A stretch of DNA of 35,515 nucleotides, taken from Dehalococcoidia bacterium (GTDB lineage Bacteria > Chloroflexota > Dehalococcoidia > Lucifugimonadales > Lucifugimonadaceae). This document shows positions 1 to 35,515 of this stretch, piece by piece. The stretch covers positions 1 through 35,515 of the forward strand of contig JAPKCH010000016.1 of assembly GCA_026421185.1 (NCBI GenBank). Reading direction: 5' to 3'. A model generated the notes under the pieces. It saw nothing but the letters and a program-made list of their open reading frames with translations. It was not told where the DNA came from and did no database searches. The translations under genes were made by a program, and so were the position numbers. Numbering within the stretch: the stretch's first letter is position 1; every line of letters starts with the position of its first letter.

Positions 1-56
1 GCGTTTCGGTTGCCCTTGCGGGCACGGGTATGTTTTTTCTTGGGGAGTGGAGGCAT
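1..56 (-). CDS. rpmF: 50S ribosomal protein L32 (5' part only)
   Basis: The minus strand reads from an ATG at 56 off the left edge of the window and gives the 18 residues MPPLPKKKHTRARKGNRN. A proline start followed by a Lys/Arg-rich stretch is the N-terminus of ribosomal protein L32, a small basic protein of the large subunit. The gene follows the DUF177 gene by 27 bases on the same strand, and this DUF177-rpmF pairing is very common in bacteria, which supports the call. No strong Shine-Dalgarno precedes the ATG, so translation may be coupled to the upstream gene. The zinc-binding C-terminal half lies outside the window. Confidence 0.85.
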   Translation of the reverse strand, partial: MPPLPKKKHTRARKGNRN

Positions 57-83
57 ATCTATATATCAAGGGCGTTAGCCCGC

Positions 84-632
84 TCAGTCTACGGATTCTG
101 CGCCTTTTTCAATTAGTCCTGCAAGACCTGCCCAACGCGGATCTACAGAACTTTTGACGCACGAACATTCAATTGTATTGCGATTAACTGTGCAAATGGG
201 GCAAATTCCCAAGCAATCTTCTTTGCAAAGTATCGCAATTGGAAGTGCGCTGAGAAGAGCCTGGCCGAGTCCTAAGGTTAAATCTAAAGAATTTTGTTCA
301 TCAATAACCAACGCCGGATCATACAAATAATACTCTTCAGCAGGCGTAGAACTAATATCACCCATCAGATTAGCGTTCGTCGGAGAGAACTCTTCTTCCA
401 TCGTAACGTTCACATCTACAGTCGCAGGCTCTAAGCACCGAACACACGAATCGTGCATTATCGACTCAAAATCACCGCTCACAAGTACCGAAGCGTCAGT
501 CCTCATCAAACGAACCGAACCATTGATCTCTTTTATCGAACGACCGTCAATAAGGATTCGTTCGTTCTCAATCTCATACTGCTCACTATCACCGAGGCTC
601 CCGGTAAGCAAACTCGCAACGTTATAGATCAT
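84..632 (-). CDS. DUF177 / YceD family protein
   Basis: This 182-residue protein belongs to the DUF177 (YceD) family, which sits next to rpmF in most bacteria and has been linked to large-subunit rRNA maturation or ribosome assembly. Visible marks are a CVRC pair near residue 63, an acidic middle, the family-typical YDP/L-rich segment, and a C-terminal cysteine knuckle (CKEDCLGICPICTVN followed by CSC) that probably binds zinc. The length is normal for the family. The start is ATG at 632. The stop lies 27 bases before rpmF on the same strand, so the two genes are almost certainly one operon. The biochemical role is not readable from the sequence. Confidence 0.85.
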   Translation of the reverse strand: MIYNVASLLTGSLGDSEQYEIENERILIDGRSIKEINGSVRLMRTDASVLVSGDFESIMHDSCVRCLEPATVDVNVTMEEEFSPTNANLMGDISSTPAEEYYLYDPALVIDEQNSLDLTLGLGQALLSALPIAILCKEDCLGICPICTVNRNTIECSCVKSSVDPRWAGLAGLIEKGAESVD

Positions 633-970
633 CTAGCTCAAATCCCTCTTCACAGGACTCACATGTGTTGCACACGCTGTTAGAAGATGTGTGTACACCA
701 CAACCTACTCTAAACACCAGCATTCACGTAAGCAAGTGTTTACGTAGTAAGCGGCAGGCGTGCGAATGGTGTGGGTGAGCCTACCACCTCTCCGAAGCCC
801 GAATCGACACCATCGCCGAACGCATCATTAATCCACCGATCTGCCAGAATATAGCGAACTAACTGCCATAAGAGTGGGCATATTAATTTAGCCTTATGAT
901 GTGTATTTAAATATGTCAGAAGGCGATAAGCTAAATATATAAATCGACTCAGGTGCGAAGCAACGGAAAT
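633..970. other. Intergenic region, no gene seen
   Basis: This stretch lies between two divergently read genes and should hold both promoters. An open minus-strand frame crosses it (740-1135), but it overlaps the following membrane-protein gene and resembles nothing I recognise. The right part is very AT-rich and contains an imperfect inverted repeat: ATTTAGC-c-TTAT (886-897) against ATAAGCTAAAT (926-936), with the palindrome TATTTAAATA (904-913) in its loop. That could be a promoter-proximal regulatory site for the downstream gene, but there is no other support. Confidence 0.4.
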
Positions 971-1246
971 ATGAAGCCAACTAAAAAAAAGAAACCGATG
1001 TCGAACCAGGCACGGTTCGTATTCGGAGGCGTAATCGGTGTGGCAATCTCTGTTCCAATTTTCGGTGGAATCGATAGCGCTCCCGTGAAAGCCATTCTCA
1101 TGATTGCGTTCGCTGGAATCATGGGCTACGCACAAGTAATCGCAGGAAAAGATACGGCCGGCGCGCGCAAGTTCACTCGCTGGGCGATTACTGGAGGAAT
1201 ACTCGCAATGGCGGCCGGAATTGTTGCGTTCCTCCTCTACACATAG
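971..1246 (+). CDS. Small membrane protein, three predicted TM helices
   Basis: A 91-residue hypothetical protein. After a short Lys-rich N-terminus (MKPTKKKKPM) come three hydrophobic segments: about residues 17-36 (FVFGGVIGVAISVPIFGG), 42-60 (AILMIAFAGIMGYAQVIAG) and 70-90, ending almost at the C-terminus. Basic residues in the N-terminus and the second loop suggest a cytoplasmic N-terminus. I chose the ATG at 971 because it opens directly on the basic leader; an in-frame start at 953 would add only six residues. No family is recognised. The neighbours (rpmF-DUF177 on the other strand and a DNA methyltransferase) say nothing about function. Confidence 0.6.
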   Translation: MKPTKKKKPMSNQARFVFGGVIGVAISVPIFGGIDSAPVKAILMIAFAGIMGYAQVIAGKDTAGARKFTRWAITGGILAMAAGIVAFLLYT

Positions 1247-1254
1247 TCACGAGA

Positions 1255-1435
1255 TTACTTTCCGACCCATCGCTTCCGCAGATGTACAAAATCTATTTCG
1301 GTGTTAGCGAGAGTCAGAAGTTGGACTGGTAGTTCATTCTGGGTAAGTGATCGAAAAGCCGAGTGAGTCTAGATAAAATTTGGCGAGTCGGTTCACATTG
1401 TTGGCGACAAGAATGATTTGATAAAGATCTGTCAT
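1255..1435 (-). pseudogene. Truncated, frameshifted glyoxalase/VOC-family gene remnant
   Basis: The minus strand has a good ribosome-binding site (AAAGGAGC, plus-strand 1443-1450) eight bases before an ATG at 1435. Translation gives MTDLYQIILVANNVNRLAKF and continues YLDSLGFSITYPE, then a TGA at 1334-1336. FY-x-D-x-LGF after a beta strand is the opening of the vicinal-oxygen-chelate (glyoxalase/bleomycin-resistance) fold. If the frame slips at the stop, reading continues NELPVQLLTLANTEIDFVHL to a TAA at 1255-1257, which resembles the next strands of that fold. Only about 60 of the usual 120 or so residues remain, so I read this as a decaying gene. The family assignment rests on the N-terminal motif alone. 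Confidence 0.6.
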
Positions 1436-1648
1436 ATCGATTGCTCCTTTAGCTTCATTCTTCTTCGTATGACTATGAATTTATCTTAGGAACTGGAACA
1501 GGTCTTCTAAAGGTTTTCACCTAAAACGATTGCGAATATCATGGGTGAACCTGAGGAATCTATTAGTTTAGCTGGGGCAGTGTTAACTTTTAGATATCGA
1601 CTGAACCAGCCATTTCAAATCTCGTAGGAGTTAGTCACGAACCACTCA
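1436..1648. other. Intergenic region between VOC remnant and methyltransferase
   Basis: No gene is seen here beyond the ribosome-binding site of the remnant (1443-1450). A TAGGAG at about 1625 lies too far (18 bases) from the methyltransferase ATG to be a confident Shine-Dalgarno site. Confidence 0.4.
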
Positions 1649-2506
1649 ATGTCATACGGTTCCATCAACCTTGCCGATAATATCGAATTTCTTTCCGGAA
1701 TTTCAAATGATTCGGTGAATCTGATTTATATCGATCCGCCATTTAATACTGGTGCGAAACAGTCGATGACGAGTCTAAAGACCATTCGTGACGAGAAGGG
1801 GGATCGCACTGGATTTGGTGGAAACCGATATCGCACGGAACGGGGTGAGAGTCGGTCGTATCTCGATACGTTCGATGACTACATAGGATACTTAGCACCT
1901 CGACTTGAAGAAGCACACCGTATATTGACTGCCGACGGATCTTTGTTTCTTCACATCGATTATCGTGAATCGCACTACTGCAAAATTGTGCTGGATCAGA
2001 TTTTTGGACGTGACTCGTTCATGAACGAAATCATATGGTCTTATGACTACGGTGGTCGGTCGAAACGTAAATGGCCTGCCAAGCACGACTCGATCTTTTG
2101 GTACGCCGTGGATCCGAAGAACTACACGTTCAATTTCGATGCGATCGATCGAATTCCGTACCTGGCTCCATCGTTGGTCGGAAAGGAAAAAGCCGCGAGA
2201 GGTAAAATTCCGACCGATGTGTGGTGGCAAACGATTGTGCCGACCAACGGAAAAGAACGAACTGGGTATCCGACCCAGAAGCCGTTGGCGATCCTTGAAC
2301 GAATCGTAAAGGTTCACTCGAATGCGGATGAAATGGTTATGGATTTCTTCGCTGGATCAGGAACGACTGGGGTAGCCGCAGCGAAGAATGAGCGGTTTTT
2401 CACTCTGGTTGATGCCAATCCTGAAGCTGTTCAGGTGGCAGTAAAACGACTGGCTAAGTATTCGCCGGAGTGTGTTGGGTTTACGCCGGATTCGAGATTG
2501 GCTTAG
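1649..2506 (+). CDS. Beta-class site-specific DNA methyltransferase (N6-adenine/N4-cytosine), solitary
   Basis: A 285-residue SAM-dependent DNA methyltransferase of the N6_N4_Mtase family. The catalytic motif IV, DPPF (residues 29-32, in YIDPPFNTG), comes first. The SAM-binding motif I, FAGSG (234-238, in MDFFAGSGTTG), comes near the C-terminus after TGYPTQKP. This order defines the beta class, which includes HinfI- and CcrM-type enzymes. Target base and site cannot be read from the sequence. No restriction endonuclease or specificity subunit lies beside it; the neighbours are a VOC remnant and a convergent acyl-CoA dehydrogenase. It may therefore be an orphan regulatory methylase or a protective leftover. 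The start is ATG 1649, with only a distant TAGGAG upstream, so initiation is less certain than the identity. Confidence 0.88.
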   Translation: MSYGSINLADNIEFLSGISNDSVNLIYIDPPFNTGAKQSMTSLKTIRDEKGDRTGFGGNRYRTERGESRSYLDTFDDYIGYLAPRLEEAHRILTADGSLFLHIDYRESHYCKIVLDQIFGRDSFMNEIIWSYDYGGRSKRKWPAKHDSIFWYAVDPKNYTFNFDAIDRIPYLAPSLVGKEKAARGKIPTDVWWQTIVPTNGKERTGYPTQKPLAILERIVKVHSNADEMVMDFFAGSGTTGVAAAKNERFFTLVDANPEAVQVAVKRLAKYSPECVGFTPDSRLA

Positions 2507-2529
2507 ACGGCTCCAGAGTTGAATGGCGG

Positions 2530-3675
2530 TTAGAGGTCTCCGATTAGTTCTCTTGAAATTACCATTCGTTGAATTTCCGATGTTCCTTCGTAGATTTCTG
2601 TGACCCGTTGGTCGCGATAGATTCGCTCAACGGCTGAAGGCTTGAAGTAGCCGACTCCGCCGTGAATCTGAACTGCTTTGCTAGCAATTCTGCCTGCAGC
2701 TTCCGAGGCGTAGAGCTTTGCCATTGCAGACTCTTTGGCATGCGGGAGTTCTGCGTCGTAGAGAGCGGCGGCACGGTAGGTAAGTAAACGGGCCGCATCG
2801 AGTTCGACTGCCATATCGGCCAGCATGAATTGGATTGCCTGACGAGTCGCTATTGGCTTGCCAAAAGTAACTCGCTGCTTCGAGTAGGATAGGGCTGCGT
2901 CGAGCGCACCCTTTGCGAGACCTAAGCATTGAGACGCAATCATGATTCGGCTTGAGTCGAGAATTTTGAGAGCCAGTTTGTATCCTTCGCCCTCTTCTCC
3001 GAGTCGGTTATCCACAGGGATACGGCAGTTGTCGAATACGAGTTCTGCTGTGGCGCAGCCCTTCATTCCCATCTTCCCGTGTTGCGGATTAATGGTGAAC
3101 CCTGTCGTTCCTTTTTCGACAACTACAGCTGTTACACCTTTGTGACCAGCTTCTTTATCGTGATTCGTGAAAACTGAGAACACGTCAGCAACTGCGCCGT
3201 TCGTGCAAAACAATTTCGAACCATTCAAAATGTATTCATCACCGTCTCTAGTCAGAGACGTTTCCAGGGCTAATGCGTCTGATCCGGTGCCTGGTTCTGT
3301 AAGAGCAAATGCAGCGATTTTTTCGCCAGATGCAAGAGAAGGCAGCCATCGATTGCGCTGCTCATTAGAACCGCCGTGGTATATGGTTTGTGATCCTAGC
3401 GATACGTGGGTAATCAACACTGTGCTGGTTGATCCGCAAGCTGCCCCAACCTCTTCGAGTACGACCATGAAGTCCTTGTACTCTCCGCCTGATCCACCGA
3501 ATTCTTCCGGAATAGTCATTCCTGTGAGACCAAGTTCGGCGAGTCCCCGGAATTGTTCTATAGGGAATTCTTCCTTTTCGTCTACCTCATCAGCTCGTGG
3601 AGCTAAATTGGCGGCAGAGAATTCCCTAATGGTCGTAGCCAACATAGTTTGCTGTTCGTTGTAGAACGGCTGCAT
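2530..3675 (-). CDS. Acyl-CoA dehydrogenase (FAD-dependent)
   Basis: A 381-residue acyl-CoA dehydrogenase of full family length. It oxidises an acyl-CoA thioester to the 2-enoyl-CoA and passes electrons to electron-transfer flavoprotein. The FAD/substrate motif LTEPGTGSDA lies near residue 125, and the C-terminal helical domain carries RQAIQFMLADMAVELDAAR and IHGGVGY. The catalytic base is Glu363 in IYEGTSEIQR, at the position used by short- and medium-chain enzymes. The length and this motif fit a short-chain or branched-chain subfamily, but the substrate cannot be fixed. No ETF or other beta-oxidation gene is adjacent. It is convergent with the methyltransferase and divergent from ruvC. The start is ATG 3675. 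Confidence 0.93.
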   Translation of the reverse strand: MQPFYNEQQTMLATTIREFSAANLAPRADEVDEKEEFPIEQFRGLAELGLTGMTIPEEFGGSGGEYKDFMVVLEEVGAACGSTSTVLITHVSLGSQTIYHGGSNEQRNRWLPSLASGEKIAAFALTEPGTGSDALALETSLTRDGDEYILNGSKLFCTNGAVADVFSVFTNHDKEAGHKGVTAVVVEKGTTGFTINPQHGKMGMKGCATAELVFDNCRIPVDNRLGEEGEGYKLALKILDSSRIMIASQCLGLAKGALDAALSYSKQRVTFGKPIATRQAIQFMLADMAVELDAARLLTYRAAALYDAELPHAKESAMAKLYASEAAGRIASKAVQIHGGVGYFKPSAVERIYRDQRVTEIYEGTSEIQRMVISRELIGDL

Positions 3676-3907
3676 CTTTGAATATTCCTGAGTTTTGATT
3701 AGGGGCTTATGTGCCAGTCACGAATATGCTTGAAGTGAGATTCGCTAGAGGTAACGATACACCGCCGTGGGATGTTTTCGATAATTCACAGAGCGACATA
3801 TGCATTTATAGCTATGAGGGGGTAAGGGTAGACTTAGGAACTGAATTCTCCTGTTGTTTATATATGATTTTCAGCAGGTCGAGAACGCTAAGTGATCGGA
3901 AATTTTG

Positions 3908-4408
3908 TTGAGAATACTTGGAATTGATCCGGGACTTACCAATACAGGCTATGGCTTGATCGACATTGAGGGTCATGACTTTAGGGCCGTCGAAGGTGGT
4001 GTGGTGAGGACAAAATCAGATCAGCCAATGTCAAAGCGACTTTTTTCTATTTACTCAGTTATTCGAGATGTGATTCAGGAATTCAAGCCTGATGAGGTTG
4101 CGATAGAAGATCTTCACGCTAGATTTGCAAAGACCGCACTTTTACTTGGGCACGCTCGTGGTGTTGCTGTGATGGCGGCAGGCGAGGCGGGACTGCAAGT
4201 GTTCGATTATCAGCCAACTCGCGCAAAGAACTTGGTCACCGGCTCAGGTAGGGCTGATAAAGAACAGGTGCAACAGGCAATCGCAGTTCATTTGGGTAAC
4301 GCCGACGCCGCTAAAAACGAGCACGTTGCCGACGCGTTTTCAATTGCTATCGCACATGCAGTTATGATCGGCAGTTCTGCGGTCGCAGCAATAGAAGCAT
4401 CGAAGTAA
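3908..4408 (+). CDS. ruvC: Holliday junction resolvase RuvC
   Basis: RuvC is the dimeric endonuclease that cuts Holliday junctions symmetrically after RuvAB branch migration. The 166-residue reading opens MRILGIDPGLTNTGYG, the usual start of the family. I therefore prefer the TTG at 3908 over the adjacent in-frame TTG at 3905; there is no ATG. Acidic active-site residues are Asp7, Glu67 (VAIEDLHARF), His139 and Asp142 (NEHVADAF). The His at the third position matches the Thermus-type active site rather than the four-carboxylate E. coli one. The gene is first in a ruvC-ruvA-ruvB operon, 12 bases before ruvA. No clear LexA box was seen upstream. Confidence 0.95.
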   Translation: MRILGIDPGLTNTGYGLIDIEGHDFRAVEGGVVRTKSDQPMSKRLFSIYSVIRDVIQEFKPDEVAIEDLHARFAKTALLLGHARGVAVMAAGEAGLQVFDYQPTRAKNLVTGSGRADKEQVQQAIAVHLGNADAAKNEHVADAFSIAIAHAVMIGSSAVAAIEASK

Positions 4409-4420
4409 TATTCAACAAAA

Positions 4421-5065
4421 ATGATCAGCTACATTACAGGAAAAATAAGAAGCCTTTCGAGAGAACCTGGCCGAGCCGTGATTATCGCTGGCGGGGTTGG
4501 ATATGAGATTAGCTTACCGGCATATGTCTATCAATCACTTTCCAATGACGGGATTGGTGAAGATTCCAACGTTGAACTTGAGATTTACTACCACGTCACA
4601 GATCGCCAACCGAAGCCGATGTTGGTCGGGTTCAGGCACCCAAGTGAGAAACAATTTTTCGAACAATTGATTCAGGTTGAAGGCATTGGTCCGGCTAAGG
4701 CCGCTGCGGCTCTTGTATTCCCTGTCTCAACAATTGCTTCTGCAATCGAGACCGAAGATCTCGGATCGCTCCAGCGATTGCCAGGGATCGGTAGTCGAGC
4801 CGCACAGAAGATTGTCGCAACGCTCAAAGGCAAAGTGGCCGCAACCGCATTGCTTCAGGATGCTGGTACGTCAGAGCCTGGTCAAGTGGTCACTGCTTCG
4901 GATGCGCGCTCAGAAGCTATCGAAGCGTTAGTTACTCTTGGCTATCGTCCGACCGAGGCACAAGATAAGGTCGATGATGTGATTCGTCGAACCCCTGAGG
5001 TTACGGATGATTTGCAAGATTTAATGCGAGAGATTTTCAAGGCGCAGGTTGCGACACAGGAGTGA
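4421..5065 (+). CDS. ruvA: Holliday junction branch-migration protein RuvA
   Basis: A 214-residue RuvA, the tetrameric junction-binding subunit that loads RuvB. The N-terminal OB-fold begins MISYITGKIRSLSREPGRAV. The two helix-hairpin-helix motifs are visible as VEGIGPAKAAAAL (about residues 86-98) and LQRLPGIGSRAAQKIV (about 121-136). The C-terminal RuvB-contacting domain reads EAIEALVTLGYRPTEAQDKV. The start is ATG 4421. It lies between ruvC and ruvB in the classical order, which fixes its role. Confidence 0.96.
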   Translation: MISYITGKIRSLSREPGRAVIIAGGVGYEISLPAYVYQSLSNDGIGEDSNVELEIYYHVTDRQPKPMLVGFRHPSEKQFFEQLIQVEGIGPAKAAAALVFPVSTIASAIETEDLGSLQRLPGIGSRAAQKIVATLKGKVAATALLQDAGTSEPGQVVTASDARSEAIEALVTLGYRPTEAQDKVDDVIRRTPEVTDDLQDLMREIFKAQVATQE

Positions 5066-5116
5066 TTTTCTCTTGATCGACTTCATCGCTTGAACCTGTA
5101 ATTACGGAGCAAATGA

Positions 5117-6244
5117 GTGGCTTCTGGCCCAGACGAAAATGGACGCGAGCGAATTGTTCAGGCGAGTAGCCCGGCAGCCGATGCCGATAAACTCGCAGGT
5201 GACCAGGCGCTAGAAGAACGTTCCGAAGCGATGATGCCAGACGCTGAAATACCGGTTGATTATGCGGCAAAAGACCTCCGCCCCCGTAGATTTCAGGAAT
5301 ACGTTGGACAACGGGCTGTAGTCGATAGTATTTCAATTGCAGTGATGGCTGCTAAGAAGCGTGGAGATACTCTCGATCACGCATTATTCCATGGCCCTCC
5401 CGGTCTTGGTAAAACAACGATTTCTCAGATCATCGCCCGTGAACTAGATTCGCAACTTATACATACGTCAGGGCCGGCTTTGGAGCGACCTGCAGATGTT
5501 GTTGGCTTACTGTCAAATCTTAAAGTCGGCGACGTTCTGTTCATAGATGAAATTCATCGTCTTTCGCACGCTGTAGAGGAATACCTATATTCGGCAATGG
5601 AAGATTTTAGAGTCGACTTCATGACGGGTTCAGGGGCGTTCGCTAAGAGCATTAATTTGCCGTTGCAACCGTTCACTCTGATTGGGTCAACGACGCGTGC
5701 AGGAATGCTTAGCGCACCGCTACGCGAACGGTTTGGGCTTGCCTACCACCTAGATTTCTATTCGACTGAAGAGTTGACTCGGGTGGTAACAAGATCAGCC
5801 GGAATTCTAGAGGTTGATATCGACGAAACTGGTGCCTCGGAGATTGCTATGCGGTCACGCGGCACACCTCGAATTTCTAACCGATTGCTAAGACGCGTCA
5901 GAGATTTCGCTGAAGTCCGAAACTCTGGAGTTGTTACCAGCTCAGTAGCGGCTGAGGCTCTGGAAATCGAAGGAGTCGATCGTCTTGGACTTGATCGACT
6001 TGACCGTCTGTATCTCACGACGTTGTCGAAGAATTACCAGGGTGGACCTGCAGGAATTCAGGCGCTGGCAGCTACGATCAACGAGGACCAGCAGACGCTA
6101 GAAGATGTCGTTGAACCGTTCTTGCTAAAGATTGGGTTTATTGTGCGTACTCCTCAGGGACGTAGAACGACGCCAGATGGGTTTGAGCACATCGGCCTGC
6201 CGCCGCGACTTGATGGCCCAACAGGGCAGGGGACACTGCTTTAG
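5117..6244 (+). CDS. ruvB: Holliday junction ATP-dependent helicase RuvB
   Basis: A 375-residue RuvB, the hexameric AAA+ motor that drives branch migration. Walker A is GPPGLGKT (residues 93-100), Walker B is FIDEIH (142-147), sensor I is GSTTRAG, and the arginine finger region is PLRERFG (201-207). The C-terminal winged-helix domain includes GGPAGIQALAATINED and GFIVRTPQGRR. The start is GTG 5117, set by a GGAG at 5106-5109 with a seven-base spacer. An ATG at 5113 is in another frame. The N-terminus is about 40 residues longer than in many RuvB proteins (acidic, Ala-rich). The stop is only six bases from the convergent ABC transporter gene, with no terminator between them. Confidence 0.97.
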   Translation: MASGPDENGRERIVQASSPAADADKLAGDQALEERSEAMMPDAEIPVDYAAKDLRPRRFQEYVGQRAVVDSISIAVMAAKKRGDTLDHALFHGPPGLGKTTISQIIARELDSQLIHTSGPALERPADVVGLLSNLKVGDVLFIDEIHRLSHAVEEYLYSAMEDFRVDFMTGSGAFAKSINLPLQPFTLIGSTTRAGMLSAPLRERFGLAYHLDFYSTEELTRVVTRSAGILEVDIDETGASEIAMRSRGTPRISNRLLRRVRDFAEVRNSGVVTSSVAAEALEIEGVDRLGLDRLDRLYLTTLSKNYQGGPAGIQALAATINEDQQTLEDVVEPFLLKIGFIVRTPQGRRTTPDGFEHIGLPPRLDGPTGQGTLL

Positions 6245-6250
6245 GACTGC

Positions 6251-8143
6251 CTAAGTAGCCATTCCGTCATCTGCCTGTGTTGCCTGTACGATAAGCTCGT
6301 CAGGAATGTCGTCGAACGATGCGTAGTTCATAGAATATAAGCGTGAGTAAAGACCACCGAGTTCCATCAATACGTCGTGATTGCCTTGCTCGATGATTTC
6401 GCCATCCTGTAGAACGATGATTCTGTCGGCTCCACGGATGGTCGCTAGACGGTGAGCAATCACCATTCCGGTCCGGCCTTCCATCAAGCGAGCCAGCGCC
6501 TGCTGAATCAACATCTCCGTGTAAGAGTCGATGCTTGCTGTGGCTTCATCGAGCACAAGAATCTTCGCATCAGCCACGATAGCTCGTGCGAACGAAAGTA
6601 ACTGTCGTTGTCCCAGTGAAAGGTTTCCGCCACGCTGTTCCAGCGGAGTTTCGTAGCCATCATGTAACTTCATTATGAATTCGTGTGCACCAACTGCTTG
6701 GGCAGCGGCAACAACATCTTCTCGAGTCGCATCCTCTTTGTTGTAGATGATGTTTTCAAAGATCGTTCCTGAGAAGAGGAACGGCTCCTGAAGAACCATG
6801 GATACGTGTCTTCCGAGTGAATCCTGTGTCACGTCTCGTACATCGTGCCCTCCGACCTTTACTGAGCCTTCCCAGATATCGTAGAAACGGTGCACAAGCG
6901 CCGTGGTAGATGTTTTGCCGGATCCTGTTGGCCCAACCAGTGCGACGGTTTCGCCTGGCTTTACTTCGAAATTGATGTTCTTCAAAATCGGCTGATTCGG
7001 CATGTAACCAAAAGTTACATTTTCGAACGAAATAGAGCCATCAATTTCTTCAGGGTCTAGTGCGTCAGGCTTGTCCTGTATGTCAACTGGAACATCGATC
7101 ACTTCAAAGATTCGTTCGCCTGAAGCCATAGCTCGCTGAAGAACGTTGTAGTGCATTGTAAGTGCTCGAATAGGGTCGAAGAATCGTTGCACGAAAAGTA
7201 CGAAAGCGACCATAACACCGACTTCGATGGTTCCTCCGAGTACAAAAAATCCTCCGACGATTACGATGATTGCCATCGCTGCACCTGTAAGGGTGTCGAC
7301 GATTGGTAGCATCATCACACCGAATTTTGAAGCCCTGTTAGCGGCGTTCAAGTTATCGGTGGCACGAATGTCGAAGAGGTCGTAGTTCACGTATTCGCGT
7401 GAAAGTCCCTGAACGGCTCGGATGCCGTTGATGTTTTCGGCTAGTGATCCGCTGACGATAGATGACGTAACTCGGGCACGCAGGAACGATTTTCGAGCGT
7501 ACGGCAGCCAGATTATTCGGATGATGAATAGTATAGGTAGAACGGCGAGGGTCATTAGACCAAGACGCCAGTCCAACCAGATCATCGCTCCGATAATTCC
7601 AATAAGCAGAACAAAGTCACCGATTGCGAATACTGCTGTTTGGAGGAACTCCTGAAGTGCCGCAACGTCACCCTGTAGGCGTGACATCAGTTTTCCGATT
7701 TCGGTCTTGTCCATGAATGACAATGAAACGCGCTGAAGATGTGCGTACATCGCTCGGCGCATGTCGACCAAAATGCGTTCAGCAACCCTGCCAACAATGA
7801 GTTCTTGAAGATAGTTGGCGACGAAGTTGAAGCCTATAGCGACCAAGAAAATGATCACCATTGTTCCTAGTTTTGCTTTGTCTTCTACACCATCTTTAAG
7901 GGCGTCGTCATAAACATTTCTTACGATAAGTGGGATGGCAATCGAAGAAATAGTGAATACCAAGACTGCGGCAATGGCGACCCAAAGCAGCTTCTTGTAG
8001 GCAGAAATGTAACTAATGAAGCGACCAACAACTTGGCCATTGAACGCTTCACCAAAAACTTCTTCTTCAAGGGTTGGTCCGAGTTTAATCGAAGCCTTTG
8101 GCGGGATTTCGTGACTGCGACCATGAGTTCGTCTATTTGTCAT
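6251..8143 (-). CDS. ABC exporter half-transporter, catalytic partner (heterodimeric pair)
   Basis: A 630-residue type-IV ABC exporter: an N-terminal six-helix membrane domain (about residues 50-330) fused to an ATPase domain. Walker A is GPTGSGKT (404-411), the signature is LSLGQ (508-512) instead of LSGGQ, Walker B is ILVLDEAT with the catalytic Glu533, and the H-loop is His564. Its start codon overlaps the stop of the upstream partner gene by one base (TAATG on the minus strand), so the two are translationally coupled and should form a 1:1 heterodimer. The substrate is unknown; drugs and lipids are typical for LmrCD/BmrCD/TM287-288-type pairs. The variant signature helps form the degenerate ATP site with the partner's Walker B. 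Confidence 0.93.
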   Translation of the reverse strand: MTNRRTHGRSHEIPPKASIKLGPTLEEEVFGEAFNGQVVGRFISYISAYKKLLWVAIAAVLVFTISSIAIPLIVRNVYDDALKDGVEDKAKLGTMVIIFLVAIGFNFVANYLQELIVGRVAERILVDMRRAMYAHLQRVSLSFMDKTEIGKLMSRLQGDVAALQEFLQTAVFAIGDFVLLIGIIGAMIWLDWRLGLMTLAVLPILFIIRIIWLPYARKSFLRARVTSSIVSGSLAENINGIRAVQGLSREYVNYDLFDIRATDNLNAANRASKFGVMMLPIVDTLTGAAMAIIVIVGGFFVLGGTIEVGVMVAFVLFVQRFFDPIRALTMHYNVLQRAMASGERIFEVIDVPVDIQDKPDALDPEEIDGSISFENVTFGYMPNQPILKNINFEVKPGETVALVGPTGSGKTSTTALVHRFYDIWEGSVKVGGHDVRDVTQDSLGRHVSMVLQEPFLFSGTIFENIIYNKEDATREDVVAAAQAVGAHEFIMKLHDGYETPLEQRGGNLSLGQRQLLSFARAIVADAKILVLDEATASIDSYTEMLIQQALARLMEGRTGMVIAHRLATIRGADRIIVLQDGEIIEQGNHDVLMELGGLYSRLYSMNYASFDDIPDELIVQATQADDGMAT

Positions 8144-9987
8144 TACGAATCGCTCCCTTCGTTTTGACTATTGCGACTCTGTTCGCTTGGTCGAATTTGA
8201 AGTTCATAGAGATCGTTATAGTGTCCGCCCAGTGCGAGTAGCTCTTCGTGCGTACCGCGTTCGACGATCTTTCCTGCTTCTATGAACAGAATTTCGTCGG
8301 CGTGCATTAATGAACTTAACCGGTGTGAGATGATGATTGTCGCGCGGTCTTTTGTAAGGTTAGTCAGCGCCGCACGAATCCGTTGTTCAGTAGCAGCATC
8401 GATAGCAGCGGTGGAGTCGTCGAATACGATCAGTTGTGGTTTGAGCAAGATTGACCGAGCGATCGACAGTCGCTGGCGCTGGCCACCTGATAACGAAACA
8501 CCTCGTTCACCAACCATAGTGTTGTAACCACCGGGAAGACGCTCGATGTAGTCACCGAGCTGAGCGTACTTAGAGGCTTGCTCGACACGGTCGTCTGGTG
8601 CCCACGGGTCACCGTACGCTATGTTGTGCTCAACGGAGGCTGTGAAGAGGAATGTGTCCTGCTCAACAACCCCAACTGCTTTACGTAGTGAATCGAGCGT
8701 TACGTCACGTATGTCCTGACCATCGATCGTGATGTGACCTTCGATTGGATCGTAGAAACGAGGAACCAAGTGGGCAATGGTTGATTTGCCACTGCCTGGA
8801 GGTCCCACCATTCCAATGGTGTGACCCGGTTCAGCTTTGAATGACACACCATTCAGTGCGTGCTCGTCTTCGTAACTGAAACTGACGTTGTGAAACTCCA
8901 AAGTTCCGGAGGTGATTTCTAGCGGCTTCGCATCAGGTTTATCTTGAATATTTGGATCGATATCAAGTACAGCGAAGAGTCGCCCGCCGGTGGCTGATCC
9001 TCGTGCGTAGCCGTTGATCATCATTCCGATTTGTCTAACAGGCTGGAGCAGGATACTCATGAATGCGAGGAACTGGGTTAGTTCCCCTGGAGACAATTCG
9101 CCATCGATAACCTGTAGTCCGCCGACCCAAAGAACGGCAGCCATGGAAAGCATAAAAGCTACACCCATTAGAGATATATTCTTTGCTCGAATTCCGACCT
9201 GCACGTTGGCGAGTGACAATGTTTTGTTCGATGCTTCATCGAACTTTTTCATTTCGTGATCTTGCGATGCGAATGCTCGAACAACTCGGATACCACCGAG
9301 GTTCTCATCCATCACCTTAGTCAGGCCGGATAGTCGCTCTTGGAGCGCGTACCAGTTTGTTCGTAGTTTTAGGCGGGCAGCTGTCGCTCGCCAAGCTACG
9401 AACGGTACAAAACTGAGGCTGATGAGTCCGAGAACAAGATCTTCGCTCAGCATCAGATACATACCTGATCCGATGAGAACTACTAGGAATACGGTTCTGA
9501 GAAGAGCGGTCTGAACGAACATTCTGACGCCTTCAACGTCGACGATGCCGCGTGTGATCAGATCTCCAGTGTGAATCCCGGCGTGGTAGCTAAATGAGAG
9601 GCGTTGCAGTTTTTCGTAATAGAGCATTCTTAGCTCGTACCCGATGTTTTGCCCGATTGATTCACCCATGTAGTTTTGAATCATGGCTGAAAGTCCACGT
9701 CCAACTGAGGCAATAAATAGGAACACCGCAATAATGATGAGTGCTGTTTTCGCGGGATTATTTCCCTCTCCAAATCGATCGGTAGTAGCGTCGATACTCG
9801 AAGCCACCATTTCGTTCGCTATCTTAAGATTTCCTCCGTCAAGGCCAGACGCAGCATCAACCGCACTACCTATAAGAATAGGCAGGGCAAGTTGGAATAC
9901 AGACGCCATGAAAATCGCAATCATTCCGAAGATGAGACGCCATCGGTATTTAAGTGACATACGTGATATACGCATGAAAACACCCAT
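8143..9987 (-). CDS. ABC exporter half-transporter, degenerate-site partner
   Basis: A 614-residue ABC half-transporter with a membrane domain (about residues 15-320) and an ATPase domain. Walker A is GPPGSGKS (395-402), the signature is a canonical LSGGQ (499-503), Walker B is LIVFDDST with Asp524 where the catalytic Glu normally sits, and the H-loop is His555. The Glu-to-Asp change is the hallmark of the non-hydrolysing site in asymmetric heterodimeric exporters. It pairs with the LSLGQ signature of the second subunit, leaving one competent and one degenerate site. This is the promoter-proximal gene. The start is ATG 9987, with another in-frame ATG at 9975. No regulator is adjacent. Confidence 0.93.
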   Translation of the reverse strand: MGVFMRISRMSLKYRWRLIFGMIAIFMASVFQLALPILIGSAVDAASGLDGGNLKIANEMVASSIDATTDRFGEGNNPAKTALIIIAVFLFIASVGRGLSAMIQNYMGESIGQNIGYELRMLYYEKLQRLSFSYHAGIHTGDLITRGIVDVEGVRMFVQTALLRTVFLVVLIGSGMYLMLSEDLVLGLISLSFVPFVAWRATAARLKLRTNWYALQERLSGLTKVMDENLGGIRVVRAFASQDHEMKKFDEASNKTLSLANVQVGIRAKNISLMGVAFMLSMAAVLWVGGLQVIDGELSPGELTQFLAFMSILLQPVRQIGMMINGYARGSATGGRLFAVLDIDPNIQDKPDAKPLEITSGTLEFHNVSFSYEDEHALNGVSFKAEPGHTIGMVGPPGSGKSTIAHLVPRFYDPIEGHITIDGQDIRDVTLDSLRKAVGVVEQDTFLFTASVEHNIAYGDPWAPDDRVEQASKYAQLGDYIERLPGGYNTMVGERGVSLSGGQRQRLSIARSILLKPQLIVFDDSTAAIDAATEQRIRAALTNLTKDRATIIISHRLSSLMHADEILFIEAGKIVERGTHEELLALGGHYNDLYELQIRPSEQSRNSQNEGSDS

Positions 9988-10264
9988 GGAGCTATTGCCT
10001 TCAACCGGTCGTGATGACGTTCCTGCGGCTTTTCCTACTGGTTTAATTTGCCTAGTATCCGTTACGATTCCCCTTACCCATATTTTTATTCACAGTACGT
10101 AAGGATCGCGCAGTATTAGCAGGAGTGCGTATTGATTACGTCACAAATTTTAGCGAGTGTAGACGCAAGGGTGGATCGGGATAATCTCGTTACTAACAAC
10201 CGACATGATCGCCGGTGATTCGGGATATGCTCGTGTGAGTTCGCTCTGATTGCTGGTAGACCAT

Positions 10265-11050
10265 ATGACTTTTTCCGATACTAACAACTCACTCGCTGGC
10301 GTATTTACCGAACTGGCGTCTGGCGCCGCCGATCCTTCCGCTGAGTCAAAAAGCCAGATTCGTAACGAATATTCGTTGAGAGTTGCCTCTCTGAACGATG
10401 CGGTTATGCTCGAAAGCATTGAACGCGAGGCGTTTAATGGGGTCGCACTTGGTACTCGTATTAGGCGTGATCTGGTGCGGCATAACGGCTTGTATCTAAC
10501 TGCTATTAGGGATTGGCGAACGGATGAACGGGCATTGGGCCCACGTTTTGCGATTGCTACTAAGGCAGAAAAGGAAAGAAACAGTTTTATTGCGAAGTTA
10601 AAGCGGAACTTGGATAGATATGTACTTGACCGCGTGAACCCTCCAGCTTTGCCAGAAGAATATATTGCTGGATTTGCTGGGCTGTGGTTCATGCTGGACG
10701 AGGCTCACCTAGTAATTATGGGAACGCGTGAAGCCGATCGTCGTAAGGGAATTGGCGAGCAGTTGTTAATTAGTGCTATCGAGCAGTCTGTCGAGAATGA
10801 TTCTCGTGTTGTCACTTTGGAAGTGCGTGCTTCTAACGAAGCTGCGATTGAGTTGTACCGGAAATATTGCTTTCAAGAAGTCGGATTACGCCGAAGGTAC
10901 TACTCTGACAATGGTGAGAACGCGGTGATTATGACAACCCCATCGATACAGAGTGAAGACTACCAGAGTCAGTTCACTGGTTTGGTGGAGCAACACGCTG
11001 AGCGATGGGGCTGGGTTTCTCGCCCTGGATTCGTAGCTCCTGAAGGCTAA
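10265..11050 (+). CDS. GNAT N-acetyltransferase, RimI-like, with N-terminal extension
   Basis: A 261-residue GNAT-fold acetyltransferase that uses acetyl-CoA. The C-terminal part matches the RimI (protein N-alpha-acetyltransferase) pattern closely: LWFMLDEAHLVIMGT, the acetyl-CoA loop READRRKGIGEQLL, then LEVRASNEAAIELYRKYCF and RRRYYSDNGENAVIM. RimI proteins are usually about 150 residues. This one carries roughly 40 extra N-terminal residues and a charged insert (KAEKERNSFIAKLKRNLDRY) between the first strands. The usual tsaB/tsaD neighbours are absent, so the target may not be ribosomal protein S18. The start is ATG 10265; a TTG at 10250 is an in-frame alternative. Neither has a strong Shine-Dalgarno site. 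Confidence 0.85.
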   Translation: MTFSDTNNSLAGVFTELASGAADPSAESKSQIRNEYSLRVASLNDAVMLESIEREAFNGVALGTRIRRDLVRHNGLYLTAIRDWRTDERALGPRFAIATKAEKERNSFIAKLKRNLDRYVLDRVNPPALPEEYIAGFAGLWFMLDEAHLVIMGTREADRRKGIGEQLLISAIEQSVENDSRVVTLEVRASNEAAIELYRKYCFQEVGLRRRYYSDNGENAVIMTTPSIQSEDYQSQFTGLVEQHAERWGWVSRPGFVAPEG

Positions 11051-11087
11051 TAACCTTAGACTTAGCCCCTGCGCTCAGTGAATGGTG

Positions 11088-11876
11088 CTAGGCTCCGCCG
11101 CTTGAAAATACCCAGAGTACTAGCAATACGAGTACCGCAATGGACAGTTTTACTGCCCATGATGCCCACTGTTTCTGAAATGCCCTGAAGTGCTCGACTG
11201 AACGCCATTTCTTACCGCGCCATGCAAGTTCATTTCCTTTTACTCCAAGGAAAATGCTTGCGACAGCCATCACTATTAGTTGAACTGTAGGAGGTAACAG
11301 TGCAGCCCCGAACAATATGGCTGTGTATGGCACTCCCGAGAACAGGCCCCATACGGCAGGCATTAAGAATGCTGCCCAGTTCCATTTTTTGATTCCAACT
11401 GGAATTTCACCGTCACTAGTTCCAGATGTATTTTCAACTGAAGATTCGGGATTTACAGAATGATTCTGTTGCGAAAAAGGAATTTCTGTTTTGAGGTCTG
11501 AACTTGAACCTGCCGCATCAGATTGAGGATTGGCAGCTGTATCATTTGCTGGAAGTGAAACAGGATTCAGGTCGGGTCGGTAAGTTCTAGGCGCGGTTGC
11601 CGACGAAATCTCCAATTCTGGCGCTGGCTTCGAAATTATGCGCACAGAGTCGTTCATTCCGGATCCGCACACCCAGCAATAGGCTGCTCGGCTGTTATTT
11701 GCACTTCCGCATCGCGAACACGAGTGTAGCCCGAGTGAAGACGGAGAATTAACGTCAACTTCGATTAGTCGCTCACCACAACGAGTGCAGGTATATCCTG
11801 ATTTTTCGTTTGCTGTGCCGCAATGGGCACAGAAATGAGGTTTGCTAGTGCTAGATTGTTCCTGTTTATCTGCCAT
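11088..11876 (-). CDS. Double zinc-ribbon membrane protein (DUF2628-like)
   Basis: A 262-residue protein with two N-terminal CxxC...CxxC zinc ribbons (Cys16/19/30/33 and Cys53/56/67/70), a Ser/Pro/Asn-rich linker of about 80 residues, and a C-terminal membrane part. The C-terminal part starts near IKKWNWAAFLMPAVWGLFSG and contains GVKGNELAWRGKKWRSVEHF, which is typical of DUF2628-like domains. It ends in a TM helix (LSIAVLVLLVLWVF). The function of this class is not established. Zinc ribbons on a soluble N-terminus suggest a protein-interaction or sensory role, which is a guess. It is convergent with the acetyltransferase gene and starts at ATG 11876. Confidence 0.75.
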   Translation of the reverse strand: MADKQEQSSTSKPHFCAHCGTANEKSGYTCTRCGERLIEVDVNSPSSLGLHSCSRCGSANNSRAAYCWVCGSGMNDSVRIISKPAPELEISSATAPRTYRPDLNPVSLPANDTAANPQSDAAGSSSDLKTEIPFSQQNHSVNPESSVENTSGTSDGEIPVGIKKWNWAAFLMPAVWGLFSGVPYTAILFGAALLPPTVQLIVMAVASIFLGVKGNELAWRGKKWRSVEHFRAFQKQWASWAVKLSIAVLVLLVLWVFSSGGA

Positions 11877-11971
11877 ACATTATAAGTCTAGAGGTGTTCC
11901 TGTGCTGTGTCGCCATCTGTGCTCAACATCAGAGAGGCACTCACGTTATATCTGCTAGCTTTGAGCGATAT

Positions 11972-12919
11972 TTACAGATTAGAAACACTGAGATCCATGG
12001 AGTTCATTAGGTCCTCAAGTTCGGCTCGTGTTGAGTCATCTATAGGAGGGCTTGGAGGTCTAACATCTGCGGTGGTCGTGAAGCCTCTTCGCTTCATGAT
12101 TTCTTTGCGAATAGCAAGGCTGATGCCTGCTGAATTTTCGTACCGAATTAATGGTATCCACTTGTAGAAGATGCTTCTAGCTCGTTCAATATCTCCACTT
12201 ACGATGTACTTGTGAATAGCGACTAGCACTTCAGGGTACGCAAATCCGGTCATTGTTCCGATTGCTCCCCTGCGGAGTTCTTCGAATAAAAAAGCTCCAC
12301 CCAGTCCACCGAATATACCCATTGATCCGCCGGTAGCTTCAAAAACTTTCGTTATTTTCTGAGGAGTTGGTGGGTCTTCGAGCTTTAAATATTTTGCATA
12401 GGGTAATTCTGTGTGAAGTTTGCCGATGAATTCCGGATCAAGATGAACACCTGTCTGCTCAGGTAGGTCTTGAACAACGATAGGGATTTGAGTCGTTTCT
12501 TGAGCAGCAGCGTAGTAAGCGTATGTCGAAGCTGGGTTCGGCTTTGCCATTTTTGCAGGAGCGATCATCACTGCGGTCGCGCCAGCTGATTGAGCGTCAC
12601 GTACACGCGATGCGAGCGCGCTTCCACTTTCAGCACTTGCGCCAACTGTGATGGTCAAATCCTCACCAGCAGCAGCGACAACAGCATCGATAATCGGTGA
12701 GCGCTCGGCATCGGTGATCCGGTGGGCTTCGCCCATGACTCCGAGAGTCACTACTCCGGTGCACTTGGCTTCTCTTGCTGCTCCTACGAGGAGTGACAAT
12801 GAAGCAGTATCAACCTCTCCATTTGCGTCGAATGGAGTCGGCAGCATGAAGTGAATTCCGTCTAAAGTTTTATCGTCTGCCAATTCAAGTAGCTCCTGAG
12901 TGTTAATGCTGGCTAGCAA
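11972..12919 (-). CDS. Dihydrodipicolinate synthase superfamily aldolase/lyase, not a true DapA
   Basis: A 315-residue TIM-barrel protein of the DHDPS/N-acetylneuraminate lyase superfamily. The Schiff-base lysine is Lys179 in KYLKLEDPPTP, and GAF/G-rich loops follow (IFGGLGGAFLFE). The catalytic Tyr of DapA (YNVP motif) is replaced by Gln150 in VVQDLPEQTG, and the GTTGE loop reads GVMGE (60-64). True dihydrodipicolinate synthase activity is therefore unlikely, and a lyase, aldolase or dehydratase acting on another 2-oxo acid is more plausible. I chose the TTG at 12919, which gives the usual family length. The open frame upstream to 13030 encodes a Cys/Pro-rich segment unlike the family. Confidence 0.83.
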   Translation of the reverse strand: MLASINTQELLELADDKTLDGIHFMLPTPFDANGEVDTASLSLLVGAAREAKCTGVVTLGVMGEAHRITDAERSPIIDAVVAAAGEDLTITVGASAESGSALASRVRDAQSAGATAVMIAPAKMAKPNPASTYAYYAAAQETTQIPIVVQDLPEQTGVHLDPEFIGKLHTELPYAKYLKLEDPPTPQKITKVFEATGGSMGIFGGLGGAFLFEELRRGAIGTMTGFAYPEVLVAIHKYIVSGDIERARSIFYKWIPLIRYENSAGISLAIRKEIMKRRGFTTTADVRPPSPPIDDSTRAELEDLMNSMDLSVSNL

Positions 12920-13061
12920 AATCCATCCATATGGTGACCTTGTTCTAGGTTGTGCGCAAGATATGGGGGTAGTAGTTTGGCATTTTGGAGTGCACCAATG
13001 TGAAGATAAGAAGTGTAAAAATACCCACAAAAATCATTTATTTGTACTCACCTAAAATATC

Positions 13062-13090
13062 CTGTTGATCGTACCCGACTTGATCAACAG
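13062..13090. promoter_or_regulatory. Perfect 9-bp inverted repeat upstream of the DapA-like gene
   Basis: CTGTTGATC at 13062-13070 is the exact reverse complement of GATCAACAG at 13082-13090, with an 11-base spacer. It lies about 140 bases upstream of the DapA-like start and just before the reductase remnant. It could be a regulator-binding site or an RNA hairpin; there is no poly-T tail. Function is inferred from symmetry alone. Confidence 0.4.
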
Positions 13091-13120
13091 CAAAACCTTG
13101 TACACCGCTGGGTTCGTGTA

Positions 13121-13522
13121 ATGAATCGTTGTACGACATTTACCAATTCTTACAAGCGCTGTATTACAACGTCGACAGGGTTGAACAACGCTTTAGACGA
13201 GACACTCGACGGTTTGGGTGATCGTTCTAACGAAGCTGGCGGCACGAGGATTGGTGAGCGAGTGAAGGCTCGCATTCTCGCTAAGCGTGCTCCTGAGGCT
13301 TTGAAGGCAGTACTAAATACATATCTGGCCGAGCTCAATGATGATGAAGAGTTTACTGACTTTATCGATTGATTAGGTGTTGTGAAGTTCGAATAAGAAT
13401 TTGGCAAACTGAAGGGTGAGTTTGATCCTCTGTATCGAGACAACATTCAAACTGACATGGACTGTGGTAATACCGTGGTCTACAAGTTGGAACGTGGTGA
13501 GGGAGAGTGCACAGTTTATTGC
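13121..13522 (+). pseudogene. C-terminal remnant of a ferredoxin-type nitrite/sulfite reductase
   Basis: One plus-strand frame across this stretch reads GGTRIGERVKARILAKRAP from 13238, then EALKAVLNTYLAELNDDEEF and TDFID. A TGA follows at 13370-13372 where the family usually has an Arg codon (CGA), then LGVVKFE, a TAA at 13394-13396, and finally EFGKLKGEFDPLYRD through to VVYKLERGEGECTV near 13516. The R-x-GERVKAR-x-x-AKRAPEA block and the YKLERGEGEC ending match my memory of the C-terminus of ferredoxin-dependent nitrite/sulfite reductases. Everything stays in one frame, so at least two nonsense mutations are present. The siroheme/4Fe-4S cysteine region is missing. The segment 13121-13237 does not resemble the family. 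The identity needs a database search. Confidence 0.6.
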
Positions 13523-13543
13523 TTAAGGGTAATTCTAATGAGG

Positions 13544-14044
13544 TTACGATTTGTTGTTGTTGTCCGGTGGCGGGAATTCGATTATTTTGCCCTCATCTCG
13601 CGGCTCCGATTTATCGTCGACTCTACGACCACGCCAGTACTTCATTTCTGGTTCGGCTTTATCAGGAATTTCCGACGATTTATCTCGGCCTAACATCCCG
13701 GATGTAGATCCGAAATTACCGGTCCTTGAAGATCCTTTGCGGAACCAAAGTAGGTAGCCGATTAGTAGCGGGATTACTCCTAGAATGGCAACGGGCAGTT
13801 GGGCGGTAGGAATAAATGCGGCGATAGCAATGACCACTAAGCCGCCAAGGATCAGGGTTACAGAGTTGAGCTTGATGCCTGATGAACGCTTTGGTGGTTT
13901 GCTTTTTGTGACGTTAGGCGAGAACGGATCATACGTTCGGTGCTTGCCGGCAGATCGTCGTCGTCCGCTTTGTGGTGCGGAACTCTCTTCAGACTTCTCG
14001 AGTATTTCGTCTAGTTCACGTTCAAATTTAGATTTGTCAGGCAT
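13544..14044 (-). CDS. Hypothetical membrane protein with two TM helices
   Basis: A 166-residue protein of unknown function. The N-terminus is charged and acidic-helical (FERELDEILEKSEES), followed by an Arg/Lys/Pro-rich linker. Two hydrophobic helices (about residues 81-98, VTLILGGLVVIAIAAFI, and 104-121, VAILGVIPLLIGYLLWF) form a hairpin. The hydrophilic C-terminus contains MKYWRGRR and ends in Pro/Asp/Asn-rich sequence. Both ends are probably cytoplasmic. The start is ATG 14044, divergent from the HemQ-type gene about 100 bases away. I recognise no domain with a known role. Confidence 0.6.
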   Translation of the reverse strand: MPDKSKFERELDEILEKSEESSAPQSGRRRSAGKHRTYDPFSPNVTKSKPPKRSSGIKLNSVTLILGGLVVIAIAAFIPTAQLPVAILGVIPLLIGYLLWFRKGSSRTGNFGSTSGMLGRDKSSEIPDKAEPEMKYWRGRRVDDKSEPRDEGKIIEFPPPDNNNKS

Positions 14045-14149
14045 TGGTGAATAGTACCTAGTAGAAGGAGTTTCCGTTGTTATACTCGAAATTCAATAGC
14101 TGCAATCTTCGCGCAGTACCACCCACAATTGTTCTATATACGAAGAAAT

Positions 14150-14821
14150 ATGCCAGACATCGAATACGATAATTTTCTTAAGATAACTCTTTTCAAGCTT
14201 AGTGCTGAATTTCGACGTTTGGACGCCGATGAACGCGTGAAAGCCAAACAGGAGTTCGCTGATCTGGTGTCCGAGCAATCGGCCGACCAAGAGATCCGCA
14301 CCTACAGCACAGTTGGCACACGAGCAGATGCCGAATTGATGCTGGTGCAGGATTCACCATCTATCGATACGTTCCATGAGCTTTCCAAAGCTATCAACCA
14401 CTCGGTGCTTGGTGGCTACCTTGAACAGTCGTATTCGTACCTGTCTATCAGGCGGAAGAGCCGTTACAAGCACGGCGGCGGGGTACCGAGGCTCAAGGAA
14501 GATTATAAGTACATGGTTATATACCCGATGACCAAGTCCCGACCGTGGTACCAGAAGTCTATGAAGGAGCGACAGGAGATGATGAACGATCATTTCCGCG
14601 TCGGTAAAGATTATCCAATGGTGAAGATCAACACGTCTTACGCGTTCGGTCTGGATGACACGGAGTTTGTGCTTAGTTTTGAGATGGACAATCCGTCAGA
14701 TTTCACTTCTCTTGTTATGGATCTACGTGAGGTTCCAGCGGCTCAATTCACTATGACAGAGATTCCTATCTTCACAACGATCAAAATGCCAATTTCCGAA
14801 GCACTGGATGCAATGGCGTAG
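14150..14821 (+). CDS. hemQ: Chlorite-dismutase-fold heme protein, probable coproheme decarboxylase (HemQ)
   Basis: A 223-residue member of the chlorite dismutase superfamily. In bacteria using the coproporphyrin route, HemQ makes heme b by decarboxylating Fe-coproporphyrin III. YPMTK (Tyr125-Lys129) matches the HemQ motif holding the radical-forming Tyr and its Met and Lys neighbours. The proximal heme ligand is His148 in MMNDHFRVGKDY, and GLDDTEFV follows. The distal Arg of true chlorite dismutases appears replaced by Ile, so chlorite degradation is unlikely. I prefer ATG 14150, with GAAGAA just upstream, over the in-frame TTG at 14129. A perfect inverted-repeat terminator separates it from a convergent ferredoxin gene. 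No other heme-biosynthesis gene is in the window. Confidence 0.82.
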   Translation: MPDIEYDNFLKITLFKLSAEFRRLDADERVKAKQEFADLVSEQSADQEIRTYSTVGTRADAELMLVQDSPSIDTFHELSKAINHSVLGGYLEQSYSYLSIRRKSRYKHGGGVPRLKEDYKYMVIYPMTKSRPWYQKSMKERQEMMNDHFRVGKDYPMVKINTSYAFGLDDTEFVLSFEMDNPSDFTSLVMDLREVPAAQFTMTEIPIFTTIKMPISEALDAMA

Positions 14822-14947
14822 AGGCTCTGGTGGAGTGGTGACTACAGATGAATCCCTCTTTCAGACAACCACGTACCAGATCCCTCGACTACGATGACTT
14901 CGCTTGGGAAAGATGATCTAACCGGGTGGGTTTAATGGTTTGAGACT

Positions 14948-15010
14948 TGGTCATGTTAAATAAACAAAGCCCCGGTGATTCACCGGGGCTTTGTTTATTT
15001 AACATGACCA
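14948..15010. terminator. Perfect 31-bp inverted repeat, bidirectional intrinsic terminator
   Basis: Bases 14948-14978 and 14980-15010 are exact reverse complements around a single central T. The core is GCCCCGG/CCGGGGC, flanked outward by A/T-rich arms (AAATAAAC and GTTTATTT) that supply a U-tract in both directions. It lies between the converging hemQ-like gene (stop 14821) and the ferredoxin gene (stop 15017), so it can terminate both transcripts. The arm length is far above that needed for termination. Confidence 0.9.
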
Positions 15011-15016
15011 TACGAA

Positions 15017-15283
15017 CTAGGCGTTTGCGCCTGGCTCCGAAGAGTCGTAGTCGTAATCGTAATTCAGTTTGATGAATTCTTGCTGATCTGCAGGAGTCTG
15101 ATCTTCAGGGAAGATGGCGTTCACTGGGCAAACTGGCTCGCAGGCTGCGCAGTCGATACATTCATCTGGACTGATGAAAAGCTGGTTGTCACCAGGCTTT
15201 GAGTAAATACAGTCCACCGGGCATACGTCTACGCACGCACCGTCCATTACGTCGACACAATCCTTGGCGATGATGTAGGTCAT
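15017..15283 (-). CDS. fdxA: 7Fe ferredoxin, FdxA type ([3Fe-4S][4Fe-4S])
   Basis: An 88-residue soluble electron carrier. The first cluster motif is C-x7-C-x3-CPVDC (CVDVMDGACVDVCPVDCIY) and the second is C-x2-C-x2-C-x3-CP (CIDCAACEPVCPVNAIF). The long first spacing is typical of 7Fe ferredoxins such as mycobacterial FdxA, which this closely resembles from MTYIIAKDC onward. The acidic, Tyr-rich C-terminus (YDYDYDSSEPG) follows. I chose ATG 15283, which has AGGAG nine bases upstream, over the longer frame reaching 15367. The redox partner is unknown. The nearby IscA-like and HemQ-like genes suggest a shared iron/redox theme, but the genes are not in one operon with hemQ. Confidence 0.92.
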   Translation of the reverse strand: MTYIIAKDCVDVMDGACVDVCPVDCIYSKPGDNQLFISPDECIDCAACEPVCPVNAIFPEDQTPADQQEFIKLNYDYDYDSSEPGANA

Positions 15284-15380
15284 CCGATGAGGCTCCTGAG
15301 ATGTTGCGACCAGTTCCTGTTTGGTCGACTTTGTGGCAAATCCACGGCAGATTATACGTTTCCGCAATCCATCGTAAATA

Positions 15381-15416
15381 GGCTGGCACGACTGTCTCTA
15401 TCAGAAAATGCCAGCC
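15381..15416 (-). terminator. Hairpin after the IscA-like gene
   Basis: GGCTGGCA (15381-15388) pairs perfectly with TGCCAGCC (15409-15416) across a 20-base loop that contains a further short CTG/CAG pairing. It lies 30 bases downstream of the minus-strand IscA-like stop and before the ferredoxin start. Only a weak T-rich stretch follows, so termination could be partial. Confidence 0.4.
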
Positions 15417-15445
15417 AAATTAATTACTTGATCACAACTAAGAGT

Positions 15446-15874
15446 TTAGTGTCCGCCGCAGGCGCAACCGCCGCCACCGCCGTCGCCACAGCCACCGCCA
15501 CCGCCACCGCTACCACAGCCGCCACCGCCACCGTTGCTACCACATCCACCACCACCACATCCGCAGCCAGATGAGAAGTTAGGGTTTGATATTACGAAGC
15601 CCGATCGTTCAAAACCTTCGACATAGTCGATACTTGAACCTTCGAGCATCGGGGCGCTTTCGGAATCGACAAGTGCCTTAACGGTTCCCTCTACGATTGT
15701 GTCGGATTCGGAAGGTTTTTCTTCCAGCCCGAATACATATTCGATGCCACCGTGGTCATCAGTTGCAACAGCGATTCGAAGGTACTGACCTTCTGCGTCC
15801 TGCTCTTTTAATACTTCGAGCAACTTAGTTGTTGCTGCCTCAGTGAACTCTAGAACGGTCGTCGAATTGACCAT
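15446..15874 (-). CDS. IscA/HesB-like iron-sulfur protein with Gly/Cys-rich tail
   Basis: A 142-residue protein. Residues 1 to about 105 are an A-type Fe-S carrier domain (FTEAATTKLLEVLKEQ at the N-terminus, YVFGLEEKPSESD in the middle, then GFVISNPNFSSGCGCG). A-type carriers hold Fe-S clusters through three cysteines. The C-terminal CGC pair is present, but the first ligand, normally GGCSG, is gone (VATDDHGGIEY). The last 40 residues are almost only Gly and Cys with a few Ser, Asn and Asp, contain seven Cys including the CGC pair, and end in His. Cluster ligation may therefore use the tail. GGAG with a seven-base spacer supports ATG 15874. The gene stands alone between the ferredoxin and a divergent regulator. 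Confidence 0.78.
   Translation of the reverse strand: MVNSTTVLEFTEAATTKLLEVLKEQDAEGQYLRIAVATDDHGGIEYVFGLEEKPSESDTIVEGTVKALVDSESAPMLEGSSIDYVEGFERSGFVISNPNFSSGCGCGGGGCGSNGGGGGCGSGGGGGGCGDGGGGGCACGGH
15449..15560. repeat. GCC/ACC trinucleotide-rich low-complexity tract
   Basis: The plus strand is built of imperfect repeats of GCCACCGCC and similar units. They encode the Gly/Cys tail of the IscA-like protein on the minus strand. Such tracts can change length by slippage in threes without breaking the frame. Confidence 0.8.
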
Positions 15875-16193
15875 TTGATACTCCAGATTGCCTTACGTAA
15901 GGTATTTTCGATTCCTGCTAACTACTTTACGCGAATTTCAAGTCAAAAGTACAGACTTAAAATATAAGGATGACGCATTGGTGATTTCATGTAAATGAGT
16001 CACTAATACAGTCTCGGTAAACGATTTTCGTCGGTATAGTTCAGTCTCATGATGGTAACCCGTGATAGGGCGCTTTGAGAATTACGCACGAATCAGGATA
16101 GATTTTCGTTCAATTACGGAAGCGCTCTACTTGAACGAAGATATCTTAATCGTAGATTCCATACCCTTGTTAGGAAAATTGGATAAAGCTCGA
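15875..16193. promoter_or_regulatory. Divergent control region with perfect palindrome CCTTACGTAAGG
   Basis: This 319-base gap separates the IscA-like gene (minus) from the Lrp/AsnC gene (plus). A perfect 12-base palindrome, CCTTACGTAAGG, occupies 15891-15902, immediately upstream of the IscA-like Shine-Dalgarno site, where a repressor could block transcription or initiation. A TATAGT at about 16034 could be a plus-strand -10 element. The Lrp-type reading frame is open back to a GTG at 16062, but that extension does not resemble the family. Confidence 0.4.
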
Positions 16194-16634
16194 ATGGATG
16201 AACTTGACCGCAATATAATCAGCATTCTTGAACGTAATGGGCGAGCATCAAATGCTCGGATTGCTCGTGACGTTGGTGTGAGTGAAGGAACCGTTCGCAG
16301 GCGTTTGAAGCGTTTGATCAACGAACAGATCATTAATGTAATTGCTCTTCCTGATCCTCGGAAATTGGGTTACAACTCCGAGGCACTTATCGGAGTGCAG
16401 GTTGATCCTGACAAAGTCGATGAAGTTGCTACTGAGATGGCAAATCTCGAGCACACGCGCTGGGTGACTGTGACCACAGGGTCGTACGACGTATTTGCGT
16501 GGGCAGCCCTGCCGAATGCTGAAGCGCTCGGTCGATTCCTGCGTGATTCTGTCGGTGTGATCGAGGGTGTCCGCCGAATCGAAACGTTTGTGAATCTTCA
16601 GGTAGTGAAGCGAGAATTCGGTATACCCGCGTAG
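16194..16634 (+). CDS. Lrp/AsnC-family transcriptional regulator
   Basis: A 146-residue regulator. The N-terminal winged helix-turn-helix reads MDELDRNIISILERNGRASN then ARIARDVGVSEGTVRRRLKRL, and the C-terminal RAM (ligand-binding) domain contains VTVTTGSYDVFAWAALPNAE. These proteins act as dimers or octamers and often sense amino acids or related metabolites. The ligand here is unknown. The ATG at 16194 gives the normal family length; an in-frame TTG at 16179 behind AGGA is also possible. The next gene on the strand is bioY about 210 bases later, so the regulator might act there or on the divergent IscA-like gene, but neither is shown. Confidence 0.88.
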   Translation: MDELDRNIISILERNGRASNARIARDVGVSEGTVRRRLKRLINEQIINVIALPDPRKLGYNSEALIGVQVDPDKVDEVATEMANLEHTRWVTVTTGSYDVFAWAALPNAEALGRFLRDSVGVIEGVRRIETFVNLQVVKREFGIPA

Positions 16635-16644
16635 ATTTTCACTA

Positions 16645-16719
16645 TGTGATTTCACATTGATGAGGTGCTTTTCAACCGAGGAGTACCTCATTTTACTTAA
16701 CACCCACTGTGGTGTTAAG
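16645..16719 (+). promoter_or_regulatory. Palindrome and hairpin downstream of the Lrp gene
   Basis: ATGTGATTTCACAT (16644-16657) has perfect 6-base arms around TT. Further on, CTTAACACC (16696-16704) pairs with GGTGTTAAG (16711-16719) around a six-base loop. The second could be a weak terminator for the Lrp-type gene, and either could be an operator for bioY. No T-run follows. Confidence 0.35.
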
Positions 16720-16814
16720 AAATATAATTGAGGTCCGCCGAGGTCATTTAGTCATCCTGTGAAGATAGGGGACGGGTACTCTGGTACGAGTCTGAGAGTG
16801 ATATTCAGTTAGTC

Positions 16815-16830
16815 GAGTCTTATAAGACTC
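16815..16830. promoter_or_regulatory. Perfect 16-bp palindrome before bioY
   Basis: GAGTCTTATAAGACTC is completely self-complementary and lies immediately upstream of the bioY Shine-Dalgarno site (GGAG at 16834-16837). The position suits a repressor-binding site. It does not match the BioR or BioQ boxes as I remember them, so the regulator is unknown. Confidence 0.5.
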
Positions 16831-16843
16831 CTTGGAGATAACG

Positions 16844-17476
16844 ATGCAGCAATCTGCTGTTACAGTTCGCCGTGTGGGTTCGTATTCCTTATTAGGCCCG
16901 GTCGAAACTTCATTATTTGAACGTCTAGTTCCAAGCGCTAATTCATGGCATAAATCTTCGGCAGTCATTGTCGGTATTTTGCTCGTATCGCTCCTAGCTC
17001 AAACTCGTTTCTTCATTCCTGATAATCCGGTGCCGATCACTCTTCAGGGGTTTGGTGTTCTGATGCTCGGTGGAGTACTTGGGTGGCGTTTGGGTTTGAT
17101 TGCCGCTACGGGGTACTACCTTGTAGGAATGGCTGGACTTCCCGTTTTTGCGAGCGGTGGTGAAGGCGTTGATTACGTAATTCACGGTGTTACTGGCGGT
17201 TATTTGCTCGGATTCATCGTTTCGGCCGGTGTGATCGGCTTCCTTTCACAGCGCGGTTGGAATCGTGGGCGAAGCCTTTGGCCAATGCTGATCGGATCAC
17301 TATTGATCTACGCCCCTGCGATGATTTGGTTGAGCGTATTTGATTTTTCGTGGCCGGCTGAAGGAAAGATGTTATCGTCGGCTTTGTACCCATTTCTGCC
17401 AGGGGACATCCTCAAGTTGATGGCTGCCGCAGCGGTGACAGGTGGTTTGTGGCGATTTGCCGATAGCAAGCGGTAG
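16844..17476 (+). CDS. bioY: Biotin transporter substrate-binding component BioY (ECF type)
   Basis: A 210-residue integral membrane protein, the biotin-specific S component of an energy-coupling-factor transporter. The BioY motif is seen in FFIPDNPVPITLQGFGVLML. It is followed by LGWRLGLIAATGYYLVGMAG, a GLPVFASGGEG loop, and GGYLLGFIVSAGVIGFL, with six hydrophobic segments in total. The ATG at 16844 is set by GGAG six bases upstream; an in-frame TTG at 16832 lacks this. No EcfA ATPase or EcfT gene is nearby, so it would use a module encoded elsewhere or work alone. A palindrome abuts its ribosome-binding site. Confidence 0.93.
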   Translation: MQQSAVTVRRVGSYSLLGPVETSLFERLVPSANSWHKSSAVIVGILLVSLLAQTRFFIPDNPVPITLQGFGVLMLGGVLGWRLGLIAATGYYLVGMAGLPVFASGGEGVDYVIHGVTGGYLLGFIVSAGVIGFLSQRGWNRGRSLWPMLIGSLLIYAPAMIWLSVFDFSWPAEGKMLSSALYPFLPGDILKLMAAAAVTGGLWRFADSKR

Positions 17477-17492
17477 TCCTGCTTCTATTTTC

Positions 17493-17514
17493 GCCTTAGC
17501 AATTTTGCTTAGGC
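17493..17514 (+). terminator. Likely intrinsic terminator after bioY
   Basis: GCCTTAGCAA pairs with TTGCTTAGGC with one mismatch and a two-base loop. A T-rich stretch (TTCTTTTATTTG) begins about ten bases later. It sits between bioY and aspS. Confidence 0.45.
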
Positions 17515-17552
17515 CGTTACATTCTTTTATTTGAACGAACAGGATATTTACT

Positions 17553-19352
17553 GTGTACAAGGACACTAACTGCGGCGACCCTCGTGAATCGACGGTTAAC
17601 TCTCAGATAACAGTTGCCGGCTGGGTTAACAGGCGACGTGACCACGGCAACCTGATTTTTATCGACCTTCGAGACCGAAGCGGTCTATTGCAGGTTGTAT
17701 TCAATCCCGAAATTTCTGAAAAGGCTCATGATCTGGCGCAAACCTTGCGTTCAGAATGGGTCGTACAGGTAACAGGTAAGGTCGTAGCTCGGCTTCAAGG
17801 AGCTGAGAATCCAGACCTTCCAACCGGTGCGGTCGAGCTGTCGGTCACTGACCTCGTGATACTGAATCAGTCGATTACACCTCCGTTCGAGATTTCCGAT
17901 GACATTGAAGTCGACCCAACCACTCGACTGAAATACCGGTTCATGGATCTACGTCGGCCACGAATGCAGGAAATTCTCAAATTACGCCATAAGGTCACCC
18001 ACATGATGTGGAACCACCTGACTGAAGAAGGCTTTACCCAGGTAGAGACACCGATCCTTATTAAGAGCACGCCTGAGGGCGCTCGTGACTATGTTGTGCC
18101 TAGCAGAGTTCACCCTGGTGACTTCTATGCACTGCCTCAGTCGCCTCAGCAACTGAAACAGTTATTGATGGTGTCGGGTGTTGAACGCTATTTCCAGATT
18201 GCACGTTGCTTCCGAGACGAAGATCTTCGTGCCGACCGTCAGCCTGAACACACGCAGCTGGACTTAGAGATGTCGTTCGTTCACCAAGACGACGTGATGG
18301 CGGTAGTGGAAGATCTATACACACGCATCGTGAAAGAGACGGTTCCTGATGCCACGGTATCAAGCCCATTTGTACGGCTGACCTATGCTGAATCGATGGA
18401 CCGCTTTGGCACTGACAAGCCCGACATGCGTTTTGGCATGGAAATGACCACTATTACCGAAACTGCAGCAACATCGGACGCTCGCGTGTTTCAGGCTGTG
18501 GCGTCATCGGGTGGTTCAATTCGAGGATTCGTGGCTCCGGGCTGTGGTAACTACGGACGTCGCCAGACAGACAATTTAACCGAGTTCGCCAAGTCGAGCG
18601 GCGCTCAAGGCCTTGTGTTTATCGCTCTCGACGAGAGCGCTCCTTCAATAGATCAACTTGAGGAAGCCCATATTAAATCTCCTCTGAAGAAGTTTCTTTC
18701 ATTAGATGTCATAAAGCAGATTGCAACCGAAATGGGAGCAACACCGGGCGACCTTTTGCTGATAGTTGCTGGTACCGATAAGTTGGTAAACACCGTTCTT
18801 TCGAACCTTCGAAACGAGATGGCAAAGCGACTTGAGATGGTTGATCCTAAAGAATTGGCGTTTGCTTGGGTGTACGACTTCCCATTGTTTGACTGGGATG
18901 AAGACCTCCAGAAGTACGAGCCTGCACACCACGTGTTCTCAGCGCCTAAGGCCGAGCACATGGAGTACCTCGATTCCGACCCCAGCAAAGTGATCGGAAC
19001 GTTGTGGGATCTTGTTTGTAACGGTTCAGAGATGGGGTCGGGAAGTATCCGAATTCACGATAAGGATCTTCAAACCAAGTTGTTCAATATCATCGGATAT
19101 ACCGAAGAGCAGATTGACGACAGGTTCGGTCAACTGCTTACCGCATTCACCTATGGGGCTCCGCCTCACGGTGGAATGGGTCTTGGATTGGACCGGTTGT
19201 GCGCAATATTGGTCGGCGAAGAGGCTATTCGTGAAGTTATTGCGTTCCCGAAAACGCAGTCAGCTGTCGATCCGCTGTTCGAGGCGCCGTCGAAAATTGA
19301 AGACCAGCAGCTCGAAGATTTGCACATCCGGGTGGTATTGCCAAAAAACTAG
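17553..19352 (+). CDS. aspS: Aspartyl-tRNA synthetase
   Basis: A 599-residue bacterial-type class IIb synthetase that charges tRNA-Asp (and tRNA-Asn if non-discriminating, which I cannot tell). The N-terminal OB-fold contacts the anticodon ([20 protein letters not shown]). Motif 1 lies around [20 protein letters not shown] and motif 2 around [18 protein letters not shown]. The bacterial GAD insertion is in the middle, and motif 3 is GLGLDRL near the C-terminus. The length is normal. The start is GTG 17553, preceded by AGGA with a nine-base spacer; there is no better start. A hairpin terminator follows. Confidence 0.97.
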
Positions 19353-19430
19353 TACCACGCATACGTGTAGGTGATCTGAAATTACAGGGGCCAAAAAATC
19401 TGACCCTGAGTTACAATTGAAGGTATTGAA

Positions 19431-19454
19431 GGAGCGCCTCACGGCGCTTCTTTT
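19431..19454 (+). terminator. Intrinsic terminator after aspS
   Basis: AGCGCC (19433-19438) pairs with GGCGCT (19443-19448) around a TCAC tetraloop, extended by a G-T and a G-C pair, and is followed directly by TTTT. It lies 78 bases after the aspS stop. Confidence 0.75.
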
Positions 19455-19455
19455 G

Positions 19456-19487
19456 TGCACGGAACCTCCGTGCAGGTCCTTTTTTTT
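19456..19487 (+). terminator. Second hairpin with T-run in the tig leader
   Basis: TGCACGG (19456-19462) pairs with CCGTGCA (19468-19474) around AACCT, and an uninterrupted T-tract runs from 19480 to 19487. GGAACCT (19461-19467) could alternatively pair imperfectly with AGGTCC (19474-19479). It may be a second aspS terminator or an attenuator ahead of tig, depending on where the tig promoter lies. Confidence 0.65.
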
Positions 19488-19525
19488 ATTGGTTAATTGA
19501 CTAATTGGTTGTTTCGGAGAACGCG

Positions 19526-20944
19526 TTGAAATTTACTCGCGACGATGTAGAAGATCGTCAGGCTATTCTTCACATTGAAGTTGAAGATGATCGTGTGGAG
19601 AAGCATCTCCAACGAGCGCACCAGAAGGTTTCGGCGCGTATCAACATACCTGGATTCCGTAAGGGCAAAGCCCCTCGGGCTATCGTCGAACAATATGTCG
19701 GTCGGGACTATTTGCTGGATGAAGCTATGGAATCATTGGTTCCTGAAGCTGTCAGTGCTGCTATCGATGAATCAGATATTGAAGCAACTCATACTCCACC
19801 ACGTATAAACGTGATAGAACGTGACCCGGTCGTAAAGATCGATGCCACGGTTGCGCTTCCACCGGTTGCCAAGCTTGGCGACTACAAGAAGCTAAAGTTC
19901 GATGATGAACTTGAGGCAGTAAGCGAAGAGCAGATTGAAGAACAGTTAGTTCAAATTCAGGAAGCACAAGCTAACTGGGTGCCAGCAAAGCGCGCAGCTA
20001 AGCTTGGCGACATGCTTACGATCACATCGAAAGGTTTGGTCGAAGGCAAGGAATTTGCAAATGTTGACGCTGGCGAATTCCTCGCTGAAGCCGGAAGTAT
20101 GAATCCTGTTCCTGGCTTCGCTGAACAGTTGCAAGGCATGAAAGCGGACGAGTCGAAAGAATTCGATATCGAGATCCCTGCTGATTACCCGAACGAAGAA
20201 TTCGCTGGTAAGACTGCTAATTTCAATGTTGAAGTTGCGGAAGTGAAGAAGAAAGAACTTCCAAAACTGACAGACGCATTGGCGGCTTCACTAGGTGAAG
20301 ATTTCAAAACTGCTGCGGAATTACGGGCTCGAATTAGCGATAATCTCAAAGCGCAAGCTAAAGATGGTCTGCGAAGATCATTGGAGGAGAAAATCGTCGA
20401 CGCTCTTGTTGAAGCAGCCGAGTTCGAAGTTTCTCCAATGATTATTGAACACGAGGCTGAACATGTACTTGAGGATCAGCAACGACAGCTAGCTCAGTAC
20501 AACATCGATTTCGAGCAGTACATTCAGGGAATCGGTAAGTCGTCAGAGGAAATAGTCACTGAAGCTAAGGATTCAGCAGAGCTTCGACTCAAGCGAATGC
20601 TTGTGATTGACACTCTGGCAGAAGAGAGTGATTCATCGGTGAGTGACGAAGAAGTTGCTGCTGAAATCGCAATGATGCAGGACACTCCTCAATATGCGAA
20701 CGAAAATCTAGATACTGATGAAGCACGTGACGCTGTTCAGAGAATTCTCCGCCGTCGAACTGCTATCGATCAGGTTATTGAAATAACTCATAAGCCAAAA
20801 GCAGGCAAAGCTGCGGCGAAGAAATCTACAGCGACCAAGAAAAAAACTGCTGCCAAGGCGAAAGCTAAGCCAGCTGCTAAAAAGAAACCGGCTAGCTCTG
20901 CAAAGGCTAAAAGCCCAAGCAAAGCCGCCAAGAGCGACAAATAA
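19526..20944 (+). CDS. tig: Trigger factor with Lys/Ala-rich C-terminal tail
   Basis: A 472-residue ribosome-associated chaperone and peptidyl-prolyl isomerase. The ribosome-docking signature GFRKGKAP lies at residues 43-50. The FKBP-like domain follows (from about residue 150, GDMLTITSKGLVEGKEF), then the helical chaperone arms. The last 45 or so residues are a basic tail of Lys, Ala, Ser and Pro (KAKAKPAAKKKPASSAKAKS), an extension not usual in trigger factors and like histone H1. I chose the TTG at 19526, five bases after GGAGA, giving MKFTRDDVED as in homologues; the frame is open to a TTG at 19505. It heads tig-clpP-clpX, the usual order. Confidence 0.94.
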   Translation: MKFTRDDVEDRQAILHIEVEDDRVEKHLQRAHQKVSARINIPGFRKGKAPRAIVEQYVGRDYLLDEAMESLVPEAVSAAIDESDIEATHTPPRINVIERDPVVKIDATVALPPVAKLGDYKKLKFDDELEAVSEEQIEEQLVQIQEAQANWVPAKRAAKLGDMLTITSKGLVEGKEFANVDAGEFLAEAGSMNPVPGFAEQLQGMKADESKEFDIEIPADYPNEEFAGKTANFNVEVAEVKKKELPKLTDALAASLGEDFKTAAELRARISDNLKAQAKDGLRRSLEEKIVDALVEAAEFEVSPMIIEHEAEHVLEDQQRQLAQYNIDFEQYIQGIGKSSEEIVTEAKDSAELRLKRMLVIDTLAEESDSSVSDEEVAAEIAMMQDTPQYANENLDTDEARDAVQRILRRRTAIDQVIEITHKPKAGKAAAKKSTATKKKTAAKAKAKPAAKKKPASSAKAKSPSKAAKSDK

Positions 20945-20962
20945 CCTCTGGGGGCAATAAAT

Positions 20963-21643
20963 ATGACATCTGGACTAATTACACCAAACGACTTTGGATC
21001 GGGCTCGGCTCCGCAAGGCAAGAACAGCCCACTGCTGAACCTGCCTGAAAGCATTGTTCCAATGGTGATCGAGACGGGCGCCCGTGGCGAACGCGCTTAC
21101 GACATCTACTCTTTGCTTCTCAAGGAACGAATCGTTTTCCTCGGAACTCCGATCAACGCTCAGGTTGCTAACGTGATTGTTGCTCAACTGTTGTTCCTCG
21201 CTCGGGAAGATCCTGAAAAGGACATCAACCTGTACATCAACTCACCAGGTGGTGAGGTGTACTCAGGTATGGCAATTTACGACACTATGCAGTTCGTTCC
21301 TTGTGACGTTGCAACTTTCTCAGTTGGTCTCTGTGCCAGCATGGGTACAGTACTTCTCACAGCGGGTACTGCTGGTAAGCGTTTCACGATGCCGAACTCG
21401 ACAATTCACATGCACCAGCCTTTGAGTGGAACTCAGGGTCAGGCATCGGATATTGAGATTCATGCACGTGAGACTCTACGAATCCAGGACCGCTTGCGAC
21501 AAATTATCGCTGACCATACGGGACAGTCTTATGAGCGCATTGCGCGAGACTCAGACCGTGATTTTTGGTTAAATGCAGAGCAGGCGACGGAGTATGGACT
21601 AGTAGACGAAATACTCAAGCCCGAATCCCAAGCGTCTGAATAG
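20963..21643 (+). CDS. clpP: ATP-dependent Clp protease proteolytic subunit
   Basis: A 226-residue ClpP, the serine peptidase that forms the degradation chamber with ClpX. The catalytic triad is visible: Ser126 in GLCASMGT, His151 in IHMHQPLSG and Asp200 in DRDFWL. The oxyanion-loop glycines are in [12 protein letters not shown]. The N-terminus is about 30 residues longer than the mature family start (IVPMVIE), consistent with a propeptide. The start is ATG 20963, behind a G-rich ribosome-binding site 18 bases after the tig stop, so the genes are co-transcribed. Confidence 0.97.
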
Positions 21644-21700
21644 GACCTATTAGATCATTCAGATAATTGAAAATTTTGTAGTAGATTAGGTGCTAAATAT

Positions 21701-23005
21701 ATGACGACAGATCATACAGGCGGCGGTGGCGACGGTACAAATACCGTAGATGCCTATTCGTGTTCGTTTTGCGGTAATTCTCAGGAAAGTGTTCGAAGGC
21801 TGATTGCAGGACCATCGAAGATTTTCATCTGCAACGAATGTGTTGTCAGATGTCAGCAGATTATCGGCGATGATCTACCCATTGTTAAGCCTCACACCAA
21901 GCCGACAACTCCTCGAGAAACGTTCGAACTACTTAATGAATACGTCATTGGGCAGGAACGTGCGAAGCGAGTGATCTCAGTTGGTGTGTACAACCACTAC
22001 AAGCGCATTTGGTTTGATACTGAAGATACTGATGTGGAACTTCAGAAGACCAACTTAATGCTGGTAGGTCCTACCGGTTGTGGTAAGACTCACCTCGCTC
22101 AGACTCTTGCTCGAATTTTGGACGTTCCATTCGCTATCGCCGATGCGACTTCGCTTACTGAAGCTGGTTACGTTGGTGAAGACGTAGAAAACATTCTTCT
22201 TCGCCTGATTCAGGATGCCGAATTCGATATCGCTCGAGCTGAGAAGGGCATTATATACATCGACGAAATCGATAAAATTGCCCGAAAGTCAGCTAACCCG
22301 TCTATCACCCGTGACGTATCGGGTGAAGGTGTTCAGCAGGCTTTGCTGAAGATTCTTGAAGGAGCAGTTGTAAACGTTCCGCCGCAAGGTGGCCGGAAGC
22401 ACCCGCAACAGGAATTACTTCAGATCGACACCTCGAATATTATGTTCATTCTTGGTGGCGCGTTCGATGGGCTCGGCGAGATTATCCAGAGCCGCCAGAC
22501 CAAGGACGCTACGTCGATTGGTTTCAATTCCATTGGGAAGCCAAAGGAAGAGGAACTAGCCGACTTCACGGCTGTTGAGCCTAAAGACTTACTCCATTTC
22601 GGATTCATCCCTGAATTCATTGGGCGAGTTCCTTTGGTTGTAGGTCTTGGTGATCTCGATCATGCTGAGTTGATCCAGGTTCTGATGGAACCTAAAAATG
22701 CTCTGATTCGACAGTACGAAGCATTGTTCAAGATGGACGGTGTTCAGCTGGAATTCTCTAAAGGCGCCCTTGACGCTATAGCTAAGCTCTCTCGTGAACG
22801 TAAGGCTGGCGCACGTGGTCTCCGATCAATCGTTGAAGAGCTGCTCGTCGATGTGATGTATGAGCTGCCTTCTATGGAAGGCGTAGAGAAGTGCATCATC
22901 AGCGATGCCACGGTTTTTGAGAACACTTGGCCGTATTTGCTTGATAAAAATGGCAATAGGATGGATGCAGATCTTCCTCAAACCAAGCACTCTGTTGCTG
23001 CGTAG
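21701..23005 (+). CDS. clpX: Clp protease ATP-binding subunit ClpX
   Basis: A 434-residue AAA+ unfoldase that feeds substrates to ClpP. The N-terminal zinc-binding domain has Cys21/24/44/47 (CSFC...CNEC). Walker A is GPTGCGKT (123-130), Walker B is IIYIDEID (184-191), and the substrate-gripping pore loop is GYVGED. The IGF-type ClpP-docking loop region follows [11 protein letters not shown], and sensor II lies near the C-terminus ([14 protein letters not shown]). The first residues are Gly/Thr-rich. The start is ATG 21701, 57 bases after clpP. A strong terminator ends the operon. Confidence 0.97.
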
Positions 23006-23034
23006 CAAGCCTGCTTGATTTAGATAGAAATTCG

Positions 23035-23069
23035 AAAAGCCCTCGGCATTACGCCGAGGGCTTTTTTTT
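23035..23069 (+). terminator. Strong intrinsic terminator of tig-clpP-clpX
   Basis: GCCCTCGGC (23039-23047) pairs perfectly with GCCGAGGGC (23053-23061) around ATTAC, flanked by AAAA and a run of eight T. It lies 30 bases after the clpX stop. Confidence 0.95.
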
Positions 23070-23550
23070 GCTGCATCGATGTGATGATTTAATGTTCCTG
23101 TTGCTTGCTGTGTGAGTAATCGTAGCTGAATAATGACTTATGCTGGGTTGTGGACCTCAATTAATTTCTCTGATGATCAGGGTAAGCGCCCGCTGATACG
23201 TGATCCCTAATATGAAAAAGGTCACTGGGTAGAAGTTCACAAGAAAATGTTCCTTTTGGGAGGAATTATTCTGCTGTTAGTTCTAGTAGTTTTCTTCTTA
23301 ATATCGGACGTTGATAGCGGGCAATATGGGTACAGACTCTAGTAAATCGGTATGCCCTGATTAGTATGCGCGGCACGATGTAGTAAGAATTACATTGACG
23401 TTTGGCTGTAGCGGTGAGAGTCCCACTTTGATTACGGCTCGTCGGCATTCTGAACCCCATCGTCGTGTCGCTGACCAACCGCTGAGGCGGATTTCGCTAC
23501 ACAAGAGGTGTTGATCTCCGTATCAAACCGAACGGCGGCTAATCATCTAT
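23070..23550. other. 480-base gap with little coding signal
   Basis: This gap lies between the clpX terminator and the end of the minus-strand cluster. Apart from one possible small membrane ORF (23247-23342), I see no gene. The stretch 23410-23510 is more GC-rich and open in short frames on both strands, as in decayed coding DNA, but nothing is recognisable. Confidence 0.4.
23247..23342 (+). CDS. Possible 31-residue single-helix membrane peptide
   Basis: ATG 23247 opens MFLLGGIILLLVLVVFFLIS and continues DVDSGQYGYRL to a TAG. One strongly hydrophobic helix is followed by a short polar tail, as in small membrane proteins. The frame is also open upstream (EKGHWVEVHKK), so it could be the end of a degraded larger gene. 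The ribosome-binding site is weak (AAGAAA). There is no homology to cite. Confidence 0.3.
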   Translation: MFLLGGIILLLVLVVFFLISDVDSGQYGYRL

Positions 23551-24381
23551 TCAGTAGGATGAGTCTTGGAGTGTGAGTAAATAACTTTTAACGGCAGCTT
23601 CGACTTCATCTGTGAGGTCGATGATACCGCCGGCACCGACTGGGTCGATTCGCCCAGAACATACTGCTTTAAGGGTTTCAATAAGCAATGGTCGTTCTCT
23701 AAGAAGGCCTGCTTTGCGAATCGCTTTGAATAGCGGTAAATTTTCACCAGCTTCGGTTTTTAGTGATTCCAAATCTGCGTTGGTGATCTCTTCCCAAAGT
23801 GGTGAAATATTTTCGCCACGGACTGAGAACTTAGCAGTTGAAAGCACCGGCCCTTCGTCGACCTTTACAGTCGATAAGTGAATCATGGCTCCCGTTTCGT
23901 CGAGACCTTCAGTGATCACATCCCAAACCGCTTGTTGCCACATGCCGATGGTCCCACCGGGGAGGGCAGGATGGAGATTGAGCGTGATGTACTCAGAACA
24001 AAGCAGTGGGGCTATTAGCATGTATCCCGCGTGTACGGCGATATCTGAGCTGTGCGGGCGTAAGAGATCGATTGCTGTGCGATCGAACTCTTCTCGAAGC
24101 TCTGCCCATGGTCTGTTTCCATGAGAGCGCCTGAAATCTTTGGAAGAAAGCGTTATCAACGGGATTCCGCGTGATTCGATCAGATTGAGAAATCGGTCAG
24201 TGCGTTTGGTGTGCCCTTTGATTCGATTCACGAATACAAATGCTAGTTCTGCCGCAAGGTCGCCAGAATCTATAGCACTTAGGGCTGATTCCAGTAAGCC
24301 GTAAGAGCCTTCGCCTCTGCCGGTAGAAAACCAACCAATTTTCAACGGACCACCGCTGCCTGATAGTGCGTTCGAGGTCAA
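23551..24381 (-). CDS. PurN-like formyltransferase-domain protein
   Basis: A 276-residue protein with the formyltransferase N-terminal fold of GAR transformylase (PurN) and methionyl-tRNA formyltransferase, which use 10-formyl-THF. The three catalytic residues are present: Asn135 and His137 (LNLHPALPGG) and Asp175 (HLSTVKVDEGPVL). The opening loop reads GWFSTGRGEGS instead of the PurN SGxGSN loop. The C-terminus has about 70 extra residues ending in an acidic helix. It may be a PurN variant or act on another substrate; no purine gene is nearby. The start is TTG 24381, three bases after the xseB stop, so it is probably coupled to the xse genes. Confidence 0.75.
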   Translation of the reverse strand: MTSNALSGSGGPLKIGWFSTGRGEGSYGLLESALSAIDSGDLAAELAFVFVNRIKGHTKRTDRFLNLIESRGIPLITLSSKDFRRSHGNRPWAELREEFDRTAIDLLRPHSSDIAVHAGYMLIAPLLCSEYITLNLHPALPGGTIGMWQQAVWDVITEGLDETGAMIHLSTVKVDEGPVLSTAKFSVRGENISPLWEEITNADLESLKTEAGENLPLFKAIRKAGLLRERPLLIETLKAVCSGRIDPVGAGGIIDLTDEVEAAVKSYLLTLQDSSY

Positions 24382-24384
24382 AGA

Positions 24385-24672
24385 CTAAGCGTCCTCGTCG
24401 TCGTAATCATCGGAGTCTGGAACAAGATTCATTTGCTCAGCGAAATTTGCTTGCAGCCGAGTTATTTTCAGTTCAGAGTTGGATAGAATTTCGTTGCACT
24501 TCGTTGCCAGTTTCATACCTGATTCAAAAAGCTTTGTAGCTTCATCGAGTGAAAGTCCGCCGGTTTCGAGTTTCCGGACAACTTCCTCAAGTTTAGAAAA
24601 CGAGTTTTCAAATGTTTTAGCCGGAGGCTTGGTAGCTGATTTTCCGTCTGTTTGTTCTGGCAAGTCGGTCAT
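24385..24672 (-). CDS. xseB: Exodeoxyribonuclease VII small subunit
   Basis: A 95-residue XseB, the small helical subunit that binds in several copies to XseA. The family core is clear: FENSFSKLEEVVRKLETGGL followed by SLDEATKLFESGMKLATKC. The N-terminus (about 20 residues, Lys/Pro/Thr) and acidic C-terminus (DSDDYDDEDA) are low-complexity. ATG 24672 is preceded by GGAA at a six-base spacing. The gene follows xseA by 93 bases. Confidence 0.93.
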   Translation of the reverse strand: MTDLPEQTDGKSATKPPAKTFENSFSKLEEVVRKLETGGLSLDEATKLFESGMKLATKCNEILSNSELKITRLQANFAEQMNLVPDSDDYDDEDA

Positions 24673-24737
24673 ACAAGTTCCATTAGAATGTTGCGGGTAT
24701 CGATTGTATCTGCTGGCATATTTTTTTTTTGAATCAT
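24669..24737 (-). CDS. Possible 22-codon leader ORF overlapping xseB start
   Basis: The minus strand between xseA and xseB has an ORF from ATG 24737 (MIQKKNMPADTIDTRNILME plus LV). Its TGA overlaps the xseB ATG (ATGA), the usual geometry for translational coupling. It contains a run of ten A, where polymerase or ribosome slippage could occur. There is no evident ribosome-binding site, so it may be chance. Confidence 0.25.
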   Translation of the reverse strand: MIQKKNMPADTIDTRNILMELV

Positions 24738-24765
24738 GAAGCGATTCCTATGACTATGGTGCGAC

Positions 24766-26010
24766 CTAACTGTTGGTATTAGGAACTTCATCTACGGTTG
24801 TTTCGACTGAACCGTCGGCGAATGTCACACCCAATTTGTCGCCTACTACGAATTCAGAGGCACTGGTGGCCGTACTTCCGTCCGATAAGCGAGTGATTGT
24901 GTAGCCGCGTCCTAGAATTTTGGCTGGACCTAGAGCATTCAAGGATGCTTCTACAGTCGCCAATCGTTGTTTCGACGATTCCACAAGGCGTTGGCCTGCA
25001 AGCCTAGCTCGTGTCAGCAGATCATCGATTCTCTGACGTGGCATCGCAGTGTTTGGAACCCTGAGATTCATTCGATCGATTGTCATTTCAAATTGAGATC
25101 GACTATCTCGAATGTTTCGACTCATGATTTCGTCGATACGGGCGGCATATCCGGATACATATCCAGTGAGATCTCGTATGTCGGGGGCGACTATTTCTGC
25201 AGCGGCCGATGGTGTGGGAGCACGACGATCGGCGACATAGTCGGTAATCGTTGTATCTGTTTCGTGTCCGATCGCACTGATAACAGGAATGTTGCTTGAG
25301 AATATGGCGCGGGCAACGATTTCTTCATTGAACGCCCACAGGTCTTCAAGTGAACCACCCCCCCGGGCGACGATTGCTACATCGATGTGTTCGAGGGCAT
25401 TGAGTGCCTTGAACGCTTGAACAATTTCCGGTGCAGCTTTTTCACCTTGAACGGATGTTGGAATCAATATGATTTCAGCCAGCGGGTAACGACGAGTTAG
25501 CACGTTAATAATGTCTTGAATTACTGCGCCTGTAGGCGATGTAATGACAGCGATTCGTGCAGGAAGTTCTGGAAGAGATCGTTTTCTGTCTAGCTTAAAT
25601 AGACCTTCAGATTCGAGGCGTTTTCGCATTTCTTCATATGCTTGTTGAAGCGCACCTACGCCGTCGGGTTCGACTTGGTTGACGTAGAACTGTAGATCAC
25701 CACGGGCGGTGTAAATAGAAATTTTGCCACGACATATAACCTGTGTGCCGTCGCTCAGGAACTGACCACCACGCCCAGATTTGAACATGACGCATCGTAT
25801 TATCGATTTTTGGTCACGAAGGGCGAAGTAGTGATGCCCTGACGATGGATTTCTGTATCCCGAGACTTCGCCGATGACTGTTAGATCAGCGAGACGTGGG
25901 TCGGATTCTAGGCTGACTTTTAGATAGTCGGCTACAGCGCTTACGGTGTACGCAGTTTGCTGCGCTGATTGTTCTTCGCCAGAATCGTAGTTGTCATAGG
26001 TGCCGGTCAT
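24766..26010 (-). CDS. xseA: Exodeoxyribonuclease VII large subunit
   Basis: A 414-residue XseA, the catalytic subunit of the single-strand-specific exonuclease VII used in mismatch and damage processing. The N-terminal OB-fold reads LTVIGEVSGYRNPSSGHHYF. The catalytic domain contains RIAVITSPTGAVIQDIINVL, VARGGGSLEDLWAFNEE and SAIGHETDTTITDYVADRRA, and a long helical region follows. The C-terminus has the usual GYTI strand (LGRGYTITRLSDG). The length is normal. The start is ATG 26010, with a weak ribosome-binding site. Confidence 0.96.
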   Translation of the reverse strand: MTGTYDNYDSGEEQSAQQTAYTVSAVADYLKVSLESDPRLADLTVIGEVSGYRNPSSGHHYFALRDQKSIIRCVMFKSGRGGQFLSDGTQVICRGKISIYTARGDLQFYVNQVEPDGVGALQQAYEEMRKRLESEGLFKLDRKRSLPELPARIAVITSPTGAVIQDIINVLTRRYPLAEIILIPTSVQGEKAAPEIVQAFKALNALEHIDVAIVARGGGSLEDLWAFNEEIVARAIFSSNIPVISAIGHETDTTITDYVADRRAPTPSAAAEIVAPDIRDLTGYVSGYAARIDEIMSRNIRDSRSQFEMTIDRMNLRVPNTAMPRQRIDDLLTRARLAGQRLVESSKQRLATVEASLNALGPAKILGRGYTITRLSDGSTATSASEFVVGDKLGVTFADGSVETTVDEVPNTNS

Positions 26011-26068
26011 GAAATCATTTTTTCACAACTAACCGGAAGCTACTAGTGGGCGCGGCAGTAATACGCCA

Positions 26069-26092
26069 CCAATGCTCCGCAATTAGCATTGG
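26069..26092 (-). terminator. Hairpin between efp and xseA
   Basis: CCAATGCT (26069-26076) pairs perfectly with AGCATTGG (26085-26092) around an eight-base loop, 16 bases after the efp stop. No U-tract follows on the minus strand, so it may attenuate or stabilise the transcript rather than end it. Confidence 0.35.
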
Positions 26093-26107
26093 GCTATTCG
26101 AAATTTG

Positions 26108-26674
26108 TTAGGAGTCGGCTCGGCCGGTGTATTCACCAGTCGACGAGTTCACAACGATTCGGTCGCCTGTAGAGACGAACAGCGGAACTTGAAGAGTCAG
26201 GCCTGTTGTGGTGGTTGCTGGCTTTGTCGCACCACTCTGAGTGTCGCCACGGAGACCGACCTCAGTCTGCCCGATTTCGAGCGTAACGGAAGGAGCAACG
26301 TTGACCGACAGCGCCACTCCTTCGTACATCATTGCTTCGATAGTGTCGCCTTCAGAGATGTACTTCAAAGCATCCCCCAAAACATCTTCGGTGATGGCGA
26401 ACTGCTCGAAAGTTACTGTGTCCATGAAGTTGTGCATGTCGCCATCTGGGTATAAGTACTGCACTTTAGGGGTGTCGACTTCTGCCTTAGTCAGCTTCTG
26501 GTTGCCAGCAAGCTTGCGCTCATAAACGTTGCCAGATTTCACCTGACGAACTTTCAGTGTGAGAGTCGGTGGAGCCTTCGGCGCCTGGCGGTGCTGCCAG
26601 TCGAGAATCTGGTACACCTCATCATCGAGGATGATGGTCATATTTCGACGAATTTCGCTTGAAGAGATTGTCAT
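26108..26674 (-). CDS. efp: Translation elongation factor P
   Basis: A 188-residue EF-P, which relieves ribosome stalling at polyproline. It has the three-domain beta-barrel layout: domain I (MTISSSEIRRNMTIILDDEV onward), domain II (VQYLYPDGDMHNFMDTVTFEQ) and domain III (LTLQVPLFVSTGDRIVVNSSTGEY). The tip of the domain I loop, where E. coli has Lys34 in PGKG, reads APKAPP with Lys33. The Lys is kept but its surroundings differ, so any modification system may differ. It lies between the M24 peptidase and xseA in the minus-strand run. The start is ATG 26674, behind AGGAAC. Confidence 0.95.
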   Translation of the reverse strand: MTISSSEIRRNMTIILDDEVYQILDWQHRQAPKAPPTLTLKVRQVKSGNVYERKLAGNQKLTKAEVDTPKVQYLYPDGDMHNFMDTVTFEQFAITEDVLGDALKYISEGDTIEAMMYEGVALSVNVAPSVTLEIGQTEVGLRGDTQSGATKPATTTTGLTLQVPLFVSTGDRIVVNSSTGEYTGRADS

Positions 26675-26755
26675 CGCAGTTCCTGAGGTTCCTTTAATCG
26701 GCGTGAAGTGCTCGAGTCAAGTATCAAATATACGGGATAAAAGTGGATATCTGGG

Positions 26756-27841
26756 CTAGAAAGTCATTTTAGCTGCATGACTCATCACGCGAGCTTTGTC
26801 GTTTTCTAGAACTACGACATCTTCGATGCGAACTCCGCCCCATCCAGGCAAGTAAATTCCCGGTTCTATTGTGAATGGCATGCCGTTCTCAAGCTTACCT
26901 TTAGCGTTCGGACCAACCCCGGGATTTTCGTGGACTTCAAGTCCTAGGCCGTGACCGAGACTGTGCCCAAAGTCGTTTTCGTGACCCGCTTCTGTGATTA
27001 TCTTTCGGGCGATTGCATCGCACTCTGCACCGGTCATTCCAGATGTGACCATGTCGATTGCTGCAAGTTGCGCTGTTAGCACGATGTCATAGACACGCTT
27101 TACTTCATCGTCTGCCTTGCCGAGGACAACGGTACGGGTTAGATCTGAGCAGTAGCCCTTATAGCGAGCACCGCAGTCGAAGACTATCGGTTGACCTTCA
27201 ACAAGTTTGCTGTCGCTAGTTGCGTGGTGCGGTCGTGCGGCGTTTGCACCGATTGCCACGATTGTTTCGAATGAAATGGACTCGGCGCCGCGTTCGCGTA
27301 CAGCTTTTTCGAATATCCAAGCGGCTTCTTTTTCAGTCATTCCGACTGCGAGATACGAAGCTGTTTCTTCGAACGCTTGATCGCCGATGTCAATAGCACG
27401 CTGAAGAATTTCAAGTTCTCCAGCGTCTTTGTAGGCTCGTAAATCTACACCGATGCCTGATGTGGGTTTGAGCTCCGGCGTAGCATCGTTTTCATCAAGG
27501 GCTTTTTTGAATCGCTCAAGAGTTCCGACTGTCATATCGTCGGCTTCGAATCCAAGAATTTTAATTTCGAATTCGTTTACCAAATTCGCTAGCCAGTCCG
27601 GTTTTCCGCCTATGCGATCGATTCTCCATCCTGGAGCCTGCTGTGCAGCTTGCTCGGTGTAGCGGAAGTCTGTGCAAACTATTGCATCGTTCTGAGTGAC
27701 GAGCAGGTAGCCTGCGCTACTAACAAAGCCAGATACGTATCGTCGATTTTCACCGTTGCTGATGAAGATTGCGTCGATATCGTCTTTAGCCAGACGCTCA
27801 CGAAGTTTTTGGACACGTGATGGAAATCGTAAATCGCTCAA
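26756..27841 (-). CDS. M24-family Xaa-Pro aminopeptidase/dipeptidase
   Basis: A 361-residue metallopeptidase with a pita-bread fold. The N-terminal creatinase-like domain (about residues 1-130) is followed by the catalytic domain. Metal ligands are visible in VFDCGARYKGYCSDLTRT (two Asp), GHSLGHGLGLEVHENPG (His), FTIEPGIYLPGWGG (Glu) and VRIEDVVVL (Glu). The enzyme cleaves N-terminal residues next to proline; whether it acts on dipeptides or longer peptides is not clear. The gene sits beside efp and aroQ, a common arrangement. The start is TTG 27841, behind GAGG. Confidence 0.92.
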   Translation of the reverse strand: MSDLRFPSRVQKLRERLAKDDIDAIFISNGENRRYVSGFVSSAGYLLVTQNDAIVCTDFRYTEQAAQQAPGWRIDRIGGKPDWLANLVNEFEIKILGFEADDMTVGTLERFKKALDENDATPELKPTSGIGVDLRAYKDAGELEILQRAIDIGDQAFEETASYLAVGMTEKEAAWIFEKAVRERGAESISFETIVAIGANAARPHHATSDSKLVEGQPIVFDCGARYKGYCSDLTRTVVLGKADDEVKRVYDIVLTAQLAAIDMVTSGMTGAECDAIARKIITEAGHENDFGHSLGHGLGLEVHENPGVGPNAKGKLENGMPFTIEPGIYLPGWGGVRIEDVVVLENDKARVMSHAAKMTF

Positions 27842-27862
27842 TGCGAAGAAACCTCGTAAGGA

Positions 27863-28303
27863 CTAGCTGTTGATGACTGAAGTTAGATGATCGAGGGCGT
27901 AAATGTATCCCGATGGACCGAATCCCGCCATCTGACCAATAGCTTTGGCGGCGAATACCGATTCTTGACGGAATTTTTCTCGGGCGTAAATATTCGAGAG
28001 ATGAACTTCGATGAACGGAAGTCCAGAGTCGAGTAGAGCATCGAGGATCGAGTATCCAACCTGAGTTAGTGCACCGGCGTTGATGATCACTCCGTTAGCT
28101 TCAGACGAAGATTCTTGAATGAAATCTACAATGGCACCTTCATGGTTCGATTGGAAGAACTTGAGGTTGACTCCGAGTTCTGATGCTTTCGAGTAGAGGT
28201 CGTCCTGAATATCAGCTAACGTTTTTGTGCCGTAGAGAGAAGCATCTCGTTTTCCGAGATTGTTCAGGTTTGGACCGTTTAGTACGAGAATCGTGGCAGG
28301 CAA
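27863..28303 (-). CDS. aroQ: Type II 3-dehydroquinate dehydratase, with altered active site
   Basis: A 146-residue AroQ, the dodecameric type II enzyme of the shikimate pathway. Arg19, Tyr24 (KRDASLYG), Asn75, Glu99-His101 (EVHLSN), Arg108 and Arg112 are all in place. His81, which contacts the substrate in well-studied enzymes (GxxTH), is Gln here (NAGALTQVG), the usual Pro76 is Ala, and the normal His106 is Tyr (NIYAREKF). The fold and most catalytic residues remain, so activity or a shifted substrate are both possible. The start is TTG 28303, with GGGAG six bases upstream. The gene is 21 bases before the M24 peptidase gene. Confidence 0.9.
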   Translation of the reverse strand: MPATILVLNGPNLNNLGKRDASLYGTKTLADIQDDLYSKASELGVNLKFFQSNHEGAIVDFIQESSSEANGVIINAGALTQVGYSILDALLDSGLPFIEVHLSNIYAREKFRQESVFAAKAIGQMAGFGPSGYIYALDHLTSVINS

Positions 28304-28383
28304 TGTTTGCTCCCGGCTGTCGGATAATTCAGGATCGAGAACGATGACGAAAGGTCACGTTCATTACTCATGGCATAAGCGTA

Positions 28384-29415
28384 CTACGGAGAGCCGGTAG
28401 ATTTCTGCACGTTTGGTGTGTCTGGAGCCGTATCCGTGTTTGCTGACTGACTTCTCCGATTGGCTCTAGGGTGTGCTCCCAAGTACACTTCTCGTGCTTG
28501 CTGTGCTGATACGTGAGTGTATATCTGGGTTGTCGCTGGACTGCTATGACCTAGTAAATCTTGGACAACTCGCAAATCGGCACCGCCATCTAGCAGATGT
28601 GTAGCGAAACTGTGGCGCAGCGAGTGGGTGTGAAAATTAGGATCTAGTCCGGCGGCAAGTGCATATTTCTTGACGATGCGTTGGATCGATCGAGTGGTGA
28701 GTCTGCCACCTGATTGATTCATCCAGACTGCGGTGTCGGATTTCCTAGATACGAACTTGATGCGAACGTTAGTAAGATAATTTTCTATCCAGAGCCCGGC
28801 TTGTTCACCGAATAGTGCGACGCGAGGTTTAGAACCTTTTCCGACTACTCGCACTTCCCTCGTGGCGAGATCTACGTCAGTGATGTCCAATGCATTGGCT
28901 TCGGATACACGGAGGCCGGCTCCATACAAAAGTTCTATGATTGCACGATCTCGAATACCTGTATCTGTCGCCGTGTTCGGTGCGTCGAGCAGTCTGTCGA
29001 TTTCGAAACTTGATGCGATTGCCGGGAGTTTCTTCTCTTTTTTCGGACCAGTGACAAGCTCTGTTTGGTCTAGTTCAATTACACCTGTATGGCGGAGGAA
29101 GCGGAAGAAAGATTTAAGAGCTGACAGTTTCCGAGAGACGCTACTGCGGTTGTATCCAATGGAAATCAGTGACGCTAGGTATTCGCGCAAGAAAAGACGA
29201 TCGACGTCATCGAGCTTTTCTACGCTTTTATCATCGAGGAATTCAACGAGCGAGGCGAGATCGTTTATGTAGTTGCGAACGGTATGCTCGGCCAACTGTA
29301 GGTTGGTCGAAATGTGTTCAGCATATTCGTACACGAGAGTAGATATATCATGCACGCGAGAGTTCTTGATGGCTTGTTCCATGGCAGGAGAAGGAAGTCG
29401 TTTGGCGGCTGTCAT
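28384..29415 (-). CDS. Tyrosine recombinase, XerC/XerD type
   Basis: A 343-residue site-specific recombinase. The N-terminal SAM-like DNA-binding domain includes HTVRNYINDLASLVEFL and SSVSRKLSALKSFFRFL. The catalytic residues are all present: Arg169 (GAGLRVSE), Lys193 (VVGKGSKPR), His264 and Arg267 (HTHSLRHSFATHLL), His290 (LLGHSS) and the nucleophile Tyr299 (TQIYTHV). The C-terminus is about 30 residues longer than Xer proteins, ending in a polar Ser/Thr/Pro tail. Its place right after topA is typical of XerC-like genes resolving chromosome dimers, not of mobile integrases. The start is ATG 29415, with no clear ribosome-binding site. Confidence 0.92.
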   Translation of the reverse strand: MTAAKRLPSPAMEQAIKNSRVHDISTLVYEYAEHISTNLQLAEHTVRNYINDLASLVEFLDDKSVEKLDDVDRLFLREYLASLISIGYNRSSVSRKLSALKSFFRFLRHTGVIELDQTELVTGPKKEKKLPAIASSFEIDRLLDAPNTATDTGIRDRAIIELLYGAGLRVSEANALDITDVDLATREVRVVGKGSKPRVALFGEQAGLWIENYLTNVRIKFVSRKSDTAVWMNQSGGRLTTRSIQRIVKKYALAAGLDPNFHTHSLRHSFATHLLDGGADLRVVQDLLGHSSPATTQIYTHVSAQQAREVYLGAHPRANRRSQSANTDTAPDTPNVQKSTGSP

Positions 29416-29472
29416 GACTGAGCCGCCAAACGTTGTTCATTCATTCGCAAAAAGCCGTTAGTCGACTTAAAG

Positions 29473-31584
29473 CTAAGCTTTAGGCTTGGCTTTGGCTTTA
29501 GGCCTAGCTTTGGCTTTAGGCTTAGCTGCAGCCTTTTTCTTTGGAGCTTTCTTGCGTGCGCTGCGCTTGGCTTCAGCTTCTTCTGCTGCTGCTGCTGCTG
29601 CTTCAGGGTGCACAATGGAGCATTTCTCCATAGCCGTCTTCCAAGCAATCTCCCAGTTCTCTTTGACCTCACCGGTCGCACGTTCTCCAGGGCGGGTTGA
29701 GATTGAGACACGACATTCTGGGAATTTTCCGCACGAAAGGAACTTTCCGAACCGTCCGGTGCGGATGACGAGGTCATCTCCGCCTTCACATTTTTCATCG
29801 CTTACCTGTACGAGTTTTGCACGATCAACTCGTTCAGCCTTCTCGGTAGTTTCAGTTACCGCTTTGTCGAATGGGCCGAAGAACTCTTTGAGCATTTGGA
29901 CCCAGTCTTGTTTACCCTCAGCAACAGAGTCGAGTTTCGACTCCATTCCTGAAGTAAAGCCTGTGTCCATAATGTTCGGAAAGTGCGTGGTCAAAAAGTC
30001 GGATACTGCTATCCCCATAGGAGTTGGCTTAAATCGTGTCTTTTCGCGATCAACATATTGTCTTCGTTCAATTGTGCCGACAATCGACGCGTACGTGCTA
30101 GGGCGACCGATTCCCTGTTCTTCCAAATATCGAATCAGGTTAGCTTCTGTATAGCGAGGCGGTGGCTGAGTGAACTTCTGATCGGCATTGACGGTCTGCT
30201 TCTGCAGGTCGTCGCCTTCGTTCAAAGGAGGAAGTTGATTGCTGTCTTCATCTTCCGCATCTTCATCTTTGGTTTCTATGTAGAGCTTGCGGTAGCCATC
30301 GAATTTGATGACAGATCCGGTCGAGCGGACAATGTATTCACCACCATTTGGAGCCGTGGCGGCGATATCAACACCTGTGTTGTCGACGATTGCATCTGCC
30401 ATCTGACTGGCGATGGTTCGCTTCCAAATCATTGTGTACAGGCGGAGTTGTTCACTCGAAAGATACGGCGCAATCTTTTCGGGAGTGTTCAAAGCTGAAG
30501 TAGGTCGGACAGCTTCGTGAGCTTCCTGTGCTGACTTGCTACGAGTTTTGTACTTTTTTGGTCCAGTCGAGTATTTATCACCGTAAGTAGATTTGATGAA
30601 GCTCATGGCTTCTTCAAGAGCATTCTGAGAAAGATTTACCGAGTCAGTACGCATATAGGTGATGAGACCGACGGGTTCAGCGCTGCCTATTTCCATACCC
30701 TCATACAGATCCTGTGCGATTCGCATTGTTCGCTGGGCGCTGTATCGGAACGAACGAGCAGCCTGCTGTTGCAAAGTACTGGTCGTGAACGGAGGTCGTG
30801 GGCGCTGTTTAGCTTCTTTGCGCGTGACATTTGAAACTTCGTATGTCGCAGCGCTTAGATCATTTTTGATGGTCATTGCAGTCGTTTCGTTATCGACGAC
30901 TGGCTTGCCTTTTTGATCGGGAACGCGGGTTAGGTTCGCATTGAATGTGAATTTACGAGCGCCTGATTCGGTTTCGAGATCAACAGTAATTACCCAGAAT
31001 TCTTCTGGCTTGAACGCTTCAATTTCACGTTCGCGGTCGACGATGATTCTGAGGGCTACCGATTGGACGCGTCCTGCAGAAAGACCACGCTTTACCTTGC
31101 TCCATAGAACTGGGCTGAGCTTGTAACCAACAATTCGGTCTAGCAATCGGCGTGCCTGCTGGGCGTTAACCAATTCCATATCTATGTCACGAGGGTTAGC
31201 GAAAGCTTCTTCAACCGCTGAGTTCGTGATTTCGTGGAAGACGACCCGCTTCAGGTTCTTTGCATTACCAAGATCGGCAGCTTCAACAAGGTGCCACGAA
31301 ATGGCTTCGCCTTCTCGGTCCGGGTCAGTTGCGAGATAAACAGAATCTGCTTGTTTCGCCGCTTTTTTGATCTCACTGATGAGCGTAGCTCGGCCACTTA
31401 CGTTTACGTAGGTTGGCTCGAAAGTTAGATTTTCTACATCGACTCCCAGCGTACTTTTAGGAAGATCCCGTACGTGCCCCATCGATGCCTTGACGATGTA
31501 CTTATCGCCGAGAAATCGGCCTACTGTTCGAGCTTTTGCCGGTGATTCGACGATGACGAGGTCGGGTTTTGACGTATTCGCCAA
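29473..31584 (-). CDS. topA: DNA topoisomerase I with degenerate zinc finger and basic tail
   Basis: A 703-residue type IA topoisomerase that relaxes negative supercoils. The TOPRIM domain reads LVIVESPAKARTVGRFLG and includes DPDRE (87-91). The nucleophile is Tyr310 in GLITYMRTDS. Instead of several zinc fingers there is one partial finger: Cys599, then GG where a second Cys is expected, with Cys618 and Cys624 (GRFGKFLSCGKFPEC) and a lone Cys655. The protein ends in an Ala/Glu stretch and a Lys/Ala/Pro tail of about 30 residues, which probably binds DNA. The TTG at 31584 is preceded by AAGGAA at eight bases. It heads the minus-strand run down to 23551. Confidence 0.95.
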   Translation of the reverse strand: MANTSKPDLVIVESPAKARTVGRFLGDKYIVKASMGHVRDLPKSTLGVDVENLTFEPTYVNVSGRATLISEIKKAAKQADSVYLATDPDREGEAISWHLVEAADLGNAKNLKRVVFHEITNSAVEEAFANPRDIDMELVNAQQARRLLDRIVGYKLSPVLWSKVKRGLSAGRVQSVALRIIVDREREIEAFKPEEFWVITVDLETESGARKFTFNANLTRVPDQKGKPVVDNETTAMTIKNDLSAATYEVSNVTRKEAKQRPRPPFTTSTLQQQAARSFRYSAQRTMRIAQDLYEGMEIGSAEPVGLITYMRTDSVNLSQNALEEAMSFIKSTYGDKYSTGPKKYKTRSKSAQEAHEAVRPTSALNTPEKIAPYLSSEQLRLYTMIWKRTIASQMADAIVDNTGVDIAATAPNGGEYIVRSTGSVIKFDGYRKLYIETKDEDAEDEDSNQLPPLNEGDDLQKQTVNADQKFTQPPPRYTEANLIRYLEEQGIGRPSTYASIVGTIERRQYVDREKTRFKPTPMGIAVSDFLTTHFPNIMDTGFTSGMESKLDSVAEGKQDWVQMLKEFFGPFDKAVTETTEKAERVDRAKLVQVSDEKCEGGDDLVIRTGRFGKFLSCGKFPECRVSISTRPGERATGEVKENWEIAWKTAMEKCSIVHPEAAAAAAEEAEAKRSARKKAPKKKAAAKPKAKARPKAKAKPKA
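29475..29530. repeat. Imperfect tandem GGCTTTGGCTTTAGG-type repeat
   Basis: Short units of GGCTTTGGCTTTAGGC(C/T)TAGC repeat imperfectly and encode the Lys/Ala/Pro tail of TopA on the minus strand. The pattern suggests growth by slippage or duplication. Confidence 0.65.
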
Positions 31585-32126
31585 GTGTTTGTTCCTTCAA
31601 ACTGGTGACTCCCCAAGTTCATGGGGGAACCACGGGTGGGTGGGTCTTTATCAGCAATAAATTACATCGATCAAACCTGCCTGGAAGTTCCCTGCAGTTC
31701 CAACATCACTAAAACGGAGCTAACGCTCGCTGCTGATTTACCCAGTGTTTTTTGTGATGTCATCGACGTGAATCGGCTCCTTGGAATTTTCAAGAAGGTC
31801 GACAACGCGATGCTCGATACTTAAAACATTGTTCTCACTTGAGAGGTTGTCAAGCGCTGTTTTGCTAAAATAATCACTTTTATCGGGTGAAGTCTGAGAG
31901 TTAGACTACCCAAAAACAGATTGTACATATTGGCGCTCAATGTTGATATCTTCAAGAATGATGTCGACTGATGTGGTGAGTTTTGCCCCTGCTGAATGAG
32001 TCAGTTTGTCCCTTTGCTCTTTTCGCTGAGCCCACTTTCTCGGAGGGCGAAAATGTCTCGATCTAAGTCAAGACTACTGTTTTGACCTGGGGACTAATTG
32101 AGCGGAGTATGCCAATATGCGAAATA
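31585..32126. other. 540-base gap upstream of topA, no confirmed gene
   Basis: The stretch between topA and the serine tRNAs contains the topA leader hairpin and should carry its promoter. A plus-strand 67-codon frame (31621-31824) and a minus-strand frame without a start codon (31906-32067, KWAQRKEQRDKLTHSAG...) are open but unrecognised. The second has a protein-like composition and could be a remnant. Confidence 0.4.
31604..31632 (-). promoter_or_regulatory. Hairpin in the topA leader
   Basis: TCCCC (31610-31614) pairs with GGGGA (31624-31628), extended by TGGT/ACCA arms past a three-base bulge. It lies 20 bases upstream of the topA start, in the expected 5' leader. No role is shown. Confidence 0.3.
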
Positions 32127-32216
32127 TGGCGGAGAGGACAGGATTCGAACCTGCGGTGAATTTGCACCCACACACGCTTTCCAAGCGTGCCCGTTAAACC
32201 GCTCTGGCACCTCTCC
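32127..32216 (-). tRNA. tRNA-Ser (anticodon GGA)
   Basis: The minus strand folds as a class II tRNA of 90 bases: the acceptor GGAGAGG pairs with CCTCTCC, the discriminator is G, and CCA is encoded at the 3' end (plus-strand 32127-32129). The anticodon stem CACGC/GCGTG encloses the loop TTGGAAA, giving anticodon GGA (plus-strand 32180-32182). A long variable arm and GGTTCGAATCC T-arm are present. It reads UCC and UCU serine codons. It lies downstream of tRNA-Ser(CGA) on the same strand. Confidence 0.95.
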
Positions 32217-32230
32217 GCGGTTGCATCGTC

Positions 32231-32247
32231 GACTGGTGAAACCAGTC
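32231..32247. other. Hairpin between the two serine tRNAs
   Basis: GACTGGT (32231-32237) pairs with ACCAGTC (32241-32247) around GAA in the 79-base spacer. It may guide processing of a joint tRNA precursor. There is no U-tract for termination. Confidence 0.4.
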
Positions 32248-32295
32248 TTGTGCTCATCATTGTTGGAAGGCGGCGGCCCAACTTTGATGTGTATA

Positions 32296-32385
32296 TGGCG
32301 GAGAGAGCGGGATTCGAACCCGCGATATGCGGATGCATATACCGGTTTTCGAGACCGGCGCCTTCAGCCACTCAGCCATCTCTCC
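32296..32385 (-). tRNA. tRNA-Ser (anticodon CGA)
   Basis: A second 90-base class II tRNA on the minus strand: the acceptor GGAGAGA pairs with TCTCTCC, the discriminator is G, and CCA is encoded (plus-strand 32296-32298). The anticodon loop CTCGAAA sits between CCGGT and ACCGG, giving CGA, which reads UCG. The variable arm is long, and the T-arm contains GGTTCGAATCC. TATAGT about 15 bases upstream may be the -10 element of a promoter shared with tRNA-Ser(GGA). Confidence 0.95.
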
Positions 32386-32658
32386 GAACTCATCAACTAT
32401 AACAATCGTTTCGACTGTTTCGGATACTCATTTGGAAGGAATCTGGAGGGTTTTTCTTTTAGTATTCAACAACTGTGGTACTGAGAATTATTGACGGATG
32501 AGATTTGAAATCAATACGATTACACGATTGTTGATTTATATCAGTTCCTATTCATTTAGCTCTACCGGGGCCGGTGCTGCTCTACTTGGTCGCTTACCTT
32601 CGGAGTCGAATGCACTAGATTGGGACTTATCAAGATGCTATTAACAGGTGTTTGTTAG

Positions 32659-34002
32659 ATGACCATTTCAGGAATTATTCTCGCTGCTGGTAAAGGCACG
32701 CGAATGAAATCCGGCCTACCGAAACCTCTTCATAAGGTTGCGGGTGTCGCCTTAGTTGGCCACGCCGTACGGATCATGCGGATCGCCGGAGTAGAAAATA
32801 TTAATGTGGTCGTATCTAGTGATCTAGCGAATTCCGACGCTCTTCAGTCAGCATTGCTTCCGAGAGTTACGATTTCGGTGCAATCCGAGCAACTAGGCAC
32901 TGCTGACGCACTAAATTCTGCTCGCTCGGCGGTGGAAGCTGCCGATTCGATAGTTGTGGCACCAGCCGACATGATTTTGGTCACAGGCGAAATCGTTAGG
33001 CAAATGATCACGACTCATGAAGAATCGGGCGCACATGCAACGGTGCTTGGTGCGCTTGTTGATGACCCTTCTGGACTCGGACGAATCAAACTTGATGCTT
33101 CGGCAAAGCCGGTCGGAATACTCGAAGAACATGAAGCCGATGAAGAGCTTCTTCAGAGTCATTTGATTAATACTGCATGGTATTGCTTCGACAATAATTG
33201 GATTTGGAATGCTCTTGATTTGGTCGAACCTGCAGAAACGAGTGAGGTTTATTTACCGCGAGTGATTAAGAGTGCTGCCGCTGCAGGGCGTGTTAGGGCA
33301 GTAGTGTCTGACAACGGCGAAATGGGGCAGGGGATCAACGATCGTGTGCAGCTATCGAGAGTTGAAACTATAATGCGCCAGCGAACGAACGAGGCGCATA
33401 TGAAAAATGGGGTAACGATCCAAGATCCTGCTACTACTTATATAGATATTGATGTTGAGATTGGGGCTGACACGCGTATTGGCGCCGGGACGCACATTGG
33501 AACACGATCCACGATTGGTTCTAACGTTTTGATAGGCCCAAACACTCAAATAACTTCAAGCAAGATTGGTAACGGTGCAACTGTAGACGGCGCTCGTGTC
33601 ATCAATTCTGTGGTCGGAGAAGGTGCAACAGTCGGCTCTAACTCTTTACTGCGTGCAGGTTCTGAATTGATGCCATGGGCAACGGTGGGTAATCTTGCGG
33701 AGATAAAGAACTCAGTAATCGGTTCTGGTTCGAAAATTTCGCACTTCAGCTACATTGGAGACACTAAGATAGGCGTTAACGTAAATGTGGGGGCGGGAAC
33801 CGTTACTTGTAATTACGATGGTAAGAAGAAACATCCAACTGTGATTGAGGATGAAGCCTTTATTGGTTCTAGTACGATGTTGATTGCACCGCTAACTATA
33901 GGTAAATCGGCGAGAACTGGTGCGGGGTCAGTAGTGAAATTTGATGTAGTGAAAGGTGATACAGTCGCCGGAGTACCTGCAAAATCAATAAAATCTAAGT
34001 AA
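32659..34002 (+). CDS. glmU: Bifunctional UDP-GlcNAc pyrophosphorylase / GlcN-1-P acetyltransferase
   Basis: A 447-residue GlmU, which acetylates glucosamine-1-phosphate and couples it to UTP to make UDP-GlcNAc for the cell envelope. The N-terminal nucleotidyltransferase has LAAGKGTRMKSGLPKPLHKV, SEQLGTADAL and the metal-binding Asp in VAPADMIL, where homologues usually have GDxPL. The C-terminal left-handed beta helix shows hexapeptide repeats from about residue 250 (IGADTRIGAGTHIGTRSTIG). The acetyltransfer site follows with KISHFSYIGD (His), GAGTVTCNYDG and RTGAGSVV. The length is normal. The start is ATG 32659, behind AGGTG. It appears to be monocistronic or first in a unit with the CBS protein. 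Confidence 0.94.
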   Translation: MTISGIILAAGKGTRMKSGLPKPLHKVAGVALVGHAVRIMRIAGVENINVVVSSDLANSDALQSALLPRVTISVQSEQLGTADALNSARSAVEAADSIVVAPADMILVTGEIVRQMITTHEESGAHATVLGALVDDPSGLGRIKLDASAKPVGILEEHEADEELLQSHLINTAWYCFDNNWIWNALDLVEPAETSEVYLPRVIKSAAAAGRVRAVVSDNGEMGQGINDRVQLSRVETIMRQRTNEAHMKNGVTIQDPATTYIDIDVEIGADTRIGAGTHIGTRSTIGSNVLIGPNTQITSSKIGNGATVDGARVINSVVGEGATVGSNSLLRAGSELMPWATVGNLAEIKNSVIGSGSKISHFSYIGDTKIGVNVNVGAGTVTCNYDGKKKHPTVIEDEAFIGSSTMLIAPLTIGKSARTGAGSVVKFDVVKGDTVAGVPAKSIKSK

Positions 34003-34047
34003 TTGCTGAACGTCAAAACTTAATAATTAGGATAGAAATCTAAAGGA

Positions 34048-34134
34048 ATGATTAGTAATACAGAAGACCCTGATAGTAAGGGACAACCTCCGGATACGAA
34101 CCAGCAGAGAATATTGTTTGAGGTGAACGCGTAG
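34048..34134 (+). CDS. Possible 28-residue upstream ORF coupled to the CBS protein
   Basis: ATG 34048 opens MISNTEDPDSKGQPPDTNQQ and ends RILFEVNA. Its TAG overlaps the GTG start of the next gene by one base (TAGTG), and the Shine-Dalgarno of that gene (AGGTGA) lies inside it. AAAGGA abuts its own ATG, too close for an ideal site. The sequence is hydrophilic. It may be a leader peptide or the decayed end of a lost gene. Confidence 0.4.
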   Translation: MISNTEDPDSKGQPPDTNQQRILFEVNA

Positions 34135-35420
34135 TGTCACCCGAATTACTGGCTCTGCTAGCGTTTATTATTTCTGGCAGTGTTTTCTTCCTAACTGCTT
34201 TGGCGATTTCTTCGCTTGGTACGCGTATAAATCCGCTGCCCTTATCTGTTCGGAATCCAAGTACCAACAGCGAATCAGATCATGACCACGATCATGTATT
34301 ATCTGGCAAACTCAGTGCTGAAGCTAGCCTTATAGGCCGAAGCCTTCAAGCAGCATCGCTGATAGCTTCGGCATTGGCCGTATACGCTATCTTAGAATCA
34401 GCGACTGACACACCCGGCTCTGGTTATGAAGTTGTATTAAGTGGCGTAATTACCGCTGCAGGTGCGATCGTTTTACAACTGATCGCCTCCGGACTTTCCG
34501 GCTATCAACGTAATTGGGCACGGGCAATTAGCCGCCCATCTGGAACTCTTTTGCGCTGGACTAGCGTGGTTCCGGGTATTTCACACATTGTCGATTTCTC
34601 CCTGTCTCGCGGCCGAGGTGATGATGCCGTCGGTGAAGATGTATCCGAAGCGCTTCAAGAGAGTCTAGATTTTCTTGAAGAATCAGTTATTCCTGCCGAT
34701 CAAAATGAACTTAGGATGATTCGCGGAATACTCCGAATGGATACCGTGAAAGTTCGCGAAATCATGGTGCCGCGCGTTGATATTAACGCTGCGTCGGCAA
34801 CTGCGAGCATCGGTGCGGTCGCCGATCTTATGTCTGTCGGTGGGCACAGCAAAATTCCGGTATATAACGACAACATCGATTCAATCGCTGGAGTTGTTTT
34901 TGCTCGAGACGTTCTTTCTGCATTAGATAACGATAAAGATCCGAATTCTCCCGTTGAAATCCTAGCGCGCCCTGCTTTGCACGTACCAGAGTCTCAGAGC
35001 CTTGAACGCCTTCTTAGGCAGCTACAGGAGCACCGCACAGGGCTCGCTATAGTTATTGACGAATACGGTGGCGTGTCGGGATTGGTTACTGTGACGGACT
35101 TGATCGAAGAAATCGTTGGCGAACTCGTTGATGAGTTCGACGTCGATGGTCCTGAAGTTGAGGTAGCGGATTCAAAAGAAATGTTCGCGGATGCTGGGGC
35201 ATCGATCGACATAATGAATCAAACACTAGGCACTTCTATCGTTACGGACGGGTTCGATACTGTCGGTGGTTTGGTATTTCGAGAACTCGGTAAGATGCCA
35301 TCACCAGGCGACATTGTTTCGGTCGAAGGTGTGATCATCACTGTTCAGTCGGTGATCGGTAGGCGAATCCGCCGAGTGAAGGTTGAACGAGACGATATGG
35401 ATATGTCAGACGCCGACTAA
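34134..35420 (+). CDS. CBS-domain CorC/HlyC-family membrane protein
   Basis: A 428-residue protein of the CNNM/CorC (hemolysin-related) family, linked to magnesium or other divalent-metal export or tolerance. The N-terminal membrane part (about residues 1-150, with helices near 5-27, 70-90 and 97-120) is less conserved than a standard DUF21 domain. Two CBS domains follow (MVPRVDINAASATASIGAVA and VIDEYGGVSGLVTVTDLIEE), then the C-terminal CorC_HlyC domain (TVGGLVFRELGKMPSPGD). The start is GTG 34134, with AGGTGA upstream and a one-base overlap with a short ORF. Transport activity is inferred from the family only. Confidence 0.87.
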   Translation: MSPELLALLAFIISGSVFFLTALAISSLGTRINPLPLSVRNPSTNSESDHDHDHVLSGKLSAEASLIGRSLQAASLIASALAVYAILESATDTPGSGYEVVLSGVITAAGAIVLQLIASGLSGYQRNWARAISRPSGTLLRWTSVVPGISHIVDFSLSRGRGDDAVGEDVSEALQESLDFLEESVIPADQNELRMIRGILRMDTVKVREIMVPRVDINAASATASIGAVADLMSVGGHSKIPVYNDNIDSIAGVVFARDVLSALDNDKDPNSPVEILARPALHVPESQSLERLLRQLQEHRTGLAIVIDEYGGVSGLVTVTDLIEEIVGELVDEFDVDGPEVEVADSKEMFADAGASIDIMNQTLGTSIVTDGFDTVGGLVFRELGKMPSPGDIVSVEGVIITVQSVIGRRIRRVKVERDDMDMSDAD

Positions 35421-35425
35421 TATTC

Positions 35426-35515
35426 ATGAATCGGAACGCAAGCCTTGACAGCTACCCCGCTGGTATATGGCGACAGGAACCCCTTCGATACCGTGAGTTC
35501 TCTTACGAGCTCCCA
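35426..35515 (+). CDS. 5' end of a further gene, possibly queA
   Basis: ATG 35426, five bases after the previous stop, opens a frame that runs off the window: MNRNASLDSYPAGIWRQEPL then RYREFSYELP. The last residues resemble the start of S-adenosylmethionine:tRNA ribosyltransferase-isomerase (QueA), where an F-x-Y-x-LP block occurs near the N-terminus. Thirty residues are too few to be sure. Confidence 0.4.
   Translation, partial: MNRNASLDSYPAGIWRQEPLRYREFSYELP

Follow-up and report, generated by a model that had tools for sequence, protein, structure and literature searches.

The window, i.e., the whole 35,515-nucleotide stretch of Dehalococcoidia DNA analyzed here, carries at 15446..15874 on the minus strand a real gene with an ATG start, encoding a 142-residue A-type protein of the ErpA lineage that lacks the first ligand cysteine (Cys1) and ends in a Gly/Cys tail. 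A ribosome-binding-like motif (CTGGAG) lies 5' of the start and is conserved across the genus. Also upstream are a 12-bp palindrome (CCTTACGTAAGG, ~15890-15905), identical in three members of the genus and partly preserved in others, and, farther away, a GCGCGTAAAGTAGTTA-like element conserved in most of the genus; both are possible regulatory sites. Antisense to the tail runs a 95-residue Ala/Thr-rich ORF (15287-15574, plus strand), which seems to be a side effect of the Gly/Cys codons and not a gene.

Residues 1-99 (15578..15874, minus strand) form the A-type domain, with NPN at its end. An earlier note, made from the DNA letters, had called the protein IscA-like, with a DDHGG loop in place of the first Cys ligand, and this was borne out. 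The protein matched PF01521 at 47.3 bits (cut-off 26.3) and TIGR00049, the general A-type subfamily, at 81.2 bits (cut-off 58.8), and alignment with canonical paralogs revealed a degenerate first-ligand loop, D39-D40-H41-G42-G43 (15746..15760, minus strand), replacing the GGCSG of their GGGCSG motif, so that Cys1 has become His41 (codon 15752-15754). All IscA/SufA/ErpA equivalog cut-offs lay above its scores, the best of which was for ErpA (NF010147, 77.1 bits versus a curated cut-off of 117). The HesB-like selenoprotein model NF038090 gave 31 bits against a cut-off of 85, TIGR01911 was not among the matches listed, and profile searches of the protein found neither an NFU domain (PF01106) nor a metallothionein family match.

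In an AlphaFold2 model built on 35 homologues, the domain was mostly confident to about residue 100, while pLDDT was below 50 at residues 103-136, and the tail is predicted to be disordered. Structure comparison of the modeled domain with DsrR, IscA, SufA, AQ_1857 and HI1723 gave Z scores of 9.6-11.9, the top match being DsrR (2k4z) at 11.9, tied with IscA; the next structural matches were unrelated folds at Z ~2.5. In sequence, AQ_1857 is the nearer of the two to the protein's family, at 95 bits versus 51 bits for DsrR.

The tail itself (residues 100-142; 15449..15577, minus strand), delimited by sequence and pLDDT, comprises 43 residues, among them 27 Gly and 7 Cys, and ends in CACGGH. The earlier description of some 40 added residues of Gly and Cys closing on a His is thus right as to length, composition and end, but the first CxC is native: C104-x-C106 (15557..15565, minus strand), directly after NPN, aligns with ligands 2 and 3 of canonical proteins, and only ~30 residues are extra relative to the 13-residue end of the canonical paralogs. 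Beyond this pair, the tail holds five more Cys and the C-terminal His. In terms of the Cys-Xn-Cys-X-Cys signature that characterizes A-type proteins (PMC7144353; PMC8593673), the first Cys is absent and the C-terminal CxC is present.

Downstream of the gene lies an FdxA-like ferredoxin gene (15017..15367, minus strand, likely start at 15283) and, convergent with the latter, a gene for a HemQ/chlorite-dismutase-family heme enzyme (14129-14821, plus strand); both neighbors had been named in the earlier note and were confirmed by profile matches. Between these two genes, a long-armed, near-perfect inverted repeat (GGTCATGTTAAATAAACAAAGCCCCGG...CCGGGGCTTTGTTTATTTAACATGACC, ~14949-15009) is probably a bidirectional terminator. 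Elsewhere in the window, two neighboring genes with a one-base overlap (6251-9987) resemble the halves of a heterodimeric ABC exporter. The ORFs at 32063-32484 (ERDSNPRY, RIRTCGEF) were rejected as proteins because they are read antisense across a pair of tRNA-Ser genes (32127-32216 and 32296-32385, both minus strand). The SufB/SufD-type genes of this genome are on another contig.

Loop, tail and neighborhood in the order

Orthologs were found in 93 of 100 genomes of the order (SAR202, Dehalococcoidia), at E ~2e-20 or better; five of the seven genomes lacking one are >90% complete, and the protein is therefore not indispensable. Both features, the absence of Cys1 and the Gly/Cys tail, occur in orthologs from over 30 families of the order. 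Among named relatives, that of Candidatus Lucifugimonas marina is the closest; the rest belong to SAR202 or Dehalococcoidia/Chloroflexi.

Among 76 order-level orthologs, the Cys1 column never held Cys, the commonest residues being His (36), Asn (12) and Gln (11). All 76 carry the tail, which spans 16-91 residues, terminates in His in 58 and contains 4-12 Cys, except in one copy truncated at a contig end. GG or GGH is the most common tail end, and the shortest tail consists of a CxC, three to five residues and a second CxC. A random, unconserved tail length, named in the earlier note as an outcome that would speak against its proposal, was encountered only in part: close relatives differ freely in length (20-43 residues in a single genus), but all keep the Cys minimum and one or more CxC pairs. 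Tail codons in the genus are diverse (Cys as TGC 67 times and TGT 36 times, Gly as all four codons), and this diversity, with conservation across the order, rules out a tail arising by chance or as a DNA-repeat artefact. Nor is the tail a metal-binding end shared with other proteins, since C[GA]CGGH followed by a stop was seen once per genome, in 18 of 40 genomes, and only at this gene's locus.

Canonical paralogs from the same order (n = 10) keep GGGC[SA]G, have a 13-residue end of the CGCGTSFSV type and lack the tail. In the window genome, the canonical A-type carrier is a separate gene, followed by a YgfZ/CAF17-like gene (TIGR03317, 61.7 bits versus a cut-off of 49). Two order-level relatives, L076 and L172, combine a seven-Cys tail with a Gly-rich insertion in the ligand loop (SGSGGCGGGGGG, SSGCGGG) that puts a Cys near the old Cys1 position.

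In the window's taxonomic family, the FdxA-like ferredoxin gene lies 3' of the tailed gene on the same strand at 37 of 41 loci, with HemQ, BioY, AspS and trigger factor often retained in position close by. This ferredoxin/HemQ neighborhood is not preserved elsewhere in the order, where only two loci (L064 and L067) have both genes within 2.5 kb. The proximity of ferredoxin and heme enzyme remarked on earlier is therefore a family-level feature, better kept for the ferredoxin than for the heme enzyme, and we rejected a heme link via HemQ, whose adjacency is not conserved outside the family. An Lrp/AsnC-like cluster, mostly divergent, was found near the tailed gene at 20 of 49 loci.

Cys1 loss and tail thiols across Chloroflexota

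We compared 261 distinct complete A-type proteins drawn from class and phylum searches and from retrieved loci, the sampling covering Chloroflexota plus viral contigs, with L280 counted as keeping Cys1. Cys1 is absent from 119 distinct Chloroflexota proteins, and 118 of these have at least four tail Cys; the remaining one, L306 (genome G396), is fused to an NFU domain, an NfuA-like architecture in Chloroflexota. The co-occurrence of Cys1 loss and tail gain proposed in the earlier note is thus present, with the canonical paralogs showing neither, and it partly supports the further suggestion, made from sequence, that the tail may supply replacement ligands.

Tailed homologues do not all keep Cys1, although some outside the order do. 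Exactly three tail Cys were present in 11 of 13 Cys1-keeping relatives with a Gly-rich tail, the other two being the loop-insertion proteins, with seven each. A tailed protein thus has either Cys1 and three tail Cys, or no Cys1 and four or more, and therefore four thiols either way. Such Cys1-keeping, Gly-rich-tailed intermediates occur both in the window's own class and in other classes, and from them we infer that the tail was gained first and Cys1 lost second. The common Chloroflexota form keeps GGGCSG and has a C-x-C-G-x-S-F end with a short extension, whose one to three additional Cys are often accompanied by a His; one Cys1-keeping near relative, L197, scored 119.3 bits against the ErpA cut-off of 117. 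All 16 viral relatives found keep Cys1 and none has a Gly/Cys tail (the L384 sequence stops at a contig end), and phage carriage of the tailed protein was rejected on this basis.

A raw Fisher test of Cys1 loss against tail Cys gave p ~2e-34, a value that overstates independence and was not taken as proof because the sequences share kinship. A domain tree was also consulted, with 184 rows and, once the loop columns were removed, ~90 columns, in which many forks are unresolved. On this tree, Cys1 is lost in the SAR202 order, in the clade f46/f98/f92 (support 100/95), in the pair L313/L314, in L228 and in L306. The best tree has seven changes at Cys1, of which well-supported branches force at least two, and at least two independent Cys1 losses in Chloroflexota are thus well supported. 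The tree-based independent-pair test had only two supported pairs and was not significant, and the Cys1/tail association therefore carries no phylogenetically corrected significance.

Candidate roles of the tailed protein

The reading that we favor, with about as much conviction as doubt, is that the window protein is a specialized, vertically inherited offshoot of the Chloroflexota ErpA-type carrier whose ligand set moved out of the folded domain. Tentatively, we extend it to the phylum: a cluster or metal site may have moved from the folded A-type domain to a disordered tail more than once in Chloroflexota, with at least four thiols always kept. The A-type domain would keep its dimerization and target-docking role, like the degenerate A-type domain of NfuA, while the flexible tail, in its minimal form CxCGG(x)CxCGG(H), would hold an Fe-S cluster or its iron and hand either to clients. 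A possible client, and the leading candidate in the window's family, is the ferredoxin of the adjacent gene.

A tail of freely variable length is more in keeping with a flexible tether than with a folded site, and the native Fe-S CxC pair is both retained and duplicated in the tail. Against relocation are tails with up to 12 Cys, more than one cluster needs; a ferredoxin neighbor that is not kept across the rest of the order; the 7 of 100 order genomes without the protein; an NFU absence with no clear relation to Cys1 loss outside the order; and the few tree columns, together with the nonsignificant corrected pair test.

NfuA is on present comparison the closest analogue: its A-type domain lacks a ligand Cys and recognizes apo-protein targets, and the cluster sits on a second module (PMC8593673). 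In the window protein, too, the A-type domain has lost a ligand Cys and is joined to a second module with Cys, but this module is a Gly/Cys tail predicted to be disordered instead of an NFU domain, and the A-type CxC pair is kept. With ErpA and other A-type carriers (PF01521, TIGR00049; PDB 1nwb, 2apn, 1x0g, 1r94) it shares the fold, the NPN motif and the CxC ligand pair, and it differs from them in the missing first ligand Cys, the added tail and its position below the equivalog cut-offs. Degenerate A-type domains are already known from NfuA and DsrR, and a short Cys-bearing extension is already common in Chloroflexota ErpA-like proteins; what appears new is the combination of Cys1 loss with a Gly/Cys tail, and the four-thiol pattern. 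No description of tailed or Cys1-less A-type proteins from SAR202/Chloroflexi was found in the open-licence literature.

The main rival to a carrier with a relocated site is a metal buffer or store, in line with the different metal-binding or storage protein considered in the earlier note. Here the A-type domain would serve only as a dimeric platform and the tail would act like a small metallothionein, its Cys and terminal His binding several ions of Zn(II), Cu(I) or Fe(II). Bacterial metallothioneins do have a CxC-rich segment with a terminal His that resembles the window tail, which differs in being attached to an A-type domain and in having almost only Gly between its Cys. The high Cys counts and the His at the end of most tails agree with such a buffer, and so does the free variation in length, as additive binding capacity would predict. 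A store would not, however, account for a native Fe-S ligand pair (CxC) at its usual site at the tail start or for the minimum of four thiols; moreover, the Cys1-keeping relatives are ErpA-like, and the family-level neighbor is a ferredoxin and not a metal transporter or sensor. We consider a buffer unlikely on these grounds, although sequence cannot decide between it and the relocated-site carrier.

More doubtful is an adaptor that binds no cluster in its domain, as in DsrR of Allochromatium vinosum (PDB 2k4z), and whose tail is a redox-active or flexible tether for protein contacts or regulation. DsrR has an IscA-like fold without the standard ligand set and is, jointly with IscA, the best fold match of the modeled domain, but the protein's sequence is nearer to AQ_1857, and DsrR is not known to have a Gly/Cys tail. 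For a mere tether, the order-wide retention of the CxC pair and of at least four Cys would be unnecessary.

The order's lack of NFU raises the idea that the tailed protein is a stand-in for a missing NfuA, which we regard as improbable. The profile search found no PF01106 in the window genome, and NFU exceeded the cut-off in 1 of 100 order genomes, as opposed to 144 of the 245 sampled from the class and 111 of the 251 sampled from the phylum; L306, moreover, is a case of a Cys1-less A-type domain fused to NFU. Yet NFU is also lacking in 62 of 106 Cys1-keeping lineages, not significantly different from 6 of 7 Cys1-less ones outside the order, and genome G087 (99% complete) has neither NFU nor the tailed ortholog. 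Replacement as a general rule was therefore rejected: NFU absence is real across the order, and its association with Cys1 loss is unsupported outside it. A precursor of a post-translationally modified peptide with a microcin B17-like Gly/Cys core, suggested by composition only, can practically be dismissed, as the window genome has no match to YcaO (PF02624) and the gene is conserved across the order without conserved modification neighbors.

A-type carriers are usually defined by their three-Cys motif, and a large natural family that lacks one of the three, and in which additional tail thiols are always seen, puts this definition directly to the test. If clusters are carried, the folded-domain Cys would be dispensable and a flexible CxC tail would suffice; if other metals are carried, a major group of marine bacteria would have turned the A-type fold into a metal buffer. 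Were the relocated-site reading true, this would be a natural case of ligand relocation from a rigid domain to an intrinsically disordered tail. The tailed Cys1-keeping relatives L189, L191, L192, L194 and L236 offer natural intermediates.

Further A-type loop variants

Two other loop forms were observed. L090 (genome G004) and L091 (genome G084) represent a third A-type kind, with a GPHGC(V/I)HGW loop and short His/Cys C-termini (GGCGNH and HQHGGGCHH). Five short A-type proteins (L223, L224, L238, L276 and L279) have a shifted loop, G(Q/A)CGCG(A/K)xHYG, and a C-terminus with only one CxC pair (CGCGGH, for example).
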